DNA from: Nitrospira sp.
GTDB lineage: Bacteria > Nitrospirota > Nitrospiria > Nitrospirales > Nitrospiraceae
Assembly (NCBI GenBank): GCA_024998565.1
Contig: JACOEM010000003.1
Coordinates: forward strand, 1 to 64,000
DNA: 64,000 nucleotides
Direction: 5' to 3'
The notes below the pieces were generated by a model, which saw only the letters and a program-made list of their open reading frames with translations, had not been told where the DNA came from and ran no database searches. How positions within the stretch are numbered: position 1 is the stretch's first letter; the number at the start of each line of letters is the position of its first letter. Positions 1 to 64,000 of the stretch are shown piece by piece. The position numbers and the translations under genes are program-made.

Positions 1-7
1 GGTCCGA

Positions 8-265
8 GTGGAACAGCTCTACCTGAATCTCTCGACCGGACGGAGTGAAGATCTGATTGATCCGCCGGATGTGCTCGCGCGTATCGCAAAAGAAGTGATC
101 CAGCAGGCGGTGCAGCGACAGTCTGACGTCACTGCGGCGATGGCGGCTCGCTTGGATGAGGCCCTGGTGAGGCAGTTCTGGCAGGAACAGGATGCGTGGC
201 GACGCGCCAGGCCGACGGACTGGTGGTCGGGTGCGCCAGCTGAGTGGCACTGGGACAGGCCGTGA
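8..265 (+). CDS. Hypothetical protein, possibly 5'-truncated by the window edge
   Basis: An 85-residue reading frame opens with GTG and is free of stops back to the window edge, so the true start may lie upstream. The protein is acidic and helical in its first two thirds (residues 15-60 look amphipathic) and ends in a Trp-rich tail with WW and WHW. No signal peptide or membrane segment is visible. I do not recognise a family. It precedes the thioredoxin gene on the same strand, but a separate promoter candidate lies between them, so the two need not share an operon. Confidence 0.5.
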   Translation: MEQLYLNLSTGRSEDLIDPPDVLARIAKEVIQQAVQRQSDVTAAMAARLDEALVRQFWQEQDAWRRARPTDWWSGAPAEWHWDRP

Positions 266-266
266 T

Positions 267-294
267 TTGACTCTCTGCAAAACCGTGTTATAGG
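267..294 (+). promoter_or_regulatory. Candidate sigma-70 promoter for thioredoxin
   Basis: TTGACT (267-272) and TATAGG (289-294) are separated by 16 bases. The predicted transcription start falls near 301. That is downstream of the ATG at 295, so this promoter argues for the GTG start at 370. Confidence 0.5.
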
Positions 295-369
295 ATGACG
301 GACGGTGTGTGGAACCGCTTCAGCACATCGAAAAACGATGACAGGGTAGGTCGAGCGAAGGAGGACACT

Positions 370-717
370 GTGGCAGGCGATGCGTTGAAGGCGACTGATG
401 CGACGTGGGATGAGGATGTCATGAAGGCATCCGAATTAGTAATGGTGGATTTTTGGGCGGTCTGGTGCGGGCCTTGTCAGATGGTCGCGCCGATCGTCGA
501 TGAATTAGCAACAGAATATGCCGGCAAGGTCAAGGTCCGTAAGCTCAATACCGATGAAAACCCGGAAATTGCCGGGCGCTATCAGGTGATGAGCATTCCG
601 ACCATTCTCTTCTTCAAGAACGGTCAAGCGGTCGAGCGGCTGGTGGGGGCGCGTCCGAAGCGCCAGTTCAAAGAAATCATCGATTCGCTTCTCGCGCAAC
701 ATTCCGGCGCTGCCTAG
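370..717 (+). CDS. trxA: Thioredoxin
   Basis: This is a small cytoplasmic dithiol-disulfide oxidoreductase of about 115 residues, the usual size for thioredoxin. The active site WCGPC sits at residues 32-36 after the strand VMVDFWA. The conserved cis-proline region MSIPTI and the FKNGQ turn follow. An in-frame ATG at 295 would add 25 residues, but I chose GTG 370. AAGGAGG lies five bases ahead of it, the protein then has normal family length, and a promoter candidate overlaps the upstream ATG. It lies 18 bases before recN and may be co-transcribed with it. Confidence 0.93.
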   Translation: MAGDALKATDATWDEDVMKASELVMVDFWAVWCGPCQMVAPIVDELATEYAGKVKVRKLNTDENPEIAGRYQVMSIPTILFFKNGQAVERLVGARPKRQFKEIIDSLLAQHSGAA

Positions 718-735
718 CGCCTGATCCTCAGCGGC

Positions 736-2433
736 ATGCTGACCGAGCTGCGCATCTCGAATTTCGGCGTGATCGAGCAGCTGGCCGTCCGTTTCGGCTC
801 CGGCTTCATCGTGTTTACCGGTGAAACCGGAGCCGGCAAATCTCTCCTCATCGATGCGGTGACGCTCCTGGTCGGGGGCCGTGCCTCGACGGATCAGATC
901 CGTGCCCAGTCCGATGAAGCCGATCTCGAAGCGGCGTTTGTGTTGCCGTCAGATCATCCCCTTCTCCATCTGCTCCAGACCAAGGAATTTGCCCGTCCGG
1001 GTGAGACGGACATTGTGATCCGTCGCGTGATTTCCAGGACGGGCCGCAACCGGACCTATCTCAACGGCAATCTCTGCCCGGTTCATCTTCTGGAGGAACT
1101 GGGCGGCGCGTTGGTGGATGTGCATGGCCAGCACGAGCAGCAATCGCTGTTGTCCTCCGCGGCTCAGTTGGAGGCGTTGGATGCCTTCGGCCGACTTCAT
1201 GCTCTGCGTCAGGACTACCAGGCAGCGTATCGGTCGTGGCAGGAGCGGGTAGCTGAACGTGAGACGCTGATGGCGCACATCGCCCAACGCCGGGAGCGAG
1301 AGGATCTGCTGCGTTTTCAATTTCAGGAAATCTCCGATGCCGCAGTGGAGGCGGGAGAGGATGCGCGGCTTGAACAGGAACGTCCGCGCCTGATGCATAG
1401 TCAACAACTGGGCGACCTTTCCGACCAAGTCCACGAATTACTGTACGCGGGTGAGCAGGGCGTGCTGAGCCTGTTGGCTTCCGCGCGAAAACTGCTCGCG
1501 AAGATGGTGTCGATCGATCAGACGGCCGTCGAATGGACGCGGGTGGTAGAAGACGCCATCGTTCCGTTGAGGGACCTGGCCGACCAGATCCGGCACTATC
1601 GTGATCACGTTGAAGCCAACCCGGCACGATTGATGGAAATCGAGCAGCGCCTGGATCGGCTGCATCGACTCAGTAAAAAATATGGCGGATCGCTGGAATC
1701 CATGCTGGTGTTGCAGGAGTCACTGCGTGTCCAGCTCGACCAATTGGACACAGCGGAAACCAGGCTGCAGGATCTGGCCTCTGCCGTGGAGGATGCCGCA
1801 CGTCGCGTGGCTGAACTCGCCGGGCGCCTTTCCCGCAAGCGAATCGATGCGGCCAAGAAACTCACGACGCAGGTGACGAAAGAGTTGAACGCGCTTCGGA
1901 TGGAGCGAACCCGCTTTTCGGTGGAGGTGGTTCCGCTGCCCGGCGAGGCGGCCTACGGCCAGATGGGGCACGAGGCCGTGGAGTTCGTGTTTTCGGCCAA
2001 TCCTGGTGAGCCACTCAAGCCGCTTGCCAAAGTGGCTTCCGGGGGCGAGCTCTCACGGGTCATGTTGGCGTTGAAGACCATTTTGGCCGAGAGCGATCGA
2101 GTTCCTGTGCTGATTTTTGACGAAGTCGATGCCGGCGTCGGCGGGGCCGTAGCGGAGGTGATGGGGACACGTCTTCGGGATCTCAGTCGGCACCACCAGG
2201 TGCTCTGTGTGACGCATCTCCCGCAGGTCGCGTCCCAAGCTCATGCGCATTACCTGGTTGAGAAGCAGGTGCGTCAGCAGCGCACTATGACGCAAGTCCG
2301 GTTGCTCACCGAGTCCGAACAGGAGGAGGAAGTGGCGCGGATGTTAGCCGGGGTCACGGTGACCGACCGTGCGCGCGCGGCGGCCGCTGAAATGATCGGC
2401 AGCGCGAAGGAACGACGGGCGCGACCGGACTAG
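736..2433 (+). CDS. recN: DNA repair protein RecN
   Basis: RecN is an SMC-like ATPase acting in double-strand break repair. The 565-residue protein has the expected layout. An N-terminal ATPase half-domain starts LTELRISNFGVIEQ and carries Walker A GETGAGKS at about residues 30-37. A long coiled-coil centre follows, then a C-terminal half with the signature SGGELSRV and Walker B VLIFDEVDAGVGG. The D-loop, the switch histidine region (VTHLPQVASQAHAH) and normal family length all support an intact gene. The 3' end overlaps the convergent response regulator gene by four bases. Confidence 0.96.
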   Translation: MLTELRISNFGVIEQLAVRFGSGFIVFTGETGAGKSLLIDAVTLLVGGRASTDQIRAQSDEADLEAAFVLPSDHPLLHLLQTKEFARPGETDIVIRRVISRTGRNRTYLNGNLCPVHLLEELGGALVDVHGQHEQQSLLSSAAQLEALDAFGRLHALRQDYQAAYRSWQERVAERETLMAHIAQRREREDLLRFQFQEISDAAVEAGEDARLEQERPRLMHSQQLGDLSDQVHELLYAGEQGVLSLLASARKLLAKMVSIDQTAVEWTRVVEDAIVPLRDLADQIRHYRDHVEANPARLMEIEQRLDRLHRLSKKYGGSLESMLVLQESLRVQLDQLDTAETRLQDLASAVEDAARRVAELAGRLSRKRIDAAKKLTTQVTKELNALRMERTRFSVEVVPLPGEAAYGQMGHEAVEFVFSANPGEPLKPLAKVASGGELSRVMLALKTILAESDRVPVLIFDEVDAGVGGAVAEVMGTRLRDLSRHHQVLCVTHLPQVASQAHAHYLVEKQVRQQRTMTQVRLLTESEQEEEVARMLAGVTVTDRARAAAAEMIGSAKERRARPD

Positions 2434-3572
2434 GTCGTCGGCGAGGTTTTCGCGATCGCGAGGGCGGGCAGGGAAGATTTGCACTCCCGCACGACTTGGG
2501 CAAACAGCTTCGTCAGTTTCGGATCGAAGTGAGTATCTGCTTGGAGCACGATCTTCTGGATGGCGTCGTCGATGGACATCGGGAGGTGTCCCGGCATATC
2601 AACCGTGAGGTTATCGAAGGCTTGGGCGATGGCAACGATGCGTGCCAGGAGCGGAATGCCTTCTCCCTCCAGCCCGTGCGGATTGCCCAGTCCGTCGAAT
2701 CGTTCATGATGATAGGCCACGATCTGTCCCACCTCGGCCTGAAATTCAAGTGGCAATAGCATCCGCGCGCCGGCCTCGGAGTATGCTTTGGCGAGCGCCC
2801 CGTTCTTGATACTGTCGTCATCGTCGGCTGCATACTTATAGTTGGGAATACTGATCTTCCCGATATCGTGGAGAAACGCGCCCAGCGCGAGCGCCTTCTG
2901 ATCGGGAAGGGACAGGTTGAGCTGGTTGGCAAGGAGGGAGGCATAAAAGCTGACGCGGCTGCAGTGATTGAGGAGTTGGCGGTCCTTCGCTTCGAGGAGA
3001 TCGGATAACAAGGGGATCAGCGCAGTGACATCGCCTGGATTGGCGGAGAGTTCTGGGGCGGATTTGCCGATGGCGAAATAGTTGGTTTGCAGATCTTTCC
3101 ACGCCTGGCCTGCTTCCTGTTCCGTGCCCCACAAGGCGGTCGATGTTTTGAGAAACGAGCGCAGGTAGTCCAGCCGCTGCTTTTTCTCGAGTGTTTGGTT
3201 GATGAGGGTAATCAGTTCAGTGACGTTGAATGGCTTGAGCAGATATCCCGCTGCGCCGTGCCGGATGCCTTCCATCGCAGACTTCAAACTGCCATAGCCG
3301 GTAATGATGATGACTTCGATGTCGGCGTAGTCCTGCTTGATGTCTTGCAGCAGATCGATTCCCTGGCGGTCGGGCAGTTTTTGATCGAGGGTGATGAGGT
3401 CGATATGCTGATCTTTGAGGACCCGGAGGGCGGATTTGGCGTTGTCGGCGGAGTGGATGGTGAAGAACGGGCGAAGAATGACTTTGAGGGCGTCCCGTGG
3501 GCCGGTCTCATCATCGACGACCAGTACCGACGGTTTCGTGCCTACGTATTCAGGTGATGTATGGGTCCCCAT
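2430..3572 (-). CDS. Response regulator with HD-GYP-like output domain (GNP variant)
   Basis: A receiver domain (residues 15-130; phosphoacceptor D63 in TLDQKLP, switch Lys in LLKPF) is fused to an HD-type phosphohydrolase domain (about 190-360). The HD pair is H235-D236 in FLHDIGK. The second metal/substrate region reads HHERFDGLGNP, followed by GLEGEGIPLLARI. Classical c-di-GMP phosphodiesterases have GYP; here Tyr is replaced by Asn at 297, and the later ADxFD motif reads AQAFD. An HD-GYP-derived fold is clear, but c-di-GMP hydrolysis is not assured. I chose ATG 3572 because GGGAG lies eight bases upstream; the frame is open to 3656. It is the last gene of a minus-strand signalling block. 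Confidence 0.85.
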   Translation of the reverse strand: MGTHTSPEYVGTKPSVLVVDDETGPRDALKVILRPFFTIHSADNAKSALRVLKDQHIDLITLDQKLPDRQGIDLLQDIKQDYADIEVIIITGYGSLKSAMEGIRHGAAGYLLKPFNVTELITLINQTLEKKQRLDYLRSFLKTSTALWGTEQEAGQAWKDLQTNYFAIGKSAPELSANPGDVTALIPLLSDLLEAKDRQLLNHCSRVSFYASLLANQLNLSLPDQKALALGAFLHDIGKISIPNYKYAADDDDSIKNGALAKAYSEAGARMLLPLEFQAEVGQIVAYHHERFDGLGNPHGLEGEGIPLLARIVAIAQAFDNLTVDMPGHLPMSIDDAIQKIVLQADTHFDPKLTKLFAQVVRECKSSLPALAIAKTSPTT

Positions 3573-3758
3573 CCAGAGCGCTCCCGGGTGCATTGCAGGC
3601 GTTACTGAAGGATAAACGCAAAACCTATACCGCTCCTGATTGTGCTGATCGGCCAATATATAGCAGGTCCCGCATATTCAGGCCACTAGATATTTGATGT
3701 AAGTGATTTCACCTTTGAGGAAATGAGACAGGCTGCGGGACACGTTGCGCCACCTGTG

Positions 3759-5171
3759 TCATTCCTGAGTCAGTGGAGGCTCGGGAGTCACTCCGTTATC
3801 GGGCCGGCTGATGCCCAGGGTATCCATGCGGTACTTCAGCATGCGGCGGCTGATTCCCAGCATGGCGGCCGCATGGGTCTGTACGTACGTTGTTCGCTTG
3901 AGTGCATCCAGGATGATTTCACGCTCGAATTCCATGACGGCTTTTTCGAGCGACAATCGCCCCGCCAGGGTGTCGTCCCGGAGTGAGGTGGAGCGTGTAT
4001 CGGTTCGCAGGATATTCGGTAAGTGCTCCGGCGTGATGACATCGGAGCCTTTCGACCAGATGAACGCCTGCTCGATGATGTTCTCCATCTCGCGGACGTT
4101 TCCGGGCCAGGGATAGTGCGAGATCAACTCCAGCGAGTCTTTCGTGAATTCCTGAGGAGGACGTTTCTCTTCTTCGATACGTTTTGCCAGAAAGTGTTTG
4201 GCCAGGAGGGCGATGTCTTCGCCCCGCTCGCGCAGGGGCGGTAGATACAGCGCGATGACGTTGATGCGGTAATACAGGTCCTCGCGAAACTGGTTCTTCC
4301 GGACCATCTCATCGAGGTTTTTGTTGGTGGCCGCCACAATTCGGACATCCACCTTGATGGACTGCACTCCGCCCACGCGAGTGAACTCACGTTCCTGTAG
4401 CACGCGGAGGAGTTTGGCCTGGGTCGCCGCGCTGAGGTCCCCGATTTCATCGAGAAAAAGCGTGCCGGTATGCGCCAATTCGAACTGGCCTACGCGCCTG
4501 GCCGTGGCATCGGTAAAGGAGCCTTTTTCGTGGCCGAACAGTTCGCTTTCGATCAGAGTTTCGGGTAGGGCCGCGCAATTGAGCGCCACGAACGGGCGTT
4601 CGCGCCGCGCGCTGTTGTAATGAATGGCCTTGGCGACGAGTTCTTTTCCGGTTCCGCTCTCGCCGGTGACCAGAACGGTGGTGCGACTGTCGGCCACTTG
4701 CTCGATTTTCGCATAGATTTCCTGCATCGCCGGGCTTTTGCCGATCAGATTGTGAAAGGCATACCGTTGGACCACCTGTGCGCGTAGTTGACGAACCTCT
4801 TGTTCCAATTCCTGTTTGCCCAGCGTGCGTTCGATGACGATTTGCAGTTCTTCGACATCGAACGGCTTAGAGAGATAGTCGGCTGCGCCCAGTTTCATGG
4901 CATCGACGGCCGTCTTGACCGATTTGGTTCCGGTCAGCATGATCACCGGGACGGCACGATTTTCGGTGCGCATGGTCTGGAGCGCCGCCAGGCCGTCTGT
5001 TCCCGGCAGGATCACGTCCAGCAGGACCAGATCCGGCGTATCGTGCTTGAAACTCTTGAGGCCTTCCGCGGCATCCGCCGCTTCAAGAATCTCGTAGGTC
5101 GGTTCCAGCACTGTTCTCAGCGAGGCGCGAACACGCGGCTCGTCATCAACAAGTAGTACCCGTTTTTTCAT
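3759..5171 (-). CDS. Sigma-54-dependent response regulator, NtrC family
   Basis: The domains in order are: receiver (1-120, phosphoacceptor D52, PFDVEEL after the switch Lys), AAA+ ATPase (about 140-375, Walker A GESGTGKE at 170-177, Walker B LFLDEIGD) and a C-terminal Fis-type helix-turn-helix (AAAMLGISRRMLKYRM). It should activate RpoN-dependent promoters after phosphorylation. The sigma-54 contact loop, normally GAFTGA, reads GSFTDA at 217-222. ATG 5171 follows the stop of the upstream kinase by a single base and has GGGAG upstream, so the pair is probably translationally coupled. The longer in-frame start at 5207 would lie inside the kinase gene. Confidence 0.95.
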   Translation of the reverse strand: MKKRVLLVDDEPRVRASLRTVLEPTYEILEAADAAEGLKSFKHDTPDLVLLDVILPGTDGLAALQTMRTENRAVPVIMLTGTKSVKTAVDAMKLGAADYLSKPFDVEELQIVIERTLGKQELEQEVRQLRAQVVQRYAFHNLIGKSPAMQEIYAKIEQVADSRTTVLVTGESGTGKELVAKAIHYNSARRERPFVALNCAALPETLIESELFGHEKGSFTDATARRVGQFELAHTGTLFLDEIGDLSAATQAKLLRVLQEREFTRVGGVQSIKVDVRIVAATNKNLDEMVRKNQFREDLYYRINVIALYLPPLRERGEDIALLAKHFLAKRIEEEKRPPQEFTKDSLELISHYPWPGNVREMENIIEQAFIWSKGSDVITPEHLPNILRTDTRSTSLRDDTLAGRLSLEKAVMEFEREIILDALKRTTYVQTHAAAMLGISRRMLKYRMDTLGISRPDNGVTPEPPLTQE

Positions 5172-5172
5172 G

Positions 5173-6453
5173 TTACTCCCGTGCGGCTGAAACTGTGGTG
5201 CGTGCATCCGGTGCTGGAAGATTCACGGAAAACGTCGAACCTGCGCCGACTCGACTTTCCACCAATAGCGTGCCGCCATGTTCGCGGACGATTTGATGCG
5301 CGGTGGTCAGACCAAGGCCGGACCCATCGCTCGCACTATTGGTATGTTTGGTCGTAAAAAACGGATCGAAAATATGCTCGAGGTGGTCCGGGGCGATGCC
5401 GCATCCCTCGTCCTCGACCTCCAGTTGCACCCAGGCCGTACGGCCGGCTTGCGGCAGCACGCGCGTGCGGATCTGAATCACGCCGTTGCCGTTGGGCATG
5501 GCATCGAGCGCATTCAAGAGCAGGTTCAAAAGCACCTGTTTGATCTGCTGGCGGTCGAGCGAGAGCGTGGGCAGCTGAGGGGCCAGTGTCGTGTGTAGAC
5601 GAATTCCTCGGTGCGACGCGGTGGAGGAGACAAACCCGAGGCAAGAGGTGACTAGTTCGTTCAGATCCACGTCGCTCGGTTGGGGGGTCATGTAACTCGC
5701 ATAGTCGAGGATTTCGTGCAGTAGCCGCTCGATGCGGTGGACGTCTTCAATGGCGACTTGGCTGAATTCACGAATGAACACCGGGTCCTGTTGGCGTTGC
5801 GGGGCTAACTGAATAAAGGTCTTGATCGAGGTGAGGGGGTTACGAATTTCATGCGCAAATCCGCCCGCCATGATTTCCAATGAGCGCAACCGATCGGTGC
5901 GTCTCATTAAGGTGGAGGAGCGCCGAAGGTCGTCCTGCGCCAGGTGATGCTCCAAGGTATTGCAGGCGATACGCGCGACGGTCTCTGCAATGATCACGGT
6001 TTCTTCGTCCAGGTGACAGTCTGTGTCGATCGGCCCAAGGGCACAGAGTCCGAGGAACTGCGTCTTGTTCCGGAGAGGCAGGCACACCGCTGCCTGTATC
6101 GACATCATGGCTGACCCGGCGGGCGAAGCTGAGGTCTGGTCGTATTGGAGCAGGCGTAGCCGATCGGAAAGACTCGTGACAAGGGCGTGGTTATCCGGCA
6201 GGCTTGCCGGCCATGCCGCAAACGTGCGGTGTCCCAGAGAAGCAAGAAGATGGTATTGACCGTCTGCTTCTCGTATCCAGATGGCGGCTTCCGGCAAGCG
6301 CAACTGCTCGCTGAGGATTCTCAAGATGCACTCGCCGACCTGCGGGAGGTCGGTGGCCTGTCCCACCGATTCGGCAAACGCGCCGATCATTCTGATAGGA
6401 GCTTCGGAAGGAGAAAGAATAGGAGTGTGCCGAATGTGCTCGTGAAGTGCCAT
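5173..6453 (-). CDS. GAF-domain sensor histidine kinase
   Basis: This soluble 426-residue kinase has an N-terminal GAF domain (about 20-170), a dimerisation/phosphotransfer domain with H201 in the H-box GGFAHEIRNPLTS, and a C-terminal HATPase. The N-box is LLLNALDAM, G1 is DEGCGI, the F-box is FDPFFTTK and G2 is GSGLGL. All catalytic boxes are intact and no membrane segment is seen, so it should sense a cytoplasmic signal through GAF. It lies one base upstream of the NtrC-type regulator, its obvious partner. A hairpin separates it from the giant fusion gene upstream. Confidence 0.94.
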   Translation of the reverse strand: MALHEHIRHTPILSPSEAPIRMIGAFAESVGQATDLPQVGECILRILSEQLRLPEAAIWIREADGQYHLLASLGHRTFAAWPASLPDNHALVTSLSDRLRLLQYDQTSASPAGSAMMSIQAAVCLPLRNKTQFLGLCALGPIDTDCHLDEETVIIAETVARIACNTLEHHLAQDDLRRSSTLMRRTDRLRSLEIMAGGFAHEIRNPLTSIKTFIQLAPQRQQDPVFIREFSQVAIEDVHRIERLLHEILDYASYMTPQPSDVDLNELVTSCLGFVSSTASHRGIRLHTTLAPQLPTLSLDRQQIKQVLLNLLLNALDAMPNGNGVIQIRTRVLPQAGRTAWVQLEVEDEGCGIAPDHLEHIFDPFFTTKHTNSASDGSGLGLTTAHQIVREHGGTLLVESRVGAGSTFSVNLPAPDARTTVSAARE

Positions 6454-6479
6454 AGTTCTGCGCAGAAAATATCAACCCG

Positions 6480-6502
6480 GACACCACCGCGCACGTGGTG
6501 TC
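6480..6502 (-). promoter_or_regulatory. Inverted repeat upstream of the histidine kinase
   Basis: Perfect 8-bp arms GACACCAC and GTGGTGTC are separated by seven bases. The repeat sits 27-49 bases before the kinase ATG, in the 106-base gap after the fusion gene. There is no T-tract, so an operator or a processing/attenuation hairpin is as likely as a terminator. Confidence 0.4.
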
Positions 6503-6559
6503 ATCCAACGCGCCGCATGTCGTGTGTGAGTAACTGAAGTATATATGCGAGGTATTTTT

Positions 6560-9500
6560 TCAGCCAGCGGAATCAGGTTTTTCGGCGAGAGCGACCAGAA
6601 TTTGTCCGGAGAACGTACGCACGAGTCTTGCCGGAGTCGAGGTGACTTGGGCGAGGGCGGCGCTCAGGCCATCTTCCTGGAATGCATGTAGTTGACCGAC
6701 GCGCAGGGCGACGCAACACTGAGCCATACGATTGAGCGCAAGGCGGGCGTCTCCCGAGAAGGCATCGACGCCGAGTTCCTGCAAGGATGAGCGATAGGGG
6801 AGGGCCATATCTGCCAAGGGGGTGACGGCGCTCACGATGAGTTTTCCGCCCGGGCGAAGCACACGGAACAGTTCACGAAGCGTGTGGAGAGGAGATCGTG
6901 AAAAGCTGAGGGAGAGATTCGCCACGATGCGATCGAATGAATGGTCCGCGAAGGGAAGCGTTTCTACGGATCGACCCAGTACCCACTGCTGACTGACGGG
7001 TGTCGGCCCGGAGATGCGTCCGGAGAACAGCCGATCCACGTGCTTCAAGGCGTCATTCGTCGCGTCCTGCGCGGCATGCAGCGCAGCCACTGAGAAGTCT
7101 ACCCCGATGTATCGAAGCGGTTGATTCTGGTTCCAGGTTTGAGCGCGGAGACGGTAGGAAAGGTTCAAGAGCAGGAGTCTGGCGAATGAATGAATGCCGC
7201 ATCCGACATCGAGCAGGGTCAGGCCTCCATCGAGCGGTTGGAGGAGTTGATACAGTTGATCGATATATTGCCAATGCGCGGGGAGTTCATCCAAACTTCG
7301 TGTGAGATCGGTCTGTGCGGCCCAGAGGCGTTCGCGGCCTGCCGTTCCGGCGGCATATTTGATGCGGAGTCGATCGTGTTCGAATCGTGCACGGGTGGAG
7401 GTGATGCGTGAGATCTCCATGAGCGCCGGGACGGTGGGAGAGGGGAAGCGATCCGAAGTAAGGCAGAGCTGCGCGATCCGCTGCCAGCTTGCGAGCAGTG
7501 CCGTTGGTGCGACAGCATCGACAGGGAGAAGGGGAGTTTGTAGCATGACGCGACTGCCTCTTGATCCGAGCCGATGCAGCGCGTCCTCCACGAGTGCCGG
7601 TGCTGGAGAGGGAGTCGGGTATTCAGCGGCGCCTGGGCCGGTCATCAAAAAAACCACGTCGGTCCCGCAATGCGAAAGGTCCTCCTGAAGCGAGGTGTTC
7701 TCTGTATATCGACCGGCCACGGCGTCGGCCACGAAATGATCGATGTCGAGTGGAATCCCCATGAGGTTGCCGAGCCCGAGCCGGGTTCCGGCCAGATGTT
7801 CACCTACCAGATCCCGCTGGTGAAGGCTCGTCAGGCAATTTCGGATGTCGAGTGCCGGGTTGAGCAGTAAGAGCCGGTTGACTCGCCTGTGCCAGTCTTG
7901 GCGCCGCAATGCGATGCGGCCGAGCAGGTCCGGTGCCAGCAACGTGAGGGGGATTCCGGGGAACTCTTTCTGCACAAAGCTCAGCACGGTATCGAGGTCG
8001 TCTTCCAGGGATGTGAGCGTGGTTTGTGTGGGGTCGCCCTCGCTCAGCCCGATGTGACGGCTGTGATCATAACGCAGGACTTGCAGCCCGCATGCAGCCA
8101 GTGTGTAGGCGAGGGCGACATAGGCCTGCTGAGTCGTCCCATACCCCGGACAGAGCAGCACCAGCGGGTACTGTGGGCCGTCTGTGCGTGTCGGAACATC
8201 CTGACACAGCGCAATCGTGATGCCCTCACGATTGCGTAGATTGTGTGCAACGGTGAGGAGCGGCGAGTCTGCCAGCGGTTCGGCGAGTTCTTGCGAAGTA
8301 CCGATCCGCGATGAGATGAGAGCCCGCAGTTTCTGTTCCTGTGCGGGCGATAAACCCTCAAAGCGCACTCCATAGCGGCGGATGCCTTCTGTCTGTGCGG
8401 GATTCAAGGTTGTCCTGGTCCGAGCGCGATCTGTCCAGACAATCCGAACTGGCCAAGGGTTTTCAGAACCCTCAGGCAAGGCGGCGCCGATTGACGAAGA
8501 GTTTGGCTCGAGGGGTGCCAGGTAAAGGATCTGCCGGCCAACAGGGAAGTCGTAGCCTCCCGGCACTTCGATGCAGGCCCCCTCCAGGCTCAGATTGACC
8601 GTCACTCCAAGCGGACGGGTTGGCGTGCCTGGTGAGCCGACCAGTCGAATCGGGCATGGGGCGTGTAGCCGTGAGGCCTCACGCCGTTCTGTCGTCGCTG
8701 TGATGGAGGGGAGAAGGGCGTCAGGGTTCTGTTCGGCGGGTGTGAAAAAAGGAAGGATCAATCCTTCGAACGTGACGATTGTTGAGCCGTCTTGCAGCCC
8801 ATCCAGAAGTGAGCGGAGGACATTGCGGTCGCGCTCGCCGCTCGATGAAAAGGAAATCACAAAATTCTTGATGGCAGTGAGCGGCAGGTCCGTAAGTGCG
8901 GCCGGTCGTTCATGTACGACGCCCTGAAGTTCCAGGAAGCTCACGGGTGTTTTGATCACCACGTAGGCTGGCTGTAGATGAATGGAGGCCGAAAGATCAG
9001 GGATGGTGAGGAGGGCGCCGCCCGTACTCATGTTTCGTAAGACGCCTCGAAGAGTTGTGCCTCCGACGGATAGTTGCACGGGGAGCGCGAACAACTTGCG
9101 TTCTGAACGCCGTCGGTCGGGTCGTTGTCCTGCGACGGGCTGCGATTGGCCTCGAACGAGGTCGGGTGTGGCGGGCGGGGCTGCGGGCGATTCAGCGCCT
9201 TCGTCCGCGAACAGATGAGCGGAAACAGGAATTCGTACTGTGATGGTCAGGCCGCTGTCTGCCGCATGTCCAATTTCGATGGCGCCACCATGTGCCTGGA
9301 CAATGTGGTGAGCGCGAAAGAATTGCTCGGGAGAAATACGTAAATCTGGCTGTTCGCCGACGGGAGCAGCGGTGCGTCCGGCGCTTTCCTTGATGGTGAA
9401 GCTTACATACTCGCGCGAGGTGGTCGAATGCAGCGGAAGCGTTCTTGAAACGAGTGAAGGAGCGTCTCCGGCCGGCGGCGCCGTCTGTAGCAGAAGATGA

Positions 9501-10750
9501 GAGGGCGCGTCGGGCCGGGACGTGTATTGGTGTGCATAATTGAGGAGGATTCTCACGAGATCCTCCAGCGCACCCGGTGAGCCCAGAATGAGTGGACGGT
9601 GTTGAGCCAAGTGCGTGGTCACGAGGAGTCCCGAGCCTTCTGTCTCATGCCGGATCGATTGCACCACGGTCTCAAGAAGATGGTGGAGATCGACGGGGGA
9701 AAATTCTAAAGGCGGAGCATAGATGGCTTGAGCCAGTTGATGACCAAGTCGGCTGGCCTGCGACGCCTGTTCGACCATCGTTTCGACATGTTGCTCGATC
9801 TTGCTGTGCTGAATAGAGCTGAGTAAGCGCTGTGAATCTTGCAGGAGGGTGGTGAGCGGCTGTTGGAGCTGACGGGATACCCGGGCTGCCTCCCGGGAAA
9901 GCACGAGTTGACGGGTGGTTTCCTGGAGGCGTGACTGCAACTCGGTGAGGCGGTCCTGTTGCGCTTTCTGTTGTGAAAGATCGCGCAGGACCCCGATCGT
10001 GCCGAGGTAACGATTGGCCGAATCGAAGAGCCCCTTGGCTGTGACCTCGACGGTGATTGATGCCGGAGGTGCATCAGGAGGGGCTTTCCGATGAAGCGTG
10101 AGCTCAAGCCTGCGTACAGAGCGGCTGCCGGCCCGTCGTTCGTTCAAGCGAAAGCGTCCTGTCGCTGATTGTAAGGGAGGGAGTAGAAGCGAATAGTGTT
10201 GTCCGGCAAGCTCCTCGGGAGTATAGCCGAGCATGGCGGTGACAGCGGTGCCCACGTAGACAAAGCGACCGTCCCGATCGAGTTCGTACACCAAGTCGCT
10301 CAGTGTTTCGATGAACCGCTGGTGCCGTTGAAAGGTGTGGTCCAGTTTCATTTGGAGGTCGCGCTTTTCAACCGCTTCCTGGACGGAAAACAACAACTCG
10401 GTGATAAAGGCGGGTGATCGTTTGAACAGGAGGAAGTCAGCGCCGTTCTGCAGCGCCTGGACGGCGGTTTGGGAATCGCTCTCATTCGTTTGGAGGATGA
10501 TGGCTGCATAGGGAGCATTGCGACGAAGGCGGGAAAGAATATCGAGACCGCGTTCAGGGCGTAAGTCGTGATCGATGAGGATGATGTGCCATTCGCCTTG
10601 ATGACTGAATGTCAGGGCATCTTCGGATGAATAGCCCGCTTCGATCCGGCAGCCGGAAAAAAACCCTCTCAGACTGGAGGTCACCAGTTTGATTTCATCC
10701 GGTTGTTCGTTGATGAGGAGGATGTTGAGGGACGGTTCAGCGGACGACAT
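6560..10750 (-). CDS. Giant fusion: REC-PAS-kinase remnant-PilZ-PilZ-LuxD-like hydrolase-methyltransferase
   Basis: This gene encodes about 1,396 residues with at least six modules. A receiver-like domain (8-125) has D60 in ILIDHDL. A PAS domain (about 145-262) follows. A histidine-kinase-like region (285-510) has Arg at 293 where the phospho-His belongs (VSRQLQQP) and degenerate ATP-binding boxes. Two PilZ domains (about 546-640 and 689-815) each keep RxxxR and NxSxxG. A LuxD-like alpha/beta hydrolase (834-1084) contains VLRYDHSRHIGLSEG. A class I SAM methyltransferase (1164-1374) has LLDVGCG, a VDFS acidic strand end and LFRVLRPGGKL. The frame is open to 10828; I chose ATG 10750 because the receiver begins just after it. 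It probably binds c-di-GMP and methylates an unknown substrate. Confidence 0.85.
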   Translation of the reverse strand: MSSAEPSLNILLINEQPDEIKLVTSSLRGFFSGCRIEAGYSSEDALTFSHQGEWHIILIDHDLRPERGLDILSRLRRNAPYAAIILQTNESDSQTAVQALQNGADFLLFKRSPAFITELLFSVQEAVEKRDLQMKLDHTFQRHQRFIETLSDLVYELDRDGRFVYVGTAVTAMLGYTPEELAGQHYSLLLPPLQSATGRFRLNERRAGSRSVRRLELTLHRKAPPDAPPASITVEVTAKGLFDSANRYLGTIGVLRDLSQQKAQQDRLTELQSRLQETTRQLVLSREAARVSRQLQQPLTTLLQDSQRLLSSIQHSKIEQHVETMVEQASQASRLGHQLAQAIYAPPLEFSPVDLHHLLETVVQSIRHETEGSGLLVTTHLAQHRPLILGSPGALEDLVRILLNYAHQYTSRPDAPSHLLLQTAPPAGDAPSLVSRTLPLHSTTSREYVSFTIKESAGRTAAPVGEQPDLRISPEQFFRAHHIVQAHGGAIEIGHAADSGLTITVRIPVSAHLFADEGAESPAAPPATPDLVRGQSQPVAGQRPDRRRSERKLFALPVQLSVGGTTLRGVLRNMSTGGALLTIPDLSASIHLQPAYVVIKTPVSFLELQGVVHERPAALTDLPLTAIKNFVISFSSSGERDRNVLRSLLDGLQDGSTIVTFEGLILPFFTPAEQNPDALLPSITATTERREASRLHAPCPIRLVGSPGTPTRPLGVTVNLSLEGACIEVPGGYDFPVGRQILYLAPLEPNSSSIGAALPEGSENPWPVRIVWTDRARTRTTLNPAQTEGIRRYGVRFEGLSPAQEQKLRALISSRIGTSQELAEPLADSPLLTVAHNLRNREGITIALCQDVPTRTDGPQYPLVLLCPGYGTTQQAYVALAYTLAACGLQVLRYDHSRHIGLSEGDPTQTTLTSLEDDLDTVLSFVQKEFPGIPLTLLAPDLLGRIALRRQDWHRRVNRLLLLNPALDIRNCLTSLHQRDLVGEHLAGTRLGLGNLMGIPLDIDHFVADAVAGRYTENTSLQEDLSHCGTDVVFLMTGPGAAEYPTPSPAPALVEDALHRLGSRGSRVMLQTPLLPVDAVAPTALLASWQRIAQLCLTSDRFPSPTVPALMEISRITSTRARFEHDRLRIKYAAGTAGRERLWAAQTDLTRSLDELPAHWQYIDQLYQLLQPLDGGLTLLDVGCGIHSFARLLLLNLSYRLRAQTWNQNQPLRYIGVDFSVAALHAAQDATNDALKHVDRLFSGRISGPTPVSQQWVLGRSVETLPFADHSFDRIVANLSLSFSRSPLHTLRELFRVLRPGGKLIVSAVTPLADMALPYRSSLQELGVDAFSGDARLALNRMAQCCVALRVGQLHAFQEDGLSAALAQVTSTPARLVRTFSGQILVALAEKPDSAG

Positions 10751-11150
10751 GGAGGATTCCATCTTCCTATGCAGGGGTGCGATCATTCTGGTTCGATGCC
10801 GCCGGGCGGACGCTTGGAACTGCACCACCGCACAGAAGTGGACATGCGCTCACTATCAAAGGGACGATTGTGTCCTCAGGTAGTCGGTTGGAGTGCATGA
10901 CTGGTTCAATATCATACACCTTATTGAGAATCCCAGCCCGCTGCCTGAGGGGGCGCGTGTACTTCAGTAGGGGAGTGTGCTGTGCGGAGCAACCAAAAGT
11001 GATCACACCCCAAGAATAAGGTGCAATTCTCGTTGGGGAGGGGGGTGGGGGCGAGGGTTTCGCCGGTCGGATGATGTGCGGCAGCTTCGGGAACGAACGG
11101 GATGCCCACCGCAATCGTTGGACTGCGGTGGGCGGGGAACTCTCCTATGC
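10751..11150. other. 400-base non-coding stretch
   Basis: This gap separates the start region of the giant fusion gene from the stop of the next minus-strand gene. Its first 78 bases could be coding if the longer start of the fusion gene is used. The only structured element I see is the hairpin at 11104-11133. Open frames across it on both strands are short, overlapping and without family features. Confidence 0.5.
11104..11133 (-). terminator. Hairpin after the copper-protein gene
   Basis: The perfect 10-bp arms GCCCACCGCA and TGCGGTGGGC enclose a 10-base loop. The hairpin starts 18 bases past the stop of the minus-strand gene. A T-tract is missing, so it may be a Rho-assisted or 3'-protecting structure. 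Confidence 0.6.
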
Positions 11151-12152
11151 CTAGCGAGCTGAAGCTGTGTTGGCAGATTGCGGGCAAACGCCAGGGGTCA
11201 TATACAGCAGGTAATTTCCCATTCCATGCTGAATATTCGGGTTTTGAAGCGGGTGGTGGTGAACCATCACCATTTCATAGTCGTCGCGTTTGGTTACCGT
11301 GAACCCTTTGTCATCCCGGTACACCTGATGAGGGCGAAAGTCACGAAACGTGCCGTCGGCACCCACTTCAGGGACCGTTCGCAGGAGGGTTTCTCGGGAG
11401 GATTTATTCTCCAGGGCAACCATCAGCAACTCATCGTGGCCATGGGGGTAGGCGAATTTGACGCAGCCGTCCATGTTGAATTTCAAAGGGGCTGACAGAA
11501 CTGAAACCCCTGGCTTGATTTCGATGCCTTCGTCAGTTTGGTCCGCGCCACGCTGGCCGAACTTGCTGTAGCAGACAATATTGACCCCGACCTGGTAGAC
11601 ATCCATTTCCTGCACCTTCGTGCCTTTCGGCGCGACATACATCGTGAAACGGGCCATCACGTCTTTTGTCGGGGGAGCCTTGTGGTAGAACGCCACAACG
11701 GACATGAGGTTTTGCCCTTTTCCCAGCTTGACCCCGTATCCGTCCGGAAAACGTGCTTCCGTCATTTCCAAACCGGCGCCGGCGAAGAACAACGGCTCGC
11801 CGTCGCATGACACGCTCGGCTTGTCGTTGTTCAGCATGAGGATGTGATGGAGGTAATTCTTGGGCAGCGGCTTGCCGTCTTTCGTGAAGACCTCGGACTT
11901 ATAGCCGATCATGTAGGTGTCGTCCGGCAACTGGAAGACCTTCTTGGGCATACTGGATGCCAGATCGCCGTCATGACCGGTCGGCAAATCGACCGGACCG
12001 AAGGTGAGAGTGACCGTGTGATCATCGATGGTAATCTTCGTGTCGCCTAAACTCGGCATGGTTGGAATGGCATGGTGATCGTGGCCACCGTCGGCGTAGA
12101 CCGTACTTGTGACCATCAGCAGCATGACCATCGATAGCAGCGCACGATTCAT
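11151..12152 (-). CDS. Exported protein resembling copper type II (PHM-like) monooxygenases
   Basis: The 333-residue protein begins with a signal peptide (hydrophobic 4-18, cleavage likely after VYA at 20) and a His-rich mature N-terminus. I do not recognise an annotated family. However, the order of candidate copper ligands mimics peptidylglycine hydroxylating monooxygenase: adjacent His102-His103 in YLHHILML, His157 in VVAFYHK, an HxH pair 237/239 in YPHGHD, and Met311 in QHGMGNY. Conserved-looking Cys pairs are at 116, 194, 230 and 323. A periplasmic copper protein is a reasonable inference; catalysis is unproven. ATG 12152 has GAGGAGGGG two bases upstream. Confidence 0.6.
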   Translation of the reverse strand: MNRALLSMVMLLMVTSTVYADGGHDHHAIPTMPSLGDTKITIDDHTVTLTFGPVDLPTGHDGDLASSMPKKVFQLPDDTYMIGYKSEVFTKDGKPLPKNYLHHILMLNNDKPSVSCDGEPLFFAGAGLEMTEARFPDGYGVKLGKGQNLMSVVAFYHKAPPTKDVMARFTMYVAPKGTKVQEMDVYQVGVNIVCYSKFGQRGADQTDEGIEIKPGVSVLSAPLKFNMDGCVKFAYPHGHDELLMVALENKSSRETLLRTVPEVGADGTFRDFRPHQVYRDDKGFTVTKRDDYEMVMVHHHPLQNPNIQHGMGNYLLYMTPGVCPQSANTASAR

Positions 12153-12225
12153 AGCCCCTCCTCGTTATAACAGACCGGCCGTCCGTGAGTGTGTGTGAGA
12201 CAATGTCGGGAAATAGGCCCACCCG

Positions 12226-13137
12226 TTAGGGAGCCGTCGGGGGCGGGGTCAGTCGCTTCCACAGGTAAGTACCGCCATGTTGCCGGGGTGGAATATTGTC
12301 TCTGGTGCCGACACGCACGTACCACCAGATTCCCTTGGCTTCGGTGCCATCCTCCGAGATCACCACTTCAAACGCGCCTTCGCGGTCATTGCCGGTCTGT
12401 TTCCAGGTCCCCTGCCAGCGCCGGTCGTTGAAGCTGGTGGTGGCGAACTGTCCCCCTTGCCAGGTGTAAGGGCCGTTGCCGTGCGCGTCCAGCGTGGCGA
12501 CGTATTTCTTATTGTCTTCGATTTCAGTGACTTCCCATTCGCCGCTCAAGTCCGCGCCATTCGGCCCGGGCGCCTGATTGTCTGACACGCGACGCACTAA
12601 GGTGCCGGGGTCGGCCAGGGCGATCCCCATTCCGGTGTCGGGCTGTCTAGTGGATTCGTGCCAGGTCACGAGGATCCAGGTGCCGTCCCTTCGCTCCATC
12701 ACCCCTGTCTCACGCAGTGGAAGCACCATGCGTTGGGTCAGGTCCGTTGCGTTGAGATAACGAATATAGTCGAGTTCCATCGCGAACCAGGCGATGTCCC
12801 CCTTACGCCAGAATTGCAGGTAGGTGATGGGAAGTTCCAGTTTGGCGACCGAGGTGAACTCGGTGTGCATGTCGGTAGCCAAAGCCGTCCATCCTACGTA
12901 TTTGTGTCCGTCGATCGTGTAGCCGACGGCGTCGGCGTCGTGAGACATATACTTCGACATAGTGGGCAGATCACGATCGGCGTTTGCTTGCACGATGAGG
13001 CGCAGAGTGGCTTCTGCATCGAGTGGCTCCTTGGCCGCTGCAAGGGAGCCCGCCAGGATGCTCATGAGGGAACAGATGAAGAGGCAGTGCCGCAACGAGG
13101 CACGGCGGGATCGACGTTCAATGGGCTGAAAGTGCAT
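12226..13137 (-). CDS. Exported SnoaL/NTF2-like protein with a C-terminal beta domain
   Basis: The 303-residue protein has a basic N-terminus and a hydrophobic signal segment ending near LAAAKE (residue 36). Residues 40-170 resemble an NTF2-like domain: an N-terminal helix on a repeated ATLRLIVQANADRD theme, then strands ending in a WILVTWHEST edge. The remainder, from GEWEVTEIED on, is strand-rich with many Gly/Trp and looks like a lipocalin-type extracellular domain. The role is unknown. It may be co-transcribed with the copper-like protein 73 bases downstream. Confidence 0.6.
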   Translation of the reverse strand: MHFQPIERRSRRASLRHCLFICSLMSILAGSLAAAKEPLDAEATLRLIVQANADRDLPTMSKYMSHDADAVGYTIDGHKYVGWTALATDMHTEFTSVAKLELPITYLQFWRKGDIAWFAMELDYIRYLNATDLTQRMVLPLRETGVMERRDGTWILVTWHESTRQPDTGMGIALADPGTLVRRVSDNQAPGPNGADLSGEWEVTEIEDNKKYVATLDAHGNGPYTWQGGQFATTSFNDRRWQGTWKQTGNDREGAFEVVISEDGTEAKGIWWYVRVGTRDNIPPRQHGGTYLWKRLTPPPTAP

Positions 13138-13223
13138 AGGGGTATAGGGAAATATGTGGACGAAAGCCTCGTGATTTTACGAGGCGGCAATTCTGCGAGG
13201 CTACCTGGTGCTTCGAGTTGGTG

Positions 13224-14030
13224 TCAATGGATATTTGCCTGATCGGGTATCTCAGTAATGGTGCAAGCCACCACGGTGACGTTGTCGATCCCTCCTGCAT
13301 CGAGCGCTGTGTGAATCAGTGCCTGGGTGGCAAGGGAAGGGATATGCTGATGAGGCCTCACGGTCTGAAGAATGCGTTCGTCGGTCAGCATTTTCGTGAG
13401 GCCGTCTGAGCAGAGCAGCAGGAGGTCTCCATCGAGAAGATCGAAGAAGAACAGGTCGCTTTCCAGGTGAGGGGCAAGGCCCATGGCGCGGGTGAGCACA
13501 TGGCGGTTCGGGTGACATGCGGCCTGCGCAGGTGTGAGGCGCCCGTCACGGACGTACTCTTCAATCAGGGTATGGTCCCGAGTCAGTTGCGTGAGGGTGC
13601 CGGCTCTGACCAGGTAGGCCCGGCTGTCGCCGACGTTCAAAACAAGTAAGCGTGGCTTGGGCAGCGGGAGGAGATGGGCCATCACGAGTGTCGTTCCCAT
13701 GCCGTATAACGACGGGTGCTGAGCCGCATGGGTGAGGATGGAGGCATGGGCCTGCTCCGCCATGGTTGTGAGACGGTCGGTTGCGCGCTCTTCCTCGTGA
13801 AGGTCGGGGGCAGATGCAATTCCGCCGAGAGTCGGCGCAAGTTCGGCAAGGGAGTCCGTCACGAGACCGCTCGCCACATCTCCTCCCGGGTGGCCTCCCA
13901 TCCCGTCCGCCACCGCCCAGAGTCGATGGCGGTTGTCGACGAGGAAGGTGTCTTGATTCGTGGGACGGACCAACCCGCGGTCGGTCTGCCCGAACGCAGT
14001 CCATGCCCATCTGGTCTGTTGCGTGCTCAT
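13224..14030 (-). CDS. PP2C-family serine/threonine protein phosphatase
   Basis: A stand-alone 268-residue PP2C (PPM) phosphatase of the bacterial Stp/PrpC type. Metal-binding motifs are present in order: RPTNQDTFLV near the N-terminus, AVADGMGGHPGGDVAS, NVGDSRAYL, LLLCSDGLTKML and GGIDNVTVV near the C-terminus. It should remove phosphate from Ser/Thr residues in the cytoplasm. No partner kinase is visible in the window. Its start lies one base after the stop of the exonuclease gene, so the two are probably translated together. Confidence 0.92.
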   Translation of the reverse strand: MSTQQTRWAWTAFGQTDRGLVRPTNQDTFLVDNRHRLWAVADGMGGHPGGDVASGLVTDSLAELAPTLGGIASAPDLHEEERATDRLTTMAEQAHASILTHAAQHPSLYGMGTTLVMAHLLPLPKPRLLVLNVGDSRAYLVRAGTLTQLTRDHTLIEEYVRDGRLTPAQAACHPNRHVLTRAMGLAPHLESDLFFFDLLDGDLLLLCSDGLTKMLTDERILQTVRPHQHIPSLATQALIHTALDAGGIDNVTVVACTITEIPDQANIH

Positions 14031-14031
14031 G

Positions 14032-14805
14032 CTATCCGGCCGGCGTCATTGACGGTGGACCGTAGCGCAGGGCGAGCTGGTCATACAGCCACTCCGCCAG
14101 TGGTTCAAGGTTTCTGGTATCGGCGGCATTATAACGGACGAGTTGATCCAGCGCTGCCTCGTCGCCTGCGCGGTACTGGTGCCAGAGACGAACGGCTTCC
14201 ATGCCGTCGAGTGTCAGCAGATCGGAGTCCCGCGCGATGTCCAACTCGCGCTCGATGTGCTTGAGGCCTCCCTGCAGGCCCACGCGTCTCGCGGCGAAAC
14301 AGAGATCGAAGTGAGGAATCGACACCCGCAGGCCCTTGAAACAGGTTTGGAGGTAGGGGATATCGAACACGCTGCCGAAAAACGTGATCAGCAAGTCGGC
14401 TTGGTCGAGTTCTTCCTGAATCACGCCAAGCGTCAGGTCGTCACCGCTGATCAGGGTCCGCATACGCCCCTGGCGGTAAAGACCGACGATGGTCACCTGT
14501 CCCTCGTGCGCGGACAGTCCGGTCGTTTCGATGTCGAGATAAAGCGCCCGTGGGCCGAAGGTGCGGAACAGTCGCCAATGATCGCGGGTATGCAGGCAGT
14601 CGGCAAAGTATCGGGCATTGCGGCGCTCAAGCTGTTCCTGCGCTGATGCGAGGTCGACATCGTACAGGACTTTGCGCGAGGGTGAGATGCCGGGGAGGTT
14701 CGGCTCGCGGAGAAAGGTCGTCCAATCGGCGATGCCTCCTTCCCAGAGTCGCCGCTCCGTCGATGGGCCGATGCCTTTCAGATGGACGAATGTCGAGGTC
14801 AGCAT
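14032..14805 (-). CDS. YprB-like RNase H-fold 3'-5' exonuclease
   Basis: About 257 residues. The N-terminal part carries a helix-hairpin-helix-like segment (FVHLKGIGPSTERRLWEGG). From residue 90 a DnaQ/RNase H-like exonuclease domain follows, with DIETTGLS (first acidic motif), LLITFFGSVFDIPYL (second) and YNAADTRNLEPL (third, Y-x3-D type). This matches the YprB class of predicted nucleases; the substrate is unknown. The frame is open to 14853. ATG 14805 was chosen because the conserved HhH-like segment starts there, but no good ribosome site supports either start. Confidence 0.8.
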   Translation of the reverse strand: MLTSTFVHLKGIGPSTERRLWEGGIADWTTFLREPNLPGISPSRKVLYDVDLASAQEQLERRNARYFADCLHTRDHWRLFRTFGPRALYLDIETTGLSAHEGQVTIVGLYRQGRMRTLISGDDLTLGVIQEELDQADLLITFFGSVFDIPYLQTCFKGLRVSIPHFDLCFAARRVGLQGGLKHIERELDIARDSDLLTLDGMEAVRLWHQYRAGDEAALDQLVRYNAADTRNLEPLAEWLYDQLALRYGPPSMTPAG

Positions 14806-14937
14806 AACGCGGGTCGCGATCTCCCTTCGCCGGGATTGTAGCCTTGATTTCAAGGGATAAACAAGTTAGAGTCCGCGACTGGTGCGGAGTTTCGTGTGCT
14901 TGAGTTGCGCAGTGTAGTACGGTGGAGATGAGGGAAC

Positions 14938-15348
14938 ATGACCACGAATGGATCGACGAAACGTATTCGAATCAAGGTCGGCGGGATACAGTTGGAGGCG
15001 GAGTTAAAGGGCACGAGAACGGCTGAAGAACTCTACCGGGCGCTGCCCGCTGAAGGACCATTGAATGTCTGGGGCGAAGAGTTCTATTTTAAGATTCCCG
15101 GTGTGAAGGACCACCGCGAAACGGCGACCACGCAGGTCAAAGTCGGTGACGTAGCCTTCTGGGGTGCCGGCCAGGTGTTGGCCATTTTCTTCGGGCGTAC
15201 GCCGATGAGCATGGGGGCCGATCCCGTTCCGGCCGACCGGGTCAATGTGGTGGGTCGTGTCGTGGGGGACGCGGCGGCTCTGCGGCAGGCGATGAATGCC
15301 AGCACAATCCGGGTCGAACGGATTGAACAGGGACCGTCGATCGGATAG
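14938..15348 (+). CDS. Cyclophilin-like fold protein (TM1367-type)
   Basis: A 136-residue cytoplasmic protein of the prokaryotic cyclophilin-like family. It opens with strands (KRIRIKVGGIQLEAEL), then has AEELYRALP, NVWGEEFYFKIP, VKVGDVAFWGAGQVLAIFFGRTP and the closing VVGRVVGD. The function of the family is not established; despite the fold, prolyl isomerase activity should not be assumed. ATG 14938 is preceded by GAGGGA. Confidence 0.8.
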   Translation: MTTNGSTKRIRIKVGGIQLEAELKGTRTAEELYRALPAEGPLNVWGEEFYFKIPGVKDHRETATTQVKVGDVAFWGAGQVLAIFFGRTPMSMGADPVPADRVNVVGRVVGDAAALRQAMNASTIRVERIEQGPSIG

Positions 15349-15414
15349 GTTCATGAGGATGGGTCTTGTGAACGGCAATGGTATGAATGCTATGTCGGCG
15401 GAGAGTCTTTTGCG

Positions 15415-15696
15415 ATGAGGCTGGCAAAAGAGCGGGTCCATCATATGGCGGAATCAGTGATTGCGCGGCTCCACGAGCTGGGCTACCTGGAGGTCACCGG
15501 GGATCGAAAGGCGCTTCGGGATTCGTTGGAACAGACGATGACGGACGAGCTCGCAGTCGAAGATCGCCTCAACGCCGAAGTGCGCCGGATGATGCAACCC
15601 TATGAGCGGCAGATCGAGCAGGGACAGGTCGATTACCAGAAGATGTTCACGATGATCAAGCAGAAGCTGGTGCGCGAACGGGGCATCATTCTCTAG
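15415..15696 (+). CDS. DUF507 family protein (first of a tandem pair)
   Basis: A 93-residue all-helical, highly charged protein. LAKERVHHMAESVIARL followed by the central VEDRLNAEVRRMMQPY and the C-terminal DYQKMFTMIKQKLVRERG match the small DUF507 family of unknown function. A paralogue follows 72 bases downstream on the same strand, an arrangement that suggests a heteromeric pair. Confidence 0.8.
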   Translation: MRLAKERVHHMAESVIARLHELGYLEVTGDRKALRDSLEQTMTDELAVEDRLNAEVRRMMQPYERQIEQGQVDYQKMFTMIKQKLVRERGIIL

Positions 15697-15768
15697 CTGC
15701 CGCCGGGTGCGTGAATCTTCGTCATGTGAACGCGCAGAGTCCCTTCACCCAGAACCGGAGTCCAATTC

Positions 15769-16044
15769 GTGATCAGCGACGATAAAGCCAGCCATCTTGC
15801 CCACCTCGCTCTCGGCGCTTTGAAAAAGAGCCCCCATTGCCGGTTTGCTGAGGATGATGGGAAGGTGCTGCGCGAGATCAAACGGGTGGTGGCCGCAGAG
15901 TTGTTGTTGGAAGCGGAGATCGATAAGAAAGTACGGACCAAGCTGGCGTCCTACTCACGACAAATCGTGGAGGGGAGTCCGGAATGGGACGTGATGTATC
16001 GGAAAACAGCTGAAGAAGAACAAAAAAAGCGTGCCAAGCCCTGA
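15769..16044 (+). CDS. DUF507 family protein (second of a tandem pair)
   Basis: A 91-residue helical protein starting at GTG (ISDDKASHLAHLALGAL). It shares the pattern of the preceding gene: a central acidic/basic helix AEIDKKVRTKLASYSRQIVEG and a C-terminal WDVMYRKTAEEEQKKR. It belongs to the same family but is clearly diverged from its neighbour. Function unknown. Confidence 0.75.
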   Translation: MISDDKASHLAHLALGALKKSPHCRFAEDDGKVLREIKRVVAAELLLEAEIDKKVRTKLASYSRQIVEGSPEWDVMYRKTAEEEQKKRAKP

Positions 16045-16079
16045 TCCGGCATGGCGAGCGATTTCGACGAGGTTGTGCG

Positions 16080-16520
16080 ATGAGAGTTGCTCTATGGATA
16101 GTGTTTTGTGTCTTGGCGGTGTCGTTGCCCGCCTGTACCCATTCCAAACCGCAGCCGCTGGTTCCGTTGGAATTGGTCTATGGGGCTAAGGCTGACGCCA
16201 TCGCTCTGAACAATCAGGGGATGCAAGCCTATCTGGCCGGCCAGGTTGCGGAAGCCAAGAATTTTTTCGGGCAGGCCATCAAGGCGTCGCCGGATTCAGG
16301 CCAGGCCCACTACAATTACGCGCTCGCTCTGAATGCGTTGGGGCAAACGGACCAGGCTCGTCAGGAGTTTATCGAGGCGGCGAATTTAGCTCCCGGAGAT
16401 AAGGTGATCTGGGATTCTCCTGCGTTACGCCCCTTCGGCAGTCCCCAGGCGCAAAAGGGGCCACCCAGGGAACACCCCTATGGGACACAGCGTCCGGTGA
16501 TCGGCAGCGGACCGCGCTGA
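16080..16520 (+). CDS. TPR-containing lipoprotein
   Basis: A 146-residue protein with a lipoprotein signal (hydrophobic 4-15, lipobox LPAC, Cys at about 19). It has two tetratricopeptide units (ALNNQGMQAYLAGQVAEAKN and AHYNYALALNALGQTDQARQ), then a Pro/Gly-rich tail. It is probably an outer-membrane-anchored scaffold in the periplasm. It sits between the DUF507 pair and the peroxiredoxin gene. Confidence 0.8.
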   Translation: MRVALWIVFCVLAVSLPACTHSKPQPLVPLELVYGAKADAIALNNQGMQAYLAGQVAEAKNFFGQAIKASPDSGQAHYNYALALNALGQTDQARQEFIEAANLAPGDKVIWDSPALRPFGSPQAQKGPPREHPYGTQRPVIGSGPR

Positions 16521-16559
16521 CCGGGTGACACGAAGACTTGTACTGGAGAGGATTGAGAC

Positions 16560-17027
16560 ATGGCAGATGAATTAGAAGTGGGGGCGAAGGCGCCGGATTT
16601 CTCCTTGCCGGACCAGGACGGCAGCACCGTGACGCTGAAGAGCCTCAAGGGCAAGCAGGTGGTGCTTTATTTTTATCCGAAGGACGATACCTCGGGCTGT
16701 ACGAAGGAGGCCTGCGACTTCCGGGATTCCCTCGCGCCGATTAAAAAGGCCGGAGCGGTGGTGCTTGGAGTCAGTAAGGACGGGAAAGCCTCACACCAGA
16801 AGTTTATCGCCAAGTACGGCTTGCCCTTTGCGTTGTTGAGTGACGAAGAAACGGTGGTCTGCAACGCCTACGGAGTCTACAAAGAGAAGAGCATGTACGG
16901 CCGGAAGTATATGGGTATTGAACGGAGCACGTTTGTGATCGATGCCACGGGGCGAATCAAGGCCCTATTCCGGAAAGTGAAGGTGCCCGGCCATGTGGAT
17001 GAAGTGCTGGCGGCGCTGAAGGCCTAG
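16560..17027 (+). CDS. bcp: Thiol peroxidase Bcp (peroxiredoxin)
   Basis: A 155-residue BCP/PrxQ-type peroxiredoxin that reduces hydrogen and organic peroxides using thioredoxin. The peroxidatic Cys lies in FYPKDDTSGCTKEAC, with the resolving Cys five residues later as in PrxQ enzymes. VLGVSKDGKASHQKF, the LPFALLSDE turn and the C-terminal ERSTFVIDATGRI are typical. Length and motifs are complete. Reduction by the thioredoxin encoded at 370-717 is plausible. Confidence 0.95.
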   Translation: MADELEVGAKAPDFSLPDQDGSTVTLKSLKGKQVVLYFYPKDDTSGCTKEACDFRDSLAPIKKAGAVVLGVSKDGKASHQKFIAKYGLPFALLSDEETVVCNAYGVYKEKSMYGRKYMGIERSTFVIDATGRIKALFRKVKVPGHVDEVLAALKA

Positions 17028-17067
17028 TCGTGATCCAGCATACTGGTCGCCTTTTCGGTTGAATGAC

Positions 17068-17310
17068 ATGGATCCGCTGGAAAAAACCTCCCACGCCTGC
17101 CGCGCCGCCGCGCTCTCCCTCGTGCCGGGACTCGGACATCTCTACATCGGGGAAAAGCGCGGCGGTCCTTTGCTCCTGGCCGGAGTGCTGCTAATTGTTC
17201 TCTGGATGGTGGTGTTCTCGGCTGCCCTCGTGCCGTTGATCGGGCTGGTGCTGTTTTGTATGGGAGATACCTATCTCACCGTCAGCCGTGGTCGCGGTCT
17301 CCTCTCCTGA
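17068..17310 (+). CDS. Small membrane protein
   Basis: An 80-residue protein with an N-terminal SLVPGLGHLYIGEKRGG motif, seen in TM2-like and related small membrane proteins, and a hairpin of two hydrophobic segments (LLLAGVLLIVLWMVVF and LVPLIGLVLFCMG). A TTG nine bases upstream is in frame; ATG 17068 was preferred. Function unknown. Confidence 0.65.
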   Translation: MDPLEKTSHACRAAALSLVPGLGHLYIGEKRGGPLLLAGVLLIVLWMVVFSAALVPLIGLVLFCMGDTYLTVSRGRGLLS

Positions 17311-17350
17311 CCAAGCCGATCGTCCGCAGAAAAGGACCGTGGACCGTATC

Positions 17351-18202
17351 ATGGCAAAATGGCTTCGTTTCGAGTCACGCATGTTTCTCCTGCTGCTGCT
17401 CTTCGGCTGGACCATGGCGGGCACCAGCGAGGCCGCCGGGAAGGTGCAGGGTATCCTGACCGTGCATGATGCCTTGACGTTGCCGAATCACTCGGTCCGC
17501 ATCGAGGCTCAACTCGGCGGGAAAGTTCCAGGGGGAAGTTTCCCGTGGGGCGGCGTTGGCTTGCACCTGTCTATCGACGGCAAGCCGGTGGCGACGGCCA
17601 AAACTAATGACAGCGGGCACGCCTCGTTCGATTACCTCGCGAAGATGCGGGGCACGTACACTATTGCGGTCTCGGTCGATGACGCGGCGTCCGTTGCGGC
17701 GGACACCGGTGACGCGACGCTCTGTGTGTGGGAGCGCCGGCGTCCGATCATCCTCGTCGAACTGGCCGCCCTCATCCAGCCGGTCGCGTCCGCCTCGACG
17801 GGAACGGCGGCTGAATCATCCCTGCAGCCCCTGTCCGATGCCGCCGACGAATTGTCCCGGCTGACCCAGTATTACTACAACGTGGTCTATGTGACGGGCG
17901 GCGAACAGCCGTCGGAGGAGATTGCCGCGAGCGGGAATGTGCGCCGATGGTTGGCGTCTCACAAATTTCCGTCCGGCTTTGTGGCGCCGCCGGCGGAAGG
18001 TCTGGGCGCCACGCTGGAGACCTTCAAGCAGGGCGGCTGGGCGACGCTGAAAACCGGCATCGTCCGCACGCGGTCGTCTGCAGAAATGCTGCTGCAACAT
18101 CGATTCGAGGTGGTGGTGGTGGTCCCGGAGTTGCCCAAAGGCGAGATGCCGCGAAAGGCCAAAGCGGCAAACGAGTGGAAGGACGTCAGAAAGAAGTTGT
18201 GA
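17351..18202 (+). CDS. Exported protein with Ig-like domain and degenerate HAD/LNS2-like domain
   Basis: About 283 residues. The signal peptide (FLLLLLFGWTMAGTSEAA) is followed by a beta-rich region (about 30-130: HSVRIEAQL, GVGLHLSIDGKPVATAKTND, GTYTIAVSVDD) typical of an Ig-like or big domain. The C-terminal half resembles the LNS2/HAD-type fold found in secreted phosphatase-like proteins (YYYNVVYVTGGEQP, VRRWLASHKFPSGFVAP). The DxDxT nucleophile loop expected at its start reads ILVELAAL, so it is probably not a phosphatase. ATG 17351 was chosen over GTG 17288, which would overlap the upstream gene. Confidence 0.6.
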   Translation: MAKWLRFESRMFLLLLLFGWTMAGTSEAAGKVQGILTVHDALTLPNHSVRIEAQLGGKVPGGSFPWGGVGLHLSIDGKPVATAKTNDSGHASFDYLAKMRGTYTIAVSVDDAASVAADTGDATLCVWERRRPIILVELAALIQPVASASTGTAAESSLQPLSDAADELSRLTQYYYNVVYVTGGEQPSEEIAASGNVRRWLASHKFPSGFVAPPAEGLGATLETFKQGGWATLKTGIVRTRSSAEMLLQHRFEVVVVVPELPKGEMPRKAKAANEWKDVRKKL

Positions 18203-18385
18203 GGGATGTCGGAGAACGTGCCCGCGCGCGAACGTCGCAGGGGCGTTTGTTTTGCTGTCGGCCTGTGGCATGAGCAAGAGGGTATGGCCGGTCTTTATGG
18301 CGAGAGGGCGATTCACTCCCGGGGCGAATCATGGTATGTTCAGCGCCCGACACAGTGTCATTTCATTGAAGGAGCAGGAGCCGGT

Positions 18386-19165
18386 ATGTTGTTAGAAGGG
18401 AAAAAGGGTCTGATCATCGGTGTGGCCAACAAGCACAGCATCGCCTGGGCGATCGCGCAGGCTGCGGCGCGAGAAGGCGCGCAGATGCTGTTCAGTTATC
18501 AGAACGAACGGTTGCGTGAAAACGTCGAAGAGTTGGTGCAGACCCTGCCCGGCGCGTCGGCTTGCGTGTGCGATGTCGGAGACGACAGTCAGATCGATGC
18601 GATGATGAAACAGGCCGCTGAGAAGCTGGGGCGGTTGGACTTTCTGGTGCATTCCCTGGCCTTTGCTCCGCGGGAAGAGCTCACCGGAGAATTCGTGAAT
18701 ACCACCCGTCAAGGATTTGCGACGGCCCTGGATGTCAGCGCCTACTCCCTCGTGGCCGTCACGCGGGCGGCGATGCCGCTGATGACGGAAGGCGGATCGG
18801 TCGTGACGCTGACCTATCTCGGCAGCGAGCGGGTGGTGCCGCATTACAATGTCATGGGTGTGGCCAAGGCGGCGCTTGAAGCGACGGTCCGGTATCTGGC
18901 GCACGATCTGGGGCCGAAGAACATCCGGGTCAATGCCGTCTCCGCCGGGCCGATCAAGACATTGGCGGCGCGTGGCGTGTCCGGTATCAGTAAGATGGTC
19001 GATCACCATCGCGCATTCGCTCCGCTACGGCGGGCGACGGAGCAGGGCGAGGTCGGCGATACGGCCTTGTTCCTCGTGAGTCCGTTGGGGCGCGGTATCA
19101 CCGGAGAGGTGATCTACGTCGATGGGGGGTATCATATTCTGGGGTCATTGGCCTCTGTCGACTAG
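18386..19165 (+). CDS. fabI: Enoyl-[acyl-carrier-protein] reductase (NADH)
   Basis: This enzyme catalyses the last reduction of each fatty acid elongation cycle. The 259-residue SDR-fold protein opens with the FabI nucleotide loop GLIIGVANKHSIAWAIA, has HSLAFAPREEL, and carries the FabI-type Tyr-x6-Lys pair (Y154 and K161 in YNVMGVAK). The substrate-loop sequence VSAGPIKTLAARGVSG and the C-terminus GEVIYVDGGYHILG are standard. The frame is open upstream to 18206, but ATG 18386 has AGGAG at the right distance and gives family length. Confidence 0.96.
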   Translation: MLLEGKKGLIIGVANKHSIAWAIAQAAAREGAQMLFSYQNERLRENVEELVQTLPGASACVCDVGDDSQIDAMMKQAAEKLGRLDFLVHSLAFAPREELTGEFVNTTRQGFATALDVSAYSLVAVTRAAMPLMTEGGSVVTLTYLGSERVVPHYNVMGVAKAALEATVRYLAHDLGPKNIRVNAVSAGPIKTLAARGVSGISKMVDHHRAFAPLRRATEQGEVGDTALFLVSPLGRGITGEVIYVDGGYHILGSLASVD

Positions 19166-19226
19166 GGGGCCAGGGGGTCTGTTCACACGATCAGCGTCCT
19201 GCGTTTTGCCTGATCAGGCCGACATC

Positions 19227-20132
19227 GTGACGTGGCACAGCCGGGCCATTCCGGGCTTGTTCTTCTTCCTATTCTTCATCTTCTTCATTACTCGTCTCAC
19301 TATTGGTTCTGTCATCCCGTCCTTCTCTGCGGAGCTCTCCGATCGGGAGGAGGACGGGCTGCTGGGCCCTGTCCAGTCCGTCGAAACCAGAGAGAGCCTG
19401 CTGGTGCAAACCGATCGCTATGATCCACGCGGTCGTCTCATCGAGCGCATTCAGGGAGGCAGGGAGACGTCTCAGGGTTTGTGGCCGTTGCGATTCGTCT
19501 ATAGTTATGACCAGACAGACAGGCGGATTGCCGAGGCGGTGCACGATGCGCGAGGCGAGCTCGTGAAGGAAACCCGCTCGGTCTATGATGATCGCGGGAA
19601 TCGCTCCGCCGAACTCTCGGCCTGGGGCGACGGCACGTTTGAGAACGTCTCCCTGTATGAATACGACGAAGCACATCGGCCGATCAGAGGGCTTCACTTC
19701 AATGGCGTGCAAGTGATCAATCGAAATCTCTATGCCTTCGACAGTGCCGGACGGCTGGTGCGTGAGCGGTTCGAACGAAACTATCACTACAATGCAGCCG
19801 GGACTCAGGTTGGCATGACCGATCAGTTCGATACCGGGTATGAAGTCGCCATCGTCTATGACGAGCAGGGGTATGTTCGCGAGAAAGTGGTGTCCGATCT
19901 CCTGAGCCGACCACAGGGTCGCTCGGAGTTTCGGTACGACGAACAGGGCAATCAGAACGAAGAACGCATCTTCAATGCCAAGGGACAGGCCACGGATCGA
20001 AAAGTCTACCGCTACGAATACGACGCCGTGGGGAATTGGATCAAGGAAACGTTGCAGTGGTGGGAGGTGGCTGATGGCCGCGAGACGCTCAAACAATCTT
20101 CCGTCAGAGAGCGCAGCATTGCGTACTACTAA
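19227..20132 (+). CDS. Exported YD-repeat protein
   Basis: About 301 residues: one hydrophobic segment (IPGLFFFLFFIFFITRLTIG), then a run of RHS/YD-type units such as RYDPRGRLIERIQ, YSYDQTDRRIAEAV, YEYDEAHRPIRG, YAFDSAGRLVRE, IVYDEQGYVREK, FRYDEQGNQNEE and YRYEYDAVGNWIKE. Such repeats form extended beta filaments and often bind carbohydrate. It lacks an RHS core and toxin tip, so it is not a polymorphic toxin. GTG 19227 was preferred to the upstream ATG 19122, which overlaps fabI; no strong ribosome site is seen. Confidence 0.7.
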   Translation: MTWHSRAIPGLFFFLFFIFFITRLTIGSVIPSFSAELSDREEDGLLGPVQSVETRESLLVQTDRYDPRGRLIERIQGGRETSQGLWPLRFVYSYDQTDRRIAEAVHDARGELVKETRSVYDDRGNRSAELSAWGDGTFENVSLYEYDEAHRPIRGLHFNGVQVINRNLYAFDSAGRLVRERFERNYHYNAAGTQVGMTDQFDTGYEVAIVYDEQGYVREKVVSDLLSRPQGRSEFRYDEQGNQNEERIFNAKGQATDRKVYRYEYDAVGNWIKETLQWWEVADGRETLKQSSVRERSIAYY

Positions 20133-20214
20133 TTCCCTTTACCATTCTTCGCGTATGCGATGACCTAGAACGATTCCGGTGATGCGCCGATGGGCGAAAG
20201 GGCGGAGGAACATT

Positions 20215-21681
20215 GTGAACCGATTGTGCCTGCTGACTGCTCTCGTGACCATCATGTCGGCCTGGACAGTCGGCGAAACCGAGGTCCGGGCCGGGGGTGA
20301 CCTTGCGCCGCTTCCGACGCGCGGGCCACTCCGGGTGTCCAGCGACAATCCCCGATACTTTGCGGACTCCGAGAATCGGATCGTCTACCTGACGGGATCC
20401 CATTCCTGGGAAAACTTTCAGGATGTCACGGCCGCGTTCAACTATCAGGCGTATCTCGATCGGTTGACGGCCCGGCACCATAACTTCATTCGCATGTGGG
20501 TGGGTGAATCGACCCGTTCCGATGCAGGGTGGCTCCTGCAGCCTCCCGCTCAGGACAATCCGGTGACCCCGCTTCCGTATCTCCGAACCGGTCCGGGTGT
20601 GGCGTCGGACGGTGGGCCGCGCCTGGATCTTACCCGATTCAATCCAGTCTATTTTGAGCGACTCAGGGCGAGAGTGCAGCAAGCCGGGCAACGTGGGTAC
20701 TATGTCTCCGTCATGCTGTTTCAAGGCTTCAGTGTGGTGGAACCGCATGCGTGGAAGGCGCATCCGTTGAATGGCAACAACAATGTGAACGGCATCGGCG
20801 GGGACGAGGATCGGGATGGGGTCGGGAAAGAAGTGCATCGGTCGCCATCGGCGTGGGTGTTGAGCGCGCAAGAGGCCTATGTGGGGCGGGTGCTGGATAC
20901 GCTGCGCGATATGGATAATGTGTTGTATGAGGTGGTGAACGAGGCCATTCCGGAGTCCGCGTCGTGGCAATACCATCTCATTCGTTTCATTCAACAGTAT
21001 GAGCGTGAACATCAGTATGTGGCGCACCCTGTCGGGATGACGTTTTTTCAACTCGGCGAGTTCGGCGGCGGCGACAATACGGCCCTGTTCGATAGCCCGG
21101 CTGACTGGATCTCCCCCGGCGGTTATACGAAATATGCCCGCAATCCTCCCACAGCCGACGGCCGCAAGGTCATCCTTCTCGACACCGATCACATTCACGG
21201 GATCGGAGGTGATCAGGACTTTGTGTGGGAAAGCTTCTTTCGCGGGTACAATCCCATCTACATGGATCCGTTGGATGCTCCGCACGAGTTGACCATCGGG
21301 GAGCCGGTGCGGAACGAACCCCAGCATGAGCGTGCACGGGTCGCCATGGGTGAGGCTCGTCGTTGGGCAACAACACTGGATCTGCGGCGTGCCATTCCAC
21401 GCGGAGATGTGGCTTCGACCGGTTATTGTCTTGCAGGGCCGGGGCGGGAGTACCTTGTCTCTATCCCTGCCGGTAGCGCTTCAGCTCCATCAACCGACGA
21501 CAACGGTGCCCGCCCCGTGACGCTCAACCTCAACGGCGTGGTGGGCTCGTTCACGGTGGAATGGATCGATGTGGAGGCACGAAGGGCAATCTTGGTTGAA
21601 CCCATTCAAGGAGAGGGGGAAAGACTGTTCACCGTGCCGTTTCCAGGTGCGACACTGCTCCATCTCAAAACACGGTCGTAG
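20215..21681 (+). CDS. Secreted glycoside-hydrolase-like (TIM barrel) protein
   Basis: About 488 residues. The signal peptide (LCLLTALVTIMSAW, cleavage near VRA) is followed by a DUF4038-like barrel: GPLRVSSDNPRYFADSENRIVYLTGSHSWEN, NFIRMWVGE, ERLRARVQQAGQRGYYVSVMLF and DNVLYEVVNEA, where the Glu after Asn is the usual acid/base position. A C-terminal beta domain carries GSFTVEWIDVEARR. A polysaccharide target is likely but cannot be named. GTG 20215 is favoured because GGAGG lies six bases upstream and the signal peptide then starts cleanly; the frame is open to ATG 20179. Confidence 0.75.
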   Translation: MNRLCLLTALVTIMSAWTVGETEVRAGGDLAPLPTRGPLRVSSDNPRYFADSENRIVYLTGSHSWENFQDVTAAFNYQAYLDRLTARHHNFIRMWVGESTRSDAGWLLQPPAQDNPVTPLPYLRTGPGVASDGGPRLDLTRFNPVYFERLRARVQQAGQRGYYVSVMLFQGFSVVEPHAWKAHPLNGNNNVNGIGGDEDRDGVGKEVHRSPSAWVLSAQEAYVGRVLDTLRDMDNVLYEVVNEAIPESASWQYHLIRFIQQYEREHQYVAHPVGMTFFQLGEFGGGDNTALFDSPADWISPGGYTKYARNPPTADGRKVILLDTDHIHGIGGDQDFVWESFFRGYNPIYMDPLDAPHELTIGEPVRNEPQHERARVAMGEARRWATTLDLRRAIPRGDVASTGYCLAGPGREYLVSIPAGSASAPSTDDNGARPVTLNLNGVVGSFTVEWIDVEARRAILVEPIQGEGERLFTVPFPGATLLHLKTRS

Positions 21682-21812
21682 CCGATTCCATCCAGGCCTC
21701 GCGCGGAGACATATTTGTAGTTGGGACGTATGTTGGTAGGCGTCACTCGCGAGCTGAGAGCGGTCGGTTGATGTTTCTCCTGCTAGGTGGATGCCTAGGC
21801 CCCTGCTCCAAC

Positions 21813-21842
21813 CCGCTATCGGTTGTTTCGCGCCGATAGTGG
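21813..21842. repeat. Isolated hairpin in a 279-base gap
   Basis: The arms CCGCTATCGG and CCGATAGTGG pair over 10 bases with one G-T wobble around a 10-base loop. It lies about 130 bases after the glycosidase-like gene and 120 before the lipoprotein gene. No T-tract follows. The rest of the gap shows nothing else I can name. Confidence 0.35.
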
Positions 21843-21960
21843 TCGTCCCCTCCAACCTCATGCCCATTCGACTCCCCCGTACTTCGGCGAATTCCTGCAC
21901 GTTTACTTTTTCGCCCCTATTGCGTCTAACCAACAGACGATCAATGAAGGGGGGATGCCG

Positions 21961-22398
21961 ATGCCACAATCAAAAACCATGTCTCTGTTGTTGGCCCTGG
22001 TCCTGGGGCTGTCAGGCTGTACGACGACGTTGATTCATGACGAGATGAAGCGGCCTGTGGCGACTGAACGACACTGCGCGGGCAGTGAATGGGCGGACAA
22101 TTCGTCGGTGGCTGTGCTGCCTCTTCCTGTGGTGGCCTTTTTTGTCCCGCATTTTGATCTCAATAAAGTCAGCAGTGAGCCCTATCTCGGCCGTTGCGGT
22201 GACAGTACCAGGGTGGTCAATCGAGAGGTTTCGGTCAGTCGAGCAGCCTGCATTCCGGCCGGGCTCACCCGGATTGTGACCTTGGGTGTCTGGCAATGGT
22301 GTCCCTCGCACGTGTCCTGGACGGCGGATATCCTGCCCGAGGGGCCGAAATCCACCGGAGCACTGCGCGATGTGTCTGCAGGGGGCCACAGTTTGTAA
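21961..22398 (+). CDS. Lipoprotein, possibly Bor-like
   Basis: A 145-residue lipoprotein with signal MSLLLALVLGLSGC (lipobox LSGC). The mature part has four further Cys and ends with a pattern reminiscent of the Bor/Iss family: CG..RVVNREVSVS..ACIPAG followed by TLGVWQWCPSHVSW. The similarity is loose. ATG 21961 was chosen from two neighbouring ATGs because AAGGGGGG then lies six bases upstream. It opens the envelope island. Confidence 0.65.
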   Translation: MPQSKTMSLLLALVLGLSGCTTTLIHDEMKRPVATERHCAGSEWADNSSVAVLPLPVVAFFVPHFDLNKVSSEPYLGRCGDSTRVVNREVSVSRAACIPAGLTRIVTLGVWQWCPSHVSWTADILPEGPKSTGALRDVSAGGHSL

Positions 22399-22455
22399 AT
22401 TACATGGTGCGAAGGGGCGGGAGTGCGTCGTAACACAATCATAAGGAGTCGGCGT

Positions 22456-23043
22456 ATGAGTATGGCGAAACACATGGTGAGAGTCGCGGTGCTGGTGGGG
22501 ATGGTTGCGGGGGGAGTTGGCCAGGCATATGTGCTCGAAGACGGGGAGATGCTGAGGGGTAGTCAAGATCGAAGCGGTGGCGACAATCGCGGCCCAGGCT
22601 CGTTGAACAGCGGACCCGGCTCGATCAACAGTGGATCGGGAAGAGAAGACAACCATCGCCGTCGGGGCTGGGATGACGTCCGGGTGGCACAGGTAGGAGA
22701 TGTGCGACAGGAAGACCGACGGGCCGACCGCCGGGAAGACCGGCTACTGGACCGCCGAGAAGATCGAAGAGAAGATCGCCAATTGGATCGAAGAGAAGAT
22801 CGACGTGAGGATCGGCAGGTAGATCGACGGGAAGATCGTCGGGCCAATAGCGGTGGAGAACTTCGAGGGCTTGATCGGGCTGATCACGTTGCCGATGACC
22901 ATGGCCGGCAGGGACGCGACAATGCCCGTGCGGTTCAGATGGAGCGGGGAAATCGTGCCGAGCGAGTCGAACGGCCTCAGCGCCCCGAGCGCCCGCAACG
23001 ACCGGAACGTCCCGAGAGACCGGAACGGTCGGGGCGAAATTAG
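22456..23043 (+). CDS. Exported Asp/Arg/Glu-repeat protein
   Basis: About 195 residues: a signal peptide (VRVAVLVGMVAGGVGQAYV), a Gly/Ser/Asn linker, then a strongly periodic charged region of DRRE/DRQ units (about residues 82-132) and a terminal Pro-Glu-Arg tract built from RPERPQ and RPERPE units. It is likely extended or intrinsically disordered, and outside the cytoplasm. AAGGAG precedes ATG 22456. A second protein of the same style lies on the opposite strand at the other edge of the island. Function unknown. Confidence 0.7.
   Translation: MSMAKHMVRVAVLVGMVAGGVGQAYVLEDGEMLRGSQDRSGGDNRGPGSLNSGPGSINSGSGREDNHRRRGWDDVRVAQVGDVRQEDRRADRREDRLLDRREDRREDRQLDRREDRREDRQVDRREDRRANSGGELRGLDRADHVADDHGRQGRDNARAVQMERGNRAERVERPQRPERPQRPERPERPERSGRN
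22701..22850 (+). repeat. In-frame tandem repeat encoding DRRE units
   Basis: Imperfect short units such as GAAGATCGA and GACCGCCGG recur in frame inside the charged exported protein. Codon use varies between units, so the peptide rather than the DNA appears to be conserved. Confidence 0.6.
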
Positions 23044-23257
23044 CTGCCTGTCTCGGGGGACTCCGCTCGCATGGTGATCCGACCGAGTGTGGAGCGGTGC
23101 GGGCAAGTGGCCGCATCGCTCTACGCATCTTCCCTGCCTACCAACGGCTTGAAGGATGGTGAGAGATCGGGTAGGTTCTGGCCATCAGGCCCCACGCGAG
23201 AATACGTAATTTGAAACAAGTCGGCGCATGACGCAGGCAGAAGTAGGAGGCATCGGG

Positions 23258-24187
23258 ATGGGTGTGTGGAGCAGTCGAGTGATAGGGGTCGTGTTGTGCC
23301 TCCTCGGAATTGCGACCATCGGAGGTGCAGCAGAGAAGACAGATCAAGGCCCCCAGTCGCCCGATCGGAATTGGCAGATAGGATTCACGCCCAGTTATTC
23401 CACTGGAAATTTCGGGACCAGTTCGACCAGCAGCTTTTTGTATGCACCGTTATCCTTGCGCCGTCTGTTCAAGGATGGTGATATTACAGTCGTGGTTCCG
23501 TTTGTCACCTCGACCACTGATGGTCGGACGACCATCGTCGGCGGGACTGCCACGCGGGTTGATGACAATCCGAAGAGCGGGTCCAGTGGAAGTGGAAGCG
23601 GCACGAATGACGATGGCGGGTGCAGCGGAAAGGGACAGTCCGGGTCCGGGAAGGACCGGGTCTGCGGTCTCACGACTCGCGCGCCGGGGCAGAAGGTGAC
23701 GACATCCGGTCTCGGCGATGTGATCATCAAAGGCCGGTATTATGTTGTTGAGGAAGGGGACGCGCTGCCGCTGATTGCCCTGACGGCACGGGTCAAGCTG
23801 CCTACGGCCAATGAGCAACAGGGTTTGGGGACCGGCGCATTGGACTACGGCTTCGGCGTCGAGATGTCCAAGATGTTCGGGGAGTACTGGATTGCATTCT
23901 TGGATGCCGGGTACAACATCATCGGCGATCCGGACGGACTCCAATTCCAGAATCAGCATTGGTACGATGTGGGGACGGGATACTTTGTGACCAGGGATCT
24001 CCTGGCCAGTGTCTATTTCGAGGAGTACCGCGCCATCGTGCCGGGATTTGTGAATGCGCGCGACTTTTTCTTCGCGATGAACTATACGGTTTCATCCGCA
24101 TGGCGACTGAACAGCGGCGTGACCGTCGGTGTCTCCAATGGAGCTCCGGACTATGCGTTTTCCGTCGGCGCCAGTTACCGCTTCTGA
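23258..24187 (+). CDS. Outer-membrane beta-barrel protein
   Basis: About 309 residues with a signal peptide (VIGVVLCLLGIATIGGAAE), then alternating strands ending in a C-terminal Phe (FSVGASYRF), the usual signal for the BAM machinery. Motifs such as WQIGFTPSYSTGNFG, GLGDVIIKGRYYVV and ALTARVKLPTA resemble the transporter-type barrels often called MetA-pathway proteins. A Ser/Gly/Asp loop with paired Cys sits near residues 105-145. AGGAGG lies seven bases before ATG 23258. Substrate unknown. Confidence 0.8.
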   Translation: MGVWSSRVIGVVLCLLGIATIGGAAEKTDQGPQSPDRNWQIGFTPSYSTGNFGTSSTSSFLYAPLSLRRLFKDGDITVVVPFVTSTTDGRTTIVGGTATRVDDNPKSGSSGSGSGTNDDGGCSGKGQSGSGKDRVCGLTTRAPGQKVTTSGLGDVIIKGRYYVVEEGDALPLIALTARVKLPTANEQQGLGTGALDYGFGVEMSKMFGEYWIAFLDAGYNIIGDPDGLQFQNQHWYDVGTGYFVTRDLLASVYFEEYRAIVPGFVNARDFFFAMNYTVSSAWRLNSGVTVGVSNGAPDYAFSVGASYRF

Positions 24188-24274
24188 GCGGGGTTGGTGC
24201 CTGTTTACGAATTGCCTGGCGGCTCGTCATAGTGGGTAGCAGGACTCAGGGGGTGGCGGCCGGGCTGACACGAA

Positions 24275-24874
24275 ATGGTGGACATGCCGGTTGAGCCACA
24301 TGCGGGGGGCGATGAAGCGAGGCTCATTGCCCGAAGTCAGACGCAGGATCACGAAGCCTTCGGGCAACTCGTCGATCGGTATGCCGGGGTGATTGTGAAC
24401 CTGGCCTACCGGATGGTGGGGAATCGTGCCGATGCAGAGGACCTGGCCCAAGATGCGTTTCTGGCGGCGTTCAAGGCGCTGCCGACGTTTCGAGCCGATT
24501 CGAAGTTTTCGACCTGGCTCTATCGGATCGCCGCGAACAAGTGCAAGGACTGGCTACGCGCGAAGCATCCCATTCCGGTCGAGCTTGATGGAGATGAGAC
24601 GGTGGCGGCTCAAGTGGTCGAGAATCATACGCCGGAGCGGCTCCTGTCTCAGCAGCAGGTGGCGCGGCACTTGGATGGAGCCATCCAGCGTCTTCCTCCG
24701 CTGTATCGAGAGGCCTTTGTGTTGAAACATGTCGAAGGGCTGAGTTACGAAGAGATGCAGGAGTTGCTCGGCGTCAATGCCGATACCTTGAAAATGCGGG
24801 TCTATAAAGGGCGCGTTCAGTTGAGTCGTGAGTTGTCGGAGTGGAATAACAGGCAGTCCCCGGTGTCGAGGTGA
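24275..24874 (+). CDS. ECF RNA polymerase sigma factor (RpoE-like)
   Basis: A 199-residue ECF sigma factor. Region 2 spans about 25-95 (FGQLVDRYAGVIVNLAYRMVGNRADAEDLAQDAFLAAFKALPTF, then FSTWLYRIAANKCKDWLR). Region 4 spans about 135-190 (LPPLYREAFVLKHVEGLSYEEMQELLGVNADTLKMRVYKGR). It should direct transcription of an envelope or carbohydrate response and be held inactive by the anti-sigma gene that begins three bases after its stop. Confidence 0.95.
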   Translation: MVDMPVEPHAGGDEARLIARSQTQDHEAFGQLVDRYAGVIVNLAYRMVGNRADAEDLAQDAFLAAFKALPTFRADSKFSTWLYRIAANKCKDWLRAKHPIPVELDGDETVAAQVVENHTPERLLSQQQVARHLDGAIQRLPPLYREAFVLKHVEGLSYEEMQELLGVNADTLKMRVYKGRVQLSRELSEWNNRQSPVSR

Positions 24875-24877
24875 AGC

Positions 24878-25564
24878 ATGGATGATCAAGACCTGTTGAT
24901 TCAACGGTTTCTCGATCAGGATCTGACGCCGGACGAGCGCGTCCAGTTTCTTGAACAGGTGGATGCCGATCCGAGATTGCGTCGTGAGTGGTTGAATCTT
25001 GAGATGGTGGTTGCGGAGGCCGGGCGCCTCCCGCGGATCGCCCCGTCGAAGCAATTCACGGCCCGCGTGTTAGCGACACTCGATGCCGAGCCGAAGGGGA
25101 GCCTCGATCGGCTTGTGGCGCTCGTGACCGCGCCTCGCACGTTGCAATGGAATCTGGGCGGCGCCATGGTGGCGGCCTCTGTGGCGATTCTGGCGGTGGC
25201 GGGATTGTTGCGGTTGGTGCCTGAGCGGATCGTTGAGGTGCCGATCACCGGCCAATCGGCGCAAATGGTGTCGTTCGAGCAGGGCCAGGCGCCGACTACC
25301 TACGTACGACTGGTGCTTGTGCAGCCGGGGGCGCAGTCCGTCTCGGTCGCCGGTGATTTCAACGGCTGGAACCCGAGCCGCACGAGCATGGAACGGTCGG
25401 ACGGCGGAGTGTGGACGACGACGATTCGATTGAAGCCGGGGCGGTATCAGTACATGTTCGTCATCGACGGCAAACAATGGCTGGCGGATCCGCTCGCGAC
25501 CGAAGATGCGGGTGACGGGTTCGGGTCCCAGAATGCGGTGCTGGATGTCGGCACGACCCTCTAG
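24878..25564 (+). CDS. Membrane anti-sigma factor with a CBM48-like domain
   Basis: 228 residues in three parts. A cytoplasmic N-terminal helical anti-sigma domain (QDLLIQRFLDQDLTPDERVQFLEQV; no zinc HxxxCxxC motif) is followed by one membrane segment (about 92-112, MVAASVAILAVAGLL). Outside lies an E-set/CBM48-type domain (about 138-225: VSVAGDFNGWNPSRTSM, GVWTTTIRLKPGRYQYMFVIDGKQWLADP). That domain is the glycogen-binding type found in branching enzymes and AMPK beta. It suggests that the sigma factor is controlled by a polysaccharide or glycan outside the cytoplasm. The stop codon TAG overlaps the first bases of a MITE. Confidence 0.88.
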   Translation: MDDQDLLIQRFLDQDLTPDERVQFLEQVDADPRLRREWLNLEMVVAEAGRLPRIAPSKQFTARVLATLDAEPKGSLDRLVALVTAPRTLQWNLGGAMVAASVAILAVAGLLRLVPERIVEVPITGQSAQMVSFEQGQAPTTYVRLVLVQPGAQSVSVAGDFNGWNPSRTSMERSDGGVWTTTIRLKPGRYQYMFVIDGKQWLADPLATEDAGDGFGSQNAVLDVGTTL

Positions 25565-25740
25565 CCCGGATTATTCATGAATGCCGTCGCGAGGCGTTCG
25601 AGACCGAAGCCCGCCGGGGCTTCTCGCAAGTGAGGCTGACGCAGGCGTACTTGCAGTCCGTCGAGGAGGCCGAACGAGAAAAGCCACGCCGGGTGAGAGA
25701 ATCGGACGACGGAGCAGGTATTCATGAATAGTCCGGGCTA
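25562..25740. mobile_element. 179-bp MITE, family A, copy 1
   Basis: The ends are inverted repeats of about 21 bp (TAGCCCGGATTATTCATGAA at the left, its complement with one change at the right). The interior has a GAAGCCC/GGGCTTC hairpin. There is no coding capacity for a transposase. A second copy of equal length occurs in the window and differs at about a dozen positions by eye. The TA at each outer edge fits TA-target insertion as in the IS630/Tc1 group (inference). Its first three bases form the stop codon of the anti-sigma gene. Confidence 0.85.
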
Positions 25741-25794
25741 GCGACCTGTTCCATACGCTTGCATCACTCTCAGCGCTTCGGTACTCTACGTACG

Positions 25795-26154
25795 ATGCGG
25801 ATTGTGATGCGGACCATTCTGAGTCTGACCGTTCTGATCTGGCTCTCAGCTTGTGCGGCGACACACATACCGGAATTGCCCAAGTCTGTCTCAGGCGGAG
25901 TGCGGTTTTCGGTGTCGGTGCCGACGGCAGAGTCGGTGGCGATCGTCGGATCATTCAATGGATGGTCGCCTACGGCGCATGTGATGACCCGGGTGGGATC
26001 GAACGGATTCTGGTCGGCGGTGGTCCCATTGTCGGAGGGGGAACATGCGTTCATGTATCTGGTCGATGGAACAACGTGGGTGGTGCCTCCGGCAGCGGAA
26101 GATTTTGTGACGGACGGTTTCGGGAACACCAACGGTGTGGTGATAGTCCCATAG
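25795..26154 (+). CDS. CBM48-like lipoprotein
   Basis: About 119 residues: lipoprotein signal (TILSLTVLIWLSAC, lipobox LSAC) and a single E-set/CBM48-type domain (AESVAIVGSFNGWSPTAHVM, GFWSAVVPLSEGEHAFMYLVDGTTWVVPP). It closely echoes the extracytoplasmic domain of the anti-sigma factor, so the two may recognise the same ligand or each other. A later in-frame ATG (25807) is possible. It is separated from the anti-sigma gene by the MITE. Confidence 0.8.
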   Translation: MRIVMRTILSLTVLIWLSACAATHIPELPKSVSGGVRFSVSVPTAESVAIVGSFNGWSPTAHVMTRVGSNGFWSAVVPLSEGEHAFMYLVDGTTWVVPPAAEDFVTDGFGNTNGVVIVP

Positions 26155-26164
26155 GGATGGTCTG

Positions 26165-27031
26165 ATGCGAATCCCGGTCAAGGGCATGATTCTAGCGGCG
26201 GTGTGTCTCAGCGCAGTCGATCCGGCCTGGGCGGATTCGATCTCGATCCAGGACCGTGATGAAATCGCGAGGCTGCGATCGGCGCGTGGGTTCGCAGCAG
26301 AAGAGATGAGCCCGTTGCTCGAACAGGTGAACAAGGCCGGAGAACGAGGCCTTCCCGTTGAGCCGCTGGCGAATAAGGTGAAAGAAGGATTGGCCAAAGG
26401 GGTCGACCCCAAGCGCATCGATCCGGTCCTGCGGCAAATGGTCACGCATTTTGAGTCGGCGCAGGAGGTGCTGCGAGAGGCCGGCACGCGCGGGGTGGCC
26501 GAAGGGAATCGACGGGTTGCCCTCGAAACCCTGGCGGAAGCCTTTTCACGTGGCGCCACGCCCGAAGAAGTGCGGGAGCTCACGCGCCTGTCGCAGGATG
26601 GAAAGCAGAAGGTAACGCAAGAATCGTTGGCGGCGGGAGCCAAGAGTCTGGCGATGATGAAGGAAGGAAAGATTGCCTCGAAAGAAGGCGCGGCCTTGGT
26701 CGGCGAAGGGATGCGCCAAGGGTACAAGCCGTCGGAGTTGCTCGACCTAAGCCGCGAAATCAAACGGCGCGGGGGTGAGTTTCAGAGCGGTCGTGCCAGC
26801 ATCCAGACGTTGCGTGAACAAGTGCGTCGTGGCGAACGGGGAGATCGACTGTTTCGAAATGAGCATGGCGATTCCGGCGGCGGCGATCATGGTGACCGCG
26901 GAGGAAATGCCGATCATGGGGAGCGCATAAGAGACGATCGCGGGAGCGGCGGCGGAGACCGTGGCGGTGGTTCTGATCGTGGAGGGCGTCCCGAGCGAGG
27001 CGGGGGCGGACACGGCGGTCGGGATCACTGA
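26165..27031 (+). CDS. Exported helical protein with Gly/Asp/Arg-rich tail
   Basis: 288 residues: signal peptide (MILAAVCLSAVDPAWA), a helical body (about 30-215) of repeated amphipathic segments (ARLRSARGFAAEEMSPLLEQ, EGLAKGVDPKRIDPVLRQM), and a low-complexity tail of GGGDHGDRGG- and GGGSDRGGRP-type units. It lies ten bases after the CBM48 lipoprotein gene and is followed by a clear terminator, so it probably closes the sigma-factor operon. No known family recognised. Confidence 0.7.
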   Translation: MRIPVKGMILAAVCLSAVDPAWADSISIQDRDEIARLRSARGFAAEEMSPLLEQVNKAGERGLPVEPLANKVKEGLAKGVDPKRIDPVLRQMVTHFESAQEVLREAGTRGVAEGNRRVALETLAEAFSRGATPEEVRELTRLSQDGKQKVTQESLAAGAKSLAMMKEGKIASKEGAALVGEGMRQGYKPSELLDLSREIKRRGGEFQSGRASIQTLREQVRRGERGDRLFRNEHGDSGGGDHGDRGGNADHGERIRDDRGSGGGDRGGGSDRGGRPERGGGGHGGRDH

Positions 27032-27059
27032 CAACGCATCGAATGAAAGTGGATAGGTA

Positions 27060-27093
27060 AAGGGCTGCTCCTGATGGAGTGGCCCTTCTTATT
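27060..27093 (+). terminator. Rho-independent-like terminator
   Basis: The arms AAGGGC-TG-CTCC and GGAG-TG-GCCCTT fold around TGAT, with CTTATT after the stem. It lies 29 bases after the helical exported protein gene. Confidence 0.75.
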
Positions 27094-27189
27094 AGTGGCC
27101 GTTTGAGGTCTTGTTCCGAGGTCGAGCGTCGCAGCTCTCGGGAGGAACCTCGGGACGAGTTGCCTCGCGGTGTGTCTGAGACGCATAAG

Positions 27190-27223
27190 AAAACGGCGCC
27201 AGGGAGAGGCCCTGACGCCGTTT
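27190..27223 (-). terminator. Strong terminator hairpin for the convergent Asp/Arg-repeat gene
   Basis: The arms AAACGGCG-C-CAGGG and CCCTG-A-CGCCGTTT form a stem of about 13 bp. On the minus strand it ends in TTTTCTTA. The A/T-flanked stem could also work in the plus direction. Confidence 0.8.
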
Positions 27224-27241
27224 GTGAGTGGGGGGTGAGTT

Positions 27242-27547
27242 TTAACGGAAGCGGGCTCCACGATCGGCGCGGCGGTCTTCTTGACGCACATGCTGCCGGT
27301 CCAGCTGGTGATCCACCCGGCGATCCTGCTGTCGATCCAGTTGCCGATCCTGCTGTCGATCAGCTCGTCGATCCTGTTGTCTGTCTTCCCGGCGATCATT
27401 TTGCCGGTCTTGCTGCCGGTCGGCGCGGCGATTTTCCTGCCGAATGTCGAGTTGCGCGAGTGCGATCGACGGGATCACTGCCGGTGCCGTGACGGCTACA
27501 ACCAGGCCGGCGATCAATCCTGCTTTCAGCATCGTGTGATTCATCAT
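27242..27547 (-). CDS. Small exported Asp/Arg/Gln-repeat protein
   Basis: 101 residues: signal peptide (MLKAGLIAGLVVAVTAPAVIPSIALA) followed almost entirely by DRQQDRR/ADRQQDRQ-type units. It is the second such protein in the island and faces the first. AAAGGAGGAG precedes the double ATG. A periplasmic or surface polyampholyte is the likely product; function unknown. Confidence 0.7.
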   Translation of the reverse strand: MMNHTMLKAGLIAGLVVAVTAPAVIPSIALAQLDIRQENRRADRQQDRQNDRREDRQQDRRADRQQDRQLDRQQDRRVDHQLDRQHVRQEDRRADRGARFR

Positions 27548-27896
27548 GACTCCTCCTTTTGTGAGAGAGTGTGGTGCTGGTGCGATCGGTGGTTGTTTTT
27601 GGAGGATGCCGCTCCGGCTCTCTCATCCGACGGCACGCTCCAATCAACCTGTCATAGAGTAAGACGGCGGCCCGGAGAAAAGGTAAACGGATGCTACGTA
27701 GTGACTCCGGAGAGATGAATTCTGTGTCAGGGGTACGACAGCGATGGTCGGGCAGGTGCCGCAGGCTGACACAGGCGAGAGAGGGTGCGGGGTGAAACCG
27801 ACAGAGAACGAGTGAACGAGGCAGCGGGGCGGTGCTGCCGGCAGAACAGCGAACGAAGTACAGCGATATTGATCGGGTCGGAGTGAGGCCGACGAT
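27548..27896. other. 349-base gap, nothing assigned
   Basis: This lies between the start of the Asp/Arg-repeat gene and the stop of cysA, both on the minus strand. I see only short imperfect inverted repeats and no convincing gene. It should hold the promoter of the repeat-protein gene, but I could not single out one pair of boxes. Confidence 0.4.
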
Positions 27897-28994
27897 TTAC
27901 GGCGTCAGGGGCCCGGTGATGGGAATGCCCGCTTCGGTGCCCGGCGAAGGGCTCGTGCCTTCCTGGGGAAGAATGCGGAAATGCGTGACGGCGAAGGAGA
28001 CGGCTTGCCCCACGGTGAAACGGCAGCGCCGGAATTCTTCCTTGTTCATGCGGGAGCGGAGGATGAGTCCGTCCGGGGTTTCGATTTCGAGCCGGTAGGC
28101 CACGCCGAGGAAGTAGATGTGCCGGAGTTTTGCCTGCTGACGATACCGCGCTGGATCTTCCGCCACCTTCACGTAGTAGGGCCGAAATCCCACTTGCAGC
28201 GTCTGACCGTCGGAAAAGCCGGGGGCAGGGAATTCGAGCGAGCCGACCTGGACCTGCCCGCGCCGCACAACGCCGGCCACGATATTCATCGAACCGATGA
28301 AGCGGGCGACAAACTCAGTGGCGGGTTCTTCATACACATCAGCGGGAGATCCGGCCTGCTCCAGCTTGCCTTTGGAGAACACGATGATACGCCCGGACAC
28401 TTCCATCGCCTCTTCCTGATCGTGTGTCACGAACAGGCTGGTGACGTTCAGGTCGGTGTGCAGGCGGATGAGCCACTCGCGCAACTCCTGACGCACCTTC
28501 GCATCGACGGCCCCGAACGGTTCGTCCATCAACAGCACCGACGGTCGCGGGGCCAGCGCGCGGGCGATGGCGACACGCTGCCGTTGGCCGCCGGATAGTT
28601 GATGCGGATACCGACCGTCCAGTCCATCGAGACTCATGAGCGCGAGCAGTTCCGTGACGCGCTGTTCGATGTCACGCCGGTTCCACTTTTTGATTTTGAG
28701 CCCGAAGGCGATGTTGTCGAAGACGGTCAGATGTTTGAACAGAGCGTAGTGCTGGAAGACGAAGCCGATGTTGCGTTCCTGCACGGTGAGGTCGTTCACC
28801 CGTTTGCCGTCGATGAAGATGTCGCCGGCGGTCGGAACTTCCAGGCCGGCGATCAATCGCAGCACGGTCGTTTTTCCGCTGCCGCTGGGTCCGAGCAGAC
28901 CGAGCAATTCCCCTTCGTTGACAACGAATGAGACGCCTCTCACTGCCGTAGCTGAACCAAACGTCTTCGTGAGCCCGCGTACTTCAATCTTCAC
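27897..28994 (-). CDS. cysA: Sulfate ABC transporter, ATP-binding protein
   Basis: A 365-residue ABC ATPase with Walker A GPSGSGKTT, Q-loop FVFQHYALF, signature LSGGQRQR, Walker B VLLMDEP and the H-loop VTHDQEEAMEV. These are followed by a CysA-type regulatory/TOBE region from about 240. It powers import of sulfate (or thiosulfate) through the CysTW channel. The start lies four bases after the cysW stop, and it is the last gene of the operon. Confidence 0.95.
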   Translation of the reverse strand: MKIEVRGLTKTFGSATAVRGVSFVVNEGELLGLLGPSGSGKTTVLRLIAGLEVPTAGDIFIDGKRVNDLTVQERNIGFVFQHYALFKHLTVFDNIAFGLKIKKWNRRDIEQRVTELLALMSLDGLDGRYPHQLSGGQRQRVAIARALAPRPSVLLMDEPFGAVDAKVRQELREWLIRLHTDLNVTSLFVTHDQEEAMEVSGRIIVFSKGKLEQAGSPADVYEEPATEFVARFIGSMNIVAGVVRRGQVQVGSLEFPAPGFSDGQTLQVGFRPYYVKVAEDPARYRQQAKLRHIYFLGVAYRLEIETPDGLILRSRMNKEEFRRCRFTVGQAVSFAVTHFRILPQEGTSPSPGTEAGIPITGPLTP

Positions 28995-28998
28995 TGGG

Positions 28999-29808
28999 TT
29001 ACTGCGCTCCCGCTTCCGCGATGGTCGTTTCCGCCCGCGCCTTGGCGATTTCCAGCACGGTCAGGATCGCAAAGGAGACGGCCAACAGGGTCAATGCGAC
29101 GGCGTTTGCCGCCACATAATTGAAATCGACGTAACTTTGATAAATGTGCAACGTGGCGGTCTGCGTGAGCAACAAAATATTCCCCGACACCACGAGGACG
29201 GCTCCGAATTCGCCGATTGCCCGCGCCACGGTGAGAGTCGCTCCATAGACCAGGCCCCATCGGAGAGCCGGTAGGGTGACCTTGAGAAACACCTGCCATT
29301 CACCGGCCCCCAACGTTCTTGCCGCTTCCTCTTCTTCGGTGCCGAGTGTTTGCAGCAAGGGCGTCAGCTCACGCACCATAAATGGAAAGGTGACGAACAG
29401 GGTCGCGAGAATCATGGCCGGCAGGGCAAACAACACCTTGATCTGTGCTTGTCCGAAAATCGTGCCCAGTACGGTGTCCGGGCCGAACAGCAATATGAGC
29501 ATGAAGCCCGCGATGACGGGGGACACCGCAAACGGCAGGTCGATGACGCCGCTCACCAGGCTGCGGCCCCAAAACCTCTGCCTCGCTAGCACCATCGCCG
29601 TCATGGTGCCGAAGATCACGTTCAGCACCAACACGATCAGGGTGATTTCTGCCGTGAGGGTGAAGCCGTGCACCGCTTCCGGCCTCGAGATCTCGGTCCA
29701 GAATGCCGTCAGCCCCTCGCTGAAGCTCTGGCTCGCCATATAGAGGATCGGTCCGACCAGCAGAACCAGAAAATAGAGCCAGACGATCCCGATCAACAAC
29801 CAACGCAT
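28999..29808 (-). CDS. cysW: Sulfate ABC transporter permease CysW
   Basis: About 269 residues with six predicted membrane helices. The EAA loop that docks the ATPase is EEEEAARTLGAGEWQVFLKVTLPALRWG, and the CysW-type ending FGAVLVVSGNILLLTQTATLHIY is present. ATG 29808 has GGGAG seven bases upstream and is preferred over ATG 29814. Confidence 0.94.
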   Translation of the reverse strand: MRWLLIGIVWLYFLVLLVGPILYMASQSFSEGLTAFWTEISRPEAVHGFTLTAEITLIVLVLNVIFGTMTAMVLARQRFWGRSLVSGVIDLPFAVSPVIAGFMLILLFGPDTVLGTIFGQAQIKVLFALPAMILATLFVTFPFMVRELTPLLQTLGTEEEEAARTLGAGEWQVFLKVTLPALRWGLVYGATLTVARAIGEFGAVLVVSGNILLLTQTATLHIYQSYVDFNYVAANAVALTLLAVSFAILTVLEIAKARAETTIAEAGAQ

Positions 29809-29856
29809 GCACATGCTCCCATCACAACCAATTCACATTCTGCCGGATTCATAGGC

Positions 29857-30738
29857 TCAGATGGCCACGGTCGGCACCGCTGACTCGGAGTCGCGACGAT
29901 CTTTCTGCCGGGTCCCTTGAAACAATCTTGGCAACCGTTCTCCGGGACGACGGGTCAACCGTTCCAACAGCAAGAGAACCAGAAAGGAGATCAGTAGAAT
30001 CAAGACCGAGACGGAGGTGGCCGCCTGGGGGTTGTAGCTCTCGATCTCCCCATAGACATAGACGGATGCGACTTGCGTCTTCATCGGAATATTGCCCGCC
30101 ACGATCACGATGGATCCGAATTCGCCGAGCGCCCGCACGAAGGTGAGGAAGACGCCGGTGAGTAGACCGGGCAGGATCGACGGGACCGTGACCTTCCAGA
30201 AGGTGATCCAGGGGCTGGCTCCCAACGTGAAGGCTGCTTCCTCCTGATCGCGTTCCAGTCCCATCAACACCGGCTGCAGGGAGCGGATGGTAAACGGCAT
30301 GGTCACAAACACCATGGCCAGGATGATGCCGGGCTGGTTGTAGAGCACCGCCATCCCGCCCTGTTGAAGCCAGGTACCCAGCAGACTGGTCGGTCCATAG
30401 ATCGCGGCGATCATCAATCCAGCCACCAAGGTTGGGATGGCAAAGGGCAAATCAACGAGCGCGTTGAGGAGCCACCGGCCGGGGAATTCGTAGCGCACCA
30501 GCACCAGTGCCGACAAGGTGCCGAACAGGGCATTGATGGCGGTCGCAATGGCGGCGGTTTCCACGGTGAGCCACAGCGCCGCCGCAGCTTGGGGAGCCGA
30601 CAGATCCTGGATGAATCGGTCCCATCCGGCCGCGAACGATTGATGTGCCAGCGCCGCGAGGGGCAAGAAAATCAGCACGAGCACATAGCCGACTGCGGCA
30701 GATCGTAAGGCCAGGCTGAGCAAGAGATGAGCGGTCAT
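29857..30738 (-). CDS. cysT: Sulfate ABC transporter permease CysT (CysU)
   Basis: A 293-residue inner-membrane permease with six hydrophobic segments. The EAA loop QEEAAFTLGASPWITFWKVTVPSILPG and the CysT hallmark FGSIVIVAGNIPMKTQVASVYVYGEIE are complete. It pairs with CysW to form the channel. An Arg-rich cytoplasmic tail follows the last helix. Confidence 0.94.
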   Translation of the reverse strand: MTAHLLLSLALRSAAVGYVLVLIFLPLAALAHQSFAAGWDRFIQDLSAPQAAAALWLTVETAAIATAINALFGTLSALVLVRYEFPGRWLLNALVDLPFAIPTLVAGLMIAAIYGPTSLLGTWLQQGGMAVLYNQPGIILAMVFVTMPFTIRSLQPVLMGLERDQEEAAFTLGASPWITFWKVTVPSILPGLLTGVFLTFVRALGEFGSIVIVAGNIPMKTQVASVYVYGEIESYNPQAATSVSVLILLISFLVLLLLERLTRRPGERLPRLFQGTRQKDRRDSESAVPTVAI

Positions 30739-30840
30739 ACGAGCGTTCTACCTTACTGGTTACGGTCGCGCATGTTCGACAGGCACCATTCCTATCGGTG
30801 GTCGTGATGATTCTTCACGAATCATGTTCTCAGGAGGCTG

Positions 30841-31896
30841 CTATTTCTTTGTCACGTCTTCGACGATCTTCGTCCAGAGGCCTTGCGCGCCGAACAGCTT
30901 GTTGCTCACCTGATCCCAGCCGCCCAGATCTGCAATCGTGAAGAGGCGCGCCGGTTGCGGGAGCGCGGCGGCAGGGGTGCCGGCATTCTTGTCCAACGGG
31001 CGAAATCCCAATTCAACGAAGGCAGCCTGCGCTTCCGGTCCGTGGAGAAATGCGACGAACGCTTCTGCGAGATCCCTGGCCTTGTGGCGGTCGACATAGG
31101 TGTCGACGACCGCCGCCGGGTTTTCGATCCAGACGGTTTCGGCCGGCACGATGATTTCATAAGGCCGTCCGCTCTTCACACGCGGCAGCAATTCGTTTTC
31201 GTAAGTCACGATGACATCGCCGACGCCGCGCTCGAACGTGGTCACCGATTCCCGGCCGCTCTTGTCCATCACCTTGACGTTCCGTTGGACGCGAGTCAGG
31301 AGGTCCACGGCCTGCGAGGCCGCCGCATCCGGGGCGACCGGCTTCCCGCCTGCGCGCTGCTCCGCCAGTTTCAGGCCGGCGCCATAAATCGCGATCACAT
31401 CCCACATCGCGCCGCCGGATGTCTTGGGATTCGGGTAGAGCACTTCCACGCCGGGGCGCGCGGCATCGTCCCATCCCTTGATGCCTTTGGGATTGCCCTT
31501 GCGGACACCGAGGACCACGACCGACGCGGAGATCATGCCCCCGTCGGGCGCCTTTCGCCAATCATGGGTGATCAATCCGGCCTTGACGATCTGATCGACA
31601 TCACCTTCCAACGATAAGACGGCGACATCCGCATCGAATCCCCCGATGATGGCGCGAGCCTGGGCGCCGGAGGCTCCGTAGGAACTGCGTACGAGCACGT
31701 CCTGCCCGGTTTTTTGTTTCCAATGTCGTTGAAAGGCGGGGATGATGTGCCGTTCGTAGGCTTCTTTCGGCACGCTGTAGGCGGCCAGGATGAGATCGCG
31801 GGTTTCGGCGGCCTGCACGGGCGCAGTTGTCAGTATGAACGCGGTCAATAAGGCGCCTAGTGCAAGGCCAAAAATGGTACGTGTCTGACGAGTCAT
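30841..31896 (-). CDS. sbp: Periplasmic sulfate-binding protein
   Basis: About 351 residues: signal peptide ending at APVQA, then the Sbp/CysP fold (LILAAYSVPKEAYERHIIPAF, VRSSYGASGAQARAIIGG, VAVLSLEGDVDQIVKAGLI, YPNPKTSGGAMWDVIAIYGA, FERGVGDVIVTYENELL). It binds sulfate or thiosulfate for the CysTWA transporter. ATG 31896 was chosen because it begins the signal peptide; the frame is open far upstream into the Rrf2 gene. Confidence 0.95.
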   Translation of the reverse strand: MTRQTRTIFGLALGALLTAFILTTAPVQAAETRDLILAAYSVPKEAYERHIIPAFQRHWKQKTGQDVLVRSSYGASGAQARAIIGGFDADVAVLSLEGDVDQIVKAGLITHDWRKAPDGGMISASVVVLGVRKGNPKGIKGWDDAARPGVEVLYPNPKTSGGAMWDVIAIYGAGLKLAEQRAGGKPVAPDAAASQAVDLLTRVQRNVKVMDKSGRESVTTFERGVGDVIVTYENELLPRVKSGRPYEIIVPAETVWIENPAAVVDTYVDRHKARDLAEAFVAFLHGPEAQAAFVELGFRPLDKNAGTPAAALPQPARLFTIADLGGWDQVSNKLFGAQGLWTKIVEDVTKK

Positions 31897-31918
31897 AGCG
31901 GGTCGCGGCTCCTTCTGC

Positions 31919-32344
31919 CTATTTCGAATGGGCGAATCGACTGAGCGTGTAATGGTCGAGAATGTTGGCAATGGCATCCCGGACTTCACCCATGGCCTGT
32001 TGGAGCGGGCACGAGGGTTTGGCTGCGTAGGGACAGTCCGCGCACTTTTGGTAGGCGGTCTTGCTGACGCAGCTGATCGGGGCGAGGGGTCCATCCAGGA
32101 TACGGATGACCTGGCCCAGCGTGATTTCTTCCGGCGATTTGATAAGGGAATAGCCGCCCCGGACTCCTCGCCGACTGGCCAGCAGGCCGGCGCGTTTCAA
32201 CGCGAGGAGAATCTGTTCCAGGAATTCCACCGGGATATTCTGCCGTTCTGCAATTTCATGGCGTTGGAGGACACGCCCGCCATAGGTCTCGCACAATTCG
32301 AGCAGTGCCCGGAGGCCATATTCACTTTTTTTGGAGAACTTCAT
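31919..32344 (-). CDS. Rrf2-family transcriptional regulator
   Basis: A 141-residue winged-helix regulator of the Rrf2 group (SEYGLRALLELCE, QNIPVEFLEQILLALKRAGLLASRRGVRGGYSL). Beyond the DNA-binding domain it has Cys92, Cys101, Cys104 and Cys112, the region that in IscR and relatives binds an Fe-S cluster. It is the first gene of the sulfate-uptake operon, so it probably adjusts sulfate import to sulfur or Fe-S status (inference, by analogy with CymR/IscR). Confidence 0.9.
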   Translation of the reverse strand: MKFSKKSEYGLRALLELCETYGGRVLQRHEIAERQNIPVEFLEQILLALKRAGLLASRRGVRGGYSLIKSPEEITLGQVIRILDGPLAPISCVSKTAYQKCADCPYAAKPSCPLQQAMGEVRDAIANILDHYTLSRFAHSK

Positions 32345-32501
32345 GCCGGGAGATTTTGTCTAGTGAGTTGCTCAAGATTTCGAAGAATAAACCAGCGCGT
32401 GTTGTGATTCAAGCACGTTGACCACGGGATGGGTAGAGGAATCCTGTGACTGCCGACGCAGAAACGTCCCTGCAACCCATTGAAATCCGAGCTTCAGTTT
32501 C

Positions 32502-32531
32502 TTGACACCCTGTAACCGTTCTTGCTAGCTT
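32502..32531 (+). promoter_or_regulatory. Candidate promoter for glyQS
   Basis: A perfect TTGACA (32502-32507) is followed after 18 bases by a weak TAGCTT. A leader of roughly 50 bases would result. It lies in the 242-base divergent gap between the Rrf2 gene and glyQ. Confidence 0.4.
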
Positions 32532-32586
32532 CAGCCTGATTTTCATCCGTCATCACCAGCAGACTGCTGCTAGATCTGGATACCCG

Positions 32587-33507
32587 GTGAATTTCCAAGA
32601 CCTCATTTTGACCTTGCATCGTTTTTGGGCGGACCGTGGCTGTGTCGTGCATCAACCCTATGACTTGGAAATGGGCGCGGGGACCTTCCATCCGGCCACA
32701 TTTCTGCGTTCCCTCGGTCCGGAGCCCTGGCGCGCCGCCTATCCGCAAGCCTGCCGCCGACCGACCGACGGCCGGTACGGCGAAAATCCCAACCGCATGC
32801 AGCACTACTACCAGTATCAGGTGGTGCTGAAACCGGCGCCCGACAATATCCAGGGCCTCTACCTGGAGAGCCTCAAGCAGCTGGGCATCGACCCGAAGAA
32901 ACACGACATCCGGTTTGTGCAGGACGATTGGGAGTCGCCCACGCTCGGCGCCTGGGGGTTGGGGTGGGAAGTCCGGCTCGACGGCATGGAGATTACCCAG
33001 TTCACCTACTTCCAGGAAATCGGCGGGATTCCGCTGAATCCCATCACGGGCGAAATCACCTATGGCACCGAACGTATTGCGATGTATTTGCAGCAGGTCG
33101 ATAACGTGTATGACCTGGCCTGGACCGACGGTGTGAGCTACGGCGATGTGCATCACCGTAGCGAGGTCGAGTTTTCCCGCTACAACTTCGAGGAGGGAGA
33201 GGTGCCCATGCTGATGGCCACCTTCCAGGCGTTCGAGGGCGAGTGCCAGCGGCTGCTGGACAAGAAGCTGACGTTGCCGGCCTACGACTACTGCATCAAG
33301 ACCTCGCACATGTTCAATTTGCTCGATGCCCGCGGGGCGATCAGCGTCACCGAACGGACCTCCTATATCGCCCGTGTGCGGGCGCTGGCCCGTCGTTGCG
33401 CCGAGTCCTACCTGGCCGATCGCGAAGCGATGGGACATCCCTTGATCAAGCAATCGGCTGGGACCGGCAAGCGCGCCGGCGCTCATTCACCCGTTCCAAC
33501 CAAATAA
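32587..33507 (+). CDS. glyQ: Glycine--tRNA ligase alpha subunit
   Basis: A 306-residue class II synthetase alpha subunit of the bacterial heterotetrameric GlyRS. Motifs: [66 protein letters not shown] and [20 protein letters not shown]. It opens with GTG and is followed 20 bases later by glyS. The C-terminus carries a short Lys/Gly/Pro tail. Confidence 0.97.
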
Positions 33508-33527
33508 TCCGCAGGCAGTACCTGACG

Positions 33528-35720
33528 ATGCCGACAAAAAAGACCATGACCAAAACTGCCTCACGCTCCAAGGTGGCCAAAGCCCCCAAGGCTCCGGCGA
33601 CCACGGAACTCCTGTTGGAAATCGGAACGGAAGAGTTGCCCTATCAGTTCGTCGCCCCGGCCATGCGCGCTCTGCAGCAATCGGCCGAGACCCTGCTGAA
33701 AGATCTGCGCCTCACCTATGGCACCGTCCGTACGATGGGCACTCCGCGGCGGCTGGTGCTGTTGATCGAAGGACTGGCCCGGCAACAAGCGTCTGCCGTG
33801 AAAGAGGCCATGGGGCCTTCTAAGGCGGTGGCCTTCGACCAAAATGGACAGCCTACGAGAGCGGCCGTGGGTTTTGCCGCGGGCCAGGGTATTCCCGTTG
33901 AAGACTTACAAGTGCGGCAGACGCCCAAGGGCGAGTATCTCTTTGCGGTGAAGCAGGAGAAGGGGCAGGCCGTGGCGGCGGTCCTGACCCAGGCCTTGCC
34001 GCAGCTCCTTGGCAAACTGTCGTTTCCCAAAGCCATGCATTGGAACCAGACCGGCGTACGCTTCGCCAGGCCGGTGCGCTGGCTGGTGGCTTTGTGCGGC
34101 GGGAAGGTACTCCCGATCCAGTTCGCCACGATCAAGGCCGGCAATCTGAGTCACGGCCATCGTGTGCTGGGCGCCAAGGTGTCCAGCCCGAAGGGCTTTG
34201 CGGTGAAGTCGATTGCGCATTATTTGAAGGAGACCGAACGGCATGGGGTGATTGTGGATCAGGAGCGGCGGCGCGCGATGATCCTCGACCAGCTGGCCTC
34301 GCTCGCCAAATCAGCCCGCGGCCATCTGCACCAGGACGACGATTTGCTCGAACAGGCTGTCTACATGGTGGAGTCTCCGCTGACGATTCTGGGTTCCTTC
34401 AAGCCGCACTATCTCTCGCTCCCGAAAGAAATCCTCATGACCTCTATGAAGGAGCATCAAGGGTATTTCTCCCTGGTCGATCAGAAGGGCGCGCTGCTGC
34501 CGAATTTCCTCGCCGTCACGAACATGAAGTTGTCTAACATGCAGCTGATTCGCGAAGGGAACGAGAGGGTCCTGGCGGCGCGGCTGGCCGATGCCAAGTT
34601 CTTCTTCGATGAAGATCGCAAGACCTCGTTGGTCGATCGCGTCGCGAAACAGCTGGCGGTGACGTTCCACCAGAAACTCGGCAGCCTGCATCAGAAAACG
34701 CAACGTGTCGTCGCGATGGCGGCCCATGTGGCCGGGCAACTCGGTGACGACCGACTGGTTCAGGATTGCCGGCGCGCGGCGGAACTCAGTAAGGCCGATC
34801 TCTTGACCGGTATCGTCGGGGAGTTTCCGACCCTGCAGGGCCTGATGGGCGGGGAATATGCCAAACATGACGGCGAATCTCCGGTGGTGAGCGCGGCAAT
34901 CCGTGAACAGTACATGCCTCGCGCCATGGAAGGGGAGTTGCCTGAGTCGCTCGCGGGAAAAGTGCTGTCGTTGGCGGACCGGCTGGACAGCATCGCAGGA
35001 TTTTTTCTCGTGGGCCTGGTCCCGAGCGGCTCCGAAGATCCCTTTGCCCTCAGACGTCATGCCACGGCCATCGTGCGCATCGTGATCGAGAGCAAGCTGC
35101 GGCTGAATCTCGCCCAAGCTGTGCAGGAGGCGCAGGACGTACTGAGCGGCCAGAATGTGGCGGCGGCACCCCAGTCAGGCAAAGGCGGGACTCCCGATGT
35201 CATCGGTTTTCTGTTCGAGCGGGTGCGTTTCTACGGAAAGAGCGCGCATCAATTGCGGGACGATGTGATGGAGGCCGTGTTGAAGTCGGCCGATCGCCGG
35301 GCCATCGACCTGACGGATCTCTTCGACAAGATGAAGGCGTTGCAGCAGATCACCGTGCGGGCGGAGTTCGATCCGCTGATCGTCGGATTCAAACGTGCCC
35401 ACCGGCTGACCGAGAAGGAACAGTGGGACCGCAAGCCGGTGGAGTCCGGTCTCTTCCGGGAGGGGGCGGAGTCTGCTTTGCATCAGACCGTGCAGAGCAG
35501 TCAGCAGGACTATGCGGCGGCCATGCGTGGCGGGCAGTATGGGCAGGCGCTCGATGTGCTGGTTCGAATGAAGGGTCCGATCGACGACTTTTTCAACGCG
35601 GTGATGGTGAATGCCGACGATCCGGCGGTACGCGGAAACCGGTTGTCTCTCCTGAAGAGCGTCGACGATTTGTTCATGTCATTCGCTGATTTCTCCCAGA
35701 TTATGGTACAAGGGACGTAG
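33528..35720 (+). CDS. glyS: Glycine--tRNA ligase beta subunit
   Basis: A 730-residue beta subunit. LLLEIGTEELPYQFVAPAMRAL opens the conserved part after a Lys-rich N-terminal extension of about 25 residues. Central blocks (LSFPKAMHWNQTGVRFARPVRWLVAL, EHQGYFSLVD, LLPNFLAVTNM) and the C-terminal HD/anticodon-binding region (GLVPSGSEDPFALRR) are intact. The frame is open upstream within glyQ, but ATG 33528 gives family length. Confidence 0.96.
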   Translation: MPTKKTMTKTASRSKVAKAPKAPATTELLLEIGTEELPYQFVAPAMRALQQSAETLLKDLRLTYGTVRTMGTPRRLVLLIEGLARQQASAVKEAMGPSKAVAFDQNGQPTRAAVGFAAGQGIPVEDLQVRQTPKGEYLFAVKQEKGQAVAAVLTQALPQLLGKLSFPKAMHWNQTGVRFARPVRWLVALCGGKVLPIQFATIKAGNLSHGHRVLGAKVSSPKGFAVKSIAHYLKETERHGVIVDQERRRAMILDQLASLAKSARGHLHQDDDLLEQAVYMVESPLTILGSFKPHYLSLPKEILMTSMKEHQGYFSLVDQKGALLPNFLAVTNMKLSNMQLIREGNERVLAARLADAKFFFDEDRKTSLVDRVAKQLAVTFHQKLGSLHQKTQRVVAMAAHVAGQLGDDRLVQDCRRAAELSKADLLTGIVGEFPTLQGLMGGEYAKHDGESPVVSAAIREQYMPRAMEGELPESLAGKVLSLADRLDSIAGFFLVGLVPSGSEDPFALRRHATAIVRIVIESKLRLNLAQAVQEAQDVLSGQNVAAAPQSGKGGTPDVIGFLFERVRFYGKSAHQLRDDVMEAVLKSADRRAIDLTDLFDKMKALQQITVRAEFDPLIVGFKRAHRLTEKEQWDRKPVESGLFREGAESALHQTVQSSQQDYAAAMRGGQYGQALDVLVRMKGPIDDFFNAVMVNADDPAVRGNRLSLLKSVDDLFMSFADFSQIMVQGT

Positions 35721-35734
35721 CGGATGGTGAACGT

Positions 35735-36253
35735 TTGGACTCTACGTCAGAGAGCCAGCCTGAGTCGCCCGAGGCGAGTGCCGCGGCCCAATTGAGGGCG
35801 ACCAAGGTCCGGCGGTTTGCGTCCGGCATCAGCGTCGTCATGATGGTGGTGTGCAACGCGGTGTTCCTCTTCGGCATCTGGGTGACCGGCGTCAACTTCG
35901 AACGGCTGGTGCGGACACCGGATATCTATGACTCCAGACAAGACATTTGCTTGCGACTGGCCTACCAACATGTCCCCGGTTCGGAGAACCCGGTGCAGTT
36001 CTGCTCGGAGTGGCTCAATCTCGCCGATCCGACCGGGAAGACCCATACGTTTCAAAAAGACGCACAACTCAAACAGGGCGCAGACGGAAAGTTCTATTTC
36101 GATTATGGACCGTTCGTGGACTACCGCCTTTTTGCGGTCGGCGCGTTCGTGGTGGGGATTATCGTGTGCGGCATTCGGGTGACCAGGCACGTCGTGAACC
36201 GCTACCGCCTGCGATTGGAAGCCGCCGCCCGCCATTCGGTTCCGACTCATTGA
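35735..36253 (+). CDS. Membrane protein of unknown function
   Basis: About 172 residues with two membrane helices (VVMMVVCNAVFLFGIWVTG and RLFAVGAFVVGIIVCGI) flanking an extracytoplasmic loop with two Cys. Only TTG (35735) is available as a start close to glyS; GGATGG precedes it. It lies between glyS and ppdK on the same strand. No family recognised. Confidence 0.6.
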   Translation: MDSTSESQPESPEASAAAQLRATKVRRFASGISVVMMVVCNAVFLFGIWVTGVNFERLVRTPDIYDSRQDICLRLAYQHVPGSENPVQFCSEWLNLADPTGKTHTFQKDAQLKQGADGKFYFDYGPFVDYRLFAVGAFVVGIIVCGIRVTRHVVNRYRLRLEAAARHSVPTH

Positions 36254-36278
36254 CCTCATAGCACAAGGAGAGCGTCGC

Positions 36279-39128
36279 GTGGCCAAGAAATACGTCTATT
36301 ATTTCGGGGATGGGAAGGCCGAAGGCACCGGCAACATGAAAGAACTGCTCGGCGGCAAAGGCGCCGGACTGGCCGAGATGACGAACCTGAAAGTGTCCGT
36401 GCCCCCCGGCTTTACGATCTCCACCGAGGCCTGCGTCGAGTACTACAAACGCGGCAAGGCCTATCCTCCCGGCATGATGGACGAAGCGCTGCACGCCCTG
36501 AAGCGGATCGAACGCTCGATGAAGGCCGGGTTCGGCGATCCGGACAATCCCTTGCTGGTCTCCGTGCGCTCCGGCGCCCGTGCGTCCATGCCCGGCATGA
36601 TGGATACCGTGTTGAACGTCGGCTTGACGACCAAGACCGTGCACGGCCTGGCCCTCAAGACGAAGAACGAGCGGTTTGCGCAGGACAGTTACCGCCGCTT
36701 CATCGGTATGTTCGGCAGCATCGTGATGGGCGTCAATCGCGAACATTTCGAAGACATTCTCAAGCATAAGAAGCGGGATCTTGGGGTGACGCAGGACACG
36801 CACCTCGATGCCAAGGCGCTCAAGGAACTCGTTGTCAGTTTCAAGGAGTTGGTGAAGGAAGAGACCAAGCGGGATTTCCCCGACGATCCCCTGGAGCAAC
36901 TGCGCATGGCGATCAACGCCGTGTTTTCATCCTGGTACGGAGCCCGGGCGGTGACCTATCGACGGCTCTACAATATTCCAGAAACCTGGGGCACGGCGGT
37001 CAACGTGGTCGCCATGGTGTTCGGCAACATGGGCGAAACCAGCGGCACCGGCGTGGCCTTCACGCGCGATCCCGCCACCGGTCAGCGTCAGTTCTTCGGC
37101 GAATGTCTGACGAACGCGCAGGGCGAAGACGTCGTCGCCGGTATCCGGACCCCGCTGCCCGTCAAGGAACTCGAAAAGTTCATGCCGGAGGCATATCGGG
37201 ATCTCGAAACGACTTACAAAAAACTCGAACGCCATTACCGCGATATGCTCGACCTGGAGTTTACGATCCAGGAGGGCAAACTCTATATGCTGCAAACCCG
37301 CGTCGGGAAACGCACGGGTGTGGCGGCCGTCCGGATCGCGGTGGACATGGTGAAGGAAGGTTTGATCTCGCGGAAGGAAGCGCTCCAGCGCATCGGCCCC
37401 GATCAATTGGCGCAGTACCTCTATCCTATTTTCGATGCGAAGGAAGAATCTCGCTGCACGCCGCTCGGCAAGGGATTGCCTGCCGGTCCCGGCGCCGCTG
37501 CCGGAAAACTTGCGTTAACGGCGGATCGCGCGGTTGAGATGAAAGCCGCGGGCAATCGCGTGGTCCTCGTCCGGCAGGAAACCAGCCCGGACGACATTCA
37601 CGGCATGAACGCGGCGTTGGGTTTTTTGACTGCGCGTGGCGGCATGACGTCCCACGCGGCCGTCGTGGCCCGGCAAATGGGCAAAGTCTGCGTGGCCGGC
37701 TGTGAAGCGATCGAGGTGTTGGATAGTCAGTCGGTGCGGATCGGGACCCAGGTGTTTCGCGAAGGCGAGTACCTGTCGGTCAACGGTTCGACCGGCAACG
37801 TGTACGGCGGCGACATTCCCGTCGTGGAGTCCGAAGTCATCCAGGTGCTGCAGGGCAAGATGGAGGCTTCGGCTTCCGAGAAGTACCAATTGTTCGAGTC
37901 GGTGCTGAAGTGGGCCGACGGCGTGCGCAAGCTGAAGGTCCGGGCGAACGCGGATGTGCCGGATCAGGCCCGCATCGCGCGCAGCTTCGGCGCTGAAGGT
38001 ATCGGCCTCTGCCGCACGGAACATATGTTCTTCGCCGAAGACCGTATCCAGATCATGCAGAAGATGATTCTGGCCAGGAAGCGTGAAGAACGGGAAATGT
38101 ATCTGGATCAGCTCCTGCCGCTGCAGAAGCAGGATTTCATCGGCCTATACCGCGAGATGAAGGGCTATCCCGTTACGATTCGTCTGCTCGATCCACCCCT
38201 GCACGAGTTCCTGCCCAAGCGTGAAGACCTGATGGTCGAAATCGCCCAGCTTGAACTGACCAGCGGCGCGCCGACGGTGTTGGAGGAAAAGAAGCGGCTG
38301 CTGGCTCGCGTGGAAGAGCTGCATGAGTTTAACCCGATGCTGGGTCTGCGCGGCTGCCGTCTCGGCATCACGATGCCGGAAATTACCAAGATGCAGGCCC
38401 GTGCGATCATCGAAGCGGCCTGCGAACTGGCGAAGGAAGGCACCAAGATCGTGCCGGAGATCATGATTCCGCTGGTCGGCATGGTCTCGGAGATGAAAGC
38501 GCAGAAGGATCTGGTCCGCGAAGTGGCCACGGACACGATGAAGCGGTACGGCGTGAAACTGTCGTACCTGGTCGGGACCATGATCGAATTGCCGCGCGCC
38601 GCCGTGACCGCCGATCGGATCGCGGAGGAGGCCGAGTTCTTCTCTTTCGGCACGAACGATTTGACGCAGACGACCTTCGGGTTCTCCCGCGACGACGCCG
38701 CGAAGTTCATCGATTTCTATAAGACGGCCAATATCCTCGACAGCGATCCGTTTGCGGTGCTGGACCGGGAAGGCGTCGGATCGCTGATGCGCACGGCCAT
38801 CACGGGCGGACGCAAGACCCGTCCCACGATCAAGTTGGGCATCTGCGGCGAACACGGCGGCGATCCCAGCTCCGTGGAATTCTGTCATCAACTGGGCCTG
38901 GACTATGTGAGTTGTTCACCCTATCGGGTCGGCATCGCGCGGTTGGCTGCGGCGCAGGCGGCGCTGGCGCAGGAAGAAGCGGAAAAGGCCAAGCCGAAGA
39001 AAGTCCAACCGAGCAGCAAGCGGATGGCGAAATCCAAACCGGTCAAGAAGGCCGCGACGCCTGCGCCGGCGAAGAAACGCCCAGCGGCCAAGCGCGCGGT
39101 CCGTCGCTCCAAGCGTACGAAACGGTGA
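36279..39128 (+). CDS. ppdK: Pyruvate, phosphate dikinase
   Basis: This enzyme interconverts pyruvate + ATP + Pi with PEP + AMP + PPi. The 949-residue protein has the ATP-grasp N-terminus (LLGGKGAGLAEMTNL, SVRSGARASMPGMMDTVLNVG), the swivelling domain with phospho-His459 in GGMTSHAAVVARQMG, and the C-terminal PEP barrel (GLCRTEHMF, LGLRGCRLG, FSFGTNDLTQTTFG, GICGEHGGDP). After the barrel comes an unusual tail of about 48 residues rich in Lys, Ala and Pro, like a histone H1 tail. GTG 36279 has AAGGAG eight bases upstream. The stop overlaps the start of ribD. Confidence 0.96.
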   Translation: MAKKYVYYFGDGKAEGTGNMKELLGGKGAGLAEMTNLKVSVPPGFTISTEACVEYYKRGKAYPPGMMDEALHALKRIERSMKAGFGDPDNPLLVSVRSGARASMPGMMDTVLNVGLTTKTVHGLALKTKNERFAQDSYRRFIGMFGSIVMGVNREHFEDILKHKKRDLGVTQDTHLDAKALKELVVSFKELVKEETKRDFPDDPLEQLRMAINAVFSSWYGARAVTYRRLYNIPETWGTAVNVVAMVFGNMGETSGTGVAFTRDPATGQRQFFGECLTNAQGEDVVAGIRTPLPVKELEKFMPEAYRDLETTYKKLERHYRDMLDLEFTIQEGKLYMLQTRVGKRTGVAAVRIAVDMVKEGLISRKEALQRIGPDQLAQYLYPIFDAKEESRCTPLGKGLPAGPGAAAGKLALTADRAVEMKAAGNRVVLVRQETSPDDIHGMNAALGFLTARGGMTSHAAVVARQMGKVCVAGCEAIEVLDSQSVRIGTQVFREGEYLSVNGSTGNVYGGDIPVVESEVIQVLQGKMEASASEKYQLFESVLKWADGVRKLKVRANADVPDQARIARSFGAEGIGLCRTEHMFFAEDRIQIMQKMILARKREEREMYLDQLLPLQKQDFIGLYREMKGYPVTIRLLDPPLHEFLPKREDLMVEIAQLELTSGAPTVLEEKKRLLARVEELHEFNPMLGLRGCRLGITMPEITKMQARAIIEAACELAKEGTKIVPEIMIPLVGMVSEMKAQKDLVREVATDTMKRYGVKLSYLVGTMIELPRAAVTADRIAEEAEFFSFGTNDLTQTTFGFSRDDAAKFIDFYKTANILDSDPFAVLDREGVGSLMRTAITGGRKTRPTIKLGICGEHGGDPSSVEFCHQLGLDYVSCSPYRVGIARLAAAQAALAQEEAEKAKPKKVQPSSKRMAKSKPVKKAATPAPAKKRPAAKRAVRRSKRTKR

Positions 39129-40252
39129 GGTTGACTCGACACGATCTTGAGTACATGACCCTGGCCCTCCGCCTCGCGGCGAAGGGCCGGGGATCCACCA
39201 GCCCGAATCCCATGGTCGGCGCATTGGTGGTGAACCGCGGCCGGATCGTCGGCCAGGGCTCCCACCGCAAAGCCGGCGGTCCCCATGCCGAAGTCATCGC
39301 CTTGAGTCAGGCCGGCTCACGGGCCAAAGGCGGCACCCTCTACGTCACTCTCGAACCCTGTAGTCATCTCAACAAACGCACCCCTCCCTGTGTTCCCCTG
39401 GTCGTTGCTTCCGGAGTCCGCCGCGTCGTCGTGGCCATGGTCGATCCCAACCCGCAGGTGAAGGGCAATGGGGTTACGCAGCTGACGCGGGCTGGAATTC
39501 GTGTCGATGTGGGATGTTGCGAGGCCGAGGCGAGGCAGCTCAATGAACGCTACATCCATTGGATCCGGACCGGCCGCCCGTTTACCATCCTGAAAGCCGG
39601 GATGACACTGGACGGGCAGATCGCGACTGCGAGCGGCGAGTCTCAATGGATTACGGATGTGGCCGCCCGACAGCAGGCCCATCGATTGCGTGCCGATGCG
39701 GATGCCGTGTTGGTAGGGATCGGCACGGTGTTACGCGACAATCCACAGTTGACCGCGCGGGTGGGCGACGGCCCGCCGAGGCCGGCACCGCGGCAGCCGT
39801 TGCGCATTGTAGTCGACAGTCGATTGCGCATTCCCCTCAAGGCCAAGGTGCTGCAGGATCAGCAAACGGCTCACACGTTGATTGCGACGACAGCGGCAGC
39901 TTCGGCGCGTAAAATCAAATTGTTGAAGGATCGGGGGATCGATGTCCTGGTCTTGCCGAAAGCCGGTGGCCATGTGAACCTGCCGGTGTTGTGGGCGCGT
40001 CTGGGGCAGCTCGGCCTTACAACGGTTTTGGTCGAAGGCGGCAGCGACCTGAACGCGGCCGTGCTGCGGGCGGGATTGCCCCAGCGATTGATGTGTTATG
40101 TCGCTCCGTTGCTGCTCGGGGGGCAGGATGCAAAAGGACTCTTCGGTGGACAGTGCCCGCGCCGACTCCGGAGTGCCGTGCCATTGAAGAATGTGCGCAT
40201 CGAGCCGGTCGGGCGTGATATGTTGATAGAGGCGGATTTCGAGACTCAGTAG
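39125..40252 (+). CDS. ribD: Bifunctional riboflavin deaminase/reductase
   Basis: RibD carries out the deaminase and reductase steps of riboflavin synthesis. The N-terminal zinc deaminase has HAEVIAL and the Cys pair in PCSHLNKRTPPC. The C-terminal reductase has FTILKAGMTLDGQIATASGESQWI, DAVLVGIGTVLRDNPQLTAR and TVLVEGGSDLNAAVL. About 375 residues, complete. GTG 39125 overlaps the ppdK stop (GTGA), which suggests translational coupling; later TTG and ATG codons are possible. ribE follows three large genes later. Confidence 0.94.
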   Translation: MRLTRHDLEYMTLALRLAAKGRGSTSPNPMVGALVVNRGRIVGQGSHRKAGGPHAEVIALSQAGSRAKGGTLYVTLEPCSHLNKRTPPCVPLVVASGVRRVVVAMVDPNPQVKGNGVTQLTRAGIRVDVGCCEAEARQLNERYIHWIRTGRPFTILKAGMTLDGQIATASGESQWITDVAARQQAHRLRADADAVLVGIGTVLRDNPQLTARVGDGPPRPAPRQPLRIVVDSRLRIPLKAKVLQDQQTAHTLIATTAAASARKIKLLKDRGIDVLVLPKAGGHVNLPVLWARLGQLGLTTVLVEGGSDLNAAVLRAGLPQRLMCYVAPLLLGGQDAKGLFGGQCPRRLRSAVPLKNVRIEPVGRDMLIEADFETQ

Positions 40253-40259
40253 GAGCGTC

Positions 40260-41585
40260 GTGGGACATTCTTTCCGGCCCGTCGGCCGAGTTCACCAACG
40301 CAGATTCTCCCTGTTTCTTTTCTCGTGCCTGCTGTGGGCAGGCCTTTCGATTCCGTCCACCCAGGCCGCTGACGAGAGTTCCTCGTCCGATCTGGCCTCG
40401 CAGGTCTGGCAGTATCTCACGACTCAGGATGCCGAGCAGCAGCGTACCCTGCTCGCGTCGATCGTACAGCGGCCGGACGCCACGGTGCAGACCGTGCAGG
40501 ACCTGTTGCGGAACGGTCCGCCTCACGGGTTGCAGCCTGTGGGACTCCTGCCGGATGAGCAGATCGTCGTTCGCGAACGTCCGTATCGGTTGAGCCTGTC
40601 TATCCCCCAGAGTTATGAACCGACCAAAGACTATGCCCTGATCGTCTGTCTCCATGGGGCGGGATTCACCGGCGAGGCCTACTTGGATCGATGGAAGTCC
40701 CGCTTAGGCGAGGCGTACATCCTTGCCTGTCCGACCTATCCGGCCGGCGCCTGGTTCACCCGGCGCGCGGAAGATCTCGTGTTGGCCACCGTGCAGGCCG
40801 TGCAACAGCGGTATCGCATCGATCCGAACCGCATCTTCCTCAGCGGCATGTCGAACGGCGGGATCGGCGCCTGGTTGATCGGCATGCATCATGCGCCCCT
40901 GTTTGCCGGACTGGCGCCGATGGCCAGCGGGATCGATGACGTGCTGTTTCCGTTTCTGGAAAACCTCCGCACGACGCCGACCTACATCATTCATGGATCG
41001 CAGGATCAGGTGATGCCGGTGGAGCTGAGCCGGAGGCTGGCGGGAGAACTCAAGAACCTGGGGTACCCCTATATCTATCGCGAACATGATCGCACCCATG
41101 CGATGGCGGGGGGCCACTTTTTCCCCCGTGAAGAACTTCCGGATCTCGTGAAGTGGTTCGACAATCAGCGGCGGACAGCCGTCCCAAAAGCGTTGACGGT
41201 GGTGCGTGACGCCAGCCATTTGCTGCCGTTCGGCTGGGTGCGGATCGATGCCACGGACCAGATCGCATCCTTTTCAGAGGACTTAGTCGATAAGCGGGAC
41301 GACAGTATCCGGCAGCGCACCTACGCCAGGCTGATCGCACAGGTGTCCGGGCCGAATCGGATTGAGGTCAAGACCGATCGTGTCCGGCAATACACGTTGT
41401 TCCTGAACGAAGACCTCGTCGATCTCTCGAAGCCGGTCGTCGTCACCACCGATGGGCAGGTCTCCTTCGAGGGCATCATCACGCCACAGGTTGACACGCT
41501 GCTGCGGCAGGCGCGGCTCAGACAGGACCCCGGGCAGCTCTATCCCGCTCATCTCACGCTCTCAGTGCCGCAACGGCCTTCATGA
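40260..41585 (+). CDS. Exported alpha/beta hydrolase (esterase/depolymerase-like)
   Basis: A 441-residue protein with a signal peptide (FSLFLFSCLLWAGLSIPSTQA) and an alpha/beta-hydrolase core resembling PHB-depolymerase-type esterases: oxyanion region LIVCLHGAGF, nucleophile GMSNGG, Asp/His region IIHGSQDQVMPVE and HAMAGGHF. A C-terminal domain of about 120 residues (from VVRDASHLLPFGW) repeats strand patterns and may bind substrate. It starts with GTG seven bases after ribD and overlaps the next gene by four bases. Confidence 0.8.
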   Translation: MGHSFRPVGRVHQRRFSLFLFSCLLWAGLSIPSTQAADESSSSDLASQVWQYLTTQDAEQQRTLLASIVQRPDATVQTVQDLLRNGPPHGLQPVGLLPDEQIVVRERPYRLSLSIPQSYEPTKDYALIVCLHGAGFTGEAYLDRWKSRLGEAYILACPTYPAGAWFTRRAEDLVLATVQAVQQRYRIDPNRIFLSGMSNGGIGAWLIGMHHAPLFAGLAPMASGIDDVLFPFLENLRTTPTYIIHGSQDQVMPVELSRRLAGELKNLGYPYIYREHDRTHAMAGGHFFPREELPDLVKWFDNQRRTAVPKALTVVRDASHLLPFGWVRIDATDQIASFSEDLVDKRDDSIRQRTYARLIAQVSGPNRIEVKTDRVRQYTLFLNEDLVDLSKPVVVTTDGQVSFEGIITPQVDTLLRQARLRQDPGQLYPAHLTLSVPQRPS

Positions 41586-42388
41586 GCAGGTTCAGGCCGG
41601 TCGCCCGACGAGCCGGCCTGCTCGGGGTCGTGCTCACAGTCGGGCTGGCGGCCCTTGTGTCCGTCGGGCGAACTGAATCGGACCGCTGCTCCCTTCCTGT
41701 ACACCATGCCGGTGTGGTCTTTCCGCTGGACCAAGTTGAGGTCGCCTGGGCTTGCCGAATTGAGCCGATCGTCACGCATTACACCACCGCCAATAAAGTC
41801 GGGCCGCAGCGTACGCCTTTGCCGCAACCGGTCTTTCTCTATCTCCTGGATCATCCGGTGATGGCCGCCATGCTGGTCAACCGCCTCGATCTCGGGTTGT
41901 ATAAGGCCGAGCAGCGGGAGCCGGGGGAATTCTGGGCTACCGACGGGGAAGGCACGGAAGGGATCGTCCATCCCCTGTTTCGGGACACTGCGACGCGGAT
42001 CTATTACGTGGAAGGAAGCCATGACGGACGGTTTCTGCCGCGGGTGAGCGGCAAGGCGGTGGTTCTGTTGAGGCTGCACCCTGTGACCGACAACCGCGGG
42101 ATCGAATCGATCGACAGTACGATGGTCACTTACCTGCGACTCGACAATCGCTTCTTGTCGGGGATGCTGTCGTTGCTCCGTCCGCTGATCGGGAATGTGG
42201 TGAATCGTCAGCTCCTGAAAGCCTTCGATGCCGCCCGTCGGCTGGGGGGCGCGATGCGGGAGCATTCGGAGAAAGTGTTATTCGAAGCGACGGATCCGCC
42301 TGGATTACCGGACGAGGAAGTGGTCTTCTTGAAAGCCGCCCTTGCGAGTCTGCACAATCCTGTCGAATCGCCTCGCCCGATACCCTGA
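41582..42388 (+). CDS. Exported protein of unknown function
   Basis: 268 residues with an N-terminal hydrophobic segment (LLGVVLTVGLAALVSVG). The body mixes strands and helices (YYVEGSHDGRFLPRVSGKAVVLLRLHPV), a pattern that weakly recalls START-like ligand-binding proteins, but I cannot assign it. ATG overlaps the TGA of the upstream esterase (ATGA), so the two are translationally coupled and probably act together in the periplasm. Confidence 0.65.
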   Translation: MSRFRPVARRAGLLGVVLTVGLAALVSVGRTESDRCSLPVHHAGVVFPLDQVEVAWACRIEPIVTHYTTANKVGPQRTPLPQPVFLYLLDHPVMAAMLVNRLDLGLYKAEQREPGEFWATDGEGTEGIVHPLFRDTATRIYYVEGSHDGRFLPRVSGKAVVLLRLHPVTDNRGIESIDSTMVTYLRLDNRFLSGMLSLLRPLIGNVVNRQLLKAFDAARRLGGAMREHSEKVLFEATDPPGLPDEEVVFLKAALASLHNPVESPRPIP

Positions 42389-42398
42389 TGAGACATCC

Positions 42399-43574
42399 AT
42401 GACGACCTCGCGCAGTTTTTTCTACCTCTGTACCCTCGGTGTGTTCTGCTTCATCAGTTACAACCTCGTCCGCATGCCGGTCTTGTCCCTCTTCGCGGAA
42501 TCGTTGGGGGCCGGCCCTGAGCGGATCGGCTTGATCGTGTCGGTGTCGACCATCACCGGGGTGTTGCTGAAACTACCCTCGGGCGCCCTCTCCGATATCT
42601 ATGGAAGGAAGATGCTGCTGCGTATCGGCGTGGTGGCGTTCGGACTGCCGCCGTTCATCTACCCCTTCATCTCGGATCTCAACGCGCTGACGGCGCTGCG
42701 GTTTGTGCATGGCCTAGCCACCGCCATTTTCGCGCCGAGTGCCCTGGCCACCGTGGCCGATCTGTATAAGGAACGGCGCGGCGCGGCGCTGGGAACCTAT
42801 ACGGCTTGCACCCAATCCGGTTCCCTCCTCGGCCCGTTCCTGGGTGGCTGGCTGGCCCATACCGCAGGATTTTCCACGGCCTTCGTGACGGCCGGGGTAT
42901 TCGGCTGTATTGCGATCCTGATCTTTTTCAGTCTCCATCTGGATGAACCGCCGCCGCGCGTGCGCGAGCGGGGTTTGGCACCGGTCATGGCGGAGATGGG
43001 GAAGGGCTTTCTCGCCGTGGCGCGCAACCGGAAGGTGTTGATCACCAGCTCCACGGATGCCGCCAAGATGGTGGCCAACGGCGCTCTCATGGCGTTCCTG
43101 CCCCTGTATGGTCTTTCGGTGGGACTTAATGCCGGGCAAGTGGGGCTGTTGTTTAGTGTGCAGGCGGTGACGTCATTTCTGTCCAAGCCGGTCATGGGGC
43201 GCATATCAGACCGTGTCGGGCGGCAGCCGCTGATTCTGGCCGGCCTCTTGATATGCGCCGCGACGTTCATCAGCATGCCCCATGTCGGCTCATTCGCCCT
43301 GTTGCTGGTGCTGTCGTCAGGATTCGGGTTCGGGGAGGCGGTGGTCTCTTCCTCGTCCGCTGCGTTGGTGGCCGACAGTTCCGAGTTCAAACGGCTGGGG
43401 GCGGGGATGGGTATGCAGGGAACGGTGATGGATATCGGCCATGCCAGCGGGCCCCTGCTGGCCGGTCTGCTGATCGCCCATGTGAGCTATCAGGGAGCCT
43501 TTGCCGTGATTGCCGGTCTTCAGATCCTGGCGGCCATCGCCTTCTGGGCCACGATGAGAACTCTCTCGCGGTAG
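42399..43574 (+). CDS. MFS transporter
   Basis: About 391 residues with twelve predicted membrane helices. The MFS signature between helices 2 and 3 is GALSDIYGRKMLLR and its counterpart in the second half is GRISDRVGRQPLIL. It is probably a drug or metabolite exporter; substrate unknown. ATG 42399 begins the first helix. A promoter-like extended -10 starts just after its stop. Confidence 0.88.
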   Translation: MTTSRSFFYLCTLGVFCFISYNLVRMPVLSLFAESLGAGPERIGLIVSVSTITGVLLKLPSGALSDIYGRKMLLRIGVVAFGLPPFIYPFISDLNALTALRFVHGLATAIFAPSALATVADLYKERRGAALGTYTACTQSGSLLGPFLGGWLAHTAGFSTAFVTAGVFGCIAILIFFSLHLDEPPPRVRERGLAPVMAEMGKGFLAVARNRKVLITSSTDAAKMVANGALMAFLPLYGLSVGLNAGQVGLLFSVQAVTSFLSKPVMGRISDRVGRQPLILAGLLICAATFISMPHVGSFALLLVLSSGFGFGEAVVSSSSAALVADSSEFKRLGAGMGMQGTVMDIGHASGPLLAGLLIAHVSYQGAFAVIAGLQILAAIAFWATMRTLSR

Positions 43575-43583
43575 TGCTATAAT
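43575..43583 (+). promoter_or_regulatory. Extended -10 promoter for the small ORF and ribE
   Basis: TGCTATAAT is a perfect extended -10 (TGnTATAAT), placed right after the MFS stop. The expected start is near 43590, about 48 bases before the small ORF. No clear -35 is visible, as is common for extended -10 promoters. Confidence 0.6.
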
Positions 43584-43637
43584 GCTGCCGCTTTTCGCCC
43601 GGGGACGGCCACATTTTTCAAAAGGAAGCGGAGAAGG

Positions 43638-43745
43638 ATGGACACGGATTTTATCGAAACGCTGCAGCGCGGGATTGCCGTCGTGGGCGGCATCGGACTA
43701 CTGGGTTTTTGTCTTTATCTCTTGAAGACTCGCAAGGGAGCGTAA
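43638..43745 (+). CDS. 35-residue single-pass membrane peptide
   Basis: ATG is preceded by GGAAGCGGAGAAGG. The frame encodes an acidic/amphipathic start (MDTDFIETLQRG), one hydrophobic helix (IAVVGGIGLLGFCLYLL) and a basic end (KTRKGA), the layout of a real small membrane protein oriented N-out/C-in. It ends three bases before ribE, and the AAGGGAG that serves ribE is formed by its last codons, so translation of the two should be linked. Function unknown. Confidence 0.65.
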   Translation: MDTDFIETLQRGIAVVGGIGLLGFCLYLLKTRKGA

Positions 43746-43748
43746 GCC

Positions 43749-44405
43749 ATGTTCAGCGGCATCGTGGAAGAGATGGGCGCGGTCTCCGTACTGAATAAGG
43801 GGCTGGCCGGCACGCGTCTGACCATCATCGCCTCGACGATCATGAGCGACCTCACCATCGGCGCCAGCGTGAGCGTCAATGGGACCTGCCTGACGGCGGT
43901 CGCCAGAACCGACCATGACTTCTCGGTCGATGTCTCGCCTGAAACCCTCGGGGTGACGACGCTCGGTGGTCTCACTTCCGGTTCGCCCGTGAATCTAGAG
44001 CGTGCCATGAAGTTGAACGAGCGCATCGGCGGGCACATGGTGTCAGGACATGTGGATGGCATCGGTGCCATCCGGAGCCGGCATCAGGACGGGAACGCGC
44101 TGATTCTGGAGATTGAGGCGCCGAAGGAGATTCTGCGCCTCTGTGTTCAGAAGGGATCGATCACGGTCGATGGCATCAGTCTCACCATCAACGACGTGAC
44201 CGAACGGTCGTTCGTCGTTTCGATCATTCCTCACACCGCAAAAGTCACCACACTCGGACTGAAACAGGTGGGTGACAAGCTCAACCTGGAATCAGACCTG
44301 ATCGGGAAATACGTCGAGCGCCTGCTCCAGGAGCGCGGCATCCTCCCTCCCAAACCAACGCCGGTGATCGATACGGATTATCTAAAACGGCGGGGATTGA
44401 TCTAG
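43749..44405 (+). CDS. ribE: Riboflavin synthase, alpha chain
   Basis: It dismutates two molecules of 6,7-dimethyl-8-ribityllumazine to riboflavin. The 218-residue protein shows the two internal lumazine-binding repeats: MFSGIVEEMG with VNGTCLTAV, and GGHMVSGHVDGIG with VDGISLTIND. Length and motifs are normal. No FMN riboswitch is apparent upstream; expression probably comes from the extended -10 promoter before the 35-residue ORF. Confidence 0.96.
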   Translation: MFSGIVEEMGAVSVLNKGLAGTRLTIIASTIMSDLTIGASVSVNGTCLTAVARTDHDFSVDVSPETLGVTTLGGLTSGSPVNLERAMKLNERIGGHMVSGHVDGIGAIRSRHQDGNALILEIEAPKEILRLCVQKGSITVDGISLTINDVTERSFVVSIIPHTAKVTTLGLKQVGDKLNLESDLIGKYVERLLQERGILPPKPTPVIDTDYLKRRGLI

Positions 44406-44440
44406 AGCAATCGAGGTCAATCAGGCCGTAGCCGGCCCCC

Positions 44441-44959
44441 TTACCTCACCAGAAACGCTTTTGAATCTTCACCGGACGCGGTCGTGACGGTCATCATGGC
44501 CATGCCCCTGCGTCTGCCGGTCGGTACGGTCGCGGTGATCTGGGTATCGTTGACGAATGTGAATGCAGCGGGATACCCGGGACCGAAAGAGAGTGAGCGC
44601 AGGCACTCGGCGGGACCGAATCCTCTGCCCGAGATCGTGACTTTCTCGCCTGCTTTCGCTTCATCCGGCGTGACCGATTGGATCTTCGGTGCTTCTCCGA
44701 AGCAGGCTTGCGCCTTGGCTGCCGTTTCGGCTGAAGCATACTTGGGTGCCGGGCCTTTGGCTGTGCCGGCCGGCTTCGCCTTCTGACTTCCGCTCTTCGC
44801 GGTCGCCTTTTTTTCGGGAGTCTTCTTTGCTGCTGGTGCGGCCTGTTCAGCCGGCTTCTTGGTGTCCTCGGCGGCCGCGGCGGGAATGACTCCTCCCAGC
44901 AGCACAAATCCCATCACCGTTGACCACACCACACCCTGCTTCTCGCTCTGTCTTTGCAT
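44441..44959 (-). CDS. Exported IPT/TIG-domain protein
   Basis: About 172 residues: signal peptide (MGFVLLGGVIPAAAA), a Lys/Ala/Pro-rich low-complexity linker (about 30-75), and a C-terminal IPT/TIG immunoglobulin-like domain (KIQSVTPDEAKAGEKVTISGRGFGPAE, QITATVPTGRRRGMAMMTVTTASG). A single Cys precedes the domain and another lies in it. GGAGG precedes ATG 44959. A cell-envelope role is likely; the partner is unknown. Confidence 0.75.
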   Translation of the reverse strand: MQRQSEKQGVVWSTVMGFVLLGGVIPAAAAEDTKKPAEQAAPAAKKTPEKKATAKSGSQKAKPAGTAKGPAPKYASAETAAKAQACFGEAPKIQSVTPDEAKAGEKVTISGRGFGPAECLRSLSFGPGYPAAFTFVNDTQITATVPTGRRRGMAMMTVTTASGEDSKAFLVR

Positions 44960-45014
44960 GACCGGCCTCCATGCACACAATACAAGATGATGCATTGGCT
45001 GAAGACGAATCGTC

Positions 45015-46904
45015 TCAGTCTTCGATCGTCGAAATGTCGCCCACGTCCTGTCCCAGTTCCTTGGCCTTGAGGACCCGCCGCATGATCTTGCCGGACCTGG
45101 TCTTCGGCAACGACGGCACGATGTCGATTTCCTGCGGCACCGCGATTTTCCCTAACTCTTTCAGCACATGGTCCTTGAGCGACTGCACCAACTCTTTCGA
45201 GTCCTGATAGCCCTGTTTCAGGATGACGAAGGCCTTGATCGCTTCGCCGGCGGTGCGATGCGGTTTGCCGATGACCGCCGCTTCGGCCACGGCCTCGTGG
45301 CTGACCAGGGCGCTTTCGACTTCCGCTGTGCCGATGCGGTTGCCGGCGACTTTGATTACATCGTCTGCGCGACCCATGAACCACATATACCCGTCGTTGT
45401 CTTTCCGGCAGACGTCGCCCGCCGTATAACAGTTGGGGATGGTGTTCCAGTAGACCTTGTAGCGATCAGGATCTTTGTAGATCGTCCGCATCATGGACGG
45501 CCAGGGCTTCTTGATGACGGCAAAGCCGCCGGCATTGTTCGGCAGGCTGTTCCCTTCCTTGTCCACCACGTCGGCCTCGATGCCGAGAAACGGCCTGGTA
45601 GCCGAGCCCGGCTTAAGCGGCACGGACGGCAGGGGCGTGACCAGGATGGAACCGGTTTCGGTCTGCCACCAGGTATCCATGATGGGCTTGTCGCTGCCGG
45701 TGACGCGGTAAAACCATTCCCAGGCTTCCGGGTTGATGGGTTCGCCGACGCTGCCGAGGATGCGCAAGGTGGAGAGGTCGTACTTCTTCGGCCAGTCCTC
45801 GCCGTACTTCATCAGGAGCCGGACCGCCGTCGGCGTGGTGTAGAAAACCGAGACGCCGTAGCGGGCGATGAGATCCCACCAGCGGCCGGGGGTCGGATAG
45901 TCGGGTTTGCCTTCGGCCATGAGGATCGTCGCGCCGTTCAGCAGCGGGCCATAGACGATGTAACTGTGGCCGGTGACCCAGCCCGGGTCGGCCACGCAGA
46001 AGTAGACGTCTTCTTCCTTGAGATCGAACACATATTTGGTCGTGATGTAGGTGCCGACCATATAGCCGCCATGCACATGCACGACGCCTTTGGGTTTACC
46101 GGTCGTGCCGGAGGTGTAGAGAATGTAGAGCGGAGCTTCCGCATCGAGCGGTTCTGCCTGGCAGGCGGCGCTCTGTGCTTGCAGCCACTCGACCCAATCG
46201 ATTTCTTTGGGAGCCGCGAGGGCGACGCCTGGAGATTCGCGTCGGACGACCACCACCTTTTCGACGGACGGGCAGGTGCGCACGGCATCGTCGACGACGC
46301 CCTTGAGGTTGATGGTTTTCCCGCGATCGTACCCGACATCCGCCGTGATGACGACGCGCGCTTCGGCGTCCTGAATGCGGCTGGCGAGGGCCGGGGCGCT
46401 GAAGCCGGAATAGACCACGCTGTGGATCACACCGATACGCGCGCAGGCCAGCATGGCGACGACCTGCTCCGGGATTTTCGGGAGATAGATGGTGACGCGA
46501 TCGCCCTTTTGCAGGCCAAGCGCCTTGAGGGCATTGGCGCAGCGATTGACCTGGCGCAACAGTTCTCCATAGGTGAAGATGCGTTCCTCGCCGTTTTCAC
46601 CGACCCAGATGATGGCGACTTTGTTACGCCGCCACGTGTTTGCGTGTCGATCCAGGCAGTTATAAGCGATATTGCAGGTTGCGCCGACGAACCATTTGGC
46701 CCAGGGGTAGTTCCAATCGAGCACCTTGCTCCACGGCGAAAACCAATCCAGTTCCTTGGCCACACCGCCCCAGAACGCTTCCGGATCGGCGATAGAGGCT
46801 TTGTAGGCCTGGTCATAGTCCTGAATATGAGCGGCCGCCTTGGTCTTGGCGGTCGGCTGAATGACACGTCCTTCTTTCAGTAGGGTATCGATCTTCTCGT
46901 CCAT
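45015..46904 (-). CDS. acs: Acetyl-CoA synthetase (AMP-forming)
   Basis: It activates acetate to acetyl-CoA via acetyl-AMP. About 629 residues with the ANL-family motifs YTSGTTGKPKGVVHVHGG (P-loop), TWWQTETGS, the hinge Asp region and the C-terminal PKTRSGKIMRR, whose Lys is the catalytic, acetylation-controlled residue. ATG 46904 is preferred because GGAGG lies ten bases upstream; ATG 46913 is only one base from it. Confidence 0.96.
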   Translation of the reverse strand: MDEKIDTLLKEGRVIQPTAKTKAAAHIQDYDQAYKASIADPEAFWGGVAKELDWFSPWSKVLDWNYPWAKWFVGATCNIAYNCLDRHANTWRRNKVAIIWVGENGEERIFTYGELLRQVNRCANALKALGLQKGDRVTIYLPKIPEQVVAMLACARIGVIHSVVYSGFSAPALASRIQDAEARVVITADVGYDRGKTINLKGVVDDAVRTCPSVEKVVVVRRESPGVALAAPKEIDWVEWLQAQSAACQAEPLDAEAPLYILYTSGTTGKPKGVVHVHGGYMVGTYITTKYVFDLKEEDVYFCVADPGWVTGHSYIVYGPLLNGATILMAEGKPDYPTPGRWWDLIARYGVSVFYTTPTAVRLLMKYGEDWPKKYDLSTLRILGSVGEPINPEAWEWFYRVTGSDKPIMDTWWQTETGSILVTPLPSVPLKPGSATRPFLGIEADVVDKEGNSLPNNAGGFAVIKKPWPSMMRTIYKDPDRYKVYWNTIPNCYTAGDVCRKDNDGYMWFMGRADDVIKVAGNRIGTAEVESALVSHEAVAEAAVIGKPHRTAGEAIKAFVILKQGYQDSKELVQSLKDHVLKELGKIAVPQEIDIVPSLPKTRSGKIMRRVLKAKELGQDVGDISTIED

Positions 46905-47131
46905 CGGTGCCATGCCTCCACAAAGCGCGGGCCTGTCCGGCGCGCGGGTCAATCATCACCGGCATTATGCGGACGGGGGAAAAGAACTGCAACCCTCAGC
47001 GCCGCTGTGAGACGGTTGCAGATGCAGGCGAAGACCGCATGGCGCAAGGCCGGAGCACTCCGCCTTTCTTGACAGTCAGGAGGAGACGAAGGTACGCTGA
47101 ACGTGTTGCACCTCACTGGATTAACCCCTTC

Positions 47132-48517
47132 ATGAGCTTGTCAATATCCCCCTGTCTTCGCCGGATGTTCGTATGCCTGGTGGCCATGTGCGCCGCTGGA
47201 ACGGTCGGAATGCTCTCCATTGCCCACGCGCAGGTCGGAAAGCCGGAAGGCCTCTATTACAAGTCCTGGGCGGTCGTGGTCGGGGTCGAAAACTACCTCG
47301 TGGCGCCGAAGGTGCCCGGCGCGTTGGAGGGTGCGCATGCGGTGGCGACGGTGCTGCGGGGGCTCGGGTTCGATGAAGTGATCGAGCTGCAGGATAAAGA
47401 GGCCAGTTCCAAGCATCTGCTCCAGATCCTCAACGATTATTTACCTCGCAAGGTCGGGCGGCAGGATCGCGTGCTGTTCTTTTTTGCCGGGCATGCCGGG
47501 ATCACGCAGGATTCTCAATCCAAAGAAGTGGGCTATCTGGTTCCCTGGGATGCGCAGTTGAACAATCCCGCCAAAGCCATCACGTTTGATCAGCTCAAGG
47601 AATTCAGCCGGCGGTCCGCTTCCAAACACATGTTGATGTTGTTCGACGCGAACATCCGGGGATGGGAAGTGACCGCGCCGCAGCCGCTTTCACTCGAAGG
47701 CCGCTTGTCGCCGGAAGATGAGACGGAGAAGCGAGCCGTTCAGGTCCTGACGGCGGCCGAGAAAGAGGAGGCGATCGGACGGGCTGCGGGTCAGAGTGCG
47801 TTCGTCGCAGCGCTGGTTGCCGGTTTGAAGGGGGCTGCCGATCTCAACAAGAACGGCTGGCTCATGGCCAGTGAACTGGCAGCGCAGGTGAAGCAGGACG
47901 TGGAGACTGCGACCAAAGGGGCCCAGCACCCGCAGTTCGTGCAGTTGGAGGGCGACGGGGACGTGGTCCTGATTGAAGGGCGAAAAGGCGCCTTCCAGGC
48001 CGGGAAGGAACCGACGAGTGAGGCGGACCGGATGAGGGAGGCCCGCATTCAGTATGAACAGGCCTTTGCATTATTGCAGCAGCAAAAGTCGGCCGAAGAA
48101 GCGTTGGAACGGCTCAACCGCGCGATCGGCTACGATCCGTCCTTCGGCGATGCCTACGTGTTGAAGAGTTACATCCGTTTGGAAGTGCTGCCGAATCTTG
48201 AGGAGTCCCTGCTTGCCGCCCGCGCGGCGGTGCAACATGCGCCGCAGAATCCCGATTCCCACTACTCCCTGGCGCTGGCCCTCGAAAAGAAGGGACAGTA
48301 CCAGGAAGCCGAGCAGGCCATGCAGCAGGCATTAGTAGTGAACCCGGCCTACGGGGATGTCTATTTCTCGCTCGGCGAGCTCTACGCCGACCATTTGAAC
48401 GAACCGCAAAAGTCCGTCGACGCGTTCCGTCGATATCTGGAGTTGGGGGGACAAAGTGAACGCGCGATCCGCGCCGTCCAAGGCAGTGCTCCTCCAGCTG
48501 AGAAACATGGGCCTTAG
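47132..48517 (+). CDS. Exported caspase-like (C14) protein with TPR repeats, Cys replaced
   Basis: 461 residues: signal peptide (cleavage near AHA 33), a caspase-like domain (about 43-280) and three TPR units (about 335-450, for example PDSHYSLALALEKKGQYQEAEQAM). The catalytic His is present (H121 in FFFAGHAG), but the block that normally reads DACxSG is DANIRG, with Asn174 in place of the nucleophile. It is therefore probably a pseudoprotease that binds partners. ATG 47132 begins the signal sequence. A structured repeat begins at its stop codon. Confidence 0.8.
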   Translation: MSLSISPCLRRMFVCLVAMCAAGTVGMLSIAHAQVGKPEGLYYKSWAVVVGVENYLVAPKVPGALEGAHAVATVLRGLGFDEVIELQDKEASSKHLLQILNDYLPRKVGRQDRVLFFFAGHAGITQDSQSKEVGYLVPWDAQLNNPAKAITFDQLKEFSRRSASKHMLMLFDANIRGWEVTAPQPLSLEGRLSPEDETEKRAVQVLTAAEKEEAIGRAAGQSAFVAALVAGLKGAADLNKNGWLMASELAAQVKQDVETATKGAQHPQFVQLEGDGDVVLIEGRKGAFQAGKEPTSEADRMREARIQYEQAFALLQQQKSAEEALERLNRAIGYDPSFGDAYVLKSYIRLEVLPNLEESLLAARAAVQHAPQNPDSHYSLALALEKKGQYQEAEQAMQQALVVNPAYGDVYFSLGELYADHLNEPQKSVDAFRRYLELGGQSERAIRAVQGSAPPAEKHGP

Positions 48518-48641
48518 CAGGCTGTTGAGAAAGCCCGCCAGCGGCGTTCTCGCTTCGTTCAGGCCCTCAACGTACCACAAGGGTACGCCTCGGGCTTTCA
48601 CTCGCTGCGGCCTTGCTGGACGTGCTTTCTGACCAGCCTGC
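48517..48641. repeat. Structured extragenic repeat, family B, copy 1 (125 bp)
   Basis: Imperfect inverted ends (GCAGGCTGTTGAGAAAGC and its counterpart GCAGGCTGGTCAGAAAGC on the other strand) surround a conserved centre with the hairpin CGTACC-ACAAG-GGTACG. It starts on the last base of the TAG stop of the caspase-like gene. A second copy lies at 53899-54024. It makes a long foldable transcript end and may act as a terminator. Confidence 0.8.
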
Positions 48642-48716
48642 AGGCATCCAGGTCCGATTTGGTGTCCTGCGAAACGATTAGTTTTGCTGGGGGGCGTACG
48701 GTTTTTCGATGCACCG

Positions 48717-48887
48717 CTAGTCTTTTCCTCCGCCTTTCAGATACCCCAACCCAATCTTCAACGCCCGGCGAGTGATTTCCGGCCAGCGGACCTGGGGATA
48801 TTCCGCCAACACGGCGGCGGCCTTGGGATCCTGGATATCGAGTTGAACCACTTTAATGATGCCGTCTTCAATCTGCACGTCAGCCAT
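48717..48887 (-). CDS. Small acidic/basic protein of 56 residues
   Basis: It starts MADVQIEDGIIKVVQLDIQD, continues with AAAVLAEYPQVRWPEITRRAL and ends in a Gly/Lys tail. GGAGGAG lies ten bases ahead of ATG 48887. It sits between two repeat elements with no close partner. No family recognised; the helix around WPEITRRALKIGL could be a small DNA- or protein-binding helix. Confidence 0.55.
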   Translation of the reverse strand: MADVQIEDGIIKVVQLDIQDPKAAAVLAEYPQVRWPEITRRALKIGLGYLKGGGKD

Positions 48888-48915
48888 GTGTCTGTCTCCT
48901 CCGTAAAACCTGTGT

Positions 48916-49103
48916 CTAGGAGTCTGTCCGAGTAATGCCGTTCTGCTGCGACGAATGATCTGCCGGCATCTGCCTCGTTCTCGGCCCGTAAAAATCCTCA
49001 ACGTATTCAGCGAATACGCTTCCGGTTTTTTCGAGCCTGCGGCCTCGCATCCGCCGGCAACTCCTTCGTCTCGCTACGAAGGATTACTCGCACAGGCTCC
49101 TAG
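48916..49103. repeat. Structured inverted-repeat element, family C (188 bp)
   Basis: The ends match as inverted repeats at 19 of 21 positions (CTAGGAGTCTGTCCGAGTAA at the left; CTAGGAGCCTGTGCGAGTAA on the other strand at the right). The interior has the perfect hairpin CGTATTC-AGC-GAATACG inside CCTCAACGTA...TACGC, the same core as family B. It fills most of the 414-base gap upstream of the lipoprotein run; the remainder (49104-49301) shows no gene and should contain that run's promoter. Confidence 0.8.
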
Positions 49104-49301
49104 GGTAGATGAATCGGCCCTGTGGTCAACCGAAACAGTCGTTGCGCGTTGACAGTGTTAGGGGTGCATGTTAGCATAAAATCTGCTTTTTTCGCCCAAC
49201 TGTGTCGGGTGACAGTGAGCCACACACATCTCTCTCCCATCAGTTTGCCACACACCACGAAGCCGTCAGCGTTCATCTGTGTTACACCAAGGAGGAATCG
49301 T

Positions 49302-49868
49302 ATGCGCAGAGTAGAGGGGGCTTTTTCCAAGTTCACCGGCAGTGCGTTGGCGCTCGTACTCCTCATCGGGCTGACTGCCTGCGGGGGTCCTCCGAACTGG
49401 GTCAAGAAGGGCTCCGGCGCGTTCAACGAAAAGAGCGATAAGTCTTTTTATGGTGTCGGGTCGGTGGTGGGCGTGCGGAACGAGCCCTTAGCCTGGGACA
49501 CGGCTGAGAACCGCAGCCGCGCTGAAATCGCGAAAACCTTCGAAACCTACACGGCCTATCTCATGCGTGACTATGCGGCCTCAACGACCGCCGGCGACTT
49601 TTCCCGCAACAGTGAAGAACAGAACATCGAACGGGCAGTGAAGACCTTCTCAGCAGTCACTCTGAACGGTGTGAAGCCGATGGATCGGTACAAAGATGAG
49701 AAGTCCGGCACTTACTACGTCCTCACCAAGCTGAGCCTCGAAGACATGAAGAACAATCTGGAGCAGGCGAAGGAGTTGAACGGCCAGGTCCGCGACTTTG
49801 TGCGAAAGAATGCCGACCGGTTGTTCGATCGTCTGGAGAAGGAAGAAGACAAGCGGGCGACGAAGTAA
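49302..49868 (+). CDS. LPP20-like lipoprotein
   Basis: 188 residues: lipoprotein signal (LALVLLIGLTAC), then PPNWVKKGSGAFNEK and FYGVGSVVGVRNEPLAWDTAENRSRAEIAKTFETY, the pattern of LPP20/FlgT-N-like proteins, and a charged C-terminal helix. AAGGAGG lies six bases before ATG 49302. It heads a run of four lipoproteins that appear to be one transcription unit. Confidence 0.8.
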   Translation: MRRVEGAFSKFTGSALALVLLIGLTACGGPPNWVKKGSGAFNEKSDKSFYGVGSVVGVRNEPLAWDTAENRSRAEIAKTFETYTAYLMRDYAASTTAGDFSRNSEEQNIERAVKTFSAVTLNGVKPMDRYKDEKSGTYYVLTKLSLEDMKNNLEQAKELNGQVRDFVRKNADRLFDRLEKEEDKRATK

Positions 49869-49906
49869 GCGGACGTGCCGGTGCGCGCTGACCAGGAGGA
49901 GAGAGC

Positions 49907-50536
49907 ATGATCGAGTGGCGGGATCGTTCAGTGGGCCGGACCTTTGTGACCGCAGCGCTGGTGGCTGTGGCCGCGGTGGCGAGCGGATGTGGGCATGAAA
50001 CGAAAGTGACGCGCGTCGATACCGGCATCGTCACGGACCTCAGCGGGCGCTGGAACGACACCGATTCACAAATGGTGGCTGAAGCCATGGTGCGAGAAGC
50101 CCTGGGCAATCCCTGGCTCGGCAATTTCACCAAGGGCAAGAATCGCCAGCCGGTCGTCATCGTCGGAACCGTCCTCAACAAGAGCCATGAACACATCAAC
50201 GTGCAGACCTTCATCAGCGACCTGGAGCGGGAACTGACGAACTCGCAAAAAGTGACCTTCGTCGCCGGCAAGGGCGAGCGGGAAGAGGTGCGTGAGGAGC
50301 GGCGCGAGCAGGCCGTGCACGCCCGTGAAGACACGCAGAAAGCACCCGGCAAAGAAATCGGCGCGGACTACATGATGCGCGGGAGCATCTCCACGATTCT
50401 GGATGAGCAGGACGGGGCCAAAGCGGTCTTCTATCAGATCGACCTGGAAATGGTGGATATGGAGAACAACGTGAAGGCCTGGTTCGGGCAGAAAAAAATC
50501 AAGAAAGTCGTCGAGAAGAAACGAACGATTTTTTAG
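49907..50536 (+). CDS. LpoB-like lipoprotein (penicillin-binding protein activator family)
   Basis: 209 residues: a lipoprotein signal (AALVAVAAVASGC) and an LpoB-type domain (LSGRWNDTDSQMVAEAMVREAL, PVVIVGTVLNKSHEHIN, IGADYMMRGSISTILDEQ, VFYQIDLEMVDMENNVKAWFGQKKIKK). In enterobacteria LpoB activates PBP1B from the outer membrane. The family match is good, but whether the same partner is used here is unknown. A hairpin follows the gene. Confidence 0.85.
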   Translation: MIEWRDRSVGRTFVTAALVAVAAVASGCGHETKVTRVDTGIVTDLSGRWNDTDSQMVAEAMVREALGNPWLGNFTKGKNRQPVVIVGTVLNKSHEHINVQTFISDLERELTNSQKVTFVAGKGEREEVREERREQAVHAREDTQKAPGKEIGADYMMRGSISTILDEQDGAKAVFYQIDLEMVDMENNVKAWFGQKKIKKVVEKKRTIF

Positions 50537-50574
50537 CCTGACGTATTCTGTTGAGACGCCACTCCCCATCGACC

Positions 50575-50603
50575 ACGGCCTCCCTTCCGGGAGGCCGTTT
50601 CAT
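50575..50603 (+). terminator. Intercistronic hairpin within the lipoprotein run
   Basis: The perfect arms ACGGCCTCCC and GGGAGGCCGT surround TTCC and run into TTTCATTTC. It ends 14 bases before the likely ATG of the next gene, so it could terminate most transcripts (lowering downstream expression) or stabilise the upstream message. Confidence 0.75.
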
Positions 50604-50616
50604 TTCTCTCCCGTGG

Positions 50617-52047
50617 ATGCGCGTGGTCTTCCTGGGTCTGTTATTCACCCTGTCCGGGTGCGGGTTCTCCGCCAATCACTATCTCCTCATCGATCAGAGT
50701 TTGCTGGCGAACGATCCCCGGCGGGCGGACGCCATCATGGCGCAGGCCGAATCCGAATATGGCTCGCGGAATCGGTTGCTGTACGACATGGATCGCGGGA
50801 TGACGCTGCATCTGGCCGGGGACTATGTGCAGAGTAACAACCTGCTGGAACAGGCCTCGCTCGAAGTGGAGCGACTGTATACCAGGACCATCCGCACGGA
50901 AACCGCCGCCTTCCTGACCAACGACACCATGCTGCCTTATGAAGGCGACCCATATGAGCACGTGATGATCAACGTCATCAAGGCGCTCAATTATGCGGCG
51001 ATGGGGCAGTTGATGGAGGCCGTCGTTGAGGCGCGGCAGATCGACCATCGCTTGAACGTGTTGTCGGACAGCGCCAAAGAAAAAGACGGGTATAGAGAGG
51101 ATGCGTTTGCCCGGTACCTGACCGGTGTGTTGTACGAGGCGACGGGCGATCTCAACAATGCGTTCATCGCCTATCGAAAAGCCTACGAAATTTATGAATC
51201 CACGCGGGGGTGGGCCAGGACGCCCATGCCGCCGATGCTTCGCGCAGATCTGCTTCGCACCACCGATGCCCTGCACATGACGGCGGAGTTCGAGGAGTAT
51301 CGTCGGCAGTTTCCCGACACAGGATGGGCATCGCTGCAGGGGCAACCCGATCTCGCTCAGGTGGTGGTGATCGGCTATAATGGCCGCGCGCCGCGCAAGG
51401 AAGAGGCCCATCTCGATATTCCGATCAGCCTGAGCGCGCTGCAACTGGTCCTGCTGAATCGGGGCGTGATTCACGCGTCCAATCGTCAGGAGCGTCGCGT
51501 GGCGGACAGTGTCTTGTATGGCCTGAACGGGCGTGTCGTGCGGGTGGCCCTGCCCCGGTTGGTGCCACAAAAAACGCAGGTCTCCCACGAATCGATCACG
51601 CTGGTGCCGCGAAGCGGAGAGCCGATCACCGGACAATCGCAGCTGATGTATAACGGCACGGCGCTAGCAGAAAAATCCCTGTCGGATCGCATGCCCGGAA
51701 TCACCACGAAAGCCCTTGCGCGCGCGGCTGTGAAATTTACCGCAGCCGAAGCGGCGACCCGTGGATCCCAACATGCCGTGAACAAGGGAGATGCGGCGTG
51801 GGTCGGGCTTTTGGTGGGGCTGCTCACGCATGGTCTGGCGGTGGCGTCCGAAGTCGCCGATACGCGGAGTTGGCGGACTCTGCCGGATGAAATTCAGATT
51901 TCCCGCCTGTGGGTCCCGGCCGGCGAATACGAGAGTCGCATTCAACCGGTGCTTCGACAGGGCGGGGCTCCCCAGGCCGGAGTGTCTCGCCCGCTGGTCC
52001 TTCGCGCCGGGCAGACCGTCTTTCTGATCGAACGGGTGGTGTTATGA
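50617..52047 (+). CDS. COG3014-like lipoprotein with TPR-like helices
   Basis: About 476 residues: a lipoprotein signal (RVVFLGLLFTLSGC), a helical repeat region (about 45-230, including AKEKDGYREDAFARYLTGVLYEATGDLNNAFIAYRKAY) and a strand-rich C-terminal part. This matches the COG3014 class that often sits beside LpoB and LPP20 genes. The frame is open to TTG 50551, but the terminator hairpin lies there, so ATG 50617 is preferred. The stop overlaps the next start (ATGA). Confidence 0.8.
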   Translation: MRVVFLGLLFTLSGCGFSANHYLLIDQSLLANDPRRADAIMAQAESEYGSRNRLLYDMDRGMTLHLAGDYVQSNNLLEQASLEVERLYTRTIRTETAAFLTNDTMLPYEGDPYEHVMINVIKALNYAAMGQLMEAVVEARQIDHRLNVLSDSAKEKDGYREDAFARYLTGVLYEATGDLNNAFIAYRKAYEIYESTRGWARTPMPPMLRADLLRTTDALHMTAEFEEYRRQFPDTGWASLQGQPDLAQVVVIGYNGRAPRKEEAHLDIPISLSALQLVLLNRGVIHASNRQERRVADSVLYGLNGRVVRVALPRLVPQKTQVSHESITLVPRSGEPITGQSQLMYNGTALAEKSLSDRMPGITTKALARAAVKFTAAEAATRGSQHAVNKGDAAWVGLLVGLLTHGLAVASEVADTRSWRTLPDEIQISRLWVPAGEYESRIQPVLRQGGAPQAGVSRPLVLRAGQTVFLIERVVL

Positions 52048-53165
52048 CACCGGGCACGGGTCGAGGGCGAGGAATCGTTCTTTCCGCACTCCTGCTGGTG
52101 CTGGTCGGCTGCGGATGGTTCGGCGGGACGGCCCGTCCGTCGTGGATCGAGGGAGGAAGCCCTCAGTTTCCATCGGCTCAGTATCTCGTCGGGGTGGGTC
52201 AGGCCGATTCGCGCCCGCAAGCCACGGAGCAGGCCTACGCTGCCGTCTCCAGAATTTTTAAAGCCGAGATCACGGCGCAGGCGAAAGACTGGGAATCGTA
52301 CCTGGTGGTGGAGTCCCGCGGGCAGACGAGCACGGAGCGTCGCCTCACCTTGGACAACGTGACCCGTGTGACGACCGACAAGGTGCTGGAAAATGTGCAG
52401 GTCCTGGATACCTGGTTTGACCAAAAGACGCGACAGTACTATGCTCTGGCAGGCATGAACCGGGCGCAAGCCGAATCGGCGATGGTGGAGCGCCTCAATG
52501 AACTCGATCGCACGATTCAGACCGAAGTGACCGAAGCGCATCAGACCCAGGACAAGCTCTCACGCGTGCGTAATCTCAAACGGGCCGCCAAGAATCTGGT
52601 GCTTCGCGAGGCCTATAACACCGATCTTCGCGTGGTGCGCTCCAACGGTCAGGGCAATGCATCGCCCTATCGCGTGGCGGAATTGACCGCCGAATTGGAA
52701 CAGTTTCTTGCCGGGAATCTCCTCATGGCCGTCGATCTGTCTGGCGATCAAGCCGAGCCGCTTGAGCGAGCGCTTGTAGACGGACTCGCACAGGAAGGCT
52801 TCACGGTGGTCGGGCGCGGCGCCGGTGCCGCGCCTGCGGAATTGCTCATTACCGGGTCGGTGCGTCTCTGGCCGATCGAGGTGAACGATCCTCATTTTCG
52901 GTACGTGCGCTGGTGCGCGGAGTCCGTGATCGAAGAAGCCGTGACCCATCGCGTGGTCGGGGCCCTGTCGAAAGGCGGGAAGGAAGGGCATGTCACGGAG
53001 CGCGAGGCGGCCGCCAAAGCGGTCCGTGTGATGCAGCAGGAGTTTGCGTCCGATCTGGCCCGGTCCGTGGCCGCGCATGTGTATGGAGAGAGAGATCTGC
53101 CGGCGTCGGCCGCGACGCCGTCCGGTTGTCCGAAAGAGGCGGTGCAGCCGCCGGTCAGTCGTTAA
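52044..53165 (+). CDS. LPP20-like lipoprotein
   Basis: 373 residues: lipoprotein signal (GIVLSALLLVLVGC), an LPP20/FlgT-like domain (RPSWIEGGSPQFPSAQYLVGVGQADSRPQATEQAYAAVSRIFKAEI) and a C-terminal domain (about 225-350) with alternating strands and helices like a TolB-N/FlgT-M region. Its ATG overlaps the stop of the preceding gene. It resembles the first lipoprotein of the run in its N-terminal pattern, so the two may assemble together. Confidence 0.82.
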   Translation: MTPGTGRGRGIVLSALLLVLVGCGWFGGTARPSWIEGGSPQFPSAQYLVGVGQADSRPQATEQAYAAVSRIFKAEITAQAKDWESYLVVESRGQTSTERRLTLDNVTRVTTDKVLENVQVLDTWFDQKTRQYYALAGMNRAQAESAMVERLNELDRTIQTEVTEAHQTQDKLSRVRNLKRAAKNLVLREAYNTDLRVVRSNGQGNASPYRVAELTAELEQFLAGNLLMAVDLSGDQAEPLERALVDGLAQEGFTVVGRGAGAAPAELLITGSVRLWPIEVNDPHFRYVRWCAESVIEEAVTHRVVGALSKGGKEGHVTEREAAAKAVRVMQQEFASDLARSVAAHVYGERDLPASAATPSGCPKEAVQPPVSR

Positions 53166-53199
53166 CGCGGTGAGTCAACCACAGGAGAGAGGAGCAGGG

Positions 53200-53448
53200 A
53201 TGCGTAAAATAGGGACCCGGAAAGCGGGCGAGCAGGGCAACGGCGGGCGCCGGTTGTCCAGTCAGGCGATGAAGAAACGGTTGCGCGAACGGCTGACGGC
53301 AGACACGCAACAGGTGCTGAAGAGCGACATCGTGAGTATTTTCCGCAAACAGGGCTACTACGAGGAATTGCCGTTGGATGAGTTGCAGGATCGCCTCTCC
53401 AAGCTCCAGTCGCCGTTGGCCGACAGTCTCTTGAAGGGGAGGGTCTAG
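53200..53448 (+). CDS. Small basic protein, possible antitoxin of the PIN gene
   Basis: 82 residues, Arg/Lys-rich, helical (RRLSSQAMKKRLRERLTADTQQVLKSDIVSIFRKQGYYEELPLDELQDRL in outline). GGAGAGAGGAGCAGGG precedes ATG 53200. Its stop lies one base before the PIN-domain gene, the geometry of a toxin-antitoxin pair. I do not recognise a known antitoxin fold. It could be DNA-binding through its basic half and toxin-binding through its C-terminus. Confidence 0.65.
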   Translation: MRKIGTRKAGEQGNGGRRLSSQAMKKRLRERLTADTQQVLKSDIVSIFRKQGYYEELPLDELQDRLSKLQSPLADSLLKGRV

Positions 53449-53449
53449 G

Positions 53450-53893
53450 ATGCCGTATTACTATTTCGATTCCACGGCGTTGGTGAAGCGGTACAGCATG
53501 GAGCGCGGAACGCGGGTGGTGAACAAGCTCATGGTGAAACGGGGTAAGGTCGCCATTCTGCCCATGTGGAGCGTCACGGATTTTTACTCGGCCCTCTCCG
53601 TTCGCGCGCAGCAGGGTGAAATCACCAGGGACGACTGCTATTCGGTGCTGTACAAGTTCGAGATGGAAGCCTCGCAAGGGCTCTTCCAGTTCATTTCCCC
53701 GACGATGGACACCTATCTGGCTGCGAAAGAGTTGATTCTGGACTATCCGGCCCTGCGCTCGGCGCAGCTGCAACACCTGGCCCTGGCGTTGGAACTCAAG
53801 CCGCTCCGGCTGACAGTCGTGAGCGCGGATAAACAGCTTCTGGCGGCCTGCCGTCCGGCGGGGTTGCATATCATCAATCCCGAAGACGACTAG
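53450..53893 (+). CDS. PIN-domain protein (VapC-like)
   Basis: 147 residues of PIN nuclease fold: YYYFDSTALVKRY with Asp7, VTDFYSALSVRAQQGEI with Asp44 at the usual acidic position, and VVSADKQLLAAC with Asp127. The third acidic position, normally in an LRxxDALHLA context, reads LRSAQLQHLA, so one metal ligand seems lost. It follows the small basic protein by one base. It could be a VapC-type RNase or a decayed one. Confidence 0.82.
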   Translation: MPYYYFDSTALVKRYSMERGTRVVNKLMVKRGKVAILPMWSVTDFYSALSVRAQQGEITRDDCYSVLYKFEMEASQGLFQFISPTMDTYLAAKELILDYPALRSAQLQHLALALELKPLRLTVVSADKQLLAACRPAGLHIINPEDD

Positions 53894-53898
53894 CAGGA

Positions 53899-54024
53899 GC
53901 AGGATGCGGAAACAGTCCGCCAGCCGCGTTCTCGCTTCGTTCAGGCCCTCAACGTACCGCAAGGGTACGCCTCGGGGCCCTCACTCGCTGCGGCCTTGCT
54001 GGACGGCCTGTTTGCGCATCCTGC
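53899..54024. repeat. Structured extragenic repeat, family B, copy 2 (126 bp)
   Basis: It has the same centre as copy 1 (CTCAACGTACC-GCAAG-GGTACGCCTC), but both ends are changed together: GCAGGATGCGGAAACAG at the left and GCAGGATGCGCAAACAG on the other strand at the right. Pairing is thus kept although the sequence changed. It begins six bases after the PIN gene stop. The 131 bases between it and the next MITE show no gene. Confidence 0.8.
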
Positions 54025-54155
54025 AGACGATCCGCCCGTCAACGTGGCTAGTGAGTTAATCCCGACCGCTTGCGGGTAAAACAAGTTCTTCCGCAGCCTT
54101 TCAGGGCGTGATGGCTAGGCAGGTTGCTAATGAGTAGCCTTTTTCAACGGATGGC

Positions 54156-54334
54156 TGGCCCGGATTATTCATGAATGCCGCCGCGAGGCGTTTGAGACCG
54201 AAGCCCGCCGGGGCTTCTCGCACGTGAGGCCGCCGCAGGCGTACTTGCAGTCCGTCGAGGAGGCCGAACGAGAATAGCCCCGCCGGGCTAGAGGATCGGA
54301 CGCCGGAGCAGGTATTCATGAATAGTCCGGGCTA
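54156..54334. mobile_element. 179-bp MITE, family A, copy 2
   Basis: It is the same length and order as copy 1, with the right end identical (TATTCATGAATAGTCCGGGC) and the left edge TG instead of TA. No transposase is encoded. Its right-hand TA plus the first element base form the TAG stop of the minus-strand gene that ends there, as in copy 1. Confidence 0.85.
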
Positions 54335-54850
54335 GGTGGGGCAGCGAAATTCCCCCTGCATCGAATCCAACACAATCGACCAGTCTTCCATACTCTGCTG
54401 CGCCGCCTTCCGTCTGGGGGAGGCTGTCTGCTTTTCTTCCACCCCACCCGGCTGGCTGAGAGTTTCCTGCGCGTGGCGCAGTTCGAGTTGTGCCAGTTGA
54501 AGACTGCCGCAGACGCCGGCTGAGGCGGGCAGTTCCCCGCCGGCTCGCCGAAACAGGGCAATCGCCCGATACCCATGTTCCTGCGACCGGTAGAGCTGCT
54601 CCGTGGCTTTGAAGGTTTGTCGCAGGGCCAGTTCGGTCTGCCGCTTGGAGAGTTGCGCCGCCATCAATGCCGCGCGGCCCATGCTCATCGCCGCGGTCTC
54701 CGCATCGTCATTGCCCATGGCATCTTCCGCCTTCGCCCTGAGGCGGTCGAGTTCCGCCTCTTCTCCCATGACCTGAGCCTGGCCGTTGACCGCGATGCAG
54801 ACGACGAGCGCCGCCGTCAGGATTCGGCACGCCACGAGAGTCCGCCGCAT
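54332..54850 (-). CDS. Exported helical protein
   Basis: About 172 residues: signal peptide (RILTAALVVCIAVNGQAQ), then helical charged segments (AELDRLRAKAEDAMGNDDAETAAMSMGRAALMAAQL, ALRQTFKATEQLYRSQEHGYRAIALFRRAGG) and a Ser/Lys-rich end with two Cys. No family recognised. The stop codon overlaps the edge of the MITE, so the C-terminus may have been shaped by that insertion. Confidence 0.6.
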   Translation of the reverse strand: MRRTLVACRILTAALVVCIAVNGQAQVMGEEAELDRLRAKAEDAMGNDDAETAAMSMGRAALMAAQLSKRQTELALRQTFKATEQLYRSQEHGYRAIALFRRAGGELPASAGVCGSLQLAQLELRHAQETLSQPGGVEEKQTASPRRKAAQQSMEDWSIVLDSMQGEFRCPT

Positions 54851-54888
54851 GGCCGACCGGCCGAAGCAGAGGAGGAAGGCGGAGCCTG

Positions 54889-55965
54889 TTATTGCACGTG
54901 TTCCCAGGTGTCGATCTGTTTGATGCTCCAATTGACGGCTTCCTTCAACTTGACGAGGTTAGGATCGGCATCGTTTTCGTGCACGCGATAGAGCGATTTC
55001 TGGAGCGTGAACAGCGGCTCATAGGCCCGCATGTCCGGTAGCTTCCCGAGCGCCCAGGCGACCTCGGTTTTCACGGCGACATCCTCGGTGTTCAACGTTT
55101 CGAGCAGCGGATCCACGATCGTGAAATCTCCGTGCAACGCGCCGACGATACCCAGGGCCTTCGCCGCCGGCGCGCGTAAATCCGTGGGACCGGATTTCAT
55201 CGTCTTGATGAGCACCGGGATCGTGTCTTTCTGGCCGATATTGCCCAGCGCCAGGGCCGAGGCTTTGGCGATATTGCGGTCGGCTCCATTGAGTCCGTCA
55301 AGGAGGCGAGGGATCGCCTTCACGGAGAACAGGTCGCCGAACAGGGCCACCAACTTCACCTTGCGCGCGACCGGAGTCTTGGGATCGTCGTAGAGGCGGA
55401 ACAGGCGCGCTTCCTGTCCCCATTCAGCGGTGATGAGCGCGGGGAAATCGTATTCTTCCAGGCGCGCTTGTAACTTGGCCATCGCGTAGGCCGTGGGATC
55501 GCCCGCTTTGGCGACTGTGGCCGCGGCTTGAGCATCGTCGAAATCCGTCCGGACCTCTTTGCGCCAGGCCATTTTTTTTCCGTTAAGGAGATAGCCGAGC
55601 TGGCAGGCCGGCCCCTTCCAGATTCGTGACGGGGCATCGGGAAGGTCGGCGTCGCTGCCCATCGTCGTGCTGCCCTCCCAAGTTTTTCGCTGCTCGCATT
55701 TGATCTTCAGTTCCACATCGTGCGGTTGGGCCGGGTCGGTCACGGTCGTGTAGTCGAATTCTTTCATGCGGGTGACGACCACGTCGACCAGGGGTTTGGC
55801 GTCGAGGCTGCCCTTGTCCGAGAGGGCAATCACATCGACCAGCACGCGATCGATTCGTTCCAGTTGGCTTTTTTGTTCGGCGGTTAAGGCGTCGCGGCGG
55901 GCCCAACTCTGGTCCCCCAGGAGCACTAGAGCCCCCAGGATGATGAGCGAAAGGATGCATCTCAT
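54889..55965 (-). CDS. Exported HEAT-repeat protein
   Basis: 358 residues: signal peptide (CILSLIILGALVLLGDQSWA), a unique N-terminal domain with three Cys (about 25-190), and HEAT/PBS-lyase-type repeats (about 200-330: AIPRLLDGLNGADRNIAKASALALGNIG, TIPVLIKTMKSGPTDLRAPAAKALGIVG, AVKTEVAWALGKL). Such repeats mediate protein contacts. GGAG lies ahead of the ATG. It is followed by the helical exported gene on the same strand. Confidence 0.78.
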   Translation of the reverse strand: MRCILSLIILGALVLLGDQSWARRDALTAEQKSQLERIDRVLVDVIALSDKGSLDAKPLVDVVVTRMKEFDYTTVTDPAQPHDVELKIKCEQRKTWEGSTTMGSDADLPDAPSRIWKGPACQLGYLLNGKKMAWRKEVRTDFDDAQAAATVAKAGDPTAYAMAKLQARLEEYDFPALITAEWGQEARLFRLYDDPKTPVARKVKLVALFGDLFSVKAIPRLLDGLNGADRNIAKASALALGNIGQKDTIPVLIKTMKSGPTDLRAPAAKALGIVGALHGDFTIVDPLLETLNTEDVAVKTEVAWALGKLPDMRAYEPLFTLQKSLYRVHENDADPNLVKLKEAVNWSIKQIDTWEHVQ

Positions 55966-56043
55966 GTCTGCTCCATTTTGATGAAAAGACGATGATCACG
56001 AACCCTGCCGTCACTCTATACAACCACTTCCGGCTGTTGCAAG

Positions 56044-56073
56044 TTGCGCCTGTCGGGGAGCCGTCCGTATAAT
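56044..56073 (+). promoter_or_regulatory. Promoter giving a leaderless proC message
   Basis: TTGCGC and a perfect TATAAT are 18 bases apart. The -10 ends six bases before the proC ATG, so the transcript should begin at or next to the A of ATG. No ribosome-binding sequence is present, in keeping with leaderless translation. Confidence 0.65.
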
Positions 56074-56079
56074 CGCGCC

Positions 56080-56910
56080 ATGTTGACGGGGACACGAATC
56101 GTGTTCATCGGCGGCGGCAATATGGCCGAGGCGCTGCTGGCTGGACTCCTGCGCAAGGGCGTGGCTGCCGTTGAGCACCTCACCGTCAGCGATCCCGATG
56201 GACATCGCCGGGAACTGCTGGCGGAGCGATTCGGGGTCGCCGTCCATGCCGACAACCGGACGGCGGCGCAAGGCGCGGATCTGGTTGTGTTCTGTGTCGA
56301 ACCGCAGGTGCTCGACGCCGTCCTGGATGAAGTGGCTTCAAGTCTCCAGTCCCGGCCCCTCGCGATGTCCGTTGCAGCCGGGTATCCCATCTCCCGCCTG
56401 CAGGCTCATCTCAAGACGGCCACCAGGGTGGTCCGTGCCATGCCGAACACGCCCTCGACCATCGGAGAAGGGGTGACGGCGGTGAGCCTCGCGCCGGGGT
56501 TGTCGTCAGAAGATCAGGACCGGACGCGATGCCTCTTCGAATCGGTCGGCAAGGTGGTTGTAGTGGACGAGCGGTTGATGGATGCCGTGACCGGATTGAG
56601 CGGAAGCGGACCGGCCTACGTCTTCACCATGATCGAAGCGCTGGCCGACGGCGGCGTGTTGATGGGATTGCCAAGGGCCACCGCGCAAGTGCTGGCGGCG
56701 CAGACAGTAGCCGGCGCGGCGCGTATGGTGCTGGAGCAGGGGACACATCCGGCCGTGTTGAAAGATCGCGTGGCTTCGCCGGGCGGCACCACGATAGCGG
56801 GGCTGTCTCGACTTGAGCAGGGGCGGCTGCGCGCGACCTTGATGTCGGCCGTGACAGCCGCGGCGCAGAGATCGCAGGAACTGGGACAAGAAGAGAACCA
56901 TCACCTCTAA
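56080..56910 (+). CDS. proC: Pyrroline-5-carboxylate reductase
   Basis: It catalyses the last step of proline synthesis. The 276-residue protein has the Rossmann start IVFIGGGNMAEALLAGLL, the VRAMPNTPSTIGEGVTAV block, GLSGSGPAYVFTMIEALADGGVLMGLPR, and the C-terminal signature HPAVLKDRVASPGGTTIAGL. Complete. It is probably co-transcribed with the small gene 15 bases downstream, ahead of a terminator. Confidence 0.96.
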   Translation: MLTGTRIVFIGGGNMAEALLAGLLRKGVAAVEHLTVSDPDGHRRELLAERFGVAVHADNRTAAQGADLVVFCVEPQVLDAVLDEVASSLQSRPLAMSVAAGYPISRLQAHLKTATRVVRAMPNTPSTIGEGVTAVSLAPGLSSEDQDRTRCLFESVGKVVVVDERLMDAVTGLSGSGPAYVFTMIEALADGGVLMGLPRATAQVLAAQTVAGAARMVLEQGTHPAVLKDRVASPGGTTIAGLSRLEQGRLRATLMSAVTAAAQRSQELGQEENHHL

Positions 56911-56925
56911 CAAGGAGTGCGTCTC

Positions 56926-57120
56926 GTGCAATATTGGGTGAAAGTCGTGTTTGCCGACAATCAGGAATTACTGGTGAAGGATGCGATTCGTCACACGATC
57001 AGCGAAGACATGGAGGTGCTGGAAGTCGATTCGGCCAAGGAAGTGATCATCGTGCCCATGAAACAGATTAAGTACATCGCCTGCGATGCGACGGTGTTCG
57101 CGCAGAAAGCGAAAGCGTAA
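56926..57120 (+). CDS. Small conserved-looking protein of 64 residues
   Basis: It starts at GTG with AAGGAG eight bases ahead; a GTG nine bases upstream overlaps that ribosome site and was rejected. The product (VQYWVKVVFADNQELLVKDA, then EVLEVDSAKEVIIVPMKQIKYIAC) is strand-rich, like a small Sm-like or ferredoxin-type fold, with one Cys. It follows proC and precedes a clear terminator. Function unknown. Confidence 0.7.
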   Translation: MQYWVKVVFADNQELLVKDAIRHTISEDMEVLEVDSAKEVIIVPMKQIKYIACDATVFAQKAKA

Positions 57121-57163
57121 ATTTCTACGGGTCAGTTGCTCACGGCTGGAAATGCGAGAAGCG

Positions 57164-57194
57164 GGGGCGAGGTTGCAGGCTTCGCCTCTTTTTT
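57164..57194 (+). terminator. Rho-independent terminator of the proC unit
   Basis: GGGGCGAGG and CTTCGCCTC pair around TTGCAGG and are followed by TTTTTT. It lies 44 bases past the small gene. Confidence 0.85.
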
Positions 57195-57301
57195 GTGGGT
57201 TCATCGGCGATACGATGGAATGCAGGGGGAATTCCCACGCGGCTCGGCTGAGTCACCTCGGTGGGAAATGATAGTGACACACTCTGCTTCGAAGCACCCT
57301 G

Positions 57302-57646
57302 TTAGGTCCCCCGCACCGACCTCATCGGTCGCGCATGTGATTCTTCGTCGGTTCCCAGGGCCTCATGGCAAATACGGGAGTCCGTCGATGCCTTGACCTG
57401 TTCCAGAATGCCCTGCGAGACCAGGAGTTGTTTCAGCTGGTCCGGGGTGGGGAGGCTGTCCAACACGACGGCGGCGCAAACGGCGAGAGTGCGTTCCACC
57501 TGGTTGTTCACAATAATCTTGAACTTCGTGTCAGCCAACGGATCTCTTCGGGGGACCACCGCCTCCACGATATAGGGGGCAGGATATCCGGCAGCCAGAA
57601 ATTCCCTGATGACTTGCACCTTCCTCTGAGCGTAATCGTCTGTCAT
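57302..57646 (-). CDS. Hypothetical protein
   Basis: 114 residues. The first 90 look folded (AQRKVQVIREFLAAGYPAPYIVEAVV, FKIIVNNQVERTLAVCAAVVLDSLPTPDQLKQLL); the rest is a charged tail. AAGGA lies ahead of ATG 57646. It has no close partner; the 202-base gap on its upstream side shows no convincing gene. No family recognised. Confidence 0.55.
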   Translation of the reverse strand: MTDDYAQRKVQVIREFLAAGYPAPYIVEAVVPRRDPLADTKFKIIVNNQVERTLAVCAAVVLDSLPTPDQLKQLLVSQGILEQVKASTDSRICHEALGTDEESHARPMRSVRGT

Positions 57647-57848
57647 CGTTGCTCGTCCTTCTGTTTCCTCGCCAATGCTTCTTTTGTCGGCGCTTTGTGA
57701 TGCAACCTGTGCCGGAATCCTACGCCAATCGACTGGAAGGCGGCAAGATGCTCATCGGCCATGATTGGCGAGGTAGAAGTATCGCTGCCACCTCCCGAGA
57801 CGCAGAGGGACGTTCTTTGTGCAGGCTCGCCGGGTCATCTCTTGCTCG

Positions 57849-59081
57849 CTACGCCCGGTCTCCGACGGGATCCCACTCATGATCGCGTTCGACCGCGCCG
57901 ATCAAGCGTTCGAAAATATCGGGAATGGCGCCGGTCACCCGGCTCCAATTTGAGATCATCGGCACGCCGAGCGGATCGTCCAGGAACGCTTCCGTGGCGA
58001 TCTTCATGCCCTTGAGAAAGACTTCGACGGCCATCCGTTCTGCGTGGCGGTCAAACTGCAGACTGTTGATGGCGGCATCATTCTGATAGCGAGTGATGGC
58101 TTCCTGAGCTGCTTGCAGGTAGGTCGCCCGCAAGGTCTTGAGCACGGCTTCCGATAACACGACTCCTTCGCTCGCGAGGTTCCGGAACAACGACTTCGTG
58201 ATGTCCACGCACATCTTCTGAAGGCCCTGTTCGGCGTTATCCGCCGACAATCCTTGATGCTTGTGTTCATAGGCGTCGGCGATATCGGCCTGGCAAATCC
58301 GCCTGAGCGCGCAGTTGCGATAGATCTCGGAGAGGACACCGACTTCCAACCCCCAGTCTCCGGGCACGCGGTTAATCCATGCCAGGTCCCGCACCATGGC
58401 AAATTCTCCCGCCAGCGGATACCGAAAGCTGTCGAGAAAGGTCAGCAAGGGATGTGCGCCGGCGATTTGTTGGAGGCTTCGAATCAGCGGGGTGAAATAG
58501 AGTCGTGTAACCCGGCCATGGAGGCGATCCGTGACCCGGCTGTAATAGCCTTTGCAGAACTCGTAGCCGAGGTTGGTGTTGACGATCGGATAACAGAGTC
58601 TCGCCAGATATTCCCGGTTGTAACTGAGAATGTCGCAGTCGTGGAGTGCGATGACGTTGCTTTGTCCACGGGCCAACACATAGCCGAAGGCCATCCAACA
58701 GCCCCGGCCCTTGCCTTGCAGCCCGGTGTCGATTTCCGCGTGGGCCAGCAGCTTGAGGATGTCCTGAATGCCCGTGCCATCGTTCCAGACGATCCGGACC
58801 CGCTGCGGCAGCACCGAGAAGAATTGTTTGGCCAGCCGGAACTCCAGAGCCGAGGCGCGATCCAGGGAGATGACGATTTCGTTGACGTACCGGATGTCTT
58901 TCAGCACCTGCACAATGTGCTTCAGCGCGGGCTTCTCAAGTTCCGAATACAGCGAAGGCAGGACGAGGGCGATCGGGTTGCTCGCCGCGTGTCGTTCCAG
59001 TTCCTTTTCGAGTTGTTCCAGATTGGAGGCGCCCAGACGGTGCAAGACCGTCACGAGCCCGTTCTGATGAAAATCCGACAT
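57849..59081 (-). CDS. Glucosyl-3-phosphoglycerate synthase-like glycosyltransferase (GT81)
   Basis: About 410 residues of GT-A fold: ASNPIALVLPSLYSELEKPALKHIVQVL (nucleotide-sugar entry), GKGRGCWMAFGYVLARG, the metal-binding IALHDCDILSYNREY, and HGRVTRLYFTPLIRSL with LAGEFAMVRDL typical of GpgS/MpgS enzymes. These make glucosyl- or mannosyl-phosphoglycerate, precursors of compatible solutes or polysaccharide primers. ATG 59081 follows GGAGGG at a good distance. No phosphatase partner is adjacent. Confidence 0.82.
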   Translation of the reverse strand: MSDFHQNGLVTVLHRLGASNLEQLEKELERHAASNPIALVLPSLYSELEKPALKHIVQVLKDIRYVNEIVISLDRASALEFRLAKQFFSVLPQRVRIVWNDGTGIQDILKLLAHAEIDTGLQGKGRGCWMAFGYVLARGQSNVIALHDCDILSYNREYLARLCYPIVNTNLGYEFCKGYYSRVTDRLHGRVTRLYFTPLIRSLQQIAGAHPLLTFLDSFRYPLAGEFAMVRDLAWINRVPGDWGLEVGVLSEIYRNCALRRICQADIADAYEHKHQGLSADNAEQGLQKMCVDITKSLFRNLASEGVVLSEAVLKTLRATYLQAAQEAITRYQNDAAINSLQFDRHAERMAVEVFLKGMKIATEAFLDDPLGVPMISNWSRVTGAIPDIFERLIGAVERDHEWDPVGDRA

Positions 59082-59211
59082 GTGCCCTCCTGTGTCGGGT
59101 GTGGCGCGGATGATAGAAAGCAAATGACCAGTGCGGCAGGGAGGCGCCCTCCACGCGGGAGACGGACACCCACCGTGCCGGGTGGTCGAATGTGCTGAGG
59201 GGAGATCGCGA

Positions 59212-60507
59212 CTACTGAGCCGGAGGCATCGCCTTGCTGGTCACAACCGACTTCACGATCTTGGCTCGCTTCACAGACTCAAGGAAGCGGTCCGGAGGTT
59301 CCGGATGCGGCAAGTTGACTTCAACGGAATACCAGCCCGACTTCATCGGTCCCTTTTTGATGCCGTTCAGTTCCTGGACCAGATCCTCGATGCTCTTCTC
59401 GGTCGTGCCGTCTTGAAACGCGACCCAGAACATGAAGGCCTGACGGTCTGCCTCCCGGATGCCATCCGCGACCGGGGTCGCCAGGGGCGCTTCCTTCGGC
59501 AGGTCTCCCTTGGCTACGACGGTGGGTTTAGGCGCCGCGTTGGCTTTGGCGACTTCGAGCGAGGTGAGCGCCAGCCGGGCATGTAACTCCCGATTGCGGC
59601 TTTCCAAGAGCGCGACCTGTTTGATCAGAGTTTCATTGACCGTCTTGATCGACTTCAGATCCTGCCGCACGAGGTCGCGGTCGGCTTCCACGGCATTCAC
59701 CGCGACGCGCAGGCCGGTTTCGACTTCCTGGGCGACATCGGTTTTGACCGTTTTGAGGTCTTCCTGTACCGAGACGACTTGTGTGTTGAGCTTCTGCTGC
59801 GCATGGGCGACGGTATCGAGGAGGGCATTCAGCTGGGCGATCCGGTCCTGTTCCGACCGGGACACGGCGACGGCTGCGGCCTGTGCTTCAACCAGTTGTG
59901 CCAGTTGCTGGTGCACGCGATCGATCTGCTCTTGCGTGGATTGTCTGGCGGCCAGCTCTTCTTCAAGTTGATGCGCCCGGTCTTCGGCGTTGATCCAGTT
60001 CGGGACCCGTTCAGCCAATAGCGCCACGACTCCCACGGCCAGCACGATTTGCGCGAAGGCTGTCGTCATGGTCCAGACGGGAGTTCTGGTTGCGGCGGGC
60101 GAGGATGTTGCTGAGGCGAGTCCGATCGACGACGCCAGGTTCGACCACCAGCCGGGGGCGGCTGCGTACTGGAGCTTGAGCGATCCGCCGTCGAAATGGT
60201 TCTGGACCTGAATGGCGACGCTGCCCTTGCCGATTGGGACGCACACACTTTTCTGGCCGGCTTCGGGAGCGACGCACCCTCCGACCAGCACACCGGACTC
60301 GTTCCGGATCTCGATGTGTTGAATACTCCGCTCGCGGGCCGTGTAGGCGAAGGACGGATCGGTGTGGGCACAATTCAGCGTCCCGACGCGTTCGTGGTTG
60401 ACCAGTACCTGCAGGAATTCAGGACGTTCTTCACCCGCGCGCCGCGGCTGATCGTCCAGGGCGTCAAGCAGATGTGCGCGATAGTCGTTGAGCTCTGGTG
60501 TTTCCAT
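59212..60507 (-). CDS. Membrane coiled-coil protein, possible anti-sigma-like partner
   Basis: About 431 residues. The N-terminal half (about 10-125) contains an acidic helix and strands with four Cys. One membrane helix follows (about 150-172, FAQIVLAVGVVALLAE), then a long coiled coil (about 180-320: AEDRAHQLEEELAARQ, KLNTQVVSVQEDLKTVK) and a C-terminal globular domain (about 345-430). The start lies inside the end of the sigma-like gene (44-base overlap), so the two are co-translated. A membrane regulator of that protein is a fair inference; no family recognised. Confidence 0.7.
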   Translation of the reverse strand: METPELNDYRAHLLDALDDQPRRAGEERPEFLQVLVNHERVGTLNCAHTDPSFAYTARERSIQHIEIRNESGVLVGGCVAPEAGQKSVCVPIGKGSVAIQVQNHFDGGSLKLQYAAAPGWWSNLASSIGLASATSSPAATRTPVWTMTTAFAQIVLAVGVVALLAERVPNWINAEDRAHQLEEELAARQSTQEQIDRVHQQLAQLVEAQAAAVAVSRSEQDRIAQLNALLDTVAHAQQKLNTQVVSVQEDLKTVKTDVAQEVETGLRVAVNAVEADRDLVRQDLKSIKTVNETLIKQVALLESRNRELHARLALTSLEVAKANAAPKPTVVAKGDLPKEAPLATPVADGIREADRQAFMFWVAFQDGTTEKSIEDLVQELNGIKKGPMKSGWYSVEVNLPHPEPPDRFLESVKRAKIVKSVVTSKAMPPAQ

Positions 60508-61426
60508 GGTGCCGTCCCCCCCGATCCCCTCCAAAGAGAGCCAAGACGCCTCCCTTTTTCAGCGGATGTATATGGAGATTGACCTGCGGCTTCAACCCGC
60601 TGCTGACTTCGGCTTGCCGGCGATCTGCGACTTCCAGGAAGCAATCGCGGCAAAAGGCCAAATGCCAGACGCGGTAGTCGTGGCCGTAGTCATCGTGAAA
60701 TAGTTGACCCCACTTCTGTTCAGACAAGCAGGGGTAGTGCTCCGGTTCGCTCTTTCGATAGTGTGACTGCAAGACCGGCATCAGCCGGTCCACTTCATGG
60801 TTCAGGTGGTCTGGTCTGGTGCGTAATTCCTGCTCCAGCACCTCGATTTCCGATCCACTCAACCCGGTTTCGTTCATCGTGCGTTGCCACCCCGTTTGGC
60901 GCCACCGCTCGAAGTTCTTATAGACACGCTGGCTTTCGGCCTGTCCGAACCCTAACAATTTCACCACATGGGCCTGACTGAACCCATAGAAGTGATAGAA
61001 CAGGGCGATCAGGGCGTCGCGGCTGACCACAGCGCGAGAGGCCAGCCCATCGAGAAACCGTCCCACCGGCGTCAGGAGCTCCTTGTGATAGCAGAGCGGG
61101 TCCGGCTGACTGAACGATTTGGCGATCAGGCTGTCCAGGAGGAAGAAGGGGCGGCAGGGCACTTCGGTGCGACCGAAGACCACAAACCGTTCCACCAGCT
61201 CATACCCCCAGCGAAGCGCCAGCTTCTCATGCGTGATGTCATCGCCCCATTGATTGGTTTCACGGAGAAAGCGCTTGGTTTGACCCGTGGCGCGATCCAA
61301 CAATTCCGGCAGCGACTTGGCGACCAACTCGTCGAACTCTCGTTCCGTGGTGACGACATTGTTCAGTCGTGCAGAGAAGATCTGACCGTCTCGCATGGTC
61401 TTTCCATCCGGCAACTTCGTCGACAT
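60464..61426 (-). CDS. Sigma-factor-like helix-turn-helix protein with His/Cys cluster
   Basis: About 320 residues, helical. Residues 135-178 (RDALIALFYHFYGFSQAHVVKLLGFGQAESQRVYKNFERW in outline) look like sigma-70 region 4 or a related HTH. Near 244-262 a cluster of His244, His249, His255, Cys259 and Cys262 could bind zinc. Region 2 of a normal sigma factor is not evident. The frame is open to 61519; ATG 61426 fits better. It overlaps the membrane coiled-coil gene. Confidence 0.65.
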   Translation of the reverse strand: MSTKLPDGKTMRDGQIFSARLNNVVTTEREFDELVAKSLPELLDRATGQTKRFLRETNQWGDDITHEKLALRWGYELVERFVVFGRTEVPCRPFFLLDSLIAKSFSQPDPLCYHKELLTPVGRFLDGLASRAVVSRDALIALFYHFYGFSQAHVVKLLGFGQAESQRVYKNFERWRQTGWQRTMNETGLSGSEIEVLEQELRTRPDHLNHEVDRLMPVLQSHYRKSEPEHYPCLSEQKWGQLFHDDYGHDYRVWHLAFCRDCFLEVADRRQAEVSSGLKPQVNLHIHPLKKGGVLALFGGDRGGRHHGNTRAQRLSRTSA

Positions 61427-61565
61427 AGTGGCGAATTCCCCGTCAAATGACAATTCGACAAGTACGCCTCTAGAAGACCATATTTGTCTACGGAGGGTCA
61501 ATGGGTAGGACGGCCGCAACTCCGCACTGTATCAGCGTGAAACAGGTGTCTGGATGTGGGGTGCG

Positions 61566-61587
61566 AGGCCCTCCCGTCAGAGGGCCT
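61566..61587 (-). terminator. Hairpin after the ThDP enzyme gene
   Basis: The perfect 8-bp arms AGGCCCTC and GAGGGCCT are separated by six bases, about 33 bases past the minus-strand stop. There is no T-tract, so this is a terminator-like structure only. Confidence 0.5.
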
Positions 61588-61619
61588 GCGGAGCAACAGG
61601 ATCGTGATACGCGCTGGGG

Positions 61620-63272
61620 TTAGGGGCGGTCCGTCGAGAGCCGCTTTGCCAGTCGCCGCGCCAGCCGCATCATGGCCGGCGAGCGGTCGGCCGGATCGAG
61701 CAATACATTGATGACATAGGGCTGGCTGGGATCCGCGAGTGCCTTGGCCAGGGTCTGCACGAATTCTCCGTGGGTGGCCACCAGGGAGCCCTGACCGCCG
61801 CCGATCAGTTCGCAGATCCGTTCATAGCGCCATTCGTGAATGTCATTGAAGGGGCCTTCCAGAATTTCGCGCTCGGTCGAATAGCCGTGGTTGTTCAGGA
61901 CGATCACGACCGGTGCTTGTTTGTAGCGCACGGCAGTCGAGAGCTCCGATCCGGTCATTTGAAACGCGCCGTCTCCCACCAGCACGATCGGCCGCAACGA
62001 CGGGTCGGCGAAACCTGCGCCGATGGCGGCCGGAACCGCGAATCCCATCGACGTGTAGTAGGCGGGGGAGAGAAATTCGAAGCGTCGGTGCACGTGGAGA
62101 TCGACGGAAGCGAAGAGGGATTCACCCACGTCGGCAATGACGAGGGTTTTCTCATGGAGCACGGTATCGAGGTGACGAAACACTCCCTGCAGACTGACGG
62201 ACGCCTGCGCCGGCGGCATGGGATCTTCGGGCTTGTATGGCGCCGGTAATTGCGGGGTTGGAAACGAAGGCAGTGAGGCCGCGGCCAGTCCCTTCACGAA
62301 ATCCTCGAACAGAATCGAGTCATACCGGTGATGCTTAATGGCGACACGATCGGCCGTGGCGTGGATGGTATGGCCGTCGGAAAAGAGGGCGCTGTGCGCA
62401 TCCAGGTCTTCCACGTCGGATAGGATGGAGCCCAGGATGAGCAGGCAATCGGTCTGATTGACGAATTCCTTCACTTCATCGCGTGCGACGAGTCCGCTGT
62501 AGACGCCGACATACAGCGGATGGTCTTCGCGGATGATGGACTTGCCGAGGAGCGTCGAGGCGATCGGCACATTCAGGCGCTCGACCAGGCTCGTCAATTC
62601 GTCATGGAGTCCGAAGCGGCCCACCTCGGCGCCCGCTAGAATCACCGGACGCTTGGCCGACTCCAACATGCTGCGGACCTCATTCAGCGCTTCGCTCAGC
62701 GCTGCCCGATCGGTCGGTTCGCCCTGGGTCTGAGGCTTATGAGACGTCTGGGCCAACGGCACGTGCACCATGTCGCGCGGAATTTCGAGATAGATCGGGC
62801 GGCGATACCGCAACAGGGCCGCGAAGGCGCGATCCATCTCACGTTCGGCGGTGACGGGGTCTTCCAGGCTCACGGCCGCCACGGTCATTTTTTCGAACAC
62901 TTCCCGCTGCGTCGAAAACTCGCGCACCATGTGGTGCAGGTAGGGGTTACGGGCGCGCTCCGACAATCCGGGTGAACCGGTCAACAGCACGACGGGAGAC
63001 CGCTCCGCGTAGGCGCAGGCGATGGCGTTGACGGTATTGAGTCCGCCGACACAGTAGGTGACGCAGAGAGCGCCGATGCCGTTGATGCGCGCATAGGCGT
63101 CGGCCGCAAACCCCGCGCAGTCTTCCCGCGTGGTGGCCACGTGCTGGATAGGCGAAGATTCCATCAATTTATAAAGGCCGAGGACATAGTCGCCGGGGAT
63201 GCCGAACATGTGCCGGACTCCGAGCCGGTGGAGCCGGTCCAGGACTGCTGTTCCGATCGTCTGTGTGGTCAT
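61620..63272 (-). CDS. ThDP-dependent 2-oxo acid decarboxylase (pyruvate/indolepyruvate type)
   Basis: About 550 residues with the three ThDP domains. The catalytic Glu is in TTREDCAGFAADAYARI. The central domain includes KRPVILAGAEVGRFG. The cofactor motif is VGDGAFQMTGSELSTAVRYKQAPVVIVLNN. The layout and the pyruvate-decarboxylase-like start (IGTAVLDRLHRLGVRHMFGIPGDY) point to a decarboxylase of pyruvate, phenylpyruvate or indolepyruvate; the exact substrate cannot be read. ATG 63272 was chosen; the frame continues far upstream over the methyltransferase gene. Confidence 0.88.
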   Translation of the reverse strand: MTTQTIGTAVLDRLHRLGVRHMFGIPGDYVLGLYKLMESSPIQHVATTREDCAGFAADAYARINGIGALCVTYCVGGLNTVNAIACAYAERSPVVLLTGSPGLSERARNPYLHHMVREFSTQREVFEKMTVAAVSLEDPVTAEREMDRAFAALLRYRRPIYLEIPRDMVHVPLAQTSHKPQTQGEPTDRAALSEALNEVRSMLESAKRPVILAGAEVGRFGLHDELTSLVERLNVPIASTLLGKSIIREDHPLYVGVYSGLVARDEVKEFVNQTDCLLILGSILSDVEDLDAHSALFSDGHTIHATADRVAIKHHRYDSILFEDFVKGLAAASLPSFPTPQLPAPYKPEDPMPPAQASVSLQGVFRHLDTVLHEKTLVIADVGESLFASVDLHVHRRFEFLSPAYYTSMGFAVPAAIGAGFADPSLRPIVLVGDGAFQMTGSELSTAVRYKQAPVVIVLNNHGYSTEREILEGPFNDIHEWRYERICELIGGGQGSLVATHGEFVQTLAKALADPSQPYVINVLLDPADRSPAMMRLARRLAKRLSTDRP

Positions 63273-63494
63273 GGTGCCTCGGCTGTCGAGTGAGAGGTCG
63301 TGAATCTGCGTATGGTCCGCCCGTCTTCCTGCAGCAAACCATAGGTGGTAGCGAAGGTCAAGCACAGGAGCGATCGTCACATCGGCATGCTGCCCGCCCA
63401 CTGTCCGGTTGCTTCGCGGGATGATTTCAGGCACCCTCGTGAGCCATTTCATCACCGTCGAATCAAACCGCTTATACGGGACGTAACCATTACC

Positions 63495-64000
63495 ATGACA
63501 CAGCTTGTGACCGGTTCTACTGCGAAAGTCCGACTGACCGCCGAACGTGAAGGGCCGCGTTACTACGGGCACCTGTGGGTGTTCGACAGCAATGTGGCCG
63601 ACGTGCTGGGTACACCGGCTGCCGGGGATCTCGTCGATGTGTACACCCATCAAAACCGGTTTTTCGGCCGCGGCCTCTTCAACCCCCATTCCAAGATCCG
63701 CATCCGCATGATCACGTTTCAGGAGGAGCCGATCGACGACGAGTTTTTTGCCGCGCGCCTCCGTGCTGCAGCGGCCCTTCGCCGGACGGTCGCGCCCCAT
63801 GCCACGGCCTGCCGCCTCGTGCACGGCGAGAGCGATCTGTTGCCGGGCCTGGTCGTGGACCGGTTTGCGGATGTGGCAGTGATGCAGACACTGGGGTATG
63901 GCATGGATCTGCGGAAGGAACTGTTGGGCGAGTTGCTGGTGCAGGAAGCGGGGGTCAAGACGGTGTATCTCCGCAATGATGCCAAGAGCCGGACGCTGGA
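63495..64000 (+). CDS. RlmI-like rRNA (cytosine) methyltransferase, cut by the window end
   Basis: The first 168 residues have no stop. The N-terminal part is PUA-like (VRLTAEREGPRYYGHLWVFDSNV, AGDLVDVYTHQNRFFGRGLFNPHSKIRIRM), then CRLVHGESDLLPGLVVDRFADVAVMQTLG, the link typical of RlmI/YccW-type 5-methylcytosine methyltransferases of 23S rRNA. The SAM-binding core lies beyond the edge. It is divergent from the ThDP gene, with a 222-base gap. Confidence 0.88.
   Translation, partial: MTQLVTGSTAKVRLTAEREGPRYYGHLWVFDSNVADVLGTPAAGDLVDVYTHQNRFFGRGLFNPHSKIRIRMITFQEEPIDDEFFAARLRAAAALRRTVAPHATACRLVHGESDLLPGLVVDRFADVAVMQTLGYGMDLRKELLGELLVQEAGVKTVYLRNDAKSRTL

Follow-up and report, generated by a model that had tools for sequence, protein, structure and literature searches.

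The island spans positions 21955 to 27547 of the window (the whole 64-kb stretch of Nitrospira DNA analyzed) and, together with its predicted promoters, comprises the features listed in Table 1. Every gene that a preliminary description had placed between 21961 and 27547 was found at its position. The predicted ECF sigma/anti-sigma pair recognized in that description is retained, but the anti-sigma's own CBM48 domain had been missed.

Table 1. Features of the island, with positions in the window. Counts are the sufficiently long, anti-sigma-bearing Nitrospiraceae loci in which the gene is present.
Feature	Positions	Strand	Characteristics	Loci
P1, predicted sigma promoter	21901..21926	+	GTTTAC-N16-CGTC; upstream of small lipoprotein	
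Small lipoprotein	21955..22398	+	Lipobox LSGC	29/36
DR1	22456..23043	+	Exported Arg/Asp-rich repeat protein	39/43
Outer-membrane beta-barrel	23228..24187	+	PF13557; FapF/COG4313-like fold	45/45
P2, predicted autoregulatory promoter	24203..24228	+	Upstream of sigma	
ECF sigma factor	24275..24874	+	Sigma70_r2 and Sigma70_r4_2 profile matches	51/51
Anti-sigma	24878..25564	+	Cytoplasmic N terminus, single TM helix, and periplasmic CBM48 at the C terminus	
MITE-like inserted repeat	25562..25748	.	Outside conserved unit	
CBM48 lipoprotein	25795..26154	+	Lipobox LSAC	50/50
Alpha-solenoid protein	26165..27031	+	Exported; Gly/Asp/Arg-rich tail	47/47
DR2	27242..27547	-	Exported Asp/Arg/Gln-repeat protein	Window's clade and some others
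P3, predicted sigma promoter	27663..27688	-	Upstream of DR2	

The small lipoprotein has no Pfam match. DR1 contains 45 Arg and 23 Asp in 195 residues, and DR2 contains 22 Arg, 15 Gln, and 14 Asp in 101 residues. The solenoid protein begins with a signal peptide, followed by an alpha-helical repeat; a fold search returned nothing with an E value below 1e-3, with designed proteins as the top matches, and a profile search against solved structures gave no natural match. The MITE-like repeat has about 40 matches in the window genome, and its sister genomes have a 57-bp gap in that place.

The sigma/anti-sigma pair and its CBM48 domains

The sigma factor (199 aa) matches Sigma70_r2 (E = 1e-22) and Sigma70_r4_2 (E = 5e-14) in profile searches and consists of Sigma70 regions 2 and 4 only, as expected of an ECF factor. 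The anti-sigma carries a single hydrophobic helix at approximately residues 92 to 115, and its score against NF052375 is only 29 bits, for a model cut-off of 100. It contains no Cys and therefore lacks a zinc-binding anti-sigma motif. Its C terminus matches AMPK1_CBM/CBM48 (E = 5e-12 and 3e-11), and the lipoprotein likewise contains a CBM48 domain (E = 7e-11). The CBM48/AMPK1_CBM scores exceed the curated cut-offs in both the anti-sigma (46.2 versus 26.8) and the lipoprotein (42.8 versus 22.4).

CBM48 is best known from glycogen and starch enzymes and from AMPK. Residues W164, W201, F215, and N219 of the anti-sigma and W57, W95, F109, and N113 of the lipoprotein are invariant among 26 sequences for each protein, and both domains retain residues that align with the glycan contacts of known CBM48 domains. 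As a point against the glycan-monitoring reading given below, the AMPK lysine K126, a glycogen contact, corresponds to Met in the anti-sigma.

Predicted promoters and regulon

Phylogenetic footprinting of 51 loci yielded the predicted sigma promoter GTTTAC-N16-CGTC. The preliminary description had named a regulon made up of other genes as grounds for refutation; the predicted promoter instead precedes exactly the island units, with three strict sites in the 64-kb window. Counterparts of P1 lie upstream of the orthologous lipoprotein in 26 loci and counterparts of P3 upstream of DR2 in 11 loci, and a strict P2-type site precedes sigma in 42 of the 51 loci; the sigma promoter deviates from the strict form in the sisters G013 and G023. 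A search of the 4.13-Mb genome with consensus patterns found six N16 sites, three of them inside the island (Poisson P about 1e-8). An extended form of the motif, derived in part from the sites it then finds, occurs in this genome at P1 to P3 only. Spacing of the promoter elements is identical at separate units, and 81 of the 104 motif matches in 839 kb of sequence from relatives lie immediately upstream of module genes. Elsewhere, a near-match with one mismatch (C3:103314) is also present in G023 and G013, and no convincing exported product is encoded downstream of it; we leave this site unassigned. We predict that the island forms an autoregulated regulon complete in itself, with the autoregulation expected of an ECF sigma/anti-sigma pair represented by the predicted site ahead of sigma.

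Two genera related to the window's carry this predicted promoter also ahead of a uronate/alginate-type exopolysaccharide locus containing GTs, heparinase II/III, and Alginate_exp. All 20 genomes carrying the exopolysaccharide exporter have the anti-sigma, compared to 61 of 175 overall, counts that are confounded by kinship, and strict promoter sites are found upstream of the locus in 11 of the 20. The switch appears to also control slime-polysaccharide synthesis genes in some relatives. This locus looks uronic-acid based rather than alpha-glucan, and it therefore need not be the CBM48 ligand. We rejected it as an output of the window genome, where it is absent, because the exporters of this genome (G000) are only generic ABC (E about 1e-115) and because perfect promoter sites are confined to the island.

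The island could also be read as a general envelope-stress regulon, in which CBM48 would serve as a structural or protein-protein module, the signal, as with RpoE, would be damage or misfolding of envelope proteins, and the surface proteins would act in repair. SigW and RpoE are indeed the closest named models for the sigma factor, and CBM48 domains can be non-binding, for example as structural modules; any glycan ligand here is putative. We nevertheless consider this explanation unlikely, as the predicted regulon of this genome is tiny and includes no chaperone, protease, or assembly-factor gene, a pair of CBM48 proteins with intact site residues stays together, and relatives have added an exopolysaccharide locus.

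The barrel and the conserved neighborhood

The barrel matches PF13557 (E = 4e-8; 34 bits versus a cut-off of 22) and a barrel fold, and it shares family and fold with the FapF and COG4313 barrels (PMC5557850). FapF is its top solved match by both sequence (E = 0.0014) and fold (E = 2e-14), which raises the prospect of a protein fiber or coat exporter: a FapF-like barrel would secrete matrix subunits (DR1, DR2, or the solenoid) at times set by the sigma switch. Retention of the barrel with the exported repeat proteins in 45 of 45 loci is consistent with such a role. However, FapF has an N-terminal periplasmic coiled coil (PMC5557850), and none was found in the island barrel, where a signal peptide helix is followed by the first strand from residue 49. 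The barrel also scores just 22 bits against the NCBIfam FapF equivalog (cut-off, 700), and no other fap genes were recognized in the island. A Fap-type secretion system was rejected on these grounds. The second fold match of the barrel is a COG4313 channel. The repeat proteins are, moreover, highly charged, which typical amyloid subunits are not, and we regard fiber or coat export as quite unlikely.

The conserved neighborhood on which the preliminary description had staked its reading is present. Barrel, sigma, anti-sigma, CBM48 lipoprotein, and solenoid occur in unbroken order in all sufficiently long Nitrospiraceae loci (45 to 51), and by these counts gene clustering exceeds chance adjacency. 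The unit occurs in at least two flanking contexts, remains intact down to about 53 to 60% anti-sigma identity, and is patchy across species; the switch is also found in cultured N. defluvii and N. moscoviensis. Outside Nitrospiraceae, other Nitrospirota and MAGs from further phyla have a full or partial quartet of sigma, CBM48-anti-sigma, CBM48 protein, and solenoid, with a gene order that varies. The motif was absent upstream of the distant quartets in other Nitrospirota, and their sigmas may therefore use other promoters. Preservation by descent only, through slow rearrangement, with no joint function and unused promoter matches, is highly improbable: a single family supplies most loci, and flanking genes are conserved too in some genera, but the unit persists in different flanks, across this range of identity and patchily between species, with exact promoter spacing at separate units.

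A putative glycan-monitoring switch

Our best reading is a periplasmic glycan- or matrix-monitoring ECF switch that would act like AlgU-MucA-MucB, use an RsgI-like CBM sensor, and belong to neither family. The anti-sigma would keep sigma at the inner membrane and project its CBM48 domain into the periplasm, where this domain, probably with the CBM48 lipoprotein and solenoid as periplasmic partners, would read the glycan state. The two partners would fill the role of MucB/RseB toward MucA/RseA. A shift in glycan state would release sigma, which would then transcribe lipoprotein-DR1-barrel from P1, sigma-anti-sigma-CBM48 lipoprotein-solenoid from P2, and DR2 from P3. The products would be proteins exported to the surface, and the sigma of relatives would drive the exopolysaccharide locus as well. 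Gene conservation, the three promoter sites, the anti-sigma architecture, and the conserved CBM48 site residues support this scheme at the sequence level, as do, in relatives, the promoter sites ahead of the exopolysaccharide locus and the joint occurrence of that locus with the anti-sigma. We infer the operon extents, the binding of sigma by anti-sigma, and that the lipoprotein and solenoid act as partners; glycan binding, the identity of the ligand, the sign and direction of the signal, and the matrix function are presumptive. The earlier suggestion of a glycan-responsive system is plausible given the retained candidate contact residues and the exopolysaccharide locus behind the shared promoter in relatives, but that locus is absent from this genome.

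AlgU, MucA, and MucB are an ECF sigma, its anti-sigma, and a periplasmic modulator in Pseudomonas (PMC7400510). The island resembles them in its ECF sigma, predicted to be held by a single-pass anti-sigma, and its candidate periplasmic partners, and an exopolysaccharide locus of alginate type, with an Alginate_exp porin, belongs to the predicted regulon of relatives. In contrast, the island anti-sigma bears its own CBM48, this genome's regulon lacks the polysaccharide locus, and the CBM48 lipoprotein and alpha-solenoid stand in place of MucB; no MucB/RseB family match was found among the island products scanned. The island shares with Clostridium thermocellum SigI-RsgI a membrane anti-sigma, an extracytoplasmic carbohydrate-binding module, and surface-acting targets (PMC12203970). 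RsgI has a self-cleaving periplasmic domain, CBM3, CBM42, or PA14 sensors, and a cellulosome-gene output in a Gram-positive cell plan (PMC12203970). The sigma and anti-sigma families differ, as the island sigma matches ECF models and the anti-sigma has no RsgI profile match. As in RpoE-RseA-RseB, a predicted operon joins the sigma gene to those for a membrane anti-sigma and a periplasmic accessory protein, but RseB is a sensor of lipid/LPS signals rather than a CBM, and regulon content differs.

The preliminary description could not match the island to a described system. Our literature search on CBM48/AMPK1_CBM/isoamylase-domain anti-sigmas, DUF5666, and Nitrospira ECF systems, which covered mainly non-subscription papers and main texts, similarly found no published account of it. 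On balance, we think it probable that this island encodes a self-contained ECF sigma regulon, controlled by its own sigma, whose products build up or maintain a portion of the matrix at the cell surface. More tentatively, sigma, CBM48-tailed anti-sigma, CBM48 lipoprotein, and solenoid may form an undescribed cross-phylum cassette for periplasmic glycan sensing, acting together as a receptor for polysaccharide state and so governing how much matrix is made; in many relatives of Nitrospira this matrix would include exopolysaccharide. Nitrospira are key nitrite oxidizers of flocs and biofilms, and to our knowledge little is known about how they control their matrix. The island offers a specific, testable sigma regulon, with a promoter motif and predicted members, and suggests that several phyla have co-opted CBM48 to serve a transcription switch as its external sensor.

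Gene content and conservation of the island

The 4.13-Mb genome holding the window (contig C3, positions 1-64000) behaves as that of a Nitrospira relative, its nearest named loci in the locus comparison being those of Nitrospira MAGs and Candidatus Nitrospira defluvii. The preliminary description had listed a lipoprotein (here the small lipoprotein), a barrel, an ECF sigma/anti-sigma pair, a CBM48 lipoprotein, a helical exported protein (here the solenoid) and two exported repeat proteins (here DR1, Arg/Asp rich, and DR2, with Asp/Arg/Gln repeats). This list was correct on re-examination and its parts stand, but it overlooked a C-terminal CBM48/AMPK1_CBM domain in the anti-sigma factor (best stretch, approximately residues 144 to 225; E = 5e-12), preceded by a hydrophobic helix at approximately residues 92 to 115. 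The island therefore encodes two CBM48 proteins.

With each species represented by a single genome, a locus search recovered 80 loci. The comparison set comprised 51 loci (50 of these 80, anti-sigma-bearing and from Nitrospira-type genomes, and the window), which we compared with the window proteins by tblastn, counting for each gene the loci long enough to show it. The sigma factor is present in 51/51 loci, the barrel in 45/45, the CBM48 lipoprotein in 50/50 and the solenoid in 47/47; DR1 follows with 39/43, the small lipoprotein with 29/36 and DR2 with 13/45. A DUF5666 protein lies between the small lipoprotein and DR1 in 31 of 38 loci of other genera but not in the window's clade; exported and multi-domain, it is a regular unit member there (L043:5851-7458 and orthologues). 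At one locus, a DUF4382 protein precedes sigma (L088:7926-8948). The flanks also differ, with fabI/RHS and cysA in the window's clade and, in 32 other loci, a conserved gene of the DHH/CBS/polymerase type (880 aa). Upstream of the island, an RHS/YD-repeat protein is encoded between fabI and the gene for an exported apiosidase-like/DUF6298 protein, which is 70% identical in G013, matches N. defluvii over a short stretch only and has no sigma site ahead of its gene.

The unit has a patchy distribution: within the genus it was seen in 5 of 29 genomes, and within the family in 61 of 175. Searching with profiles for the four central proteins also recovered more distant loci. Elsewhere in the Nitrospirota, seven loci were examined; six (L184 and L186 to L190) show the order CBM48-sigma-anti-sigma-solenoid, and the contig of the seventh (L185) stops where the solenoid would begin. 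MAG loci L084, L086 and L088 match sigma, the CBM48 anti-sigma, a second CBM48 protein and the solenoid; L081 to L083 match only sigma, the CBM48 anti-sigma and the solenoid. Sigma/anti-sigma genes are frame-broken or truncated in some MAG loci (L080:6594-7846 and L091:4411-5964), by assembly error or decay. An element of about 187 bp with inverted ends (AGCCCGGA..TATTCATGAATAGTCCGGGCTA) belongs to a MITE-like family, inserted here between the anti-sigma and CBM48 genes; about 40 matches were scored in the window genome, 53 in G015 and 33 in G023.

Predicted promoter of the sigma factor

Alignment of the 51 loci revealed a single conserved block upstream of sigma, GTTTAC-N16-CGTC, of ECF -35/-10 form. 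This first motif was derived solely from sites before sigma. Scanning for GTTTAC and CGTC with a spacer of 15 to 18 gave exactly three matches in the 64-kb window, all N16 and each ahead of an island unit. Genome-wide, the 15 matches at these spacers are similar to the 16 of a reversed control; N16 matches number six, of which three fall in the island, where 0.004 are expected in 5.8 kb (Poisson P ~1e-8). Perfect matches to an extended motif, YGTTTAC-N16-CGTCWWA (matrix built from 95 sites), are confined to the three island sites in this genome, a result with some circularity, as sites of this kind were used to derive the extension.

Features of the island and its surroundings
Feature	Position	Strand	Location
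RHS/YD-repeat protein	19122-20132		between fabI and apiosidase-like gene
Apiosidase-like/DUF6298 protein	20179-21681		upstream of island
Sigma site	21901	+	29 bp upstream of lipoprotein
Sigma site	24203	+	46 bp upstream of sigma
MITE-like element	25562-25748		between anti-sigma and CBM48 genes
Sigma site	27688	-	116 bp upstream of DR2

Across the 51 loci (839 kb), 104 matches include 42 before sigma, 26 before the lipoprotein, 11 before DR2 and 2 before DR1. The most divergent family member, G161, has sites ahead of its lipoprotein and its sigma. The strict site before sigma is missing in nine loci, including L033 (G013), where one base differs. We consider the regulon prediction for the island well supported.

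The predicted wider regulon in relatives

Three relatives (G147, G166 and G270) have extra sites before a response regulator and before the start of a polysaccharide locus, which encodes GT28 and GT4 proteins, a heparinase II/III, a phosphotransferase, an ABC exporter and an Alginate_exp porin and adjoins the island in several genomes of another genus. Of the 175 family genomes, 20 have a close exporter orthologue (E<1e-200); the anti-sigma is present in 20/20 of these, versus 61/175 overall (hypergeometric P 6e-11 overall, 1e-5 and 0.006 inside two genera; the statistic ignores relatedness). Within the 30 kb upstream of the exporter, on its own contig and strand, 11 of these 20 genomes have a strict site, where ~0.02 would be expected per genome. 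Further predicted members also recur: two lipoproteins (one a paralogue of the island's small lipoprotein, the other encoded where the polysaccharide locus begins), an OMP_b-brl protein of the outer membrane and a small exported protein whose gene lies beyond DR2. The paralogue, elsewhere in relatives' genomes (L175, L194 and L195), has its own perfect site ~30 bp upstream. In one relative, a long, adhesin-like surface protein rich in repeats has a perfect site 228 bp upstream (L177; G166 C11). The polysaccharide locus is absent from the window genome, and the predicted output here is therefore the protein set only.

CBM48 proteins and a possible glycan input

Two Trp, one Phe and one Asn are invariant in each CBM48 protein (26 sequences each), at what we take to be glycan-contacting positions of AMPK; the presumed position of the AMPK lysine at the glycan site is methionine in the anti-sigma. 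The solenoid is modeled with good confidence as an alpha-helical repeat (mean pLDDT, 80.9), with no significant match among solved structures. For the barrel (mean pLDDT, 69), the nearest solved folds are FapF, whose N-terminal coiled coil it lacks (PMC5557850), and then the COG4313 channel.

We found no description of the island system in the literature searched. It appears to work similarly to AlgU-MucA-MucB (PMC7400510), with an added putative CBM sensor comparable to that of RsgI (PMC12203970), and is a member of neither system. The CBM48 lipoprotein and the solenoid, whose genes adjoin the anti-sigma gene, are the best candidates for MucB/RseB-like partners because they stay linked to sigma and anti-sigma across the greatest distances. 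The product of the relatives' polysaccharide locus would seem to be uronate-based, not an alpha-glucan. Judged from sequence, the likeliest reading is that the switch would read a glycan, because two co-conserved CBM48 proteins have intact site residues and relatives show the polysaccharide link.
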